Source: an uncultured Prochlorococcus sp. (GTDB lineage: Bacteria; Cyanobacteriota; Cyanobacteriia; PCC-6307; Cyanobiaceae). Taken from it: DNA of 43,661 bases. Location: contig CACPKH010000011.1 of assembly GCA_902634515.1 (NCBI GenBank), positions 1 through 43,661 of the forward strand, given 5' to 3'. Positions 1 to 43,661 of this stretch are shown piece by piece. Made by a program: the position numbers and the translations under genes. Numbering within the stretch: position 1 is the stretch's first letter; each line of letters opens with the position of its first letter. The notes under the pieces are model-generated. The model was not told where the DNA came from. It did not search any database and saw only the letters and a program-made list of their open reading frames with translations.

Positions 1-357
<357 letters not shown>

Positions 358-372
358 TTTTAAATAAATGAT

Positions 373-1266
373 ATGGCTCTAATACTTCCACGCAGTTATC
401 ACAAGATTTCCTCGGTGGAGAAGAACCATATTTCATGGATTGAACCTGAACTTGCAGAAAGGCAAGATATTCGACCATTGAGAATTGGGATATTAAATAT
501 TATGCCTCTTGGGAAACAGTATGAGTTTAACTTGCTTCACCCTTTAGGATTATCTCCACTTCAAATAGAACCAATTTGGATACGTTTAAAGTCTCATAAC
601 TACAAAACCTGGGATATGGCTCATTTAGATAAGCTATATGTTCCATGGGATGAAGCAATGTCTCCTGATCCTTTGGATGGCTTAATTATTACTGGTGCCC
701 CAGTAGAGCATTTGCCTTTTGAAGAAGTGACTTATTGGAAGGAGTTGGTTCAACTTATTGAAGAGGCAAGAATAAATTGTGCAAGTACTTTGGGTTTATG
801 TTGGGCTGGTTTTGCTCTTGCATATCTTGCAGGAGTTCAAAAAGAAGTTTTTTCTAAGAAACTTTTTGGTGTTTATCCTATGAGAAGTCTTGTTCCAGCC
901 CATTCAATAATGGGAACTCAAGACGATAATTTTCTTTGTCCTCAAAGTAGGCACGCTGGACTCCCTGATGCACAAATGGAGGATGCTCAAAGAAGAGGTT
1001 TATTGAATTTACTTGCCTATGGAGAAAAGGTAGGATATACAATTTTTGAAACTACTGATCAAAGGCAGTTAATGCACTTAGGTCATCCCGAATACAATGT
1101 TGCAAGAATATTAACTGAGATGGAAAGAGATAAAGCAAGAGGAGATGTTCCTCCTCCTGAGAACTTTAGCTCTTTAACTCCTGATACATCTTGGAGATCA
1201 CATCGAAACTTACTTTTTCAACAATGGCTTTGGTTTTGTTATCAACAAGTTAGTTTGGGATACTAA
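373..1266 (+). CDS. metA: Homoserine O-acyltransferase, MetA type, probably acetyl-CoA specific
   Basis: 297 residues, the usual MetA length. It acylates the hydroxyl of homoserine, the first committed step of methionine synthesis. The class-I glutamine-amidotransferase-like core shows the nucleophile C143 (TLGLCWAGFAL) and the H238/E240 pair (LMHLGHPEYN). In the motif ITGAPVEHLPFEEV a glutamate stands at 112, corresponding to the residue that separates acetyl-CoA users (Glu) from succinyl-CoA users (Gly, as in E. coli); this is established family knowledge. With metY upstream, O-acetylhomoserine is the expected product. Annotation pipelines would often name it homoserine O-succinyltransferase. 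ATG start, 15 bases after metY, so probably one operon. Confidence 0.93.
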   Translation: MALILPRSYHKISSVEKNHISWIEPELAERQDIRPLRIGILNIMPLGKQYEFNLLHPLGLSPLQIEPIWIRLKSHNYKTWDMAHLDKLYVPWDEAMSPDPLDGLIITGAPVEHLPFEEVTYWKELVQLIEEARINCASTLGLCWAGFALAYLAGVQKEVFSKKLFGVYPMRSLVPAHSIMGTQDDNFLCPQSRHAGLPDAQMEDAQRRGLLNLLAYGEKVGYTIFETTDQRQLMHLGHPEYNVARILTEMERDKARGDVPPPENFSSLTPDTSWRSHRNLLFQQWLWFCYQQVSLGY

Positions 1267-1290
1267 ATATATTTATTTAATAAAGAGATT

Positions 1291-1863
1291 GTGGACTTTA
1301 TTAAGAACATTCCCTGTACATTTATGCCTTCATGGCTTACTCCTTTAGAAGGTATCTATTGGCAAGGGCATCTTATGAACAAGATAAACTGGGAACAGCC
1401 GATAATAAGAGTTTATTCAAAACTTTATAAAGTCCCAAGGTTAACTTGCTTTTTGGCTGATGATGGAATTTCATACATTTATAGTGGAATTGAGCATATT
1501 GGGAGTGTTTGGCCTGATTGGTTTATGCCTTTATTAGAAAAGGTTAGAAATGAGTGTGATGTTAATTTTAATGGTTGTTTGATTAATCTTTATAGAGACG
1601 GAAATGATTGTATGGGTTGGCACGCAGATAATGAGAAAGAACTTGAATCGGAAGAGTCAATCGCTTCATTATCTTTAGGTACGTCTAGAGATTTTGTTTT
1701 TAAACATAGAAAAAAAAGCCTAAAAGAGAAAATTTCTCTTGGCCATGGTGACTTATTAATTATGCGCCCTGAATGCCAGGATAATTGGCTTCATTCTGTG
1801 CCAAGAAGGAAAAAAGTATTTGATATTAGAGTTAATTTAACCTTTAGATCATATATAACTTGA
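1291..1863 (+). CDS. alkB: AlkB-family 2-oxoglutarate/Fe(II) dioxygenase
   Basis: 190 residues with a GTG start 24 bases after metA. AlkB proteins oxidatively demethylate alkylated bases in DNA or RNA. The double-stranded beta-helix core is visible: the HxD iron motif H111/D113 (GWHADNEKEL), the distal iron ligand H168 (NWLHSVPRRKK), and the 2-oxoglutarate and substrate arginines R180 and R186 in the terminal FDIRVNLTFR stretch. NxYRDGxDxMGWH and SLGxxRDFxF resemble the ALKBH2/ALKBH3-like bacterial branch rather than E. coli AlkB. The downstream neighbour is convergent. The function as a repair dioxygenase is well supported; the exact lesion and whether RNA is also a substrate are not readable. 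Confidence 0.9.
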   Translation: MDFIKNIPCTFMPSWLTPLEGIYWQGHLMNKINWEQPIIRVYSKLYKVPRLTCFLADDGISYIYSGIEHIGSVWPDWFMPLLEKVRNECDVNFNGCLINLYRDGNDCMGWHADNEKELESEESIASLSLGTSRDFVFKHRKKSLKEKISLGHGDLLIMRPECQDNWLHSVPRRKKVFDIRVNLTFRSYIT

Positions 1864-1923
1864 ACATATAGTTGTTATGGCTATGCCTATAGATTTGAGG
1901 TGATTAAACAAAATAAATGTTTT

Positions 1924-2184
1924 TTACTCTTTTGAGTTAGCCTCGTTAGCCTCGGCTTCAGCTTTTGCTTTTGCTTTTGCTGCTTGTTCTGCCTTTGCAG
2001 CTGCTTCTGCTTTTGCAGCTGCTTGCGCTTTTGCTGCAGCCTCTGCCTTCACTTTCGCTTGATTTGAAGCTTCTTTTGTTTTATATCTTCCTACGCTTTT
2101 TACATCAAAAAACTTTAGAATAGTTATCAGAATTGGTACATGGGCTACTCCGCCAGCTAAAACTAAGGCCTCACTGTAAGCCAT
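1924..2184 (-). CDS. Small membrane-anchored protein with a long Ala/Lys/Glu helix, function unknown
   Basis: 86 residues. Residues 6-25 form a hydrophobic segment (ALVLAGGVAHVPILITILKF); residues 40-82 are almost only Ala, Lys, Glu and Gln in repeats of the type AKAEAAAKA, which should form one uninterrupted charged helix. The layout resembles the helical stalk of TolA or alanine-rich anchors, but that is compositional similarity only. It ends convergently with alkB (60-base gap) and lies downstream of the SulP transporter on the same strand with a ~140-base spacer, so it may have its own promoter. ATG start. The gene-like evidence is the clean start, the membrane segment and the ordered repeat; repeat-rich codons could also extend by slippage. 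Confidence 0.6.
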   Translation of the reverse strand: MAYSEALVLAGGVAHVPILITILKFFDVKSVGRYKTKEASNQAKVKAEAAAKAQAAAKAEAAAKAEQAAKAKAKAEAEANEANSKE

Positions 2185-2324
2185 ATCGATATTAGTAACT
2201 GCATAAAATCATACCCAATAGGCAGTATTTTTATACCTTCTCTTTATAAATTGTTTTTTGTTTTAAATTAGGAGAAATTACTTACTTTAAGAAATTTATT
2301 CCAGAATCCAGTTCGCATAGACAA

Positions 2325-3899
2325 TTAATGGGCTGATTCCTGGCCCCCTAGGCGATCAAACAGGTTTAGACTTTCCTCGTTCAAACCAATTACATTCACA
2401 TTTGAGCCTCCTAAGGAAAGTTTCCTGATTATTTGATCTAGTGCAGCAACTCCACTTTGATCCCAAATATGGGCATTGCTCATATCAATAGTTACTTTTT
2501 TTAGATGTTTATGAGTATCAAAGCCTTGAAGAAAATAAACCTTACTAACAAAGAACAATTGCCCGCTAACCTCATAGATTATTTCATTATCACTTACCTG
2601 TTTAGAAGTTACTTTAATTACTTTAGCTACCTTTCTGCTAAATAATATTCCAGCTAATGCAACACCTGCTATTACTCCAAGAGCAAGGTTATGAGGTGTT
2701 GTTAACATTGTTACCGAAAAAGTCATTAACATTACAGCTGTATCACTCCTAGGAATCTTCGATATATTTTTCAAACCATTTGTGTCTGCAGTACTAATAG
2801 CAATTGTAATCATTACGGATACCAATGCAGCCATAGGTATCTGTTCTAACCAAGGCTTGCAAAGTAGAATTAATATTAAAAGACTTATACCTGAAGAAAG
2901 AGTTGAAAGTCTAGACCTACCTCCATTTTCTGTATTCATTACTGATTGGCCAACAAGAGCACATCCGGCCATTCCTCCAAATAGAGATGAGATTATATTA
3001 GCTATTCCTTGGCCTCTTGCTTCCACATTCTTATTAGAATTTGTATCAGTAATGTCATCAATAATATCTTGGGTTAGGAAAGTTTCAATAAGACCAACTA
3101 ACGAGACTGCAAGAGCTGTTGGAAGAACAATACCAAATGTCTCCAGACTAAAAGGTACTTTTCCATCAGAAATCGAACCAAATGGGAAAAAGAAACTAGG
3201 AAGACCAAGTGGGAGTTTGCCTAGATCTTCTACTGTCGGGATGTCTAAATTTAATGATATAGATATAACTGTTAGTATTAAAATTGCAACAAGTTGCGAA
3301 GGGATAACTTTTGTTAGTTTTGGAAGACCATAAATAATAGTTAGTCCTATTAATACTAATATCCAAATTATAGGTATTTGAGATAATGTAGGTAAAACAT
3401 GGGTTAAATTCTCACCTTTAATTTCTTCTCCATAGTGAAAATTTAACCCTAGCTGAGGGAGTTGAGCTTGAAAGATTAATAAGGCTAATGCATTCACAAA
3501 TCCACTGAGGACTCCAGCTGGAACAAATCTCATTTGGTAAGCCAGTCGTAAATATCCCCATAAAATTTGAAAAATCCCAGTTAAAATTCCTGCTGCCATT
3601 AAATATGAAAGGCCCAGTCCATTTCCTTGAGCATTACCAGTTGCAACTAGTCCAGTCATTAAAAGAGCAGTTGATCCAGTCGCTGATGTAATCATTCCCA
3701 TCCGCCCTCCAACAAAGGCAATGGTAATTGACAAGCAAAAAGCGCCAAAAAGCCCAACTTGAGGATCCACGCCTGCTATCCCAGAAAAAGCGATTGCTTC
3801 GGGAATCATTGCAAACGCAACTACAAGTCCAGATAGTATGTCTTTCCTAGGGTTTGAAAACCAATGATTAATTAGATTCCTGCGAGCTGTAATTGGCAT
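2325..3899 (-). CDS. SulP (SLC26) family anion transporter with STAS domain, BicA-like
   Basis: 524 residues. The membrane part (about 1-420) starts with the SulP signature IPEAIAFSGIAGVDPQVGLF (residues ~32-51) followed by a GSTALLMTGLVA-type segment and about a dozen hydrophobic spans. The last ~90 residues form a STAS domain, with the hallmark DMSNAHIWDQSGVAALDQII. SulP proteins in cyanobacteria include Na+-dependent bicarbonate transporters (BicA) and sulfate transporters. For an ocean picocyanobacterium with abundant sulfate, a bicarbonate role is plausible, but the sequence alone does not decide it. ATG start at 3899; the FAD oxidoreductase gene lies 29 bases upstream on the same strand. 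Confidence 0.9.
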   Translation of the reverse strand: MPITARRNLINHWFSNPRKDILSGLVVAFAMIPEAIAFSGIAGVDPQVGLFGAFCLSITIAFVGGRMGMITSATGSTALLMTGLVATGNAQGNGLGLSYLMAAGILTGIFQILWGYLRLAYQMRFVPAGVLSGFVNALALLIFQAQLPQLGLNFHYGEEIKGENLTHVLPTLSQIPIIWILVLIGLTIIYGLPKLTKVIPSQLVAILILTVISISLNLDIPTVEDLGKLPLGLPSFFFPFGSISDGKVPFSLETFGIVLPTALAVSLVGLIETFLTQDIIDDITDTNSNKNVEARGQGIANIISSLFGGMAGCALVGQSVMNTENGGRSRLSTLSSGISLLILILLCKPWLEQIPMAALVSVMITIAISTADTNGLKNISKIPRSDTAVMLMTFSVTMLTTPHNLALGVIAGVALAGILFSRKVAKVIKVTSKQVSDNEIIYEVSGQLFFVSKVYFLQGFDTHKHLKKVTIDMSNAHIWDQSGVAALDQIIRKLSLGGSNVNVIGLNEESLNLFDRLGGQESAH

Positions 3900-3928
3900 T
3901 CAAAAATGTTGTTTAAGCAATTAGTATT

Positions 3929-5215
3929 TCATATAGATGGCAAAATACCCTTAGGATCATATTTCGATTTCAATTTCTGTAGGGTTGGCATCCAATCATT
4001 AAAAGCAGCATTTGTTTCTTTTTTATGCCATGAAAGATGATGATGTAATTGCGCTAAATGAACTCCTGGACATATTGGTTCCATACTTTTCCATACTTCT
4101 TCTAACCATTCAAGACTTTTGTTTTTTGAGAAGTGATCTTCAGCCTCCCATGATGCTGTTATCCATGGTTTCCAAACAGAATCTCTATGAATAAATGAAG
4201 TCGTTTCTTTGGATATTGTTGATGTATATCCACCTAATTGTTGAGCGGAAATAGAACAGCAAATATCTGGCCTTTGGTTCATTAAACTTTCTAGTTTATT
4301 AACTACTTCATAAGCTTTATTTCCCCATTTATTTCCCAGAATACCTAAAACTTCAGAATACTTTTTTCTTTCAACACTAAAACCACTATCTGAATAGTTT
4401 AAGTTTGGTAGGTCAAGTAAAGTGGATATGATATATGATTTAGAACCTTTTGTTTTTGGTAATTCATCTATAAGTAAGTCAATGCCCTTTGCAGTTTTTG
4501 AATCCTTTATTTCGAATACTGCAGATACTTTTATATATTTTTGCCAACTCCAAGATAAGCTTGCATAATGAGGCCAATCTTCTGCCCTGATAATTAAGTC
4601 TGCTAATTGCATTGGATTTAAAACTGATTCCCAAACATAGATTGAATTCTTTGATTGAGTTTTTAACCTTAAACTTGTTATTATTGCCAGGAAGGGTGCA
4701 GCACCACAAAGGGCTCTCCATAGAAACTTTTCATCTATTGATGATTTCAAATTAGGTTTAGAAATTTTGAATATATTCCCATTACCCCATACTCCTTTGA
4801 TATCAATGATATTATCTATTGCAAGACCATAGCTTCTACTTAAGGGGCTAATTCCCCCAGTTAAGATATAACCAATTCCTGTAGAACCAGACAACCCAAT
4901 TGGAAAAGTCCTTTTTTCTTTAGATAATTTTAAAATCAGCTCTTTCATTGTTACTCCAGCTTCTATAACCACTTCATTTTTTGAATGATCAAACTTAATC
5001 GATTTGTATTGATCTCTAAGATCTAATGTCCAATGATTTTCAGAAGCGCATCTAGTAGATGTCCCCCCAGAGCAAACCATTAATGGCTTTGGGTTTAATT
5101 TTCCTTCTTTTATAAGCGTTATTAAGCTAGGGTTAATTTCATTATGAACACCAGCTAAATTAAAATTTCTAGCTTGTGTGTTTGGCACTAATATTTTTGG
5201 AATGGCTTTTTCCAT
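3929..5215 (-). CDS. FAD-linked oxidase (FAD_binding_4 / VAO-type flavoprotein)
   Basis: 428 residues. The N-terminal FAD-binding fold (PCMH type) is visible: the pyrophosphate loop region MVCSGGTSTRCAS (46-58), VVIEAGVTMKELI (82-94), and the glycine-rich GLSGSTGIGYILTGGISPLS (107-126) followed by YGLAIDNI. The C-terminus ends in LKSKYDPKGILPSI, the usual closing motif of this oxidase family. Substrates vary widely (sugars, alcohols, lactate-type acids) and cannot be read here. The loop has Thr-Ser rather than the common GGHS histidine, so covalent His-FAD attachment is unlikely. The gene precedes the SulP transporter on the same strand. ATG start, divergent from the CbiX gene with an 82-base shared upstream region. 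Confidence 0.82.
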   Translation of the reverse strand: MEKAIPKILVPNTQARNFNLAGVHNEINPSLITLIKEGKLNPKPLMVCSGGTSTRCASENHWTLDLRDQYKSIKFDHSKNEVVIEAGVTMKELILKLSKEKRTFPIGLSGSTGIGYILTGGISPLSRSYGLAIDNIIDIKGVWGNGNIFKISKPNLKSSIDEKFLWRALCGAAPFLAIITSLRLKTQSKNSIYVWESVLNPMQLADLIIRAEDWPHYASLSWSWQKYIKVSAVFEIKDSKTAKGIDLLIDELPKTKGSKSYIISTLLDLPNLNYSDSGFSVERKKYSEVLGILGNKWGNKAYEVVNKLESLMNQRPDICCSISAQQLGGYTSTISKETTSFIHRDSVWKPWITASWEAEDHFSKNKSLEWLEEVWKSMEPICPGVHLAQLHHHLSWHKKETNAAFNDWMPTLQKLKSKYDPKGILPSI

Positions 5216-5297
5216 CTCTAGAAGTGAATTTAGCTATAAACTGAAATCAGATTTTGATCTTTAATCAAGAAATGTTCTCCCTGCGTTATTTTAGATT

Positions 5298-6329
5298 TTG
5301 ACTAAAACTGTTTTGCATAAACTTGATCCTTCTATTGGTATCTTGATTGTTGGCCATGGAAGTAGGAATTTGTTGGCAATAAAAGAATTTGCAATACTTG
5401 CAAATTCAATTAAAGCCTCTTTCCCTGGAATACCTTTTGAATATGGATATTTAGAATTTGCAAGGCCTATTATTTCTGAGGCCTTGGATCGTTTAAAAAA
5501 TAAGTCTATAAAAAAAATTATTGCCATACCCGCAATGTTATTTGCAGCAGGTCATGCAAAGAATGATATTCCTGCTTTGCTTAATTCATATGGAGAAAAA
5601 AATGGCATAGAAATAATTTACGGTAGAGAACTTGGAATCAATAATTTGATGATAAGTGCAGCAGGACAGAGAATTAATGAATCAATTAAAGCTGCATCAA
5701 GCCATCCAATCTCTGAGACTCTTTTAGTAGTAGTTGGACGTGGATCATCCGACCCAGATGCAAATTCAAATGTTTCTAAAATAACTAGACTCTTGGTAGA
5801 GGGTATTGGTTTTGGATGGGGGCAAACTGTTTACTCTGGAGTGACTTTTCCACTGGTTAAGCCAGGTTTACGTAATCTAGTGAAATTAGGTTTTGGTCGG
5901 ATTATCGTTTTCCCTTATTTTTTATTTTCAGGAGTCTTAGTTAGTCGAATAAGAAAGCAAACTAAAGAAATAGCTTCAGAAAATCCAAACATTGAATTCT
6001 TAAATGCAAATTATTTAGGAGCTCACCCCTTAGTCATAGAAACTTTTTTGGAAAGAGTAAATGAAGTTTTTAGTGGAGATAATTCTATGAATTGTTCTCT
6101 TTGCAAGTATAGATCTGATCTATTGGGTTTCGAAAAAGAAGTTGGCTTGCCTCAGATCAGTCATCACCATCATGTTGAAGGGATTGAAAGCTGCACTCTT
6201 TGTGAAAGTGAATGCACTAGTGAATGTGAATTGATAGAGAAAACAAACAATGAGCATGAGCATGCACGGCTTCCTTATCCGCACTCAAACCATCCTTTTG
6301 GCCCTGTCACACTTCACAGTTCAAATTAG
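5298..6329 (+). CDS. cbiX: Sirohydrochlorin cobalto/ferrochelatase, CbiX long form
   Basis: 343 residues with a TTG start. Two tandem CbiX-type halves are visible: the first opens with IGILIVGHGSRNLLAIKEF (residues ~13-31) and carries AGHAKNDIP, the second contains LLVVVGRGSSDPDANSNVSK. CbiX inserts cobalt (or iron) into sirohydrochlorin, feeding cobalamin and siroheme synthesis. The last ~80 residues are unusual: CSLC (266-269), HHHH (289-292), then CTLC, ECTSEC (299-310) and several more His. Long CbiX proteins are known with a His-rich region and an Fe-S binding CxxC, so this tail may store metal or bind a cluster. A B12-dependent ribonucleotide reductase elsewhere in the window fits a cobalt-using cell. 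Confidence 0.87.
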   Translation: MTKTVLHKLDPSIGILIVGHGSRNLLAIKEFAILANSIKASFPGIPFEYGYLEFARPIISEALDRLKNKSIKKIIAIPAMLFAAGHAKNDIPALLNSYGEKNGIEIIYGRELGINNLMISAAGQRINESIKAASSHPISETLLVVVGRGSSDPDANSNVSKITRLLVEGIGFGWGQTVYSGVTFPLVKPGLRNLVKLGFGRIIVFPYFLFSGVLVSRIRKQTKEIASENPNIEFLNANYLGAHPLVIETFLERVNEVFSGDNSMNCSLCKYRSDLLGFEKEVGLPQISHHHHVEGIESCTLCESECTSECELIEKTNNEHEHARLPYPHSNHPFGPVTLHSSN

Positions 6330-6745
6330 AAGGAATTATGAAAAAATTAGGTATAAATGCCTGACTCATTAGTCTCTTTCTTGCGTGCGACTCAAGGGAC
6401 TCGCGGCATATAAGTAGGACTAATCAATTAAGCATTATTGTTTTCCCCAATAGATTTCCACAAAAAAAAAGACTTTTTCCACTGCTTTTTTGTGTTAGAA
6501 CCTTTTGAGTTCAGAAGTGACATGAAAATCTGTGGTTTCTGAAAGATATTTTCAAAGTAATGAAGGATCTTAATTATTTTTTTTTATTAGAAAATCAACT
6601 ATTGACCGTTGCCTTGCAATCGACTGGTCTGCAATGAGTCTTGCCTTGTCTTAATAATCGCATATAGATTTAATTTACCTTTGACTCTATGACCAACTTT
6701 GTAGATCCTTGTCTTAGGAATTTTTATTAATGGCATAGGAGCCGA
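6330..6745. other. Intergenic stretch, 416 bases, possible structured element
   Basis: No convincing reading frame. The left half holds an interrupted inverted repeat, ATTAGTC at 6368-6374 and GACTAAT at 6418-6424, enclosing a G/C-richer patch with two GACTC-containing copies. A second inverted repeat, CACAAAAAA at 6459-6467 and TTTTTTGTG at 6486-6494, follows. Either could belong to an untranslated RNA or an inefficient terminator; neither matches a family I can name. The right end carries a clear ribosome binding site (AGGAG) for the downstream small gene. Confidence 0.3.
6736..6740 (+). promoter_or_regulatory. Shine-Dalgarno AGGAG for the DUF2811 gene
   Basis: AGGAG lies 5 bases before the ATG at 6746. 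It is a stronger Shine-Dalgarno than most starts in this window have and fixes the start of the small gene. Confidence 0.65.
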
Positions 6746-7012
6746 ATGGATTTAACCCAACTAAAAACTTTTGAAAGAGACTCCTCATCAACTACAGATC
6801 AATCAGTAATAGAAGATTGCATTAGCTTAGAGGCAGAAATCCCTGAAGCCCTTTACAAAGGCATGAAGGACTTTATTGGAGGCAACCCTGATTGGGATCA
6901 GTACAAAGTAATGAGTTCTGCTCTTGCTAATTTTTTATTTCAAAATGGATGTGAAGATAGAGCTGTAACAGAGAGATATCTAAATGACATTTTCAACCTT
7001 TCAGATGCTTGA
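6746..7012 (+). CDS. DUF2811 family protein
   Basis: 88 residues. After a variable N-terminus (1-25) the conserved core SLEAEIPEALYKGMKDFIG, then WDQYKVMSSALANFLFQNG and a final VTERYLNDIF match what I know of DUF2811, a small cyanobacterial family of unknown function. It looks like a compact, mainly helical cytoplasmic protein. A good AGGAG Shine-Dalgarno supports the ATG. The final 20 bases overlap the end of the convergent GMC oxidoreductase gene. The family is usually ~60 residues, so the acidic/serine-rich N-terminal 25 residues are an extension. Confidence 0.78.
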   Translation: MDLTQLKTFERDSSSTTDQSVIEDCISLEAEIPEALYKGMKDFIGGNPDWDQYKVMSSALANFLFQNGCEDRAVTERYLNDIFNLSDA

Positions 7013-8627
7013 TTGCCTTTTGACAAGCTCTTCTTGCAATTGCCATCATAGTTAGTGTTGGACTTTGCCACGCAGAAGTCGTCCAACAGGCACCATCGAC
7101 AACCAAGACATTTTTGCATTGCCATAGTCGATTCCATTTGTCTAAGACACTATCTTCTTGAGATGTACCCATTGGGGCTCCACCTACTTCATGAATGTAA
7201 TAACCAGGGGGTGGAGCCTCCTGTCTCATTGCCAATGAATTATTTGCAATAATCTTCAAAAATGGAATATTTATAAGGTTGTCAATTGAATTCATTTTCC
7301 CACCAGATACATTAATACACTTTTCAATTGTTTTGTTCATATGCTTGACCATTTCCTTTTCATTTTTATTCCATTTACAACTTATAAGAGGAATAGGGAT
7401 TCCCCACTTATCTAATTCCTTAGAAAGGGTAACTTTATTATCTTTATAAGGAAGGACTTCTCCATGGCCAATTAGAAATCCAAGGTCTGATTTAGGATGT
7501 TTTTTTATAAACCCTGGCGGTTCAAAACGTCCTATTCCTCCCCAAATACCATATCCACGTATAAAATTTAAGTCCTTACCTTCCTGCAATTTATTTCCTA
7601 ATGGTATGAAAAAGCTACCAGCCCCCGAAAGCTTTTTATTGCTATTATCATTTCTTCCTTTTTGATCATAAGGTAACGAAAAAAATCTACATGTAGAAAC
7701 GTGATCCATTAAATTACAACCTAAACTTTCCGAGGGTTCTATTAAGCCCTTACTACTTCTAGTCTCTTCAGAATTAAGAAGTATTTTTAGTGTTTGAATA
7801 GTTGATGCACATAAAACAATTAATTCACTAGTAAATTTTTTCCTAGAACCTGTTTTTTGTTCTACAACTACTACACTTTCTGCTTTATCTTGACTGCTAT
7901 TTAGTATTAATTTTTCAGCAATATGTAAAGTCAATAATCTAACATTCCCAGTTTCTATAGCCATTTTTAAAGTACTACCTTGGCTACTATATTTTGGGTA
8001 GCTCTTATCTGTATGAGGTCCAAAACCTCTAGAATGTATTACTGGGTAATTAAGATTTGAAGTTATCTTGTTTAGAAAATACTCTTCACTGTTAGTGAAG
8101 GGAAGAGGATCTGAATAATAACCATCAGGTAATTGTTCTAAACCATCTTTATCGCCTGACACATTTAAAAGCTTTTCTAGAGCTTCATAATGCGATTTTA
8201 AATCTACATAGCTTATCGGCCAAGATGATCCAAAACCATCTTTTTTTGGAGCATTGAAGTCTAGATCAGATAGTCTTAATGTAATGCCTCCCCATGTATG
8301 ACTCCTCCCACCCACTTGCCTGCCTTGAGTCCATAAAAAGGGTTGATCTTGAGGGACTTTGTATTGATTTTCTTTCTCATTGATATAAAGCGAAGGATTT
8401 GTTTTCCAAAAACCAGGGTGTTGCGATTGGTATCTGCTTCTCCCATCAACTAATCCTAGTATTCTTTTAAATGTATTTATAGGTTCTGAACCAAGCACTT
8501 CTGATTCATTTAATTCAGGACCTGCTTCTATTACTAAAACTTTTATACCCGCTAGAGCTAGAGTTAGAGCAGCAACTCCACCTGTAGCTCCCGACCCAAC
8601 AACTATTGCATCGTAATTACTTTGCAT
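6993..8627 (-). CDS. GMC-family FAD-dependent oxidoreductase
   Basis: 544 residues. The dinucleotide fold is at the very N-terminus: YDAIVVGSGATGGVAALTLA (residues 5-24) with the acidic end of the second strand in VLVIEAGPEL. GGRSHTWGG is the flavin-contact region. The C-terminal GMC signature is clear: GGAPMGTS, KNVLVVDGACWTTSAWQSPT and LTMMAIARRA, with His in IHEVGGAPMG. Family members oxidise alcohols or sugars such as choline and glucose; close cyanobacterial versions are of unknown substrate. The 3' end overlaps the convergent DUF2811 gene by 20 bases. ATG start. A 116-base spacer separates it from the next leftward gene. Confidence 0.87.
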   Translation of the reverse strand: MQSNYDAIVVGSGATGGVAALTLALAGIKVLVIEAGPELNESEVLGSEPINTFKRILGLVDGRSRYQSQHPGFWKTNPSLYINEKENQYKVPQDQPFLWTQGRQVGGRSHTWGGITLRLSDLDFNAPKKDGFGSSWPISYVDLKSHYEALEKLLNVSGDKDGLEQLPDGYYSDPLPFTNSEEYFLNKITSNLNYPVIHSRGFGPHTDKSYPKYSSQGSTLKMAIETGNVRLLTLHIAEKLILNSSQDKAESVVVVEQKTGSRKKFTSELIVLCASTIQTLKILLNSEETRSSKGLIEPSESLGCNLMDHVSTCRFFSLPYDQKGRNDNSNKKLSGAGSFFIPLGNKLQEGKDLNFIRGYGIWGGIGRFEPPGFIKKHPKSDLGFLIGHGEVLPYKDNKVTLSKELDKWGIPIPLISCKWNKNEKEMVKHMNKTIEKCINVSGGKMNSIDNLINIPFLKIIANNSLAMRQEAPPPGYYIHEVGGAPMGTSQEDSVLDKWNRLWQCKNVLVVDGACWTTSAWQSPTLTMMAIARRACQKAIKHLKG

Positions 8628-8743
8628 TAAATATATATAGCTTTATTTTTTAACTTACATTTAATTTACTAAAGAACAGAGATTTAGTTAATAACATTAA
8701 TCTTTGACTGTAAGTTTAAAATAATTGCTATATATAAAGGGTT

Positions 8744-9046
8744 TTAACTTCTACCAATCCAAGAAGGCGCACCTGAGAACCAATCCCCTAGGTCTTCTTG
8801 ATCAGGATTGTAAAAAGAATTAGGTTCTGTTGGATCTAAGTCTAAACCTGACAAAAGCTCATCAATAGGATCATTTGATTTTTCATTCGTCTGAACACGT
8901 CGTGCTCTTGTAAGCCAAGCATTAACTGTTTGATCTTTGTCTGCCAATTTATGAATGTAAAGCCTTTCATCAAGAGTTACAGTTTCTCCTTGAGCAACTC
9001 TTGATAAAATTTCTTTTATTCGACTTCTTGAGGAGGGAGAAAGCAT
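8744..9046 (-). CDS. Conserved-looking hypothetical protein, 100 residues
   Basis: I do not recognise a named family. The N-terminal half (residues 1-50) is helical and charged, with SRSRIKEILSRVAQGETVTL and DERLYIHKLADKDQTVNAWL, which looks like a small helical bundle or adaptor. The C-terminal half is acidic and proline/aspartate-rich (DLDPTEPNSFYNPDQEDLGD) and ends in WFSGAPSWIGRS. It has no signal peptide or membrane span, so it is presumably cytoplasmic. ATG start. The pattern (structured head, acidic tail, conserved-looking aromatic end) resembles small marine picocyanobacterial proteins, but this is an impression. Confidence 0.7.
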   Translation of the reverse strand: MLSPSSRSRIKEILSRVAQGETVTLDERLYIHKLADKDQTVNAWLTRARRVQTNEKSNDPIDELLSGLDLDPTEPNSFYNPDQEDLGDWFSGAPSWIGRS

Positions 9047-9184
9047 CTGAACATGAAACTTTTATTATTTCTAGCTACTTTTGACCTAAACATGGCCAGA
9101 ATGATATAAATTTGAAAAAGTTCTATAAGTTTTAGTGATAATTCTTGATAGAATTTCATCTAGGTACTAATTGAGTTGATAGAT

Positions 9185-9697
9185 ATGAAACATCTATTGA
9201 TGAACTTATCTGTAAATAAGATTTTAAAATTGAACGTTATCTTTTCTCTTGCATTCTCGATTTTCTTTTCTTTTACATTACCTGCTATTGCAGTAGTTGA
9301 TTATGGTAAACAGACACTGATAGGAGCCGACTTTTCTAATACTGATTTAAAAGGGGCTAATTTTTATTTAACTAATCTTCAAGATGCAAATTTATCTGGA
9401 AGTGACTTAGAGGGGGCAAGTTTTTTTGATGCAAAATTACAAGGCACTGATTTAAGCAATACAAACCTTACAAACGCCACCCTTGATTCAGCTATTTTCG
9501 ATGGAGCCAATCTTACAAATGCAAACTTAAAAGATGCATTTGCCTTTAATACTCAATTTAACAATGTTGATATTACAGGGAGTGATTTTACTAATGTATT
9601 AGTAACGGGGCAAGAGCTTGATTATTTATGCTCTATAGCAAATGGTATAAGCCCTATAAGTAACAAGAAGACAGTTGATACCCTTAATTGCAAATAG
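9185..9697 (+). CDS. Exported pentapeptide-repeat protein
   Basis: About 170 residues from the ATG at 9185; an in-frame TTG at 9176 is an alternative. A signal peptide with a long hydrophobic core ends in LPAIA, so the product should reach the periplasm or thylakoid lumen. The mature part contains runs of the A(D/N)LxX pentapeptide pattern: LIGADFSNTDLKGANFYLTN, LQDANLSGSDLEGASFFDAK and DGANLTNANLKDAFAFNT, predicted to form a right-handed quadrilateral beta-helix. The tail (LDYLCSIANGISPISNKKTV) holds two Cys, one near the last residue, which could form a disulfide. Lumenal pentapeptide proteins are common in cyanobacteria and mostly of unknown role. Confidence 0.85.
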   Translation: MKHLLMNLSVNKILKLNVIFSLAFSIFFSFTLPAIAVVDYGKQTLIGADFSNTDLKGANFYLTNLQDANLSGSDLEGASFFDAKLQGTDLSNTNLTNATLDSAIFDGANLTNANLKDAFAFNTQFNNVDITGSDFTNVLVTGQELDYLCSIANGISPISNKKTVDTLNCK

Positions 9698-9708
9698 TAT
9701 TAGAATTC

Positions 9709-10110
9709 TTATTTAGTATTAAAATATTTCTTCTTCTTTAATTGTTTAAAAGATCCAACAGGCAATCCTAACAAAGCTAAATGCTTGATGAAATCTTTAG
9801 AGTATAAATAATTTGATTCGTTGTCATTAGATTTATAACCCATCTCATTTAAAGTTAAAGTTAAAAGCTTAAACTCTCTCTCTGTCCCTTCTCTTCTTCC
9901 TATAAGCCTATATTCATAATAACTTTTTAATTCTTCGTAGTCCTTAGCTGATTTAGTAAAACCTATCTTAATTCTATTATTTGACTTGCTGCTTAAAGTG
10001 TATATATAACCTTGATTGCATCTATTTTTTTTTTGATATTTTAGCGTTTGCAGAATCTTGTTTTCCATAATTGGCTTTAGGAGTGTTTTCTCGAAAAATT
10101 TGTAATTCAT
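9709..10110 (-). CDS. Possible GIY-YIG-like (T5orf172/Mug113-type) protein
   Basis: 133 residues from the ATG at 10110; an in-frame TTG two codons upstream is also possible. The central part has GYIYTLSSKSNNRIKIGFTK, resembling the GIY and YIG strands of T5orf172/Mug113 domains, then YRLIGRREGTEREFKLLTLT with the acidic position and an aromatic/Tyr segment (NESNYLYS). I do not see a clear catalytic arginine after the second strand, so it may be degenerate or the resemblance may be fortuitous. The C-terminus is lysine-rich, consistent with nucleic-acid binding. It starts 6 bases after the stop of the upstream gene, so the two are probably translated together. Confidence 0.55.
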   Translation of the reverse strand: MNYKFFEKTLLKPIMENKILQTLKYQKKNRCNQGYIYTLSSKSNNRIKIGFTKSAKDYEELKSYYEYRLIGRREGTEREFKLLTLTLNEMGYKSNDNESNYLYSKDFIKHLALLGLPVGSFKQLKKKKYFNTK

Positions 10111-10116
10111 GGCCAA

Positions 10117-10623
10117 TTAGATATTTTTATTTAGGTATTTAGAGTCATGAGAATCCCAAGCATTATTTACTTCCGCCAAAGCAATTCTCTTCTCACATGC
10201 AACGTCATATCTTGCGACAGCTGCTGATGGAATAGAGCCTTTGCTTTTCATAGCCCTTAATCCAATCTCAAGGCATTGGAGAGCTACGCTTGAAAGATCT
10301 CTTCCTTCTGCGGCAGCCCATGCTTTCATTAAATAATTAAGACTGGAAGGTACTGAAACTTGAAGCTTGTATGAATTTGGAGTGTTTAGAGATAAATCAT
10401 CAAGGCTATTCTCTTTAGAAGTCACTTCTTCTTTGATATTTCTTCTTAGAGCTTTTAGCTTTTCGCTTAACAAGCTCTGCTCTTTTTCTGCTATCAATGC
10501 CTCGATAGCATAGATCTCATTTTCATTTTTGCGTAATAACTCAAGAGCCCATAAAGATATTTCCTCAGGCAGAGAAGTCTCTTGAAGCCATCTATCTCTT
10601 GATTCACCCCAACTTTTACTCAT
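10117..10623 (-). CDS. Putative DNA-binding protein with a ribbon-helix-helix-like segment
   Basis: 168 residues. Residues ~25-75 form a charged helical/coiled region (ELLRKNENEIYAIEALIAEK and on). Residues ~86-125 read YKLQVSVPSSLNYLMKAWAA followed by EGRDLSSVALQCLEIGLRAM: a short beta strand and two helices with the spacing of a ribbon-helix-helix (MetJ/Arc/CopG-like) domain. I do not recognise the family. The gene heads a two-gene unit with the possible GIY-YIG protein. A perfect 10-base palindrome lies ~45 bases upstream of its ATG, where an autoregulatory operator would be expected. Confidence 0.6.
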   Translation of the reverse strand: MSKSWGESRDRWLQETSLPEEISLWALELLRKNENEIYAIEALIAEKEQSLLSEKLKALRRNIKEEVTSKENSLDDLSLNTPNSYKLQVSVPSSLNYLMKAWAAAEGRDLSSVALQCLEIGLRAMKSKGSIPSAAVARYDVACEKRIALAEVNNAWDSHDSKYLNKNI

Positions 10624-10667
10624 GGCTGTAAATCAGTAACCTTATTATAGTATAGTCTGTATTAAGT

Positions 10668-10677
10668 GTCTATAGAC
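10668..10677. promoter_or_regulatory. Perfect palindrome GTCTATAGAC, candidate operator
   Basis: A 10-base perfect palindrome 45 bases upstream of the ribbon-helix-helix-like gene. It is flanked by two imperfect copies of a CTGTAT-containing element (10657-10662 and 10680-10685). Position and symmetry suit a dimeric repressor site, but no factor is known. Chance occurrence in AT-rich DNA is possible. Confidence 0.3.
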
Positions 10678-10919
10678 TCTGTATGGATTGTTCATAGATT
10701 CCAGTTTTTCTTTTTTTGGATTGGCGTTTTCCTGATGGCTTTAATGTGATGGCATGAAGTAGCTAGCAGCTGCTTGTAATCATTGGTGAGAAATTTAGGT
10801 ATTATGCTTTTAAATTATAAATTTGCTTGCATCAATAATATATTCCATTTAAGTATATTTTTAAATTAATATCAGATTTAGTTGGTTATTTAAGTGTTAT
10901 TTGTACTAAGCCTGAATAG

Positions 10920-11534
10920 TTAATAACGGGCAGGATAGTTTTGGTATGAAGGGTAATTCTTATTATTTTGTAAGTATTTTAATTTTGTGGACTCAGGGTT
11001 AATATATTCACATTTAACCACTCCTTCTGCCTGATTTAAAGCTATAATCATATTTCTCTTCTCTTCAGAATCAATAGCACTAACTTTAAATTTTAATTTG
11101 AGATTGTCTAAATCTATTGATGCAATAATATACTCATTTGAGTTGGAAGGATTTGATATTTGTATCATCAACTTGTTTCCTTCAACTCTCGTTTCAGGAC
11201 CTTTCACAGTTCTATCAAATTCTCTTAAAAAGTCTTGAATATCTTCTTTGGGAATAATTTCGCCAAATGGCACTTCTAGGTTCAAGTCGAATGGGACTAG
11301 CTTTTCTGAGAAATCATCAAAAGAATATACCTCTCCAGTTTGGCTATTGAAATGAAGATCAAAACCTATTGATTTTACAGAGCAATAAATTCTTTTGATA
11401 TTTGAACCCGCGTAGTAAGAGACATCTCCTTTAATATTTGGAGTAAAAAAAAATGTTTTCTCTTTTGGGTTCGCTTGAGCGGGTAAAAAAAATAAAATAA
11501 AGAGAATAAGCTTAAATATAGGTTTTTGATTCAT
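10920..11534 (-). CDS. Exported protein of unknown function
   Basis: 204 residues. An N-terminal signal peptide (FKLILFILFFLPAQA, residues 7-21) precedes a mature part that looks beta-rich: alternating strands such as NIKRIYCSVKSIGFDLHFN, RVEGNKLMIQISNPS and EYIIASIDLDNLKLKFKV. Two cysteines (YCSV near 50 and KCEYIN near 176) could pair. The tail is rich in Tyr, Asn and Pro. I do not recognise a family. It is transcribed leftward from next to the tRNA-Ser gene; a ~296-base gap separates it from the downstream two-gene unit, so it is probably monocistronic. ATG start. Confidence 0.7.
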   Translation of the reverse strand: MNQKPIFKLILFILFFLPAQANPKEKTFFFTPNIKGDVSYYAGSNIKRIYCSVKSIGFDLHFNSQTGEVYSFDDFSEKLVPFDLNLEVPFGEIIPKEDIQDFLREFDRTVKGPETRVEGNKLMIQISNPSNSNEYIIASIDLDNLKLKFKVSAIDSEEKRNMIIALNQAEGVVKCEYINPESTKLKYLQNNKNYPSYQNYPARY

Positions 11535-11569
11535 TGTCTTATTAATTCAACTTGATAATTTCAATTGAA

Positions 11570-11654
11570 CGGAGGGGGTGGGATTCGAACCCACGGATGC
11601 TCTCACATCGCTGGTTTTCAAGACCAGAGCCATCAACCACTCGACCACCCCTCC
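11570..11654 (-). tRNA. trnS-UGA: tRNA-Ser (anticodon UGA)
   Basis: Read on the minus strand, the acceptor stem GGAGGGG pairs with CCCCTCC at the 3' end, discriminator G. The anticodon arm CTGGT-CTTGAAA-ACCAG gives anticodon TGA, which reads UCN serine codons. A long variable arm (ATGTGAGAGCAT region) is typical of class II tRNA-Ser, and the T arm GTGGG-TTCGAAT-CCCAC is canonical. CCA is not encoded. Confidence 0.96.
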
Positions 11655-11817
11655 AGACTTTTGGCGAATATCTTCGGCCAGCTCTAGTTTAGCAATCTTT
11701 TGAGAACTAAGGTTTGAGGAAAATCATAATTACAAAAAAAAGGTTTCAGGCCATTTGTAAAACACTTAGATCAGATGATTCTGTGCCATAATCTGATCAA
11801 ATTGATCAGTAATTTTC

Positions 11818-12012
11818 ATGTCTAGTGCTAAGAGCGACCAGTCACGATTCCTTGGAGATTTGCCTATGTCGGGTCAAATATCTGAGAAAGAGAAAATTCG
11901 CTATATCTCTCACTTAATGTTTTTCATTGGATGTGCTTTGTTTTCCTTTGGAATTTGGGCGCTAACAGGTTTTACTTCTTCTTCAGGAGTATCTGGTCCT
12001 TTCCCTTTTTAA
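11818..12012 (+). CDS. Small single-span membrane protein, unknown function
   Basis: 64 residues. A polar N-terminus (1-30) leads to one transmembrane helix (HLMFFIGCALFSFGIWALTG, residues ~32-51) and a short Ser/Gly/Pro tail ending in GPFPF. It lacks the ExxNGRxAM signature of high-light-inducible proteins and matches no small photosystem subunit I know. The ATG is preceded by a TGATCA-rich stretch rather than a clear Shine-Dalgarno. It lies between the tRNA-Ser gene and a convergent small gene. The clean frame, good start and plausible membrane topology support a real gene. Confidence 0.68.
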   Translation: MSSAKSDQSRFLGDLPMSGQISEKEKIRYISHLMFFIGCALFSFGIWALTGFTSSSGVSGPFPF

Positions 12013-12054
12013 GTAACAAAGACTGGCTAGAAGTATAGAGAGCTAAAATTATAT

Positions 12055-12309
12055 TTATTTGCTACTTAGCTTGTTATCTCTATCTTGTAAAAGGGTTTCA
12101 AACCATTTTGAAGCTGTTGCTCTTGAGATAGATCTATTACGCAATAATTCTGAGATCACAGAATAGAGAGGAAACTCTTTTACTTTTGAATTGAACCAAG
12201 ATTCGAATTCCAGTATTTCCTCAGTAGTTTCACATGCCCTTAACTGATCAATAATTGCGTTATGGGTATTTCTGCTCATAACACTTAAGTTTCTTGATGA
12301 AGTGGTCAT
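12055..12309 (-). CDS. Small helical hypothetical protein
   Basis: 84 residues, no signal peptide or membrane span. The body (residues ~14-75) looks all-helical: AIIDQLRACETTEEILEFES and ELLRNRSISRATASKWFETL, the latter with the rhythm of a small helix-turn-helix-like or docking domain. An internal in-frame ATG at residue 11 (MSRNTHNAI) is a possible alternative start. It lies downstream of nrdJ with a 171-base interval in the upstream region, on the same strand, so it could be independently transcribed. I do not recognise a family. Confidence 0.65.
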   Translation of the reverse strand: MTTSSRNLSVMSRNTHNAIIDQLRACETTEEILEFESWFNSKVKEFPLYSVISELLRNRSISRATASKWFETLLQDRDNKLSSK

Positions 12310-12480
12310 TATTTGATTCTTTTTGAAACAAATTTCCTCCTTACTAACAATTAGCTCTTATTGGTGCATCTGCCAATAATTATTTTCTATTGGAAATGTA
12401 GTTTGAGAAAACATTACATATATTTTAATTAGTTTTAGGGGGTTGCTTTGTCTATGTTTTTTTGTGATCCTCAATTGCTT

Positions 12481-14931
12481 TTAACTTGGTTTTGCAAGTG
12501 GTAGTAAGCATTTATCTGAATCACAACCAGCTGGTCCAGCCTCTGTTAAATCTCCAATGTCATATCTGTTAAGTGCTTCAAAGAAGTCTGTACTTATTCT
12601 TTTTGTAAGAACCTCTGCTTGTAACTTTTGGTAAGTCTTTTCATCTATTGGTTCAAAGGGAAGTCTAGGGAATGTCGCATTAGCATCAAATCGAGCAAGT
12701 AGTGCTGCAGAAATATATCCTTGGTTGTTTTTTATGGCCTTATGAATTGCAATAGATAAAGGTTCAATTTCATTCTCGCGAAATTCAATTGTCGCAGAAG
12801 TGTTGTGTTCAGTGTAGTGAGTTTGAACTTGCATATAGAAATCGAATTGAGCTAGAGCTGAGAAATTGTTTATTTCAATTTCATCGGCTCCTGGAATATT
12901 GGCCCAGCTAACTTCAGTTGGAATTTCAACTAGCCATTCTGTGCATCTTGGATCAAATGGATCATCCAGAAGGCGACCAGTCTCATCTTTATCTGATTGA
13001 GATGGAACTATTGTGTAGCCATAATCCATGCATGCCATAGCCACTGGATCGCTTTTGCGGAAAGTAATTCTTCTAATGAACCTCTGAGCTTTTGGTGGAT
13101 GCCAACCTGGAGCAGCTCCGGTCAATAAGCTTTTAGTTCCTGCAGGTTGAACAGTAGTACATCTATTAGGCCTTCTTAAATTATGCCTATCGCAGTAATC
13201 CCAAACGGTTTCATTAACAGTTTCTTTCCAACGCTGAAGGTATTCTGCTTCTAGTTTTTTATAGTTCTTGCCTTCTTCAGAATCTGGCCTCCCTTTTTCC
13301 CACCATTTTAGCCATGGTGTTCCAAATGCATGAACGAAGAAGTCAAACAAACCAGTAAAACTAACCCCTACTATTGGATCTAATGAGCGACTTTTACGAT
13401 AACGCTCAACTTCAAAACGATGGTTAAGCAGGCATGCTACTGATAAGCCAGCAGCCTTAAAGGCATCTGTTTGTGATTTCTTGTCAGAGGGATTGATTTG
13501 ATTAAGATGAACTTCTGCAAGATTGCAGTGAAAATCTGCACCGATAATTTCTCCACAGGGGTTAAGCCCATACCTACCAAGACGATGATTTAGTTCATAT
13601 TCCTCTATAGGTCCAAATTTTGTTTGCAACCATTTTCCTGCTCCTTGCCGTCCTTGCTTACAATAGATGTCAATGAATTCTTCTTTTGATTCTTTAGTTG
13701 ACAATAGGTCTGAATTTGAACGTGCTATAGCTTCTGGCGCAAATTGTATAGCACCTTCTCCTGAGTGAAATTGCTTTGTCACTGCTTCGGTAACCACATC
13801 AAGACTAGGTTTCGAGTGATAAACACGAGTATGGTTTGCCATCCGCAGGGCATCTTTTTCAGGATCAATACACCAATTCCCTTCAGAATCTTGTTTCCAT
13901 AAATTCTCCTTTGCCCCTGCGGCTAAGGAATCATTTGATGAGAATTGACGCATTCCTGCACTTCTTCGGATATTGCCAGCAACGATAGTTACTGCTGCTT
14001 CATCTATAAGTAGACAACATTCAATAGAAGTTAGTTGGCGACCTTTGCCTTTAAATAAACCAAATACATCCCAGGAATCACGTTTGCCAACTGCTCTAGA
14101 AAGAATTTTGGTTATACGAGGATATAAGTCTTTTAATTTCACTGGATTTGCCATTCCACCAAATCCTTTTAGAGATTCGCCTGCAGGTCTAACATCTGTT
14201 AGATCAATTGATACTTGAATAGTGTTTCCCTTAAATTGTTTATCACTGCTTAGTTCTAATAGAAGTTGATAACTATCTACCCATCCTCTTCTACTGTCTC
14301 CTACTTTTATAACTACGTTATTACCTTTAATAAGAGAGGTTGTAGTTTCACTGCGTTCCTCGGCTTTAGTTATGCCTATATCTGATACTGACTTTATATT
14401 TATAGGATTTAAAATAACAGGAAGAGTTTTGATGAGATTAGGTTCAATTATTGCACCTGTTCCACAGCCCATCATTGCTAGGTCCATCATTAAGGCAAAG
14501 GCTTCCCAATCTACAAGGTTTGTTGAAGTGCAGTTGTATGAGCCAGAGAAATTCTTCTCTTTGTTTATCCATTCAGTTCCGCCAATCCAGAGCCATCTTC
14601 CAGAGGGAAGTGCTTTTTTCTCGGCTTGCATACGTGCCATTAATTCAAGCTCTTCAGGGTTAAGGTCCCCTAGCTGCTTTAAACCTTGAAGATTCCTAGA
14701 ACCGACTTCGTCCCAGCTTTCTCTACCAGAGGCGTTTTTGCGACTATAGGTTCTATAAAAGACAGGATTTGCAGCTGGAGCATTTGAAGGAAAATCTCCG
14801 TTTTGAGAATTGTCTTCTGAAGGGGAACTGTCAGTTGCAGTATTGCTGGATGTAATGGTCAAGATCTTTTGCTCAGTAAGTAAAAGCAGGCTAACGCCAC
14901 TAGTAGCGTCGGCAAGTTTTTTTAACACCAT
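12481..14931 (-). CDS. nrdJ: Adenosylcobalamin-dependent (class II) ribonucleotide reductase
   Basis: Up to 816 residues. It reduces ribonucleotides (the NrdJ monomeric type uses triphosphates) with a cobalamin-generated thiyl radical. Visible motifs are SGSYNCTSTNLVDWEAF (first redox cysteine), MMGCGTGAIIEP, AGNIRRSAGMRQFSSND, the active-site NPCGEIIGADFHCNLAEVH, PAGTKSLLTGAAPG and the C-terminal redox pair CDSDKC eight residues from the end. The first ~23 residues are not conserved-looking; a TTG at 14862 would give a protein starting at residue 24 (TITSSNTATD), closer to what I remember of marine Synechococcus homologues. It is divergent from the methyltransferase gene, so both promoters share a short interval. 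Confidence 0.95.
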   Translation of the reverse strand: MVLKKLADATSGVSLLLLTEQKILTITSSNTATDSSPSEDNSQNGDFPSNAPAANPVFYRTYSRKNASGRESWDEVGSRNLQGLKQLGDLNPEELELMARMQAEKKALPSGRWLWIGGTEWINKEKNFSGSYNCTSTNLVDWEAFALMMDLAMMGCGTGAIIEPNLIKTLPVILNPINIKSVSDIGITKAEERSETTTSLIKGNNVVIKVGDSRRGWVDSYQLLLELSSDKQFKGNTIQVSIDLTDVRPAGESLKGFGGMANPVKLKDLYPRITKILSRAVGKRDSWDVFGLFKGKGRQLTSIECCLLIDEAAVTIVAGNIRRSAGMRQFSSNDSLAAGAKENLWKQDSEGNWCIDPEKDALRMANHTRVYHSKPSLDVVTEAVTKQFHSGEGAIQFAPEAIARSNSDLLSTKESKEEFIDIYCKQGRQGAGKWLQTKFGPIEEYELNHRLGRYGLNPCGEIIGADFHCNLAEVHLNQINPSDKKSQTDAFKAAGLSVACLLNHRFEVERYRKSRSLDPIVGVSFTGLFDFFVHAFGTPWLKWWEKGRPDSEEGKNYKKLEAEYLQRWKETVNETVWDYCDRHNLRRPNRCTTVQPAGTKSLLTGAAPGWHPPKAQRFIRRITFRKSDPVAMACMDYGYTIVPSQSDKDETGRLLDDPFDPRCTEWLVEIPTEVSWANIPGADEIEINNFSALAQFDFYMQVQTHYTEHNTSATIEFRENEIEPLSIAIHKAIKNNQGYISAALLARFDANATFPRLPFEPIDEKTYQKLQAEVLTKRISTDFFEALNRYDIGDLTEAGPAGCDSDKCLLPLAKPS
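14895..14908. promoter_or_regulatory. Near-perfect palindrome CGCCACTAGTAGCG at the 5' end of nrdJ
   Basis: Fourteen bases, self-complementary except one G/T wobble pair, inside codons 8-13 of the long nrdJ form. If nrdJ really starts at 14862 this lies in its leader and could be an operator or leader hairpin. It does not match the NrdR box consensus as I know it. Confidence 0.25.
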
Positions 14932-14976
14932 TTACAGTGTATAAATGAAACTATAGATAGTTCCTGGAGTTCTTCA

Positions 14977-15672
14977 GTGAAACGTGTTACAGAACCAGAG
15001 CTGATGTGCAGCCCATTACAGGTCAATGCTTATGCAGATGCAGACTTTTCTGAAACAGATAAAGAAATTATTAGGAATTTAAATTTGTTACTTAAAGAGG
15101 CTGAAAAGAAAATTGATGAACATACATTAATAGTTGATTTAGGATGTGGCCCTGGAAATATTTCTGAAAGAATTGCCTTGCAATGGCCTTATGCTAAGAC
15201 CATTGGAATAGATGGTTCATTAGAAATGCTTGAGTTAGCAAAGAGGAGAGGAAATCAGCTTTGTGAAAATTATGGAGTGAAAAGACTTTCCTTTTTGCAT
15301 TCAGATCTTTCTGTACTCGCAGGTGAATTATTGCCTTTAGATGATTTGGCTGATGTTGTTGTAAGCAATAGTCTTTTACACCATATTCATAACCCTAAGA
15401 CTTTCTGGAATTCAATTAAAACTATTTCTGCCAAAGGGTCTTTGCAGTTCCATCGAGATTTGCGGCGACCTGGTTCTCCCGAAGAGGTATTGGCTATGCA
15501 AAAGGAATATCTTCCTAATGCACCAGAGGTTCTAAAAACTGATTATATTGCTTCTCTACATGCTGCTTTTACTGTTGAAGAGATAAGAAAACAGCTTGAG
15601 ATTGAAGGGCTAAGTCGTTTAAAAGTTTTTGAAGTAGAGGAGCGCTATCTTGATATTGTTGGAATTTTTTGA
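14977..15672 (+). CDS. Class I SAM-dependent methyltransferase
   Basis: 231 residues with a GTG start preceded by a GGAG element. The Rossmann SAM-binding motif I is TLIVDLGCGPGNISERIAL (residues ~49-67), motif II contains TIGIDGSLEMLELAKRR, and VVVSNSLLHHIHNPKTFW corresponds to motif IV and the following strand. The usual C-terminal substrate part follows and includes a FTVEEIRKQL segment. It resembles ubiE/COQ5-like small-molecule methyltransferases, but the acceptor is not readable. It is divergent from nrdJ and 37 bases upstream of prfC, so cotranscription with prfC is likely. Confidence 0.85.
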   Translation: MKRVTEPELMCSPLQVNAYADADFSETDKEIIRNLNLLLKEAEKKIDEHTLIVDLGCGPGNISERIALQWPYAKTIGIDGSLEMLELAKRRGNQLCENYGVKRLSFLHSDLSVLAGELLPLDDLADVVVSNSLLHHIHNPKTFWNSIKTISAKGSLQFHRDLRRPGSPEEVLAMQKEYLPNAPEVLKTDYIASLHAAFTVEEIRKQLEIEGLSRLKVFEVEERYLDIVGIF

Positions 15673-15709
15673 TGATTAAATCCCTGTATAGAATAATTTA
15701 ACGGTTTTG

Positions 15710-17377
15710 ATGAAAGCTATCCCTTCTAACAACAATCCTTCTAAGGCTTTGCAAGAAGAAATTTCGGAAAATGATCTTGCTGAAGCAGTTGATAGAAGAA
15801 GAAACTTTGCCATTATTTCTCACCCAGATGCTGGTAAAACTACTCTTACTGAGAAACTCCTTTTATATGGGGGTGCTATTCAGCAAGCGGGGGCAGTCAA
15901 AGCAAGAGGAGAACAAAGAAAGGTTACTTCTGATTGGATGGAACTTGAGAAGCAAAGAGGTATATCTATAACTTCTACCGTTTTACAATTTGATTATAAA
16001 AATATCACTATTAATTTATTAGACACCCCTGGCCATCAAGATTTTTCGGAAGATACCTACAGAACTCTTGCTGCTGCAGATAATGCTGTAATGCTTGAAG
16101 ATGCCGCAAAAGGTCTTGAACCTCAAACCAGAAAACTATTTGAAGTTTGCCGATTAAGGAATATTCCTATCTTTACTTTTATCAATAAGATGGATCGCCC
16201 TGGACAAGAACCTCTTTCTCTCTTGGATGAAATAGAGGCAGAATTAAATCTTGCGACATGGGCAGTTAATTGGCCAATAGGGAGTGGAGATTTATTTCGT
16301 GGTGTAATTGATCGACATGCAAAAGAGATTGTCTTGTTTACTAGAACTGAGAGAGGGAAGCAATCAATAGAAAGGAGGTTGAAACTTGGAGATCCTGAAA
16401 TTAAGGATTTAGTAGAAGAAGAGCTTTTGCAAAAAGCTTTGGAAGAGCTTGAGTTATTAGAAGAAGCTGGTTCAGAAATGGACTTGGAGTTAATTAGAGC
16501 GGGTGAATTAACACCAGTTTTTTTTGGATCAGCAATGACAAATTTTGGAGTAAAACCATTTCTGGATACTTTCTTAAAAATGGCACAAGGACCAGTGGCC
16601 CGTAATAGTAGCGATGGACCTGTTGACCCTATGAGTAAGAGTTTTAGTGGATTTGTTTTTAAGCTTCAAGCAAATATGGACCCACGCCATAGAGATCGAG
16701 TGGCTTTCGTCAGAGTTTGTAGCGGTAGGTTTCAGAAAGATATGACAGTAAGACATGCACGTACAGGAAAGAATATTCGATTATCTAGGCCTCAAAAGAT
16801 TTTTGCTCAAGATAGAGCTGTTGTTGAAGATGCTTTCCCCGGGGACGTCATTGGACTAAATAATCCTGGAATGTTTGCTATAGGAGATACTTTGTATTCA
16901 GGGCAACGAATTGAGTATGAAGGCATCCCATGTTTTAGTCCTGAGATCTTTAGTTGGCTTCGTAATCCAAACCCATCTTCATTTAAGAACTTCAGGAAAG
17001 GTGTTAATGAGCTTAGAGAAGAAGGAGCTGTGCAGGTTCTTTATGATGTTGATCAATCTAAGAGAGACCCTATCTTGGCAGCAGTTGGGCAGCTTCAATT
17101 AGATGTTGTTCAACATCGCTTGGAAAATGAATATGGTGTAGAGACGAGAATAGAACCTATGGGTTTTCAAGTCGCTAGATGGGTAACTGGAGGGTGGTCA
17201 GCTTTAGAGGATATTGGAAGAATATTTAATTGCAAGACAGTTCGTGATTCTTGGCAAAGACCTGTGTTGCTTTTTAAAAATGTTTGGAATTTAGATCAGC
17301 TCAAAGAAGAGCATCCTGAATTAGAGCTGAGTTCTGTTGCTCCTGTGGTAAGTGGAGTAGACCCAATAGCTCTTTAA
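15710..17377 (+). CDS. prfC: Peptide chain release factor 3 (RF3)
   Basis: 555 residues from the ATG at 15710; a TTG directly before it (15707) is an alternative. RF3 is a GTPase that recycles RF1/RF2 from the ribosome after termination. The G domain is complete: G1 HPDAGKTT, switch I and G2 around [11 protein letters not shown]3 [17 protein letters not shown]4 NKMD, and a G5-type GSA (near FFGSAM). Domain II and the RF3-specific C-terminal domain ([19 protein letters not shown]) follow. G3 is followed by [13 protein letters not shown], where E. coli has a VIDAAKG pattern, a mild variation. Length is slightly above the E. coli protein (529). Confidence 0.96.
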
Positions 17378-17445
17378 CAATTAATACCTTTAAGCTTTTT
17401 CTCTTTCGAAGATAGGCTCAGGTAAGATTTATATCATTTTAATCT

Positions 17446-18117
17446 GTGTCAGAAAAGAAATCTAGTTCTAACGAAGGCTCTCAGAATCCATATTTGACAC
17501 TTGGGTTAAAGCCTGGTGCCAGTTTTGAGGAGGTGCAGAAAGCAAGAAATGATCGGCTTTCTGAAATTGGCGACGACCCAATTTTAAAAGCAAAAATTGA
17601 GGCATCTTTTGATTCCCTCTTAATGGACAGCTTGAAAGCAAGACAACTTGGCAAGGTTAGCAATGATGCTGTAGATGCTTCTAAAAGAGAGAATTCTAAG
17701 AATGTAGTAGGCGGGAGTAATATTTTGACTCGGTTAAATAGTCTAAAGTTTTCAAAGAAAGAGAATGATAATCAGAATATTCTACCTGACATTAATATGC
17801 CTCAGGGTCAAGATCTAATTACTCGAATATCGCTTGGCTTCCTTGGCATAGTATTGATCTTAATATCACCTGATGAGAGTACTCAAGTTATACTTTCATT
17901 ATCAACGATTTTTCTTTTTATTAGTTATGTGAAGGGTGGCAGAGGGTTGCTTAGATCTTTAGGTTGGAGTGTTGTCTTCTTGTCTCTTGGTTTAATATTT
18001 GGAGGTATCTTTGTAAGTGGGATGGCCAATATTTCAGAAAGTATGAATATATTGACCCCAAACAAAGTTCAAGGCTTGGTATCAATATTATTGATTTGGA
18101 TAGGTTCTCTCTTCTAG
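17446..18117 (+). CDS. CPP1-like (DUF3353) J-like membrane protein
   Basis: 223 residues with a GTG start. An N-terminal J-like segment (NPYLTLGLKPGASFEEVQKA, residues 14-33) lacks the HPD motif, as in the CPP1 family of cyanobacteria and plastids, where the plant protein chaperones protochlorophyllide oxidoreductase. The C-terminal half has three or four hydrophobic helices (ITRISLGFLGIVLILISPDE, VILSLSTIFLFISYV, SVVFLSLGLIFGGIFVSGMA and a final span), so it is a thylakoid or plasma-membrane protein. It follows prfC by 68 bases and ends convergently with hslO. Confidence 0.85.
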   Translation: MSEKKSSSNEGSQNPYLTLGLKPGASFEEVQKARNDRLSEIGDDPILKAKIEASFDSLLMDSLKARQLGKVSNDAVDASKRENSKNVVGGSNILTRLNSLKFSKKENDNQNILPDINMPQGQDLITRISLGFLGIVLILISPDESTQVILSLSTIFLFISYVKGGRGLLRSLGWSVVFLSLGLIFGGIFVSGMANISESMNILTPNKVQGLVSILLIWIGSLF

Positions 18118-18140
18118 ATACTTTTATAAGCATCAGGACT

Positions 18141-19043
18141 TTAAATTCTAATTAAATTCCTTAATTCTTCTTCCTCAACCAAGTATTTATTTTTACAAAA
18201 CTGACAAACAAGCTCAGCCTTTTTGTCCTCCTTTAAAATATTAATTAGCTCATCTTTGCCAAGTATTTTAAGTGCAGATACACTTCTTTCTCTAGAACAT
18301 CTGCACTTAAATTTCACCACCTCAGAGTCTTCTTTTGAACTTAAAACCTTAGGTTCAAGGTCAGGGAAAAGTAAGTTAAATAGAGATTCGAGATTATCTT
18401 TGCTTTCAATAAGTCTTTCACTAAAACAATCTATTTGCTTGCATTTTTGTTCTAGAAGATTAATAACTGATTGATTGTCTTTTGCTTTAGGTAATATCTG
18501 AGCTATCAACCCCCCAGTACATATAAGATTATTTTTTATAATTTTCTCTCCAACAAAAACAGCTGATTGAGTTTGTTCAGAGTGTAATAAATATGATGCT
18601 ACATCTTCTCCAATTCCACCTCCTACTAATTCCACAGTGCTATTAAATGGCTCACCTTTTCCGTCATCCCGGATTATATGAAGATAGCCTGTTCCTGATG
18701 CAGTCGAAAAATCAAATGTGTATTGCCCCTTGTTATTTTTGATTAAATCTAATTCAAGTTTTGGATTGCCTACGTATCCTCTTACTGTTCCATCTCTTCC
18801 GGCGTCAACCATTAACCCTTTCAAAGGTCCATCAGATTGCATACGCAATGTGACTCTCCCATGACGCACCTTCATTGAACTAGCGAGTAATAAACCTGCA
18901 CTCATTGCTCTACCAATTAACACTGATGTTAAATAAGAGAGATTATGTCTCCTTTGCGTTTCTTGTGTAGCTTCAGTTGTAAGGACTGCTACAAGTCTAA
19001 TTGAGCCTTCTGCGGCTGTAGCTCTTACTAATTTATCAGCCAT
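18141..19043 (-). CDS. hslO: Redox-regulated chaperone Hsp33
   Basis: 300 residues. Hsp33 is a cytoplasmic holdase activated by oxidation of a zinc-binding cysteine cluster. All four cysteines are visible near the C-terminus as C247-x-C249 (KCRCSRE) and C280-xx-C283 ([10 protein letters not shown]), the canonical CxC...CxxC arrangement. The N-terminal chaperone core carries typical segments such as [20 protein letters not shown]-like [20 protein letters not shown] and [11 protein letters not shown]. It starts 9 bases after the ABC ATPase gene on the same strand, suggesting one operon. ATG start. No missing key residues were seen. Confidence 0.95.
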
Positions 19044-19052
19044 GTTTTTTCT

Positions 19053-19694
19053 TCAAGGTTCTTGTAGTGGCATTCTTTTAAGTCTCCGGTTCCTAAGTTG
19101 ATAAGAAGAAACATTTATGCTTTTGAATATTTGAGGCTCATGGGTAACAATGATTAGGATTATATTTGATGAGATTTGCTTGATTAATTTTATTATTTCA
19201 TCTTTTACAGACCAATCGAGTCCTGCAGTTGGTTCGTCTAGTAAAAGAATTTCTGGATTTCTTGTCAATTGAACTGCAATAGAAAGCCTTCTTTGTTGTC
19301 CTCCACTAAGCTCTTCAGGAGTTTTTTTGATATTTATGTTAGATAACCCTACCCTCTTTAACGCTGCATAAATTTCTTCATGGCTTAATCTACGATGACC
19401 CAAGCGCAGTTCTTGCAATACATTTAATCCTATAAAATGTCTTTCAGGGAATTGAAATACAACACCAGAGATTGATCTTCTTTTACTAGCTTTGATTTTC
19501 TCCCCTCTGAAAGTAATAATTCCTTTCTGGGGTTTTGATAGACCACTAATTATCTCAATCAAACTTGTCTTACCACTTCCACTTGGACCTGAAATAATTA
19601 AAGGAGTCCCTAGCCTGGCAATAAGACTGATTTCTTGTAATACGGGTTCTTCAGCAGTGGCAGGGTGATAGCAAATCTTTTTTAGTTCTAGCAT
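19053..19694 (-). CDS. ABC transporter ATP-binding protein, ECF/CbiO-like
   Basis: 213 residues, a bare nucleotide-binding domain. Walker A is GPSGSGKTSLIE, the Q-loop is FQFPERHFIG, the ABC signature ELSGGQQRRLSIA, Walker B LLLDEPTAGLD and the H-loop VTHE. The FPERxxF motif after the Q-loop is characteristic of energy-coupling-factor ATPases (CbiO/EcfA) and of a plastid ABCI-type relative. No permease or binding protein lies next to it; the neighbour is hslO, 9 bases downstream. The transported substrate and partner are therefore unknown. ATG start. Confidence 0.9.
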   Translation of the reverse strand: MLELKKICYHPATAEEPVLQEISLIARLGTPLIISGPSGSGKTSLIEIISGLSKPQKGIITFRGEKIKASKRRSISGVVFQFPERHFIGLNVLQELRLGHRRLSHEEIYAALKRVGLSNINIKKTPEELSGGQQRRLSIAVQLTRNPEILLLDEPTAGLDWSVKDEIIKLIKQISSNIILIIVTHEPQIFKSINVSSYQLRNRRLKRMPLQEP

Positions 19695-19792
19695 GTCAAA
19701 TTTAAAAACTTTTATCTTGAGGTTTCTGTTAGAGGTTTATTGCCTTTAAAAATAGTATCTTGGTTTTAATTAAAAGATTTAGATAGGTAGTA

Positions 19793-20242
19793 ATGGTTAT
19801 GGAAATCATTTTTCGTGAAATCGATCCTTTTAATTGTTGGATTTGGTTGCGATTCTCTGAAATACCTAGTGATGGTGAAAAAAATTATATAGATGGAATA
19901 TTTGATAGCTGGTACGTAATTGGTCGTCTGGGAGGATTTAATTCTGAAAATCTTCAGGCTCACCACAATTCTTCTGATTTGAGTTGGATGTCATACGACA
20001 ATAATGAAGCACAAGCTACTCTACCTTCTGTAATGCATAATCTTGGACATTTTGAATATGAAGGAGAATGGGCTCGATGTTGGGTTGATTTAGGAACATC
20101 TGATGCTATTGCACTTGATGTTTTGATCAACTCTTTGCTACAGATAAATGGAGAAGTCGTTCAACTTCGACAACTCTTAATTGGTGGAAAAAATGACGAT
20201 TGGCCAGTAGACATTCACCCAGACGCCGTCTTTGACTCCTGA
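19793..20242 (+). CDS. DUF3531 family protein
   Basis: 149 residues; ATG at 19793 with another in-frame ATG two codons downstream (19799). The pattern FREIDPFNCWIWLRFSEIPS near the N-terminus, GRLGGFNSENLQ, and the aromatic FEYEGEWARCWVDLGTSDAI match DUF3531, a family restricted to cyanobacteria and plastids. The last stretch DDWPVDIHPD is also typical. It is soluble with no targeting signal. Its function is not established. It is 11 bases upstream of rsmE and on the same strand, so the two are probably cotranscribed. It is divergent from the ABC ATPase. Confidence 0.87.
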   Translation: MVMEIIFREIDPFNCWIWLRFSEIPSDGEKNYIDGIFDSWYVIGRLGGFNSENLQAHHNSSDLSWMSYDNNEAQATLPSVMHNLGHFEYEGEWARCWVDLGTSDAIALDVLINSLLQINGEVVQLRQLLIGGKNDDWPVDIHPDAVFDS

Positions 20243-20253
20243 TATTAGATCTT

Positions 20254-21024
20254 GTGGCAGAACTAAGAAGACTTTTCATCGAACATAGTCGACTTAAAAA
20301 GCTAGATAATGAATCTTCTCTTGATTTGTTACCAAAAGAAGAACACTATTTAACTAGAGTTTTACGTCTAAGGAATCGAGACTCTGTCTTGATTACAGAT
20401 GGGTTGGGAAATCTTTGGGAAGCAACTATCAGGATGAATAATAAAATCACTTTAAATTCATCATTTCATGATCCCCTGGAAAAGAAATCATTATTAAAAC
20501 CACTTCTTTGTCTTGCGGTAGTTATTCCGAAGAAAGGCTTTAGCGATATACTTCGAATGAGCTCTGAAATAGGTATCGATATCTTTCAGCCCTTAATTTC
20601 AGAAAGAAGTATTAATAAAGAATTAGGCAAATACCCTACTGCTCGTTGGGACTCAATTTTAAATGAGGCTGTTGAGCAATCTGAACGGCTGTGGAAACCA
20701 GAGTTAAGGAACACTATGAAATTTGATAGTTGGGTAATGAGTTGTCCTTCTAATATTTCATTTTCAATAGGAGCTACTAGACAAAACAATTGCGATGGAT
20801 TCGAATTTTGGTTAGGTAATGTGCCAAGTCAATCTAATGAAGTTTGGATTGCTATTGGTCCAGAAGGAGGTTGGACCAATAATGAATTGAGATTGGCTAG
20901 AAAACAATCTTTTCCTGTAGTTCATTTTGGCGATACAATAATGAGAACATCTACTGCTGCAATATCCGCATCTCAGTTGATGGCTTCATGGAAAAGAAAG
21001 GTCAGATTAAGTAATCTGAATTAG
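20254..21024 (+). CDS. rsmE: 16S rRNA (uracil-1498 N3) methyltransferase
   Basis: 256 residues with a GTG start. RsmE is a SPOUT-class enzyme that methylates U1498 in the 30S decoding site. The N-terminal PUA-like part has HYLTRVLRLRNRDSVLITDG; the SPOUT knot is shown by AVVIPKKGFSDILRMSSEIG, SERSINKELGKYPTARWDSI, NEAVEQSERLWKPEL, WIAIGPEGGWTNNELRLA and the final TIMRTSTAAISASQLMASWK. These are the standard RsmE motifs in order. It belongs to the short cluster DUF3531-rsmE-DUF92, with 11 and 58 base gaps. Confidence 0.94.
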   Translation: MAELRRLFIEHSRLKKLDNESSLDLLPKEEHYLTRVLRLRNRDSVLITDGLGNLWEATIRMNNKITLNSSFHDPLEKKSLLKPLLCLAVVIPKKGFSDILRMSSEIGIDIFQPLISERSINKELGKYPTARWDSILNEAVEQSERLWKPELRNTMKFDSWVMSCPSNISFSIGATRQNNCDGFEFWLGNVPSQSNEVWIAIGPEGGWTNNELRLARKQSFPVVHFGDTIMRTSTAAISASQLMASWKRKVRLSNLN

Positions 21025-21082
21025 TTTGCCTTAAAGCTTTATGTAAAAAAAATTAACTTTTAACCAATTCTAATATCATAAA

Positions 21083-21832
21083 TTGAATAACTTTTCACTG
21101 CTCTTGCAAAATATTTGGCTTTGGGCTTTTAGTTTGAATTTCATTCTTATATTTCTTGTTCAAGGCCTCCCAGTCCTTACAAAGTCCGGTTGGGTAAATG
21201 CCGGAATATTAGGCACAATCCTTTGGGGATGCTTAGGTTGGCGTGGTTGGCTTTCGGTTGTTATATACCTTCTTCTTGGCTATTTAGTTACTAAGCTTGG
21301 CTTTGCCTACAAGCAATCACAGGGTATAGCCGAAGGGAGAGGCGGATTGCGTGGACCAGAGAATGTTTGGGGCTCAGCCTTTACAGGTGCTTTCCTTGCA
21401 ATTATTTATAGGCTTTTAGATGGTTTTGGGGAACAACTAATTTTCGTAGGCTATGCTGCCAGCTTTGCAGCAAAACTTTCAGATACTTTTGGTAGTGAAA
21501 TAGGTAAAAGATGGGGGAAGAAGGCGTTTTTGATTACGACTCTTAAACCAGTTACTCCCGGAACTGACGGAGCAATCAGTATTGCAGGAACATTTGCGAG
21601 CTTATTAGGTAGTTTTTTAATGACATTAGTCATGTATATTCTTTCTTTCCTTAATGGCCTAGTCCCCTTCATCGTTGTTGTTTTTGCAGGCTTCTTTGCA
21701 ACAATATTAGAGAGTTTTATTGGTGCAATTTTCCAAAATCGAATTAATTGGCTTACTAATGAAGTAGTTAATGGCATACAGACTGGAATCTCTGCTCTTT
21801 TAGCAATGACAGTATTCTTACTTCTGAGTTAA
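21083..21832 (+). CDS. DUF92 family membrane protein (VTE6/phytyl-phosphate kinase-like)
   Basis: 249 residues with a TTG start. About six hydrophobic helices are visible. The family core contains KSGWVNAGILGTILWGCLGW, EGRGGLRGPENVWGSA, AASFAAKLSDTFGSEIGKRW and TLKPVTPGTDGAISIAGTFA. Plant and cyanobacterial members (VTE6) phosphorylate phytyl phosphate for tocopherol/phylloquinone recycling of chlorophyll phytol; whether this protein does so cannot be read directly. It sits 58 bases after rsmE. Its stop is 15 bases from the stop of the convergent SGNH hydrolase gene. Confidence 0.88.
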   Translation: MNNFSLLLQNIWLWAFSLNFILIFLVQGLPVLTKSGWVNAGILGTILWGCLGWRGWLSVVIYLLLGYLVTKLGFAYKQSQGIAEGRGGLRGPENVWGSAFTGAFLAIIYRLLDGFGEQLIFVGYAASFAAKLSDTFGSEIGKRWGKKAFLITTLKPVTPGTDGAISIAGTFASLLGSFLMTLVMYILSFLNGLVPFIVVVFAGFFATILESFIGAIFQNRINWLTNEVVNGIQTGISALLAMTVFLLLS

Positions 21833-21847
21833 TCAAGAGTTTTTTCT

Positions 21848-22501
21848 TTAATTATCAACTTGCTCTAGCCATTTTTGAAGGGACTTCCATTTTTCTACTC
21901 TTTTAAATATCCATTTATGTCCTTCAGTGTTGAGATGTATACCATCCTTTTCAATTAGATTTTCCCAGGAAGCCTCTCCTTTCATAGCGTGGAATATCGG
22001 TAGAAATGGTATGTCAAGTTCAAGGCAGCTTTCTTCTATTTGCCTTTCATATTTTGCACAAGCCTTATTTGAATACCAAAGACATTCTGCAAAAGGCATC
22101 TTAATTTCATTTACTGGTGTTAGTCCTATTACCATTATATTGGTTACATCTTTCATCTCTCGAAGAAGTCTCTCTAGGCCAAATCTAAAGGCTTCTGGTG
22201 ATAGTTGAGGTCTCCCATCTTGTCTACCAATCTTTGCTGTATCATTAAGTCCAATTGATAATAATAGCCCATCTGGATATTTTCTTCGCAACTCACCTCG
22301 GCACTTCCATTCTTGGTTCCATCGCTTAGCGACCCTTTCTAGGCCATCTCCTCGTATTCCTAATGAATAAATAATAGGATAGCCTTTGATTTTCATCCAT
22401 TGTTGACGAAGCCTTTCACACCAACCTCCTCCAAGTGGATCACCCCACCCATAAACAGAACTATCTCCTAAAATAATTAGTTGCTTTAGAGATGAAGACA
22501 T
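21848..22501 (-). CDS. SGNH/GDSL-family hydrolase
   Basis: 217 residues. Block I is LIILGDSSVYGWGDPLGGGW with the nucleophile S14; block III contains IGLNDT with N86; block V is EKDGIHLNTEGHKW giving D186 and H189. All catalytic residues of a lipase/esterase-type SGNH fold are therefore present. There is no signal peptide, so a cytoplasmic esterase, thioesterase or deacylase role is likely. It lies 26 bases beyond phnE on the same strand and may be the last gene of the aminotransferase-phnDCE unit. ATG start. The substrate is unknown. Confidence 0.88.
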   Translation of the reverse strand: MSSSLKQLIILGDSSVYGWGDPLGGGWCERLRQQWMKIKGYPIIYSLGIRGDGLERVAKRWNQEWKCRGELRRKYPDGLLLSIGLNDTAKIGRQDGRPQLSPEAFRFGLERLLREMKDVTNIMVIGLTPVNEIKMPFAECLWYSNKACAKYERQIEESCLELDIPFLPIFHAMKGEASWENLIEKDGIHLNTEGHKWIFKRVEKWKSLQKWLEQVDN

Positions 22502-22527
22502 TTATAAGAGATAGAAGCCTTTCTTGC

Positions 22528-24075
22528 TTATACAGCTTTGAGGCTTAACGAATCATTCTTTAAATTTGATTTTAACTTTTCACTTATTAATTCGCCAATC
22601 ATGGTTAACAGCACAAATGTGGAAACAACAATTATAACTTCGGCCCATGCAAAGGAGGTTAATGATTCTTGCAACTGCCATCCTAATCCAACTCCACCAA
22701 CGACTCCAACTACAGCTGTTTCTCTTAAAATAATGTCGGCCCTGTACAGAGAATATGAAAGATAAGCTATGCTTTTTGGGCTTAGCTTGCCATATAGCCA
22801 AGCGACTCTTTCATTCCCCCCAGATGCTTTTATTGCTAAAGAAATACGATCATCAGTATTGTTAACGGTATCCAGAAGAATTTTGCCCATGATTCCCATG
22901 TTATGAATTCCGAGTGCAAGTGCTGCTACAGAAATACTTGGATTTATAAATAGCAAGAAAAGGATAGCTAATAAGGGAATAGGAACTAGTCTTAAAACTA
23001 GCCAGATTATACTAATTACTTTTCGGCTGAATTCTCCAGGAAGTAATAGGCAAATCAGTGGAGGAGCTCCAATGGCAAGACCAGATGCAAGTAGCATCAT
23101 GTTAATACTTTCAAGTGACAACCTTATTATCTCGAGATCTTTTAGGGCGGCAATAAAATGACTCTTATGAGATAAGGTAACTGGAATAAAGTTAAATGCT
23201 AAGCCTATGTCTATACTCTTTAAGTATGTAAAACTAAAACACAATAAGAAAAATAAAGTACTACATAAGATAATTGAAGTTGATCTTATATTTATTGAGG
23301 ATTGAAATGAGTTTTGAGCTAATTTAATTATTTCTTCAAGGGTAAAGACAACGATGCCTAGAATCCATAATGAAGTCCATACTTCTTTGAATTGAAGTGA
23401 TTGAATACTTAGTTGTAATTCTGTACCAATTCCCCCAAGTCCAAAAACTCCTAACAATGTCGCTCCTCTAATTGCACACTCAAGGCGATAAGCACTATGC
23501 GAAATTATTATAGGAAATAATTTAGGCATTAGAGCAGTTATCAACGCCTCAAGTGAACCAGCTCCGCTGCTCTTTAATGCATATATTTTTCTTGTACCTA
23601 GAGCATCAATTTGATCAGCAAAAACCCTTGCCATTAGAGCAGAGTAAGGGATGGATATTGCTAAAATTGCCACCCAAGTTGTTAGACCAAATACTTGTAA
23701 TAAAAGTAATCCCCAGATAAGTTCGTGAATACCTCTTGGTATAGCTAATAAGCATTTAATGATTTTATGAATTATTTTAGGCGTATTAAAAGTCTTATAG
23801 AAAATATCAGAACAGATTAATCCTAAAAATAAACCATTTATAATGCTGATTATCCATCCAATGAATGCAATTGATAAAGTTACTTTTATGCCATTAATAG
23901 AATTTTCTATGACTAAATAATCAAAAGAAGGAAATAATGCTGATGAGAAGAACTTGTATAATGTATTTATCCCTCCAGAGTGAAAATCGAGAAATATATC
24001 TTTTCCTATTGGTATAATCGCTACTATTGGCAAGAAGCAAATAATTTGGGGTGCCAGGTTTATTTTCTTAAGCAC
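22528..24075 (-). CDS. phnE: Phosphonate/phosphite-type ABC permease, two PhnE modules fused
   Basis: 515 residues, about twice a normal PhnE. The first half has a permease coupling (EAA-like) loop in SSGAGSLEALITALMPKL with downstream GVFGLGGIGTELQLSIQ; the second has ASGGNERVAWLYGKLSPKS with TAVVGVVGGVGLGWQLQESL. Each half has about six hydrophobic spans, so one polypeptide would supply both permease subunits. It imports phosphonate or reduced-phosphorus compounds across the inner membrane with PhnC and PhnD. It overlaps the phnC stop codon by one base (TAATG-type junction), which implies translational coupling. Confidence 0.88.
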   Translation of the reverse strand: MLKKINLAPQIICFLPIVAIIPIGKDIFLDFHSGGINTLYKFFSSALFPSFDYLVIENSINGIKVTLSIAFIGWIISIINGLFLGLICSDIFYKTFNTPKIIHKIIKCLLAIPRGIHELIWGLLLLQVFGLTTWVAILAISIPYSALMARVFADQIDALGTRKIYALKSSGAGSLEALITALMPKLFPIIISHSAYRLECAIRGATLLGVFGLGGIGTELQLSIQSLQFKEVWTSLWILGIVVFTLEEIIKLAQNSFQSSINIRSTSIILCSTLFFLLCFSFTYLKSIDIGLAFNFIPVTLSHKSHFIAALKDLEIIRLSLESINMMLLASGLAIGAPPLICLLLPGEFSRKVISIIWLVLRLVPIPLLAILFLLFINPSISVAALALGIHNMGIMGKILLDTVNNTDDRISLAIKASGGNERVAWLYGKLSPKSIAYLSYSLYRADIILRETAVVGVVGGVGLGWQLQESLTSFAWAEVIIVVSTFVLLTMIGELISEKLKSNLKNDSLSLKAV

Positions 24076-24812
24076 TACTCGTAAAGACTTTTCAATAAGT
24101 AATTATGTACTTCACTTGTTGGAAGATCAAAAAGCACTGTTCCATTCTTCAATCCAATAACTCTTGAAAAGTCTTTTATAAATTCTGGTCTATGTAGGGA
24201 AATAATACTTGTTGAAGGAATCTTGAAATTCTTTATCTTTTTGCTTTGAAGTAAAAGCGACAGAATCTTTTTTACTAATTCAGGGTCAAGGTTAGAAATT
24301 GGTTCGTCTGCTAGAAGTAATTCTGGACTTTGTCTAATAAGACGAGCAATGGCAACTCTTTGTTGCTGACCGCCTGATAACATGTCTACTCTAAGGTTGA
24401 TTATCTCCGGAGGAAGCTCTACTAACTCAAGGTATCTTTTGCAAAGATCAACATTTACTAGGCCAAAGATATTACGGATTGCCCATAAGAAACTATGTTT
24501 GGACAATGCACCTGCATTAATATTTTGAGCAACTGTTAATTCTTCAATTAGCCTTAGATCTTGCCATATTGTACCTATACAAGACCTAGCTTTCCTTTTA
24601 ACCTGGTTTATCTCTACTCCTTTCAATCTTATTGTTCCTTTAGTTGGCTTGATAGTCCCATTAGCAATTTTAATTAAAGTAGTTTTACCTGCTCCACTTT
24701 TACCAATTAGAGCAACTTTCTCATGAGACCAAACAGAGAAGTTGATTTTCTGAAGTCTACTGGTTTTGGTACTGATAAGACTTACATCTTTAAATTCAAG
24801 AATAGGATTCAC
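24075..24812 (-). CDS. phnC: Phosphonate/phosphite-type ABC transporter ATP-binding protein
   Basis: 245 residues. Walker A GKSGAGKTTLIKIANG, signature LSGGQQQRVAIARLI, Walker B LLLADEPISNLDPE and an H-loop histidine in ISLHRPEF are all visible. The context between PhnD and PhnE and the SCIGTIWQDLRLIEELTVAQN stretch (PhnC-like Q-loop) support PhnC. It overlaps the end of phnD by 4 bases (ATGA) and the start of phnE by one base. It energises uptake in the cytoplasmic membrane. No C-P lyase genes are present in this window, so what the cell does with the substrate is not visible here. Confidence 0.92.
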   Translation of the reverse strand: MNPILEFKDVSLISTKTSRLQKINFSVWSHEKVALIGKSGAGKTTLIKIANGTIKPTKGTIRLKGVEINQVKRKARSCIGTIWQDLRLIEELTVAQNINAGALSKHSFLWAIRNIFGLVNVDLCKRYLELVELPPEIINLRVDMLSGGQQQRVAIARLIRQSPELLLADEPISNLDPELVKKILSLLLQSKKIKNFKIPSTSIISLHRPEFIKDFSRVIGLKNGTVLFDLPTSEVHNYLLKSLYE

Positions 24813-25726
24813 CTGATTTTCCCTATTTCTCTCCCAATGGTTTCAATTTCTTTATATTGGTAGTTATAGGCTGGTATGAATTTTTTTGCACCAAACAGCT
24901 TTAATATTTTCCTTTGATTTGAGGAATTTCTTTTATTCATGTTTAAAAAGAAATTTTGCAACTTATCTGTAAAGCCTTCTCCAAAACGATTGTCTAGATC
25001 AGGTTGAACTACCCAGTGGTAATCAAAGTATGGAGGAGTACGCCAAATCACTTTTAATTTTGAAGAGTTAATTTCTCCAGAGGCTAAGCGTTCTTCCCAG
25101 ACTTGCTCATTAAGCGCACCAGCTTCATATGAACCACTTTGAACAAGAGCTATTGTTGCATCATGACTCCCACTAAAACCAGGTCTTCCACCTTGGAAAT
25201 CAGAAAGACTAACCTTTGCTTGTTTGAGATAATATTGTGGCATAAGTCTCCCTGAGGTAGAGGATTCAGAGCCAAAAGTAAATCGTTTACCTCTTAAAAG
25301 GCTAAGTTCATCAATATCATTTATCACTGGAAGATTACTTTTATGATTTGCGATAAAAACACTATAAAACTCTGCATCTATGTCTCTTTGAGCAAGAGCT
25401 TTAGAACCAGGAGTCTGTAGCCTCGCTTGAACTCCTGTTAATCCTCCAAACCATACTAAATCAAGGTTTTTTGTTCTAAAAGAAGTTACGGCAGAAGAAT
25501 AATTAATAACTGGTATATATTTAACGGGTACCTGAAGTTCTTTGCTAAGTTCATTAGCTAGAATTTTGTACATTCGGTTCAAACGTTCTGGATTCTGATC
25601 AGGAATAGCGCTTATCTTTAAACTTTCTTGCGAAAGTACATGGGTTTGGTTAGTGAATAACCTTACTAGTAGCAATAGGCTAATTAAACCACTACTTTTA
25701 AAAATTCGGATAAAAAGTTTTTTCAT
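24809..25726 (-). CDS. phnD: Phosphonate/phosphite-type substrate-binding protein
   Basis: 305 residues. An N-terminal signal peptide (GLISLLLLVRLFTNQTHVLS) leads to a periplasmic binding protein. Family motifs are ISAIPDQNPERLNRMYKILA, VPVKYIPVINYSSAVTSFRT and LDLVWFGGLTGVQARL, which place it in the PhnD/PtxB group. Marine cyanobacterial members bind methylphosphonate, phosphite or hypophosphite with different strength; residues alone do not tell me which. It is the first transporter gene of the run and starts 8 bases after the aminotransferase stop. ATG start. It overlaps phnC by 4 bases. Confidence 0.92.
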   Translation of the reverse strand: MKKLFIRIFKSSGLISLLLLVRLFTNQTHVLSQESLKISAIPDQNPERLNRMYKILANELSKELQVPVKYIPVINYSSAVTSFRTKNLDLVWFGGLTGVQARLQTPGSKALAQRDIDAEFYSVFIANHKSNLPVINDIDELSLLRGKRFTFGSESSTSGRLMPQYYLKQAKVSLSDFQGGRPGFSGSHDATIALVQSGSYEAGALNEQVWEERLASGEINSSKLKVIWRTPPYFDYHWVVQPDLDNRFGEGFTDKLQNFFLNMNKRNSSNQRKILKLFGAKKFIPAYNYQYKEIETIGREIGKIR

Positions 25727-25734
25727 TATCGATT

Positions 25735-26913
25735 TTATCTATTGGATAAAAATTTATTGAGACGGTTTAAACCATCGAAAATTGTATCTTTGGAAACTGC
25801 AGAAGAAAGTCTAATGCATTGGTTATCTCCGAAAGCTATACCTGGAACTATTGCAAGTCCAACTTTTTCTAAAGCCATTTTGCAGAAGTTTAATGAGTCA
25901 GTTATATCTTCAGGAAGTTTTGGGAATGCATAAAAAGCTCCTTCTTGTGGAGAAACTGAAATGCCTTTAATGTTGCTTAAGCCTTGTGTAAGTAGACGCC
26001 TCCTTTCATTATAACTATCCACCATTTCTTGAATAGCTTCTTTAGGACTTTGAATAGCTGCAAGAGCACCTCTTTGAGCAAAGCTACAAACATTGCTAGT
26101 GCTTTGACTCTGTAATGCAATTGCTTTATTAATTACCTCTATATTTCCTGATAAGTATCCAATACGCCATCCGGTCATAGCCCATGCTTTAGCAAAGCCA
26201 TTAACGATATATATTCTATTCAATAAATCAGGTGCAACCTCTCCAATGCTTATGTGATAGCTATTTTTAGAAATTAAGAATTCATAGATTTCGTCGCTCA
26301 TTACAGATACCTGTGGGTGGTGTCGCAAAATCTTTGCTATGGATTCAAGTTCATCCTTTTGCATGACTCGTCCTGTTGGATTGCAAGGAGAATTAAGTAT
26401 TAACAAACGAGTTTTATTATTTATCTTGCTCTCTAAGCTTTCAAGCTGAATTTTAAAACCATCATTTGGAGATGAGCTTATTGGTATAGGGATCGCTCCT
26501 GCTAGTCTTACCATTTCGGGATAACTAAGCCAATAAGGTGAGGGTATAAGGACTTCATCTCCTGGGTTAAGAATTACTTGGAAAAGATTAAATATCGCTT
26601 GCTTACCTCCATTGGTTATTAATACATTTTCTGATTTAGTTGGAACCTTATTAGTCCTTGTAACTTTATAAGCAATTGCTTCCCTTAATTCACTATCGCC
26701 TGAGGCTGGACCATAACGTGTTAAACCATCTTTCAAAGCCTTAATAGCAGCCTCAACAATAAATTCTGGAGTATTAAAGTCAGGCTCTCCAGCACTTAAA
26801 CTACAAATATCTTTTCCTTCTTTTTTAAGAGCCTTTGCTAAGGCACTAATTTCAAGTGTCAATGAAGGTTTTAATGCAGCAGCTCTTTGTGATATTGAAT
26901 TGAACTGAGTCAT
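25735..26913 (-). CDS. aspC: Class I/II PLP aminotransferase, aspartate aminotransferase type
   Basis: 392 residues, full length. The PLP Schiff-base lysine is K242 in IVNGFAKAWAMTGWRIGYLS; other landmarks are SAGEPDFNTP, PSPYWLSYPEMV, NSPCNPTGRV (substrate loop), SDEIYEFL and a C-terminal CIRLSSAVS with the carboxylate-binding arginine. This matches the AspC/Aat type I-gamma group that transfers amino groups between aspartate and 2-oxoglutarate; prephenate aminotransferase is possible in cyanobacteria. It is the leading gene of the leftward run with phnDCE, 8 bases from phnD. ATG start. Confidence 0.93.
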   Translation of the reverse strand: MTQFNSISQRAAALKPSLTLEISALAKALKKEGKDICSLSAGEPDFNTPEFIVEAAIKALKDGLTRYGPASGDSELREAIAYKVTRTNKVPTKSENVLITNGGKQAIFNLFQVILNPGDEVLIPSPYWLSYPEMVRLAGAIPIPISSSPNDGFKIQLESLESKINNKTRLLILNSPCNPTGRVMQKDELESIAKILRHHPQVSVMSDEIYEFLISKNSYHISIGEVAPDLLNRIYIVNGFAKAWAMTGWRIGYLSGNIEVINKAIALQSQSTSNVCSFAQRGALAAIQSPKEAIQEMVDSYNERRRLLTQGLSNIKGISVSPQEGAFYAFPKLPEDITDSLNFCKMALEKVGLAIVPGIAFGDNQCIRLSSAVSKDTIFDGLNRLNKFLSNR

Positions 26914-27009
26914 TTTTGTGTCATTTTCTCCCTAGAGATTTTTTGATTGATCGTATAATTGATGTATTTGTTATAAAAATAACTTTTAGAAAGTTATTAA
27001 TGTTTGGTA

Positions 27010-27426
27010 ATGGATCTCATAGGGACAAGTTTTTTAATAGCTTCAGCAAAGCCTAGAGAACTTTCCCAGTTCTATGCTTTGGTTTGCAATGGAAAGGTCA
27101 TTAAAGGTTTTAACTCTAACCATTATTTAATAATGTACAGCGAAAATTATAAAATACAAATTTATAAGCCCTCCACTGAAATTTTTAAGTCTGTTGAAGA
27201 ACCATTGGTATTTTCAATTTGTTTTCAAAAAGAGCCAAGCCTTGACCCTTCCTTCAAATTAAAAGAATGGTGTGATGAACTCATAGCATTAGGATCGCAA
27301 ACTTATAAAAAACCTAGGGCTGAATCCTTTGGAGCAGAGGCTTGGATGTCAGATCCAGAAGGAAATTACTTTTTGCTTTTTGTACCTTTATTGAGAGTCG
27401 ATGAGAAAAATATAAATAAGATATGA
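27010..27426 (+). CDS. VOC (glyoxalase/bleomycin-resistance-like) superfamily protein
   Basis: 138 residues from the ATG at 27010; an in-frame TTG two codons upstream is less likely. The fold is suggested by two short beta-alpha-beta modules: FLIASAKPRELSQFYALVCN at the N-terminus and WMSDPEGNYFLLFVP at the C-terminus, the latter a common VOC ending (DPxGN). Metal ligands are not clearly conserved. It is cytoplasmic. It overlaps the start of the UDG gene by 4 bases (ATGA), heading a coupled operon. Function unknown. Confidence 0.72.
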   Translation: MDLIGTSFLIASAKPRELSQFYALVCNGKVIKGFNSNHYLIMYSENYKIQIYKPSTEIFKSVEEPLVFSICFQKEPSLDPSFKLKEWCDELIALGSQTYKKPRAESFGAEAWMSDPEGNYFLLFVPLLRVDEKNINKI

Positions 27427-28037
27427 AAAGAAAATTATCTTCTGACAAACCTGTTTGTGTGGCTAATGGTATTGCAAGTTCTTCAACTCAAATTGTTGTT
27501 GGCAGAGGAAATGTTAAGTCTCGCTTAATGCTAGTAGGAGAGGCTCCAGGTGCTTCAGAAGAAAAGCTAGGGAAACCCTTTGTTGGTAAATCTGGTAAAT
27601 TGCTTGATAATTTATTGGAATCTATTGGATTTGACGTAGAAGAAGATGTCTATATTTGCAATGTTGTTAAATGTAGACCACCTAATAATAGAAAACCTAC
27701 TAAAGCGGAAATCAATAGGCATCTGCCTTGGTTAAATCAACAAATAAAAGCAGTAGACCCTTATGTAATAGTTACTATTGGAGCGACTGCCCTTGAAGTA
27801 ATTCTTGGAACAAAATATAAAATTAGTCAAATCAGAGGAACCTGGCAAAAACTAGATGCCATTGATGTCATGCCAATTTTTCATCCTGCATACTTATTAA
27901 GAAATCCCTCAAAAGCTTGTGGAAGTCCATTTGAACTAACAAGGTTAGATTTATCGAACGTTAAAAGAAAACTTGATAGACTTAAATTATCACTTGACAT
28001 CAATCTCTCAGCAGAGAAAAAGATTAGTCATCCATGA
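27423..28037 (+). CDS. udgA: Family 4 uracil-DNA glycosylase, with altered Fe-S ligands
   Basis: 204 residues. Motif 1 [20 protein letters not shown] (39-58) and motif 2 [10 protein letters not shown] (154-163) define family 4 UDG, which removes uracil from DNA. The usual four cysteines for the [4Fe-4S] cluster are only half present: C12 in [11 protein letters not shown] keeps the first, but the partner two residues on (the usual CxxC) is N15; C84 in NVVKCRPP is kept, but the expected second Cys of that pair is H100 (EINRHLPWL, where CRPxL is usual). The cluster may be lost, or His/Asn may be ligands. It overlaps both neighbours by 4 bases. Confidence 0.9.
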
Positions 28038-29251
28038 CATTAGCTGAAGTCTCAAACGACAGTCTGCTATCTCGCCGATATAGCACTCAGATTCAACGTC
28101 GCAAGACTAGAACTGTGATGATTGGAGATGTTCCTATAGGCAGTGACCATCCAGTTACTGTTCAATCAATGATTAATGAGGATACTATCGATATCGACGC
28201 GTCTTCCGATGCTATTCGCAGATTGCACGAAATTGGCTGTGAGATAGTTCGATTAACAGTTCCTTCTCTTTCTCACGCAAAAGCTGTTGGAGAGATTAAA
28301 AAAAAGCTTGAAAAGCAATATCAGAAAGTTCCATTGGTTGCTGATGTTCATCACAATGGAATGAACATTGCTTTAGAGGTCGCAAATCATGTTGATAAGG
28401 TTCGTATAAACCCTGGGCTGTTCGTTTTTGAAAGACCTGATCCCAATAGAACAGAATTTTCAAAGGAAGAGATTCAGTCTATAAAAGATAAGATAATAAA
28501 AAACTTTGAACCTATTGTTAACACCTTAAAGAGACAGAATAAGGCATTGAGGATTGGCGTTAATCATGGATCTTTGGCTGAAAGAATGTTGTTCTCATAT
28601 GGAGATACTCCACTTGGAATGGTTGAATCTGCAATGGAATTCATACGCATTTGCGATTCTCTTGATTTTCACAACATTGTTGTTTCCATGAAAGCCTCCA
28701 GGCCACCAGTGATGCTTGCTGCTTATAGGATGATGGCAGACGTTATGGATAAAGAAGGTTTTAATTACCCTTTGCATTTAGGTGTTACTGAAGCGGGCGA
28801 TGGTGATTATGGTCGAATCAAAAGTACTGTTGGTATAGGAACACTCCTTTCAGAAGGGATAGGAGATACTATTCGAGTTTCGCTCACAGAGGCTCCTGAA
28901 AAAGAAATACCTGTTGCATATTCAATTCTGCAAACAGTTGGTTTAAGGAAAACAATGGTTGAATATATAAGCTGTCCTAGTTGTGGGAGAACATTATTTA
29001 ATTTAGAAGAAGTAGTTGCAAAAGTAAGAGAGGCCACACACCATCTAACTGGTCTAGATATTGCGGTAATGGGATGCATTGTTAATGGGCCTGGAGAAAT
29101 GGCAGATGCAGATTATGGTTATGTCGGTAAGGGCAAAGGCATTATCGCTCTTTATCGCGGAAGAGAAGAGATTAAGAAAGTCCCTGAAGAGGAAGGTGTA
29201 AATGAATTAGTAGAATTAATAAAACAAGATGGTAAATGGATTGATCCATAA
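28034..29251 (+). CDS. ispG: 4-Hydroxy-3-methylbut-2-enyl diphosphate synthase (GcpE)
   Basis: 405 residues, typical for the cyanobacterial, ferredoxin-type enzyme. It reduces methylerythritol cyclodiphosphate in the MEP isoprenoid pathway. The TIM-barrel part includes [20 protein letters not shown], and the C-terminal domain has the [4Fe-4S] cysteines in [14 protein letters not shown] and the third in [20 protein letters not shown], which is the diagnostic GcpE motif. The product feeds carotenoid, chlorophyll phytol and quinone synthesis. Its ATG overlaps the UDG stop by 4 bases, and ctpA follows after 21 bases. Confidence 0.97.
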
Positions 29252-29272
29252 CTTGATGACTAACAATTCATA

Positions 29273-30613
29273 ATGATTAACTTTAAAACCATGAAAAAAA
29301 TATTAAGTAGGTCTTTTGTTAGCAGATTTGCTAATGCATCTACACTCGCTATATGTATTTTAACTCCAGCAATTGCGATTCCTAAAACAGCATCTTTAAT
29401 AATAAAGGATAGTCCTAAGGAAGTCATAGATCAAGTTTGGCAGATCATTTACCGAGACTATCTTGACTCAAATGGAAACTATAACTCTAAGGAATGGCTC
29501 TCTTTAAGAAGCGAAGTCCTTGGAAATAAATATTATGAATCATCAGATGCACATGATGCTATTAAAGGAATGTTGTTGAGATTAGATGACCCATACACTA
29601 GATTCTTAGACCCTAAAGATTTCAAGGAGATGCGTATTGATACCTCTGGAGAATTGACTGGAATAGGTATTCAACTTTCGCTTGATGAAAAGACTAAAAA
29701 TCTCATAGTAGTATCACCTATAGAAGATACACCAGCTTTCAAAGCAGGTATTCAGGCTAATGACATTATTATATCTATTGATAATAATTATACCGATGGC
29801 ATGAATATAGATGAAGCAGTTAAGTTGATTAGAGGTAAGAAAGGTTCGACTGTAAGACTTGGAATTCGTCGTGAAGATGAAATTTTAAATTTCTCATTAG
29901 TAAGGGATCTTATTGAGATTAGTTCTGTTGTTAGCAGAATCAATAACACAGAAAATGGATTAAAAGTTGGATATATACGCCTTAAGCAATTTAGTGCTAG
30001 CTCAGCAAAGGATATGAGAGATGCAATTTATAAACTTGAAGCAGAAGTCCCTTCTGGATATATTCTTGATTTAAGAGGAAATCCTGGGGGATTACTTGAG
30101 TCAAGTATAATTATCGCAAGACAATGGATTGATGATGGAATAATAGTAATAACAAAATCTCGAGATGGAATTAATGATATTAGAAAAGCAAATGGTACTG
30201 CATTGACTCAGAAACCTCTTGTTGTATTAGTGAATGAAGGGTCAGCAAGTGCTAGCGAAATATTAGCTGGTGCAATTCAAGAAAACAAAAGAGGAATTCT
30301 TGTTGGCAAGAAAACATTCGGCAAGGGGCTTGTTCAGTCTGTAAGGCCATTGGTTGATGGTTCAGGACTTACTGTTACCGTTGCAAAATATCTCACTCCT
30401 AACGGCACAGATATCAATAAGTTTGGAATCAAACCCAATTTTGAAGCAACTCTTGAGTTAAACAAAAGAAAGAGAATTACATTATATGATTTAGGTACAA
30501 ATAATGATAGCCAATATATTATTGCTGAGAAATTATTACTTAGGGATATTAATAAGCCATTGAATAATATAATATCCTTCACTAAAAACTATAATTTTAT
30601 CTACGAGCTATGA
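29273..30613 (+). CDS. ctpA: Carboxyl-terminal processing protease (CtpA type)
   Basis: 446 residues. An N-terminal signal sequence (ALAICILTPAIAIPKTA region, residues 23-40) directs export to the lumen or periplasm. A PDZ-containing middle (SGELTGIGIQLSLDEKTKN, GIQANDIIISID) is followed by the Ser/Lys protease core: S326 in NEGSASASEILAG and K351 in KKTFGKGLVQS, matching Ser372/Lys397 of the algal D1 processing protease. It trims the C-terminus of precursor D1 or related proteins in the photosystem II cycle. It is the last gene of the coupled VOC-UDG-ispG unit. The C-terminal 80 residues after the core are unusually Asn/Lys rich. Confidence 0.93.
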   Translation: MINFKTMKKILSRSFVSRFANASTLAICILTPAIAIPKTASLIIKDSPKEVIDQVWQIIYRDYLDSNGNYNSKEWLSLRSEVLGNKYYESSDAHDAIKGMLLRLDDPYTRFLDPKDFKEMRIDTSGELTGIGIQLSLDEKTKNLIVVSPIEDTPAFKAGIQANDIIISIDNNYTDGMNIDEAVKLIRGKKGSTVRLGIRREDEILNFSLVRDLIEISSVVSRINNTENGLKVGYIRLKQFSASSAKDMRDAIYKLEAEVPSGYILDLRGNPGGLLESSIIIARQWIDDGIIVITKSRDGINDIRKANGTALTQKPLVVLVNEGSASASEILAGAIQENKRGILVGKKTFGKGLVQSVRPLVDGSGLTVTVAKYLTPNGTDINKFGIKPNFEATLELNKRKRITLYDLGTNNDSQYIIAEKLLLRDINKPLNNIISFTKNYNFIYEL

Positions 30614-30684
30614 TTGATTTTACTGGCCCTATTTTTAATATTAAAACTACACTATCAATTAGAAGTTATATCTTGATCTAGTAT

Positions 30685-31632
30685 TTAGTTGCTCATTTCC
30701 AGCATCCTTTGTATTGGTTTCAGAGCCTTTTTCCTGATTTCTTCTTCCATTATTATCTTTGGACTCATATTATTTAAACAGTCAATTACTTTCTCTATTG
30801 TATTTAAACGCATGTAAGGACATTTGTTACAACTGCACCCGTCGATATTTGGAACTTCTAGGAATATTTTTTGGGGCATATCCTTTTTCATTTGGTATAT
30901 TATTCCGGGCTCAGTTAATACAATAAATTCAGTTGATTCATTTTCTTGGCTATAAGTTAATAATTTACTTGTAGACCCTATAAAATCTGCATGATCAAGA
31001 AGATTTTGTTGGCATTCAGGGTGAGCAAGAACTTTTGCATTTGGATATTTTATTTTTAGTTTAATTAAAGACTCTTCGCTAAAAGATTCATGAACAATGC
31101 ATGAGCCTTCCCATAATTTCATTTCTCTACCACTTTTACTTTCAACCCACTTACCCAGATTTTTATCTGGAGCAAATATTATTTTTTTATTTTTTGGGAT
31201 TTTATTTACAAGCTCCACTGCATTGCTACTTGTACAAATTAAATCGCTTTGGGCTTTTACAGCAGCAGTACAATTGATATAGCTAATAACAAAATGATCT
31301 GGATTTGAGTGAAGAAAACTTTTGAATTCATCTTCTGGACATTCATCTGCTAATGAGCATCCAGCCTCTATATCAGGAATTAACACAGTTTTTTCAGGAC
31401 TCAAAATTTTGGCTGTTTCAGCCATGAAATGTACGCCACAGAAAACGATGATGTCAGCATCAGTACTTGCAGCCTTTCTAGAAAGCTCAAGCGAGTCTCC
31501 AATAAAATGAGCTATATCTTGAATCTCATCTTCTTGATAGTAGTGAGCAAGAATTAAAGCGTTTTTGTCTTTACATAGTCTCTCAATCTGTTTTTTGAGC
31601 TCCTCTTTCCTCTTGAGCGTCGGAGTACTCAT
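30685..31632 (-). CDS. nadA: Quinolinate synthase
   Basis: 315 residues. NadA condenses iminoaspartate with dihydroxyacetone phosphate to quinolinate, the NAD precursor, using a [4Fe-4S] cluster. Expected cluster cysteines are visible as C92 (AGCSLADEC), C178 (WEGSCIVHE) and C291 in DGCSCNKCPYM. Other family stretches: LAHYYQEDEIQDIAHFIGDS, VVFCGVHFMAE-like IIVFCGVHFMAETAK, INCTAAVKAQSD, ICTSSNAV and FAPDKNLGKWV. ATG start. It is convergent with ctpA and divergent from the metallophosphoesterase. Confidence 0.96.
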   Translation of the reverse strand: MSTPTLKRKEELKKQIERLCKDKNALILAHYYQEDEIQDIAHFIGDSLELSRKAASTDADIIVFCGVHFMAETAKILSPEKTVLIPDIEAGCSLADECPEDEFKSFLHSNPDHFVISYINCTAAVKAQSDLICTSSNAVELVNKIPKNKKIIFAPDKNLGKWVESKSGREMKLWEGSCIVHESFSEESLIKLKIKYPNAKVLAHPECQQNLLDHADFIGSTSKLLTYSQENESTEFIVLTEPGIIYQMKKDMPQKIFLEVPNIDGCSCNKCPYMRLNTIEKVIDCLNNMSPKIIMEEEIRKKALKPIQRMLEMSN

Positions 31633-31723
31633 ATCCTTACTAGCAACCTTTGTAAACAGTTTTCTTTAAGCAATTTGAGGCAGTATATAGGGAGACTGGC
31701 ATATTATTCTGGCAAATATTAAT

Positions 31724-32566
31724 TTGGCTATTGCAGGCGACCTACATGGAGCTTGGACTGATAAAGATAACAGCCTTTTAAAGGAGCTTAATCCTGATGC
31801 AATTCTCTTTGTTGGAGATTTAGGGGAAGGAGATATTCGCGTAATTAAGTGCATTAATAAATTAACTATTCCTACTGCTGTCATTCTTGGAAATCATGAT
31901 AGAGGGAATGATTCTTATGGCGATCAATTAAGAAATTATTTGTCTTTGCTAGGAGATAAAGATTGCTCTTGGCGTTTACGGAAATGGACATTACCACCTT
32001 TATCTGTTGTTGGAGCAAGGCCTTGCAGTTCAGGAGGAGGATATTATCTTTCCTCTGAAGTGAAGGGATTATTTGGTCCAGTTACTCTAGAAGAATCTAT
32101 AAATCGAATCGTCTCAGCAGCAGGTCAAGCTTCTAAGAAATGGCCTCTTGTTTTATTGGCTCACTCAGGGCCTACAGGGTTGGGGTCAGATGCTTCAAGC
32201 CCATGTGGTAGAGACTGGAAACTGCCTGAGGTTGATTGGGGAGATAAGGATCTTGATATTGCTATCGATCGTATTCGAAAGCAAAGAAAGATTGATCTTG
32301 TTGTTTTTGGTCATATGCATCACAAGTTAAAGCGGGGCAAGGGTTTTAGGAAGACTTTTTATCAGGACCATTTTGGTACTGTTTTTTTAAATGCTGCAAT
32401 CGTTCCTAGAAAAATAGTTAATGAAACAGGCGATGTCCTACGTCACTTTTCATGGGTTAAATTTTCTAACGGACAACTTATTCAGGCCTCTCATCGATGG
32501 TTTCGCGCAGATGGCTCTATTGCTAATGAAGAAATTTTATTTGAAAACATCAAAAGCAATATATAA
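31724..32566 (+). CDS. Calcineurin-like metallophosphoesterase
   Basis: 280 residues from a TTG at 31724. No ATG or GTG lies in the open frame upstream; the preceding in-frame stop is at 31688, and the conserved AIAGDLHGAW follows directly, so the start is within a few codons. Metal-binding motifs: AGDLHGAW (D, H), ILFVGDLGEGD, VILGNHDRGND, LLAHSGPTGLGSD and VFGHMHHKL. This is the complete dinuclear-metal signature. It resembles the cyanobacterial/plastid group annotated as TIGR04168-type phosphoesterases, substrate unknown. It is convergent with the Psb32 gene (gap 7 bases). Confidence 0.87.
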   Translation: MAIAGDLHGAWTDKDNSLLKELNPDAILFVGDLGEGDIRVIKCINKLTIPTAVILGNHDRGNDSYGDQLRNYLSLLGDKDCSWRLRKWTLPPLSVVGARPCSSGGGYYLSSEVKGLFGPVTLEESINRIVSAAGQASKKWPLVLLAHSGPTGLGSDASSPCGRDWKLPEVDWGDKDLDIAIDRIRKQRKIDLVVFGHMHHKLKRGKGFRKTFYQDHFGTVFLNAAIVPRKIVNETGDVLRHFSWVKFSNGQLIQASHRWFRADGSIANEEILFENIKSNI

Positions 32567-32573
32567 AAGGAAT

Positions 32574-33377
32574 CTATTTTGGGGAATTTGCATCTATGTT
32601 TCTTTCTAGAGTATTTCTTGCAAAAATATTTGCAGCTATAGCTGAGGATAGAAATGCCACAACATTTCTCATTAGGGGAACAATCTCAGTTGTTCTAGTA
32701 ACAACTTGTGCGATGCCAATTACTCCAAAAGGAATTATCCAGATAGGTGAAACAAGCAATAACCATTTCCAGGCGATGAACTCACCGTTGCGTGGCGATG
32801 ATGCAATACCTGCTATTAACCCTCCCAGTATTGAAGCAGCAAGTGTCCAAAGTAATTGTTCTTTTGTAAGGCCTGGTACCTTTTGGCAACCTCCTCGATC
32901 TAGGCACTGCTCAATAGATTTAATTGAATCAACTATTGCCCTTTCTTCTCCAAAATCGTTAACGAAGAATTGATTCCCAAAACGGTTTTGGAGCTCTACC
33001 CAGAAGGTTCTTGGCATTAAGGCAAAATATGCATCACCCACATTGAAATTAATTAGATTTCCACCTCTTGGATCTGCTATTAATAAAAGTGTTCTTTCGT
33101 CAATATCCCAGAAATTTTTAATTGCTAAACCCGGTGTGTTCTCATATTGAGTAAGCACTCTTATCTTCCATCCAGAATCTTTTTCATACTCCGTGAGCTC
33201 TGCCTCTAATTTTAATCTTTGAGCATTAGTTAAAGATTTTGCAAGGTCTATTACTGGAGTTGGATGGCTTGGGAGAAGATCAGGGTTATCGTATGCATTT
33301 GCTGGACTACTAAAAACAAGTGAAATTATTAAACAAGTGATGCTTAAAAAGCTAATGACTAGTTTTTTGACTTTCAT
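32574..33377 (-). CDS. psb32: TPM-domain protein, Psb32 type
   Basis: 267 residues. A signal peptide (VISFLSITCLIISLVFSSPANA) precedes a TPM domain with SLTNAQRLKLEAELTEYEKD and the DPRGGNLINFNVGDAYFALM stretch; a transmembrane helix follows (TLAASILGGLIAGIA) and a second hydrophobic segment (LLLVSPIWIIPFGVIGIAQV). This matches Psb32 of Synechocystis and plant TLP18-like relatives, a lumen-facing thylakoid protein that protects and helps repair photosystem II. The mature N-terminus faces the lumen. ATG start, divergent from the MidA-type methyltransferase by 30 bases. Confidence 0.88.
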   Translation of the reverse strand: MKVKKLVISFLSITCLIISLVFSSPANAYDNPDLLPSHPTPVIDLAKSLTNAQRLKLEAELTEYEKDSGWKIRVLTQYENTPGLAIKNFWDIDERTLLLIADPRGGNLINFNVGDAYFALMPRTFWVELQNRFGNQFFVNDFGEERAIVDSIKSIEQCLDRGGCQKVPGLTKEQLLWTLAASILGGLIAGIASSPRNGEFIAWKWLLLVSPIWIIPFGVIGIAQVVTRTTEIVPLMRNVVAFLSSAIAANIFARNTLERNIDANSPK

Positions 33378-33407
33378 GTCCTTTTTTAATTAAAGGTATT
33401 CTCTCTA

Positions 33408-34622
33408 ATGGAGTCTAGTTCTGCGAAATGCCCAAAGTGGTTGGCCAAGTATTTGAAAGAGAGAGGCGGCTCAGCGTTATTCTCTCAGTTTATGGACTGG
33501 TCTTTGAATGACCCTGTTCATGGCGCATACTCTTCTGGAAATCTTAAGATTGGCATTGATGGAGATTTTGTAACCTCTCCTTCTTTAAGTAATGATTTTG
33601 CTGAATTACTAGCAGTTCAATTGACTGAATGGTTTAAAGATATAGACAATGATTATTCAGACTGTGAAACTATTTCTTTAGTAGAGATTGGTCCAGGTGA
33701 AGGAAATCTCTCTTTTGATCTATTAATTGCCATAGAAAGCATTTGTCCTCAAAAGATATTTAATAAATTTGAACTTGTTTTGGTTGAGATCAATGATGCA
33801 ATGAAGGAACGCCAGAAAAAGAAATTAATTTCTTTTTCTAATATAAAAATCAGATGGACTGATCTAGATGATTTGATAAAAAATCCAGTTTCTGGTGTTA
33901 TACTAGCTCACGAAATATTAGATGCATTACCTGTAGAGAGAGTGATTCTGAGGAATAAAGAACTATATCAAATAGGAGTAACATTAAGGGAAGCAGAAAC
34001 AAATTATTTTTTAGAATATAATGATATTCCTTTGACTAAGAAAGTTCGAGTTAAACTTGAAGAATATAAAGATAAATGTAATTTGATCATCCCACCTGAG
34101 GATGCTTTAGACGGGTGGAATTCGGAGTTACATATTAATCTAGAACCTTGGTTTAGCAAAGTATCATCATCTTTAAAGCTTGGCACTCTATTGATAATTG
34201 ACTATGCATTATCAGCTAATAAATATTATAATAAAATACGAAGGTCAGGCACAATAGTTTCATATAGAAAACAGAGTATGAGTAATGAAGTTATTAACCT
34301 ACCAGGATTATGTGATATAACAGCTCACTTATGCAATGAAATATTGATAATGGAGGCAGAGAAGAACAACTTAAGATTCATTGGTCAGACAAAGCAATCT
34401 CTAGCTTTGTTATCATTAGGTTTGGCAGGACGTATCTCTTCTTTAAGAGATACGTGCAACTCAGAGATTTCAACTGCTCTAAACAAAAGAGAATCTCTCC
34501 TAAGGCTAGTGGACCCAAATGGTTTAGGAGGGTTTCGATGGTTTTTATTCGAAGTTAGTCCTAAGGATCACGTCAGAAAGACAGTCTTTGATAAATCTTT
34601 TCTTGATGAACCTATTGATTAG
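33408..34622 (+). CDS. SAM-dependent methyltransferase, MidA/NDUFAF7 (DUF185) family
   Basis: 404 residues. The family signature VEIGPGEGNLSFDLL (SAM motif I), LVLVEINDAMKERQ, VILAHEILDALPVERV and LLIIDYAL define MidA/NDUFAF7. Mitochondrial NDUFAF7 methylates an arginine of a complex I subunit; in cyanobacteria the target may be the NDH-1 homologue, but this is inference. It starts 30 bases from the divergent Psb32 gene. Its last 11 bases overlap the convergent aroB gene. ATG start. Confidence 0.87.
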   Translation: MESSSAKCPKWLAKYLKERGGSALFSQFMDWSLNDPVHGAYSSGNLKIGIDGDFVTSPSLSNDFAELLAVQLTEWFKDIDNDYSDCETISLVEIGPGEGNLSFDLLIAIESICPQKIFNKFELVLVEINDAMKERQKKKLISFSNIKIRWTDLDDLIKNPVSGVILAHEILDALPVERVILRNKELYQIGVTLREAETNYFLEYNDIPLTKKVRVKLEEYKDKCNLIIPPEDALDGWNSELHINLEPWFSKVSSSLKLGTLLIIDYALSANKYYNKIRRSGTIVSYRKQSMSNEVINLPGLCDITAHLCNEILIMEAEKNNLRFIGQTKQSLALLSLGLAGRISSLRDTCNSEISTALNKRESLLRLVDPNGLGGFRWFLFEVSPKDHVRKTVFDKSFLDEPID

Positions 34623-35733
34623 AATGAGCATTAAGGGTTGATAAACAATTCTCTATATCGCTATTTGTAATTTCAGTTGATATCTTAACTTCACCAATAC
34701 TAGTTGGCACTATAAATCTTACATGTCCATTTTTCACCTTTTTATCACTTTGCAGAGAATTAAGTACTTCCTTTGTTTTTAATTTTGGCCAGTGTATTGG
34801 AAGCCCTGCTTTATAAAGTAAATCTTTTTGTCTTTTATTATCTTCACTTGTCCAAAGTTTCTTTTGAAGTGCTAATTCACCAATAGCAATCATTCCTAGT
34901 GATACAGCTTCTCCATGAATCCATACGCCATAACCTGTAAGGGTTTCAATTACATGGCCAAATGTATGTCCATAATTAAGGATTGCTCTTAAGCCTCCTT
35001 CATACTCATCTTGCTTAACTATCAAGGCTTTAGAGTTCGCTGAGCGGCGAATAATATCAATTAAAAGATCTTTCCCAAGCAATTCCAGCGTTTTGATTTC
35101 ATTTGCGGCTTCTAATGTTTCAAATAGTTTTTTATCTCCAATTACTCCATATTTAATTATCTCTGCAAGTCCGGCTTTGAATTCACGATTTGGTAATGTT
35201 TGTAAGGTCTTTGGATCAATTATTACTACCTTTGGCTGATGAAAAGCTCCTATGAGATTTTTACCTTTAGGATGATTGATTCCTGTCTTTCCTCCTATAG
35301 AAGCGTCAACCATTGCTAATAATGTTGTAGGTACTTGCACAAAAGGAATACCTCTTAGCCATGTTGCAGCAGCAAATCCAGTCATGTCTCCTATTACGCC
35401 TCCACCTAATGCGATCATGACAGAACTTCTTTCTAGCTTTAGCTCGTATGCAGCGTTATGTATAAGGTTAATACTTGATTGGTTTTTTTGATCTTCTCCC
35501 GCTTCTATCACTAATAACTCCGCTTGATAACCACTTTCCTTCAAATTTTTGATGAACAAATCGCTATAGGGCCCAGCTACATCTGGATTTGATATTACGA
35601 GTATTTTCGTTCCAGGCTTTATTCCTAGCCGACTTAGCTCATTCCCTATTTCATTTAAGTAATCATTGCCAATTACAACCTCATAGGGATTGAATTTCAA
35701 ATTTACTTTTATACGAATGGAATTGTGTTTCAA
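34612..35733 (-). CDS. aroB: 3-Dehydroquinate synthase
   Basis: 373 residues. It makes 3-dehydroquinate, the second shikimate-pathway step, using NAD+ and a divalent metal. Motifs visible in order: GEDQKNQSSIN, ALGGGVIGDMTGFAAATWLR, FVQVPTTLLAMVDASIGGKT, INHPKGKNLIGAFHQPKVVI, LKxGLAEIIKYG-type FKAGLAEIIKYGVI and the metal-binding GLRAILNYGHTFGHVIETLT. WIHGEAVSLGM supplies the last metal-ligand histidine. Convergent overlap of 11 bases with the MidA gene. ATG start; purK is divergent. Confidence 0.96.
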   Translation of the reverse strand: MKHNSIRIKVNLKFNPYEVVIGNDYLNEIGNELSRLGIKPGTKILVISNPDVAGPYSDLFIKNLKESGYQAELLVIEAGEDQKNQSSINLIHNAAYELKLERSSVMIALGGGVIGDMTGFAAATWLRGIPFVQVPTTLLAMVDASIGGKTGINHPKGKNLIGAFHQPKVVIIDPKTLQTLPNREFKAGLAEIIKYGVIGDKKLFETLEAANEIKTLELLGKDLLIDIIRRSANSKALIVKQDEYEGGLRAILNYGHTFGHVIETLTGYGVWIHGEAVSLGMIAIGELALQKKLWTSEDNKRQKDLLYKAGLPIHWPKLKTKEVLNSLQSDKKVKNGHVRFIVPTSIGEVKISTEITNSDIENCLSTLNAHSNQ

Positions 35734-35800
35734 AATACTTGAGATGAATTTGAGGCTAGTTCGTCTAAGTTTGTCGTGTAGGGGGAATTAAGCTCATTGC

Positions 35801-37000
35801 ATGAGAAATTTTGCATTGTCCATTAATAAGAAGGCAGATCGAACAATTGGTGTCGTAGGCGGAGGACAGTTGGCATTAATGTTGGCCCAGGCTGCTAGGG
35901 AGAGAGGCATTGATTTAATTGTTCAGACTGGTTCAAGAACCGATCCTGCAGTATCTCAAGCAAGTGGTTTGGTTCTCTCTGATACAAATGATATTAACGG
36001 AACAAAGAAATTAGTTGAAAAATGTAAATGCGTCACTTTTGAAAATGAATGGATAGATTTAGATGCTTTTGCTTTATTAGAGGAGAAAGGTGCTTCATTT
36101 ATTCCAAGTTTAGAAGCAATAGCCCCTTTAGTAGATAAACTCTCTCAGAGGAAATTACTTGATAACTTAAATATTCCAGGACCAGATTGGTTAGAACTTT
36201 CTAGTTTAAAAATTAATGACATGAAGCTTCCTAATGGTTGGAAATTTCCGCTAATGGCTAAAACTGGTCGCGGAGGATATGACGGGAAGGGTACTAAGGT
36301 AATTCAAAATTTCAAACAACTTAAGGAATTACTTTTAACGGTTGACCCTAGTAATTGGCTTTTGGAAAAATGGGTAGATTATGAAAAGGAGTTAGCACTA
36401 GTTATAAGTAGGGATCTTGATGGCAAAATAAATTCATTTCCTTTAACAGAGACTTCCCAATACAAGCAAGTTTGTGATTGGGTCATGGCTCCAGTAGATA
36501 CCCCTCATGTTGTTAAAGCTATGGCCTATAACGTTGGGGCATCTTTGTTGAGAGAGCTTAATTATGTGGGGGTAATCGCGATTGAATTTTTTTATGGCAT
36601 AGATGGATTACTCGTCAATGAAATTGCTCCACGAACTCATAATTCTGCGCATTTTACAATTGAGGCCTGTACTAGTAGCCAATTTGATCAACAAGTTTGC
36701 ATAGCGGCTGGCTTGCCTACTCCCTCAACAGAATTAAAAGTTCCAGGAGCCTTAATGGTTAATTTATTAGGGTTGCCAAGAGAGAGAGATGATTTAAATG
36801 AGCGTTTAAAAAAACTCAGAGAATTTGAATCTGCTCAACTTCATTGGTATTCAAAGGATGACGAAACACCTGGCCGAAAATTAGGCCACATCACTTTGTC
36901 TTTATACGATAGAGATATTGAGCTAAGAAGAATTAAAGCATTAGATTTTATAGAAAAAATACGTTCTATATGGCCTATTTATGTGCCTGAAATCGATTAG
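35801..37000 (+). CDS. purK: N5-carboxyaminoimidazole ribonucleotide synthase
   Basis: 399 residues. PurK carboxylates AIR at the expense of ATP in purine synthesis. The ATP-grasp fold shows GVVGGGQLALMLAQAARERG at the N-terminus, PLVDKLSQRKLLDNLNIPGP, FPLMAKTGRGGYDGKGTK (ATP loop), LLEKWVDYEKELALVISRD, and the metal-binding NEIAPRTHNSAHFTIEACTS. ATG start. It is divergent from aroB by 67 bases and immediately upstream of the 6S RNA; this linkage is typical of cyanobacteria, where 6S RNA can be read through from purK. Confidence 0.96.
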   Translation: MRNFALSINKKADRTIGVVGGGQLALMLAQAARERGIDLIVQTGSRTDPAVSQASGLVLSDTNDINGTKKLVEKCKCVTFENEWIDLDAFALLEEKGASFIPSLEAIAPLVDKLSQRKLLDNLNIPGPDWLELSSLKINDMKLPNGWKFPLMAKTGRGGYDGKGTKVIQNFKQLKELLLTVDPSNWLLEKWVDYEKELALVISRDLDGKINSFPLTETSQYKQVCDWVMAPVDTPHVVKAMAYNVGASLLRELNYVGVIAIEFFYGIDGLLVNEIAPRTHNSAHFTIEACTSSQFDQQVCIAAGLPTPSTELKVPGALMVNLLGLPRERDDLNERLKKLREFESAQLHWYSKDDETPGRKLGHITLSLYDRDIELRRIKALDFIEKIRSIWPIYVPEID

Positions 37001-37007
37001 ATTTGAA

Positions 37008-37192
37008 GATGAGCTTCCTTGTTGGTGAAGACTTCCCAAGTGCTCTGATCTGACTCTTTTTCGACTTAGGGATGCTGTCGTGTTGGAGAAGTACACCAGT
37101 CTTGTTACTGGAAATGGAACCACACTTTGCATCCCATTCTGGTTTTTCCCAGGTCGATGCTCTGAGGTCTCACGGCAAGGCAGTTCTCTAAC
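37008..37192 (+). ncRNA. ssrS: 6S RNA (RNA polymerase-binding RNA)
   Basis: The ~185 bases after purK fold like 6S RNA. Closing stem: CCTTG (37017-37021) pairs with CAAGG, and GTGAAGACTTC pairs with GAGGTCTCAC (37164-37173) with one bulge; GAG/CTC extend the base. A large central bubble follows. The apical arm has GGGATGC (37069-37075) with GCATCCC (37129-37135), a GTGTTGG/CCACAC stem with one bulge and a CCAGT/ACTGG hairpin (37096-37111). 6S RNA mimics an open promoter and sequesters sigma-70-type holoenzyme. Location directly downstream of purK is characteristic for cyanobacteria. Ends are estimates from pairing. Confidence 0.88.
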
Positions 37193-37374
37193 TTTTGATT
37201 CTTTTGGATATTTTGTTGTAGACCAAGCAATTTCATCTGAGTTCAGATAGCCATTTACCACTAGGATTCTTTTTCGTTGTATAAAGAAAGATTGGATTTT
37301 TTGCACAAGTTTTCTTTCCATGGTTGACAGTACTAGAGAAATTGTGCTAGTACGTATATACTAATCTATGTTTT

Positions 37375-37620
37375 ATGGCTCCAGAAGGCTGGCTAAGGGA
37401 CCCGGGTGGTAAATGGCTCTTGTGTTTTTTGAAAGACCCGATGTCATCTCAACGATTGCCACAAATTTATATGGATAAGTGGGACGTATCACCTATTGGC
37501 ACCCCAAATAGATTTTTAAACCGAAGAAAAGTTGGTTTGGCCCCTGCAATCGAAACCTGGGAAGAGTTGATAGCTTCTGGATGGTCTAAGATTGATAATC
37601 AATTTGGTAGTGCTGCATAG
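37375..37620 (+). CDS. DUF1651 family small protein
   Basis: 81 residues. The opening GWLRDPGGKWLLCFLKDP, the central NRFLNRRKVGLAPAIETW and the ending EELIASGWSKIDNQFG follow the pattern of DUF1651, a small family largely restricted to Prochlorococcus and marine Synechococcus and often present in several copies per genome. Function is unknown; it is soluble with no targeting signal. The ATG at 37375 has no clear Shine-Dalgarno. It follows the 6S RNA by ~180 bases, so it probably has its own promoter. Confidence 0.8.
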   Translation: MAPEGWLRDPGGKWLLCFLKDPMSSQRLPQIYMDKWDVSPIGTPNRFLNRRKVGLAPAIETWEELIASGWSKIDNQFGSAA

Positions 37621-37719
37621 CTTGCTTCTGAGCACTTTCCAATTCTTCTTTGAACAATAATGGTCTTCATCTTTAGAAAATTTCTATTCTTGCGAAATGA
37701 CGTATCGTTGATATTTCAC

Positions 37720-37847
37720 GAAGTCGTTTCTGACTTCATACTAGAAATTAAGTACTTCTAAAAATCAATTATGCTTTTTAAATGAAAATCATATTTCTTG
37801 CTCGTAAGAGATATAGGTAGATAAGTGGCTACTCCTTTTGTGGAGTA
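37720..37847. other. Two short hairpins in the 285-base gap before a small exported gene
   Basis: GAAGTC at 37720-37725 and GACTTC at 37732-37737 can form a 6-base-pair stem with a 6-base loop. TACTCC at 37830-37835 and GGAGTA at 37842-37847 can form a second, followed by an AT-rich run. No coding signal is convincing in 37621-37908. These could be part of an untranslated RNA or leader, or a weak terminator; no known RNA family was recognised. Confidence 0.25.
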
Positions 37848-37908
37848 ATTTATTTTATGTCTTTTATCTTTACTGTAATTTTACTAACTACGCGAAACCC
37901 TACTTTTG

Positions 37909-38283
37909 ATGAACCTTTTTTCTTTTCTGTTAAGCATTGTTATTACTATCACTCCTCCTACAAGTTATAAATGCGATGGCGATTTACTAAAGGCGACTAT
38001 TAGAAATAATTTAAATGGTGACTTCGCTCAGATAACTAACTTAGAGGAGTTGGATGAAGGGGCAATTGTTGTTCTAGATGGGGAGGAAATAAATCTTATG
38101 CTGCCGGTTTCATTTCAAGCAGGTGAGATTAGCTTCACTGATAAAAAATGGTTATGGAGCTACCAGGACAATGAAAGAGGATTACATGAGACCAATCCGC
38201 GCTTAGCTCATCGCCTCCCAAATGGAGAGATAGTCGAGTACGACTGCGACCCATTTGTTGCAGATGACAATGAACTTTCTTAA
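37909..38283 (+). CDS. Small exported protein, unknown function
   Basis: 124 residues from the ATG at 37909; a TTG directly before it (37906) is an alternative. A short hydrophobic N-terminus (LFSFLLSIVITITPPTS) suggests export or anchoring. The mature part looks beta-rich: YKCDGDLLKATIRNNL, then EGAIVVLDGEEINLMLPVSF, FTDKKWLWSYQDNERG, and PNGEIVEYDCDPF. Two cysteines (near 22 and 115) could pair. The GEEINLMLPVSFxxGEISFTD pattern reads like a conserved small domain, but I do not recognise a family. Confidence 0.7.
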   Translation: MNLFSFLLSIVITITPPTSYKCDGDLLKATIRNNLNGDFAQITNLEELDEGAIVVLDGEEINLMLPVSFQAGEISFTDKKWLWSYQDNERGLHETNPRLAHRLPNGEIVEYDCDPFVADDNELS

Positions 38284-38341
38284 TAATTGAATCTTTTAAT
38301 TATAACCAGTCTTTAAATTACTTAGCTTAAGGAATTAGTTT

Positions 38342-38551
38342 TTAACGCCATCTAATTTTATTTGGATCAGCCTTCTCAATTTTTTTAAGGAGCAATATCA
38401 AGCAAGTAATACTTAGTGGGCCTAGTAATGCTGTTATCCATATAAACGTTTTTATTGTGGGGTCAAGAATAGCAAATAAGTTACCTACTCTTTCTGCCTT
38501 AAAAAGGTAAATGCTTAATAGTATTCTCACACTTTCCATTAAATGAATCAT
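38342..38551 (-). CDS. Small membrane protein, unknown function
   Basis: 69 residues. Residues ~30-55 form a clear hydrophobic helix (TFIWITALLGPLSITCLILLL), preceded by a weakly amphipathic N-terminus (SVRILLSIYLFKAERVGN) and followed by a basic tail (KKIEKADPNKIRWR), consistent with a cytoplasmic C-terminus. An internal ATG at residue 5 is an alternative start. It is convergent with the preceding gene. The support is the hydrophobic span, the positive-inside tail and the isolated frame; no family was recognised. Confidence 0.5.
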   Translation of the reverse strand: MIHLMESVRILLSIYLFKAERVGNLFAILDPTIKTFIWITALLGPLSITCLILLLKKIEKADPNKIRWR

Positions 38552-38668
38552 TTAATAGTTCTTGTATAGTAATTATACTAATAGTGTGGTTATGCATTTC
38601 TATAGTTAATGGCTAAATATTAAGCCTCTTTTTCTAATTCTTTAAAATCGCTTTTGTAAAACTAGAAA

Positions 38669-39256
38669 ATGATTGATAAACTCCCAAAACAAGACTGGCA
38701 ATACTTTATTCCAGCTTTTGTGATTGTTATTGTCTTTGTTGGTACAGATATTATTTTCAATTTAAATAAGTTGGAGCTTGCTTATTTCTCTGGTGGGCTT
38801 TTGATAGAACCTTATCGTGTAATTACATCACATCTTGTACATGCTGATTTTGGACATTTATTGGCAAATATTGGAGGAATAATAGTTGCCCGCTTTTTTT
38901 TGAATGAATTAAAACTCAAAAATAATTTTCTTTTTCTAGTTCTTATTTGTTTTTTAATACCTCTTCAAACAAGTCTTCAGTGGTTATTAGATATCTATTT
39001 GTTTGAAAATCCAATGTCTTTTTTAATTGGATTTAGTGGAATTCTATATGGAGTAGATGCGTTTATCTTATTTTCTTCTATCTTTGGGAAAAGAAGATTC
39101 TTAGGCCTTGAAACAAGTTTGACAATTAACGCTAAAGTCAAGGAAGCAACTATCGTCATCACTGGGATAGGTTTTTTATGGTCTTTACTTCCTGGAGTTA
39201 GCTTTTCGGGTCATCTAACTGGTTTTATGGCTGGTTCGATACTCTTCTTTTTGTAG
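38669..39256 (+). CDS. Rhomboid-family intramembrane serine protease
   Basis: 195 residues with about six hydrophobic spans. The rhomboid signatures are complete: HLVHADFGHLLANIGG (H58, H63, N67), the GFSGILYGVD catalytic loop with S123, and SGHLTGFMAG with the catalytic H182. Rhomboids cut substrate proteins within the membrane. It belongs to the short bacterial type without a soluble extension. The substrate is unknown, but several small exported proteins are encoded on either side. ATG start. The rightward gene is isolated from neighbours on the opposite strand. Confidence 0.9.
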   Translation: MIDKLPKQDWQYFIPAFVIVIVFVGTDIIFNLNKLELAYFSGGLLIEPYRVITSHLVHADFGHLLANIGGIIVARFFLNELKLKNNFLFLVLICFLIPLQTSLQWLLDIYLFENPMSFLIGFSGILYGVDAFILFSSIFGKRRFLGLETSLTINAKVKEATIVITGIGFLWSLLPGVSFSGHLTGFMAGSILFFL

Positions 39257-39347
39257 TTTATATAATCAATACTTTCTTTCAAACTCTATAAACCCTTTAT
39301 TGAGAATGCATGGTTTGAATATTTAATGATTAAAGCTTGAACTTTAA

Positions 39348-39587
39348 TTATTGCTTGAAATTTTTTCTTGCACATTTATTGGCTGAGGACTTTTCATCTT
39401 TACCTTTGTCTAATATTTGCTTTAAGGCACAGTCGCAGAAGCCTTCTATAGATTTTATTGGTACTCCTTCCATCTCTGGATTGGACTTTGCCGAAAGGAC
39501 ACATTCCTCAAATTGATCCTTAGGGTATGAAATAGCTGTCGGAGCTAAAACAAAATAAATGCAAAGGAAAATGATAAGTGACTTCAT
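39348..39587 (-). CDS. Small exported cysteine-containing protein, unknown function
   Basis: 79 residues. A signal peptide (LIIFLCIYFVLAPTAISYPK) precedes a short helical-looking mature domain with four cysteines: FEECVLSAKSNPEM, GFCDCALKQILD and SANKCARKNF. The spacing suggests two disulfides or a metal site and resembles small helical Cys proteins of the marine picocyanobacteria. I cannot name the family. ATG start at 39587. It is convergent with the rhomboid gene. Confidence 0.7.
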   Translation of the reverse strand: MKSLIIFLCIYFVLAPTAISYPKDQFEECVLSAKSNPEMEGVPIKSIEGFCDCALKQILDKGKDEKSSANKCARKNFKQ

Positions 39588-39696
39588 CTGAATTAAATAA
39601 CTTTCAAGGTCTTCTCTAGCTTATCTGTATGCCTAGATAATGTTGACATTTTTGTTTTGTATTTTGGTACTATTTTAAAAGACATAGGATTTAGAA

Positions 39697-39936
39697 ATGA
39701 AAAAAGTTAAATATCCAGAGTGTGTGCCATGGGATGGCGGACCAACCCAGCCCTATTCAGACAATGGTCAATGGATTATGCAGAAAGGAGAAATTGAGGT
39801 TATTTTCAGTAAAAATAAGTTAGACAGCAATTACTTTCATGTAAGAAGGGGCGAGAAAGAGGAGCAAATCTTTACTTTTCAGGCTAGGTATCTATACCAA
39901 GAGTTAGTGAATAAAGGGTTTATTTTAAAAACATGA
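39697..39936 (+). CDS. Small soluble hypothetical protein
   Basis: 79 residues, no signal peptide or membrane span. Tryptophan, Tyr, Gly and Gln are prominent in the N-terminal third (CVPWDGGPTQPYSDNGQW), then a strand-like GEIEVIFSKNKLDSNYFHV and a helical end (FQARYLYQELVNKGFIL). The alternating pattern suggests a compact alpha/beta fold. The start is ATG after a GGATTTAGAA purine-rich stretch. I do not recognise a family; the composition fits a real small protein rather than chance. Confidence 0.62.
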   Translation: MKKVKYPECVPWDGGPTQPYSDNGQWIMQKGEIEVIFSKNKLDSNYFHVRRGEKEEQIFTFQARYLYQELVNKGFILKT

Positions 39937-40103
39937 TTTTTTATCAAGTCAATCTTCAATAAATTCTTGCTGCTTTTGCTTAGCTAGAAATCACAAAAGA
40001 AGACTACTTTGGAAACATATTAAATATAAGCATAATGATTTTTTATTTTCACCAAACAGAGGCGCTTTGAGCTCTAGTATATAAGTACTAATCGGATAGT
40101 GGT

Positions 40104-40334
40104 TTGCTTGAGCAAGATACTTGTTTCTTAGCCGTTCAACAGGGCGACTATGTCCTTGTACAGAACCAGCTGCATCAAAGAAAATATGTGGGGTACGTTC
40201 TTAAATGTATTAGTGGTTCAAAGGAGCCAAAAAGTTGGACGCTTTTTCAAATTTTAGATATTGATAATGGATTTGTTGAAATAGTTCATGCAACTGATGT
40301 TCTGGATATTGTCATGCATTCTGTAAAATCTTAA
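40104..40334 (+). CDS. DUF3104 family small protein
   Basis: 76 residues from a TTG start; an in-frame stop at 40089 leaves no ATG upstream. The beta-rich pattern FLAVQQGDYVLVQNQ, KYVGYVLKCISGSKEPKSWT, LFQILDIDNGFVEIVHATDV and a final VMHSVKS matches DUF3104, a small family found mainly in marine picocyanobacteria. It is soluble. Function is unknown; the fold may be an SH3-like barrel, by inference from the strand pattern. It is preceded by a 167-base spacer and is convergent with the SIMPL-domain gene. Confidence 0.75.
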   Translation: MLEQDTCFLAVQQGDYVLVQNQLHQRKYVGYVLKCISGSKEPKSWTLFQILDIDNGFVEIVHATDVLDIVMHSVKS

Positions 40335-40358
40335 TTAACTAATACTGTAAAGTTCTTT

Positions 40359-41141
40359 TCATTTAACCTGAAAAGTTACTCCCATTACTGCGGTTATATC
40401 TTTTTTTATGGTTCTAGTGTCATATGACCCATAGCTACTAACTCTTGTTGAGTTAGGAATTGTTATTTGAAATACTCCTGTATTCACTTTTTTAAGTGAG
40501 CCTACTGATGAGCCAGCTTCTCTCGCAATGGCTTCAGCACGAAGACGGGCATCTTTAGTTGCTTTAGAAAGCATGTCTATACGTTTTTCAGCCAGCTTTG
40601 AATATGTATATTCTGGACCATTGGGTTTAACTAAAACACCTTTACCAAGTAACTCTCCAATCTTTTGATGGGTTTTGTAAATAGCCCAAACATCATTACT
40701 GCCTATCCTTATCCATTGACTAGTTGTCCAAACTATTGATACTAATTCTCCATTCTCTGGATTCCTTACTTCATTATTCTTTGATTCTGCTGGCCATAAA
40801 TCTAATGAATGTTTTGAATTATTTTTAATACCATTCTCAGAAAGAAATGAAATTGTTTTATCCATGGAACCTTTAAGGTTGTTATATGATGAGATTTGTG
40901 ATTTGCCTGAACTTTCAACTTTAATTAGCCAAGTTGCAAGGTCGCTTTCGATTCGCTCAGTGCTTGTTCCAGTAACTGTAATTGAATTTTCAATAGATTT
41001 AATCCCTTTAACTAGAACGGTTGATGCTCCTATTAATCCTCCAAAGGAAAGAACCGTCATAGCAAATACAAGAGGAGGTGTTTTCTTTATTAAGGAAACA
41101 AATTTATTTGGAAAAGATTTGAACATAGAAACAAAAGCCAT
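40359..41141 (-). CDS. SIMPL-domain (DUF541) protein, membrane-anchored
   Basis: 260 residues. An N-terminal hydrophobic segment (PPLVFAMTVLSFGGLIGAST, residues ~22-41) acts as anchor or signal. The SIMPL domain spans the rest: SITVTGTSTERIESDLATW near 53-71 is the typical GxGxxxxxPDxAxxxLxV-like opening, and AEKRIDMLSKATKDARLRAE with AEAIAREAGSSVGSLKKV the characteristic helix. SIMPL proteins are periplasmic and implicated in oxidative-stress and envelope functions, but no activity is known here. ATG start. The gene is isolated on the minus strand. Confidence 0.85.
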   Translation of the reverse strand: MAFVSMFKSFPNKFVSLIKKTPPLVFAMTVLSFGGLIGASTVLVKGIKSIENSITVTGTSTERIESDLATWLIKVESSGKSQISSYNNLKGSMDKTISFLSENGIKNNSKHSLDLWPAESKNNEVRNPENGELVSIVWTTSQWIRIGSNDVWAIYKTHQKIGELLGKGVLVKPNGPEYTYSKLAEKRIDMLSKATKDARLRAEAIAREAGSSVGSLKKVNTGVFQITIPNSTRVSSYGSYDTRTIKKDITAVMGVTFQVK

Positions 41142-41311
41142 TTGAATTAATGATCTTTATCAATGAAAGACGAGAGATCGATTTTTGCCATTATAAGTTT
41201 ACAGAGTTAAATAAGGTTTAAATAACAATTTAGCAGTAGAACTTTCTAAGAATAATAAATTATCTTTAGTTAAGAACTTCTTTAAAAGTTTTATATGCAA
41301 AATTTTTAAGG

Positions 41312-41719
41312 TCAATTAATTCTAGACTTTTTAATGAGTTCCTGAGGTAATTCTTTATTATTTTGACGATTGCATGGGACCCTTACTTCTTGATTCCAAG
41401 ACTTAACATAACCGGAATAGTTATTATTGCCAGGTATATATTCTTCATTATATTTAAGAACAAAACAATTACCACCTTCTACTCGATTAGGACATTTAAT
41501 GCCAACATACTCTTTCCAGTATCTGACATAACCAGGCGAGAGATAAGTTCCAGGTATATATTCTTCTTTGTTTTTAATTCGAAAACATGTTTTGTTTATA
41601 TATAGGGTTGAGTCTTTTAATTTCTTATATGGCTGCCTGATCTCAGAAGCTATTGAAAGAGAATTTATTCCGGTAGAACCAAAATAAAAAGTGAGAATAA
41701 ATAGATAGAAATTTTTCAT
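41312..41719 (-). CDS. Exported protein with two copies of a Cys-bracketed 32-residue module
   Basis: 135 residues. A signal peptide (YLFILTFYFGSTGINSLSIA) is followed by two tandem modules, C45-C76 and C85-C116, each exactly 32 residues and beginning and ending with Cys. I count 15 of 32 identical positions. Shared residues are CF near the start, EEYIPG at positions 8-13, GYV at 19-21, W at 24, V at 28 and the final C, so each module is probably closed by its own disulfide. The tail is polar (NKELPQELIKKSRIN). I do not recognise a named domain. It may be a small extracellular or lumenal binding protein. Confidence 0.72.
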   Translation of the reverse strand: MKNFYLFILTFYFGSTGINSLSIASEIRQPYKKLKDSTLYINKTCFRIKNKEEYIPGTYLSPGYVRYWKEYVGIKCPNRVEGGNCFVLKYNEEYIPGNNNYSGYVKSWNQEVRVPCNRQNNKELPQELIKKSRIN

Positions 41720-41901
41720 TTATGTTTAATGAACTTTATAATTTTAATCTTTCTCAGAACAAATAATAATTTATATTATATATTCTTATTACTGCATTTC
41801 TAAACTATTTTCAAATATAGTGTAATCTTTATATCACAGATGTTTGAATAATTCTCCATTAACTTTTATAGTAGATCTCATAAGATGCTTCTTTAGACAA
41901 G

Positions 41902-42819
41902 ATGTTGAATCTTCAGAAAACAATAACACAAGCCACGGCAACTATTGCTTCACTTTCTATAGGTTTAGGAAGTACTTTTATAGGATTGGGGAATCCTGTA
42001 AAAGCAAGTTCATATATGTATCAAGGTAAATGTGGTTTCCTTATGAGTTCTAATTTTACAGAAAAATGTAACGCATTATTTAGTAAAACAATGTTTACGC
42101 TTATGCCTAAAGGGTCTAGACAAATTAGGATTTGGCCTCAACAAATTTCGTATGTAGCTCTAGCAACTAGAAAAACTCTGAAAATGGATGAAGACTTGGT
42201 CTTATGGAAAAAATTAGCTGGAAAGACAGGCATCCTATGGTGGAAAAGAGATCGAATCCCTCAATGGGTTCTAGATGCTACAGCGAAGGAAAGTGAAGAT
42301 CACCAATTCAGCATAGGTTATGTGGATAGAAATAAGAAACCTCAGATTCTTCTTTTTGTCTTAAATGATCGAGAGCAAGCTTCAGGAATGATAAATATGT
42401 TGGAATCATATTCTGGACTTTCATTAGGACAAAATAGATTGCCAGGTTCTTCTTTGGGACCTACTTTGACAAGAAAATTGGCTAAAGAAGCAACTCGTAA
42501 AGCAAGAAGACTTGCAGGATTATGCTCTCAATATATGTTTGAGGATGCTGAACCTATTGCTTCTGAATTAGATAGTTATGTAGAAAATACTATTGAAGAG
42601 ATATCAATTTTTTCAGGAACTGAAGATTTGAGTAATAATTTATTAAATACTTTGAATCAAGCTATGAATTATTGTGATACTGAAATGGATAATGAAATTA
42701 TTGATGCACATAGAGCAAGAGAAAAGGCGAGAATAGAGCAACAATTACTAAGAGCAAAAGAATCTGAAGAACAACGTATAAAAGCAAGAGCTGCTTTTGA
42801 TATGCTCGCAGAAATTTAA
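41902..42819 (+). CDS. Exported protein with a coiled-coil C-terminus, unknown function
   Basis: 305 residues. An N-terminal signal sequence (ATIASLSIGLGSTFIGLGNP) ends near VKA-SS. The middle looks like a folded domain: YMYQGKCGFLMSSNFTEKCN with two Cys, SRQIRIWPQQISYVALATRK, KTGILWWKRDRIPQWVLDAT, HQFSIGYVDRNKKPQILLFV. The C-terminus (residues ~270-305) is a long charged helix, REKARIEQQLLRAKESEEQ. It is followed 8 bases later by a second exported-protein gene, so the two form an operon. I do not recognise a family. ATG start. Confidence 0.72.
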   Translation: MLNLQKTITQATATIASLSIGLGSTFIGLGNPVKASSYMYQGKCGFLMSSNFTEKCNALFSKTMFTLMPKGSRQIRIWPQQISYVALATRKTLKMDEDLVLWKKLAGKTGILWWKRDRIPQWVLDATAKESEDHQFSIGYVDRNKKPQILLFVLNDREQASGMINMLESYSGLSLGQNRLPGSSLGPTLTRKLAKEATRKARRLAGLCSQYMFEDAEPIASELDSYVENTIEEISIFSGTEDLSNNLLNTLNQAMNYCDTEMDNEIIDAHRAREKARIEQQLLRAKESEEQRIKARAAFDMLAEI

Positions 42820-42827
42820 TCTATTTT

Positions 42828-43610
42828 ATGAAGCCTTTCCTCTCAAAAACTTTATACCCTGTTTTAACGGTATTTGCATCGTTTGCCGTATTTGAATTTG
42901 CTTCATTAGCTAATCATCATGTAAGAACAAATTACAGTGTTCAAGATTATAATATTAAAATACAGGCTGAAGACTCTGGGAATAGAATAAAAGAATCATC
43001 TTCTGGATTCGTAGACACCAGAACAGGAGATATTATTGGAAAAGAATTAGATGAGAATGGTAACTTGAGAGATTGCACAATAGGAACATCGTCTTCTAGA
43101 AGGAATTTACCAAGTTGTAATGATATTATTGATCGCCGTGAAAAGGTATTATTAGACTCTAGAAATAGATCTAGATTTTTTCTAACAAATAAACTTTCTG
43201 GAAATAATATTTTTATACTCCCTAATGGCAGTAAGATAAGAGTTAAATCATCTGTAAAATATAATGATGAGACACAATATGGTAGAGGAGGTGGAGAGCT
43301 AATTATTAATGCATATGTAGAGAGAGTCAGTGCAACTTTACCAACCTTTGAAAACTTATTTATAAACCCAGGCTCAAGACTTGAAATTTCATTTTTAGAT
43401 GCTGATGATTTTGAATTACTTGATTCATTATCTATTCCTCTACATGTCGAAACAGGTTTATCAACAAATGTTAGTTATAAAAAGAAGGTTGGCTTGACTT
43501 CCTCAGATTTAATTGGCATGAAAGTTCAAGCAAGAATGCCAATTAGAAGTATAAGAGAATACAAACTGATAAGAAGGGTTTCTGTAGCAGCAAGGTTTGG
43601 AGAATACTAA
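42828..43610 (+). CDS. Exported or membrane-anchored protein, unknown function
   Basis: 260 residues. A hydrophobic N-terminal segment (LYPVLTVFASFAVFEFASLA) should anchor or export it. The rest appears beta-rich and arginine-rich: GFVDTRTGDIIGKELDENGN, CTIGTSSSRRNLPSCND with two Cys, NGSKIRVKSSVKYNDETQYG, GGGELIINAYVERVSATLPT, RLEISFLDADDFELLDSLSI and a final SIREYKLIRRVSVAARFGEY. It begins 8 bases after the preceding gene and is probably cotranscribed and functionally linked with it. No family recognised. ATG start. Confidence 0.72.
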   Translation: MKPFLSKTLYPVLTVFASFAVFEFASLANHHVRTNYSVQDYNIKIQAEDSGNRIKESSSGFVDTRTGDIIGKELDENGNLRDCTIGTSSSRRNLPSCNDIIDRREKVLLDSRNRSRFFLTNKLSGNNIFILPNGSKIRVKSSVKYNDETQYGRGGGELIINAYVERVSATLPTFENLFINPGSRLEISFLDADDFELLDSLSIPLHVETGLSTNVSYKKKVGLTSSDLIGMKVQARMPIRSIREYKLIRRVSVAARFGEY

Positions 43611-43619
43611 GGATTTATT

Positions 43620-43661
43620 ATGATTAGTTCTATATACTTTGTTCTGCTAAATAGATTTTAT
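43620..43661 (+). CDS. Possible start of a third gene in the exported operon (cut by the window end)
   Basis: An ATG at 43620, 9 bases after the previous stop and preceded by AAGGA, opens a frame of 14 codons (MISSIYFVLLNRFY) to the edge. The residues are hydrophobic, like the start of a signal sequence or membrane protein, as expected for a continuation of the operon. With so few codons it could also be chance. Confidence 0.35.
   Translation, partial: MISSIYFVLLNRFY

Follow-up and report, generated by a model that had tools for sequence, protein, structure and literature searches.

A gene on the minus strand at 41312..41719 of the window, i.e., the whole 43,661-nucleotide stretch of uncultured Prochlorococcus DNA analysed here, encodes a small protein, most likely a soluble envelope protein with two hairpins that is related to zipper proteins of the outer membrane. 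Judged by sequence, the module from which it is built defines a family that is already known, uncharacterised and apparently wrongly named. The new element is the two-module architecture within this known family. We place the probability of the whole explanation, i.e., an exported envelope protein with a duplicated, disulfide-closed hairpin, whose usual anchor is missing and whose role is soluble and bivalent, at roughly 0.5. The structural and family part of this explanation is held with considerable confidence, and the proposal that the protein acts as a soluble, bivalent partner is put forward tentatively.

The Gene and the Parts of Its Product

The features of the gene are as follows, each with its basis.

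41312..41719, minus strand: coding sequence of 135 aa with an ATG start; the coordinates include the stop codon (ORF listing)
41645..41719, minus strand: signal-peptide-like N-terminus, residues 1–25, MKNFYLFILTFYFGSTGINSLSIAS (hydropathy and the starts of relatives)
41492..41587, minus strand: module 1, C45–C76, CFRIKNKEEYIPGTYLSPGYVRYWKEYVGIKC (alignment and AlphaFold2 strands)
41468..41491, minus strand: linker PNRVEGGN, 8 residues (sequence)
41372..41467, minus strand: module 2, C85–C116, CFVLKYNEEYIPGNNNYSGYVKSWNQEVRVPC (alignment and AlphaFold2 strands)
41315..41371, minus strand: C-terminal tail, 19 residues, NRQNNKELPQELIKKSRIN (no zipper match in Pfam)
41394..41467 (module 2) and partner 41514–41587 (module 1), minus strand: DNA direct repeat (repeat search)

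The N-terminus has a lysine at position 2 and a mean hydropathy of 1.1 over residues 4–25, and the starts of the relatives are also signal-peptide-like. Cleavage would follow A24 or S25. The mature protein is about 110 residues long, of which the modules make up 64 (58%), and the remainder is an N-terminal spacer of about 19 residues, the 8-residue linker and the 19-residue tail. The original prediction, in which the modules formed almost the entire mature protein, overstated their share. Searches of Pfam and NCBIfam with the window protein gave no match above threshold, and the glycine zipper of the relatives (see below) is absent. No zipper remnant was seen downstream of the gene in the three minus-strand frames. 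Around the gene, Rfam gave no match; promoter-like sites nearby are not clearly commoner than in shuffled sequence, and no terminator-like site was found near it.

Family Membership and Spread

The window protein matches PHROG 767, labelled 'cAMP phosphodiesterase', with E = 1e-14 over two stretches; the record of phage P-SSM4 places its family gene in the cyanophage cluster T4-GC 330. The members of PHROG 767 and T4-GC 330 share with the window protein a signal peptide followed by a 32-residue module of the form C....Y.EEY[IV]PG....PGYV..W.......C. They differ in having a single module and, mostly, a C-terminal glycine zipper, in place of the two modules and zipper-less end of the window protein. 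The earlier view that the module belongs to no named domain is half correct, the family being known as PHROG 767 but uncharacterised. In the alignment of relatives, the invariant module columns are C, Y, E, P and G, and each of the 124 distinct modules extracted measures 32 residues from its first Cys to its last.

The family is widespread in Prochlorococcus, marine Synechococcus and cyanomyoviruses. A module profile matches 172 of 400 genomes of the same taxonomic family, and nearly all relatives from named genomes are from Prochlorococcus and Synechococcus. Outside that taxonomic family, a sample of the class gave only one match, a marginal one (E = 0.007). On the viral side, tblastn found 191 phage records with the window protein as query and 210 with a canonical relative, all of them cyanophages or marine phages by name; 208 of the 210 cover at least 80% of the one-module-plus-zipper query. 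The family gene comes after gp32 in P-SSM4 and after the single-stranded DNA-binding gene in S-RIM2. In viral contigs, 499 stretches matched when the alignment served as query, and none matched with a single-sequence query.

Architectures of the Relatives

Canonical relatives consist of a signal peptide, one module, a linker and a glycine zipper of the C-x-E-G type, ending in G-C-x-x-x-G-G. Where these proteins continue from the module into linker and zipper, the window protein has only its 19-residue tail. The C-terminal part corresponds to Pfam PF05433, Rick_17kDa_Anti (glycine zipper 2TM; rickettsial 17 kDa antigen, SlyB type). Of 10 relatives tested, 6 score above the curated cut-off for this domain and two more fall just short of it (best E-value 1.2e-9). 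This domain is absent from the window protein. The canonical relatives also depart from PF05433 proteins in that their N-termini are not lipoprotein-like and the hairpin module lies outside the Pfam model. A second zipper subgroup, (b), has the C-terminus ...TTGGLIGGGIAAALSKKDAYGWSIPLGAVLGMGI..C.

A further group dispenses with the zipper. These module-only proteins, of about 70–90 aa, have a signal peptide, a [LI]TWxE-type stretch and the module, followed by a stop 1–3 residues past the second Cys. They occur in genomes of the Prochlorococcus family and in viral contigs (e.g., L201, L140, L191, L256–L260 and L262), and the two viral ones tested both match PHROG 767. Like the window protein, they are exported and zipper-less with a module of 32-residue span; unlike it, they carry one module, at the protein end, and a conserved [LI]TWxE-type N-terminus. 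In some of them, module positions 2 and 7 are W and position 12 is E rather than P. L264 (G343:C8:80494) shows one additional architecture, in which a single module is followed by a charged tail of some 45 residues that has no zipper.

Two modules were found in the window protein alone among 194 extracted ORFs. A second in-frame module pair was not present among the matches listed for the 400 genomes and for the re-listed multi-hit genomes. Since a two-module gene raises the match count of its genome, re-listing multi-hit genomes would expose one; the re-listing covered all such genomes other than those of the window's own genus, G040 and G042, whose matches had all been listed and lie far apart. 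Because the scans of genome contigs and viral contigs order their matches by likeness to the window protein, any relative with two modules should stand among the first; none was there. Thus, the variation in copy number that had been proposed as a check of the repeat was not found; the relatives carry one copy.

The Enzyme Name

According to the cyanophage records and PHROGs, the window protein and its family would be class-II cyclic-nucleotide phosphodiesterases. Most of the phage records listed (HQ317291, AY940168 and others) are labelled 'putative cAMP phosphodiesterases class-II precursor' or 'cAMP phosphodiesterase'. The label is at odds with the proteins themselves, and we consider the enzymatic reading very improbable. 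A Pfam phosphodiesterase domain is absent from 10 of 10 relatives and from the window protein. The class-II signature of PROSITE, HxHLDH, occurs in 0 of 145 relatives, as does HxHxDH. Histidine is missing altogether from the window protein and from 60 of the 145 relatives, and the invariant module columns do not make up a metal site. The name 'cAMP phosphodiesterase' is accordingly not supported by the family's sequences, and exported Cys-hairpin plus glycine zipper 2TM protein is the better description. Literature searches joining the label with cyanophage retrieved no paper. The vesicles of Prochlorococcus MIT9312 contain PMT9312_0858, which is annotated as a cAMP phosphodiesterase (PMC9298688) and, by that label, is a candidate member of the family.

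Predicted Structure and Disulfides

For a canonical relative, AlphaFold2 (59 sequences) predicts one confident β-hairpin, 42–52/61–71, with block pLDDT values of 87–96, and a zipper of two helices at lower confidence. For the window protein, the predicted hairpins are 44–55/64–75 and 85–96/103–114. The core blocks of module 1 have pLDDT values of 85–91 and those of module 2 about 62–75; the lower confidence of module 2 is expected, because the prediction had no relatives aligned to it. The strand register would place C45 near C76 and C85 near C116, most securely for module 1. Pairing of C76 with C85 across the short linker is geometrically conceivable. Zipper-less one-module relatives in which the two module Cys are the only ones are found in hosts and in viral contigs, and within one chain of such a protein these Cys can pair only with each other. 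That the module is an exported, self-contained unit bracketed by Cys, as originally predicted, is supported by its occurrence alone in relatives, its constant span and, at the level of models, the hairpins. By sequence, the best PDB match had E = 0.37, in the range of chance matches, and Foldseek searches of the PDB with both models gave no match below E = 0.48.

The Duplication

C45–C76 and C85–C116 are each 32 residues long and align without gaps at 15 identities, as had been counted by hand, and all of the identities then named are found in the alignment. When module 2 was shuffled 100,000 times with its end cysteines fixed, 15 identities were never reached, the maximum being 13. A chance origin of the likeness is thereby excluded. 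At the DNA level, a direct repeat of 74 nt is 72% identical at a spacing of 120 nt, i.e., 40 codons (32 of module and 8 of linker). Across both modules in full, 62 of 96 nt are identical, with 21/32 at first, 25/32 at second and 16/32 at third codon positions. As third positions agree least, the duplication is old and has been under protein-level constraint, and it is no artefact of assembly.

Both copies keep the module cysteines, E8, Y10, P12, G13 and G19. From the family consensus, module 1 differs at E5K, Y6N and P31K, and module 2 at E5K, R7N and P18S. Position 5 is E in 95% of other modules, and the shared K is missing from the other 107 rows of a 109-module tree, which offers only a hint that the duplication took place within the window lineage. 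Dating the duplication by this tree was rejected: 32 columns lack resolution, and the branches leading to the two window modules are very long.

The same features allow an account in which the gene is a decaying paralog, i.e., a one-module-plus-zipper gene that lost its zipper, had its module duplicated and did not retain its function. Near-invariant positions are changed (Y6N and P31K in module 1, P18S in module 2 and E5K in both), the end branches of the window modules are very long, and the architecture occurs in no other sampled genome among the matches listed (400 genomes). Decay nonetheless seems unlikely: 135 codons are open behind a signal-peptide-like start, key module residues are kept in both copies, and agreement that is lowest at third and highest at second codon positions is what selection on the protein, acting through much of the period after the duplication, would be expected to leave. 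In addition, the zipper-less relatives form a subfamily, so that loss of the zipper need not mean loss of function.

Genomic Context and Probable Origin

Three matches to the module lie in the window's own genome: two fall within the window ORF and one in a canonical paralog (L033:2678–3100, minus strand). The canonical gene is flanked by an EamA transporter gene and ruvA in 68 of 80 loci (L043–L122). In Prochlorococcus, the canonical one-module-plus-zipper gene, L033:2678–3100 included, is conserved between the EamA transporter and ruvA/rpsO genes.

The placement of this gene bears on whether the protein is a phage-related envelope protein. Under that proposal, the family moves between hosts and T4-like cyanophages and alters the host surface during infection, e.g., excluding other phages, the soluble double form being a host interference protein or decoy. 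It draws on the 210 phage records, the position next to gp32 in the records viewed, the 499 viral-contig stretches and the presence of module-only proteins in both hosts and viral contigs. However, the EamA/ruvA position marks the canonical gene as a stable host gene that was not chiefly brought in by phages, many host genes are copied by phages, and no link to phage resistance was found in the window. We regard the proposal as improbable.

The window gene adjoins a SIMPL (DUF541) gene at 40359–41141 on the minus strand. In G002, a genome from this genus, that SIMPL gene has upstream of it, where the window has the two-module gene, a one-module-plus-zipper gene of subgroup (b) in the same orientation, and an additional ORF and about 1.5 kb come between the two. 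The G002 module shares 19 of 32 residues with module 1, including GTY.SPGYVR.W, and 16 with module 2. The window gene probably belongs, in derived form, to this G002-type lineage of one-module-plus-zipper genes, and the data fit an ancestor with a zipper in which the module was duplicated and the zipper lost. A SIMPL neighbourhood conserved beyond the genus was rejected: of 28 family genomes examined, 17 have SIMPL orthologues, whose positions are unrelated to those of the module genes except within the same genus, and the distance between SIMPL and module genes is not constant in other genomes.

Around the window gene are further exported-looking small and mid-sized proteins without Pfam domains, at 37906–38283, 39348–39587, 41902–42819 and 42828–43610; the one at 39348–39587 has 79 aa and several Cys.

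Proposed Role

Following Sec export, the two cysteines of each module would be oxidised to a disulfide. The glycine zipper 2TM domain of canonical relatives would enter a membrane, probably the outer membrane, and oligomerise there in the manner of SlyB-type proteins, and the membrane-held zipper would display the hairpin. The zipper of E. coli SlyB is of the glycine type. For the canonical form, its zipper suggests an envelope protein that is oligomeric and inserted in a membrane. The window protein, with two hairpins and no anchor, would be a soluble and likely bivalent form in the periplasm or the vesicle lumen. It may bind the same partner as the canonical hairpin, perhaps the anchored paralog of its own genome. 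SlyB has been shown to make rings enclosing outer-membrane proteins (PMC13067283). A broader and quite speculative scheme, to which we give little weight, is that marine cyanobacteria and T4-like phages share an unrecognised hairpin-plus-zipper family that remodels or guards the envelope in infection or vesicle release, the window protein being a soluble form with two hairpins that would cap the anchored form or compete with it.

Implications

Taken alone, the window gene is a minor variation. More is gained from recognising that an enzyme name unsupported by the sequences is attached to a family found in 210 cyanophage records and in many Prochlorococcus genomes. The name is also in use in the literature, as in the vesicle proteome paper (PMC9298688; putative membership, by label). 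Redescription as hairpin-plus-glycine-zipper proteins suggests roles in the envelope, in vesicles and in infection that are open to testing, and the natural one-module, two-module and zipper-less forms would be ready constructs for separating the role of the hairpin from that of the anchor.
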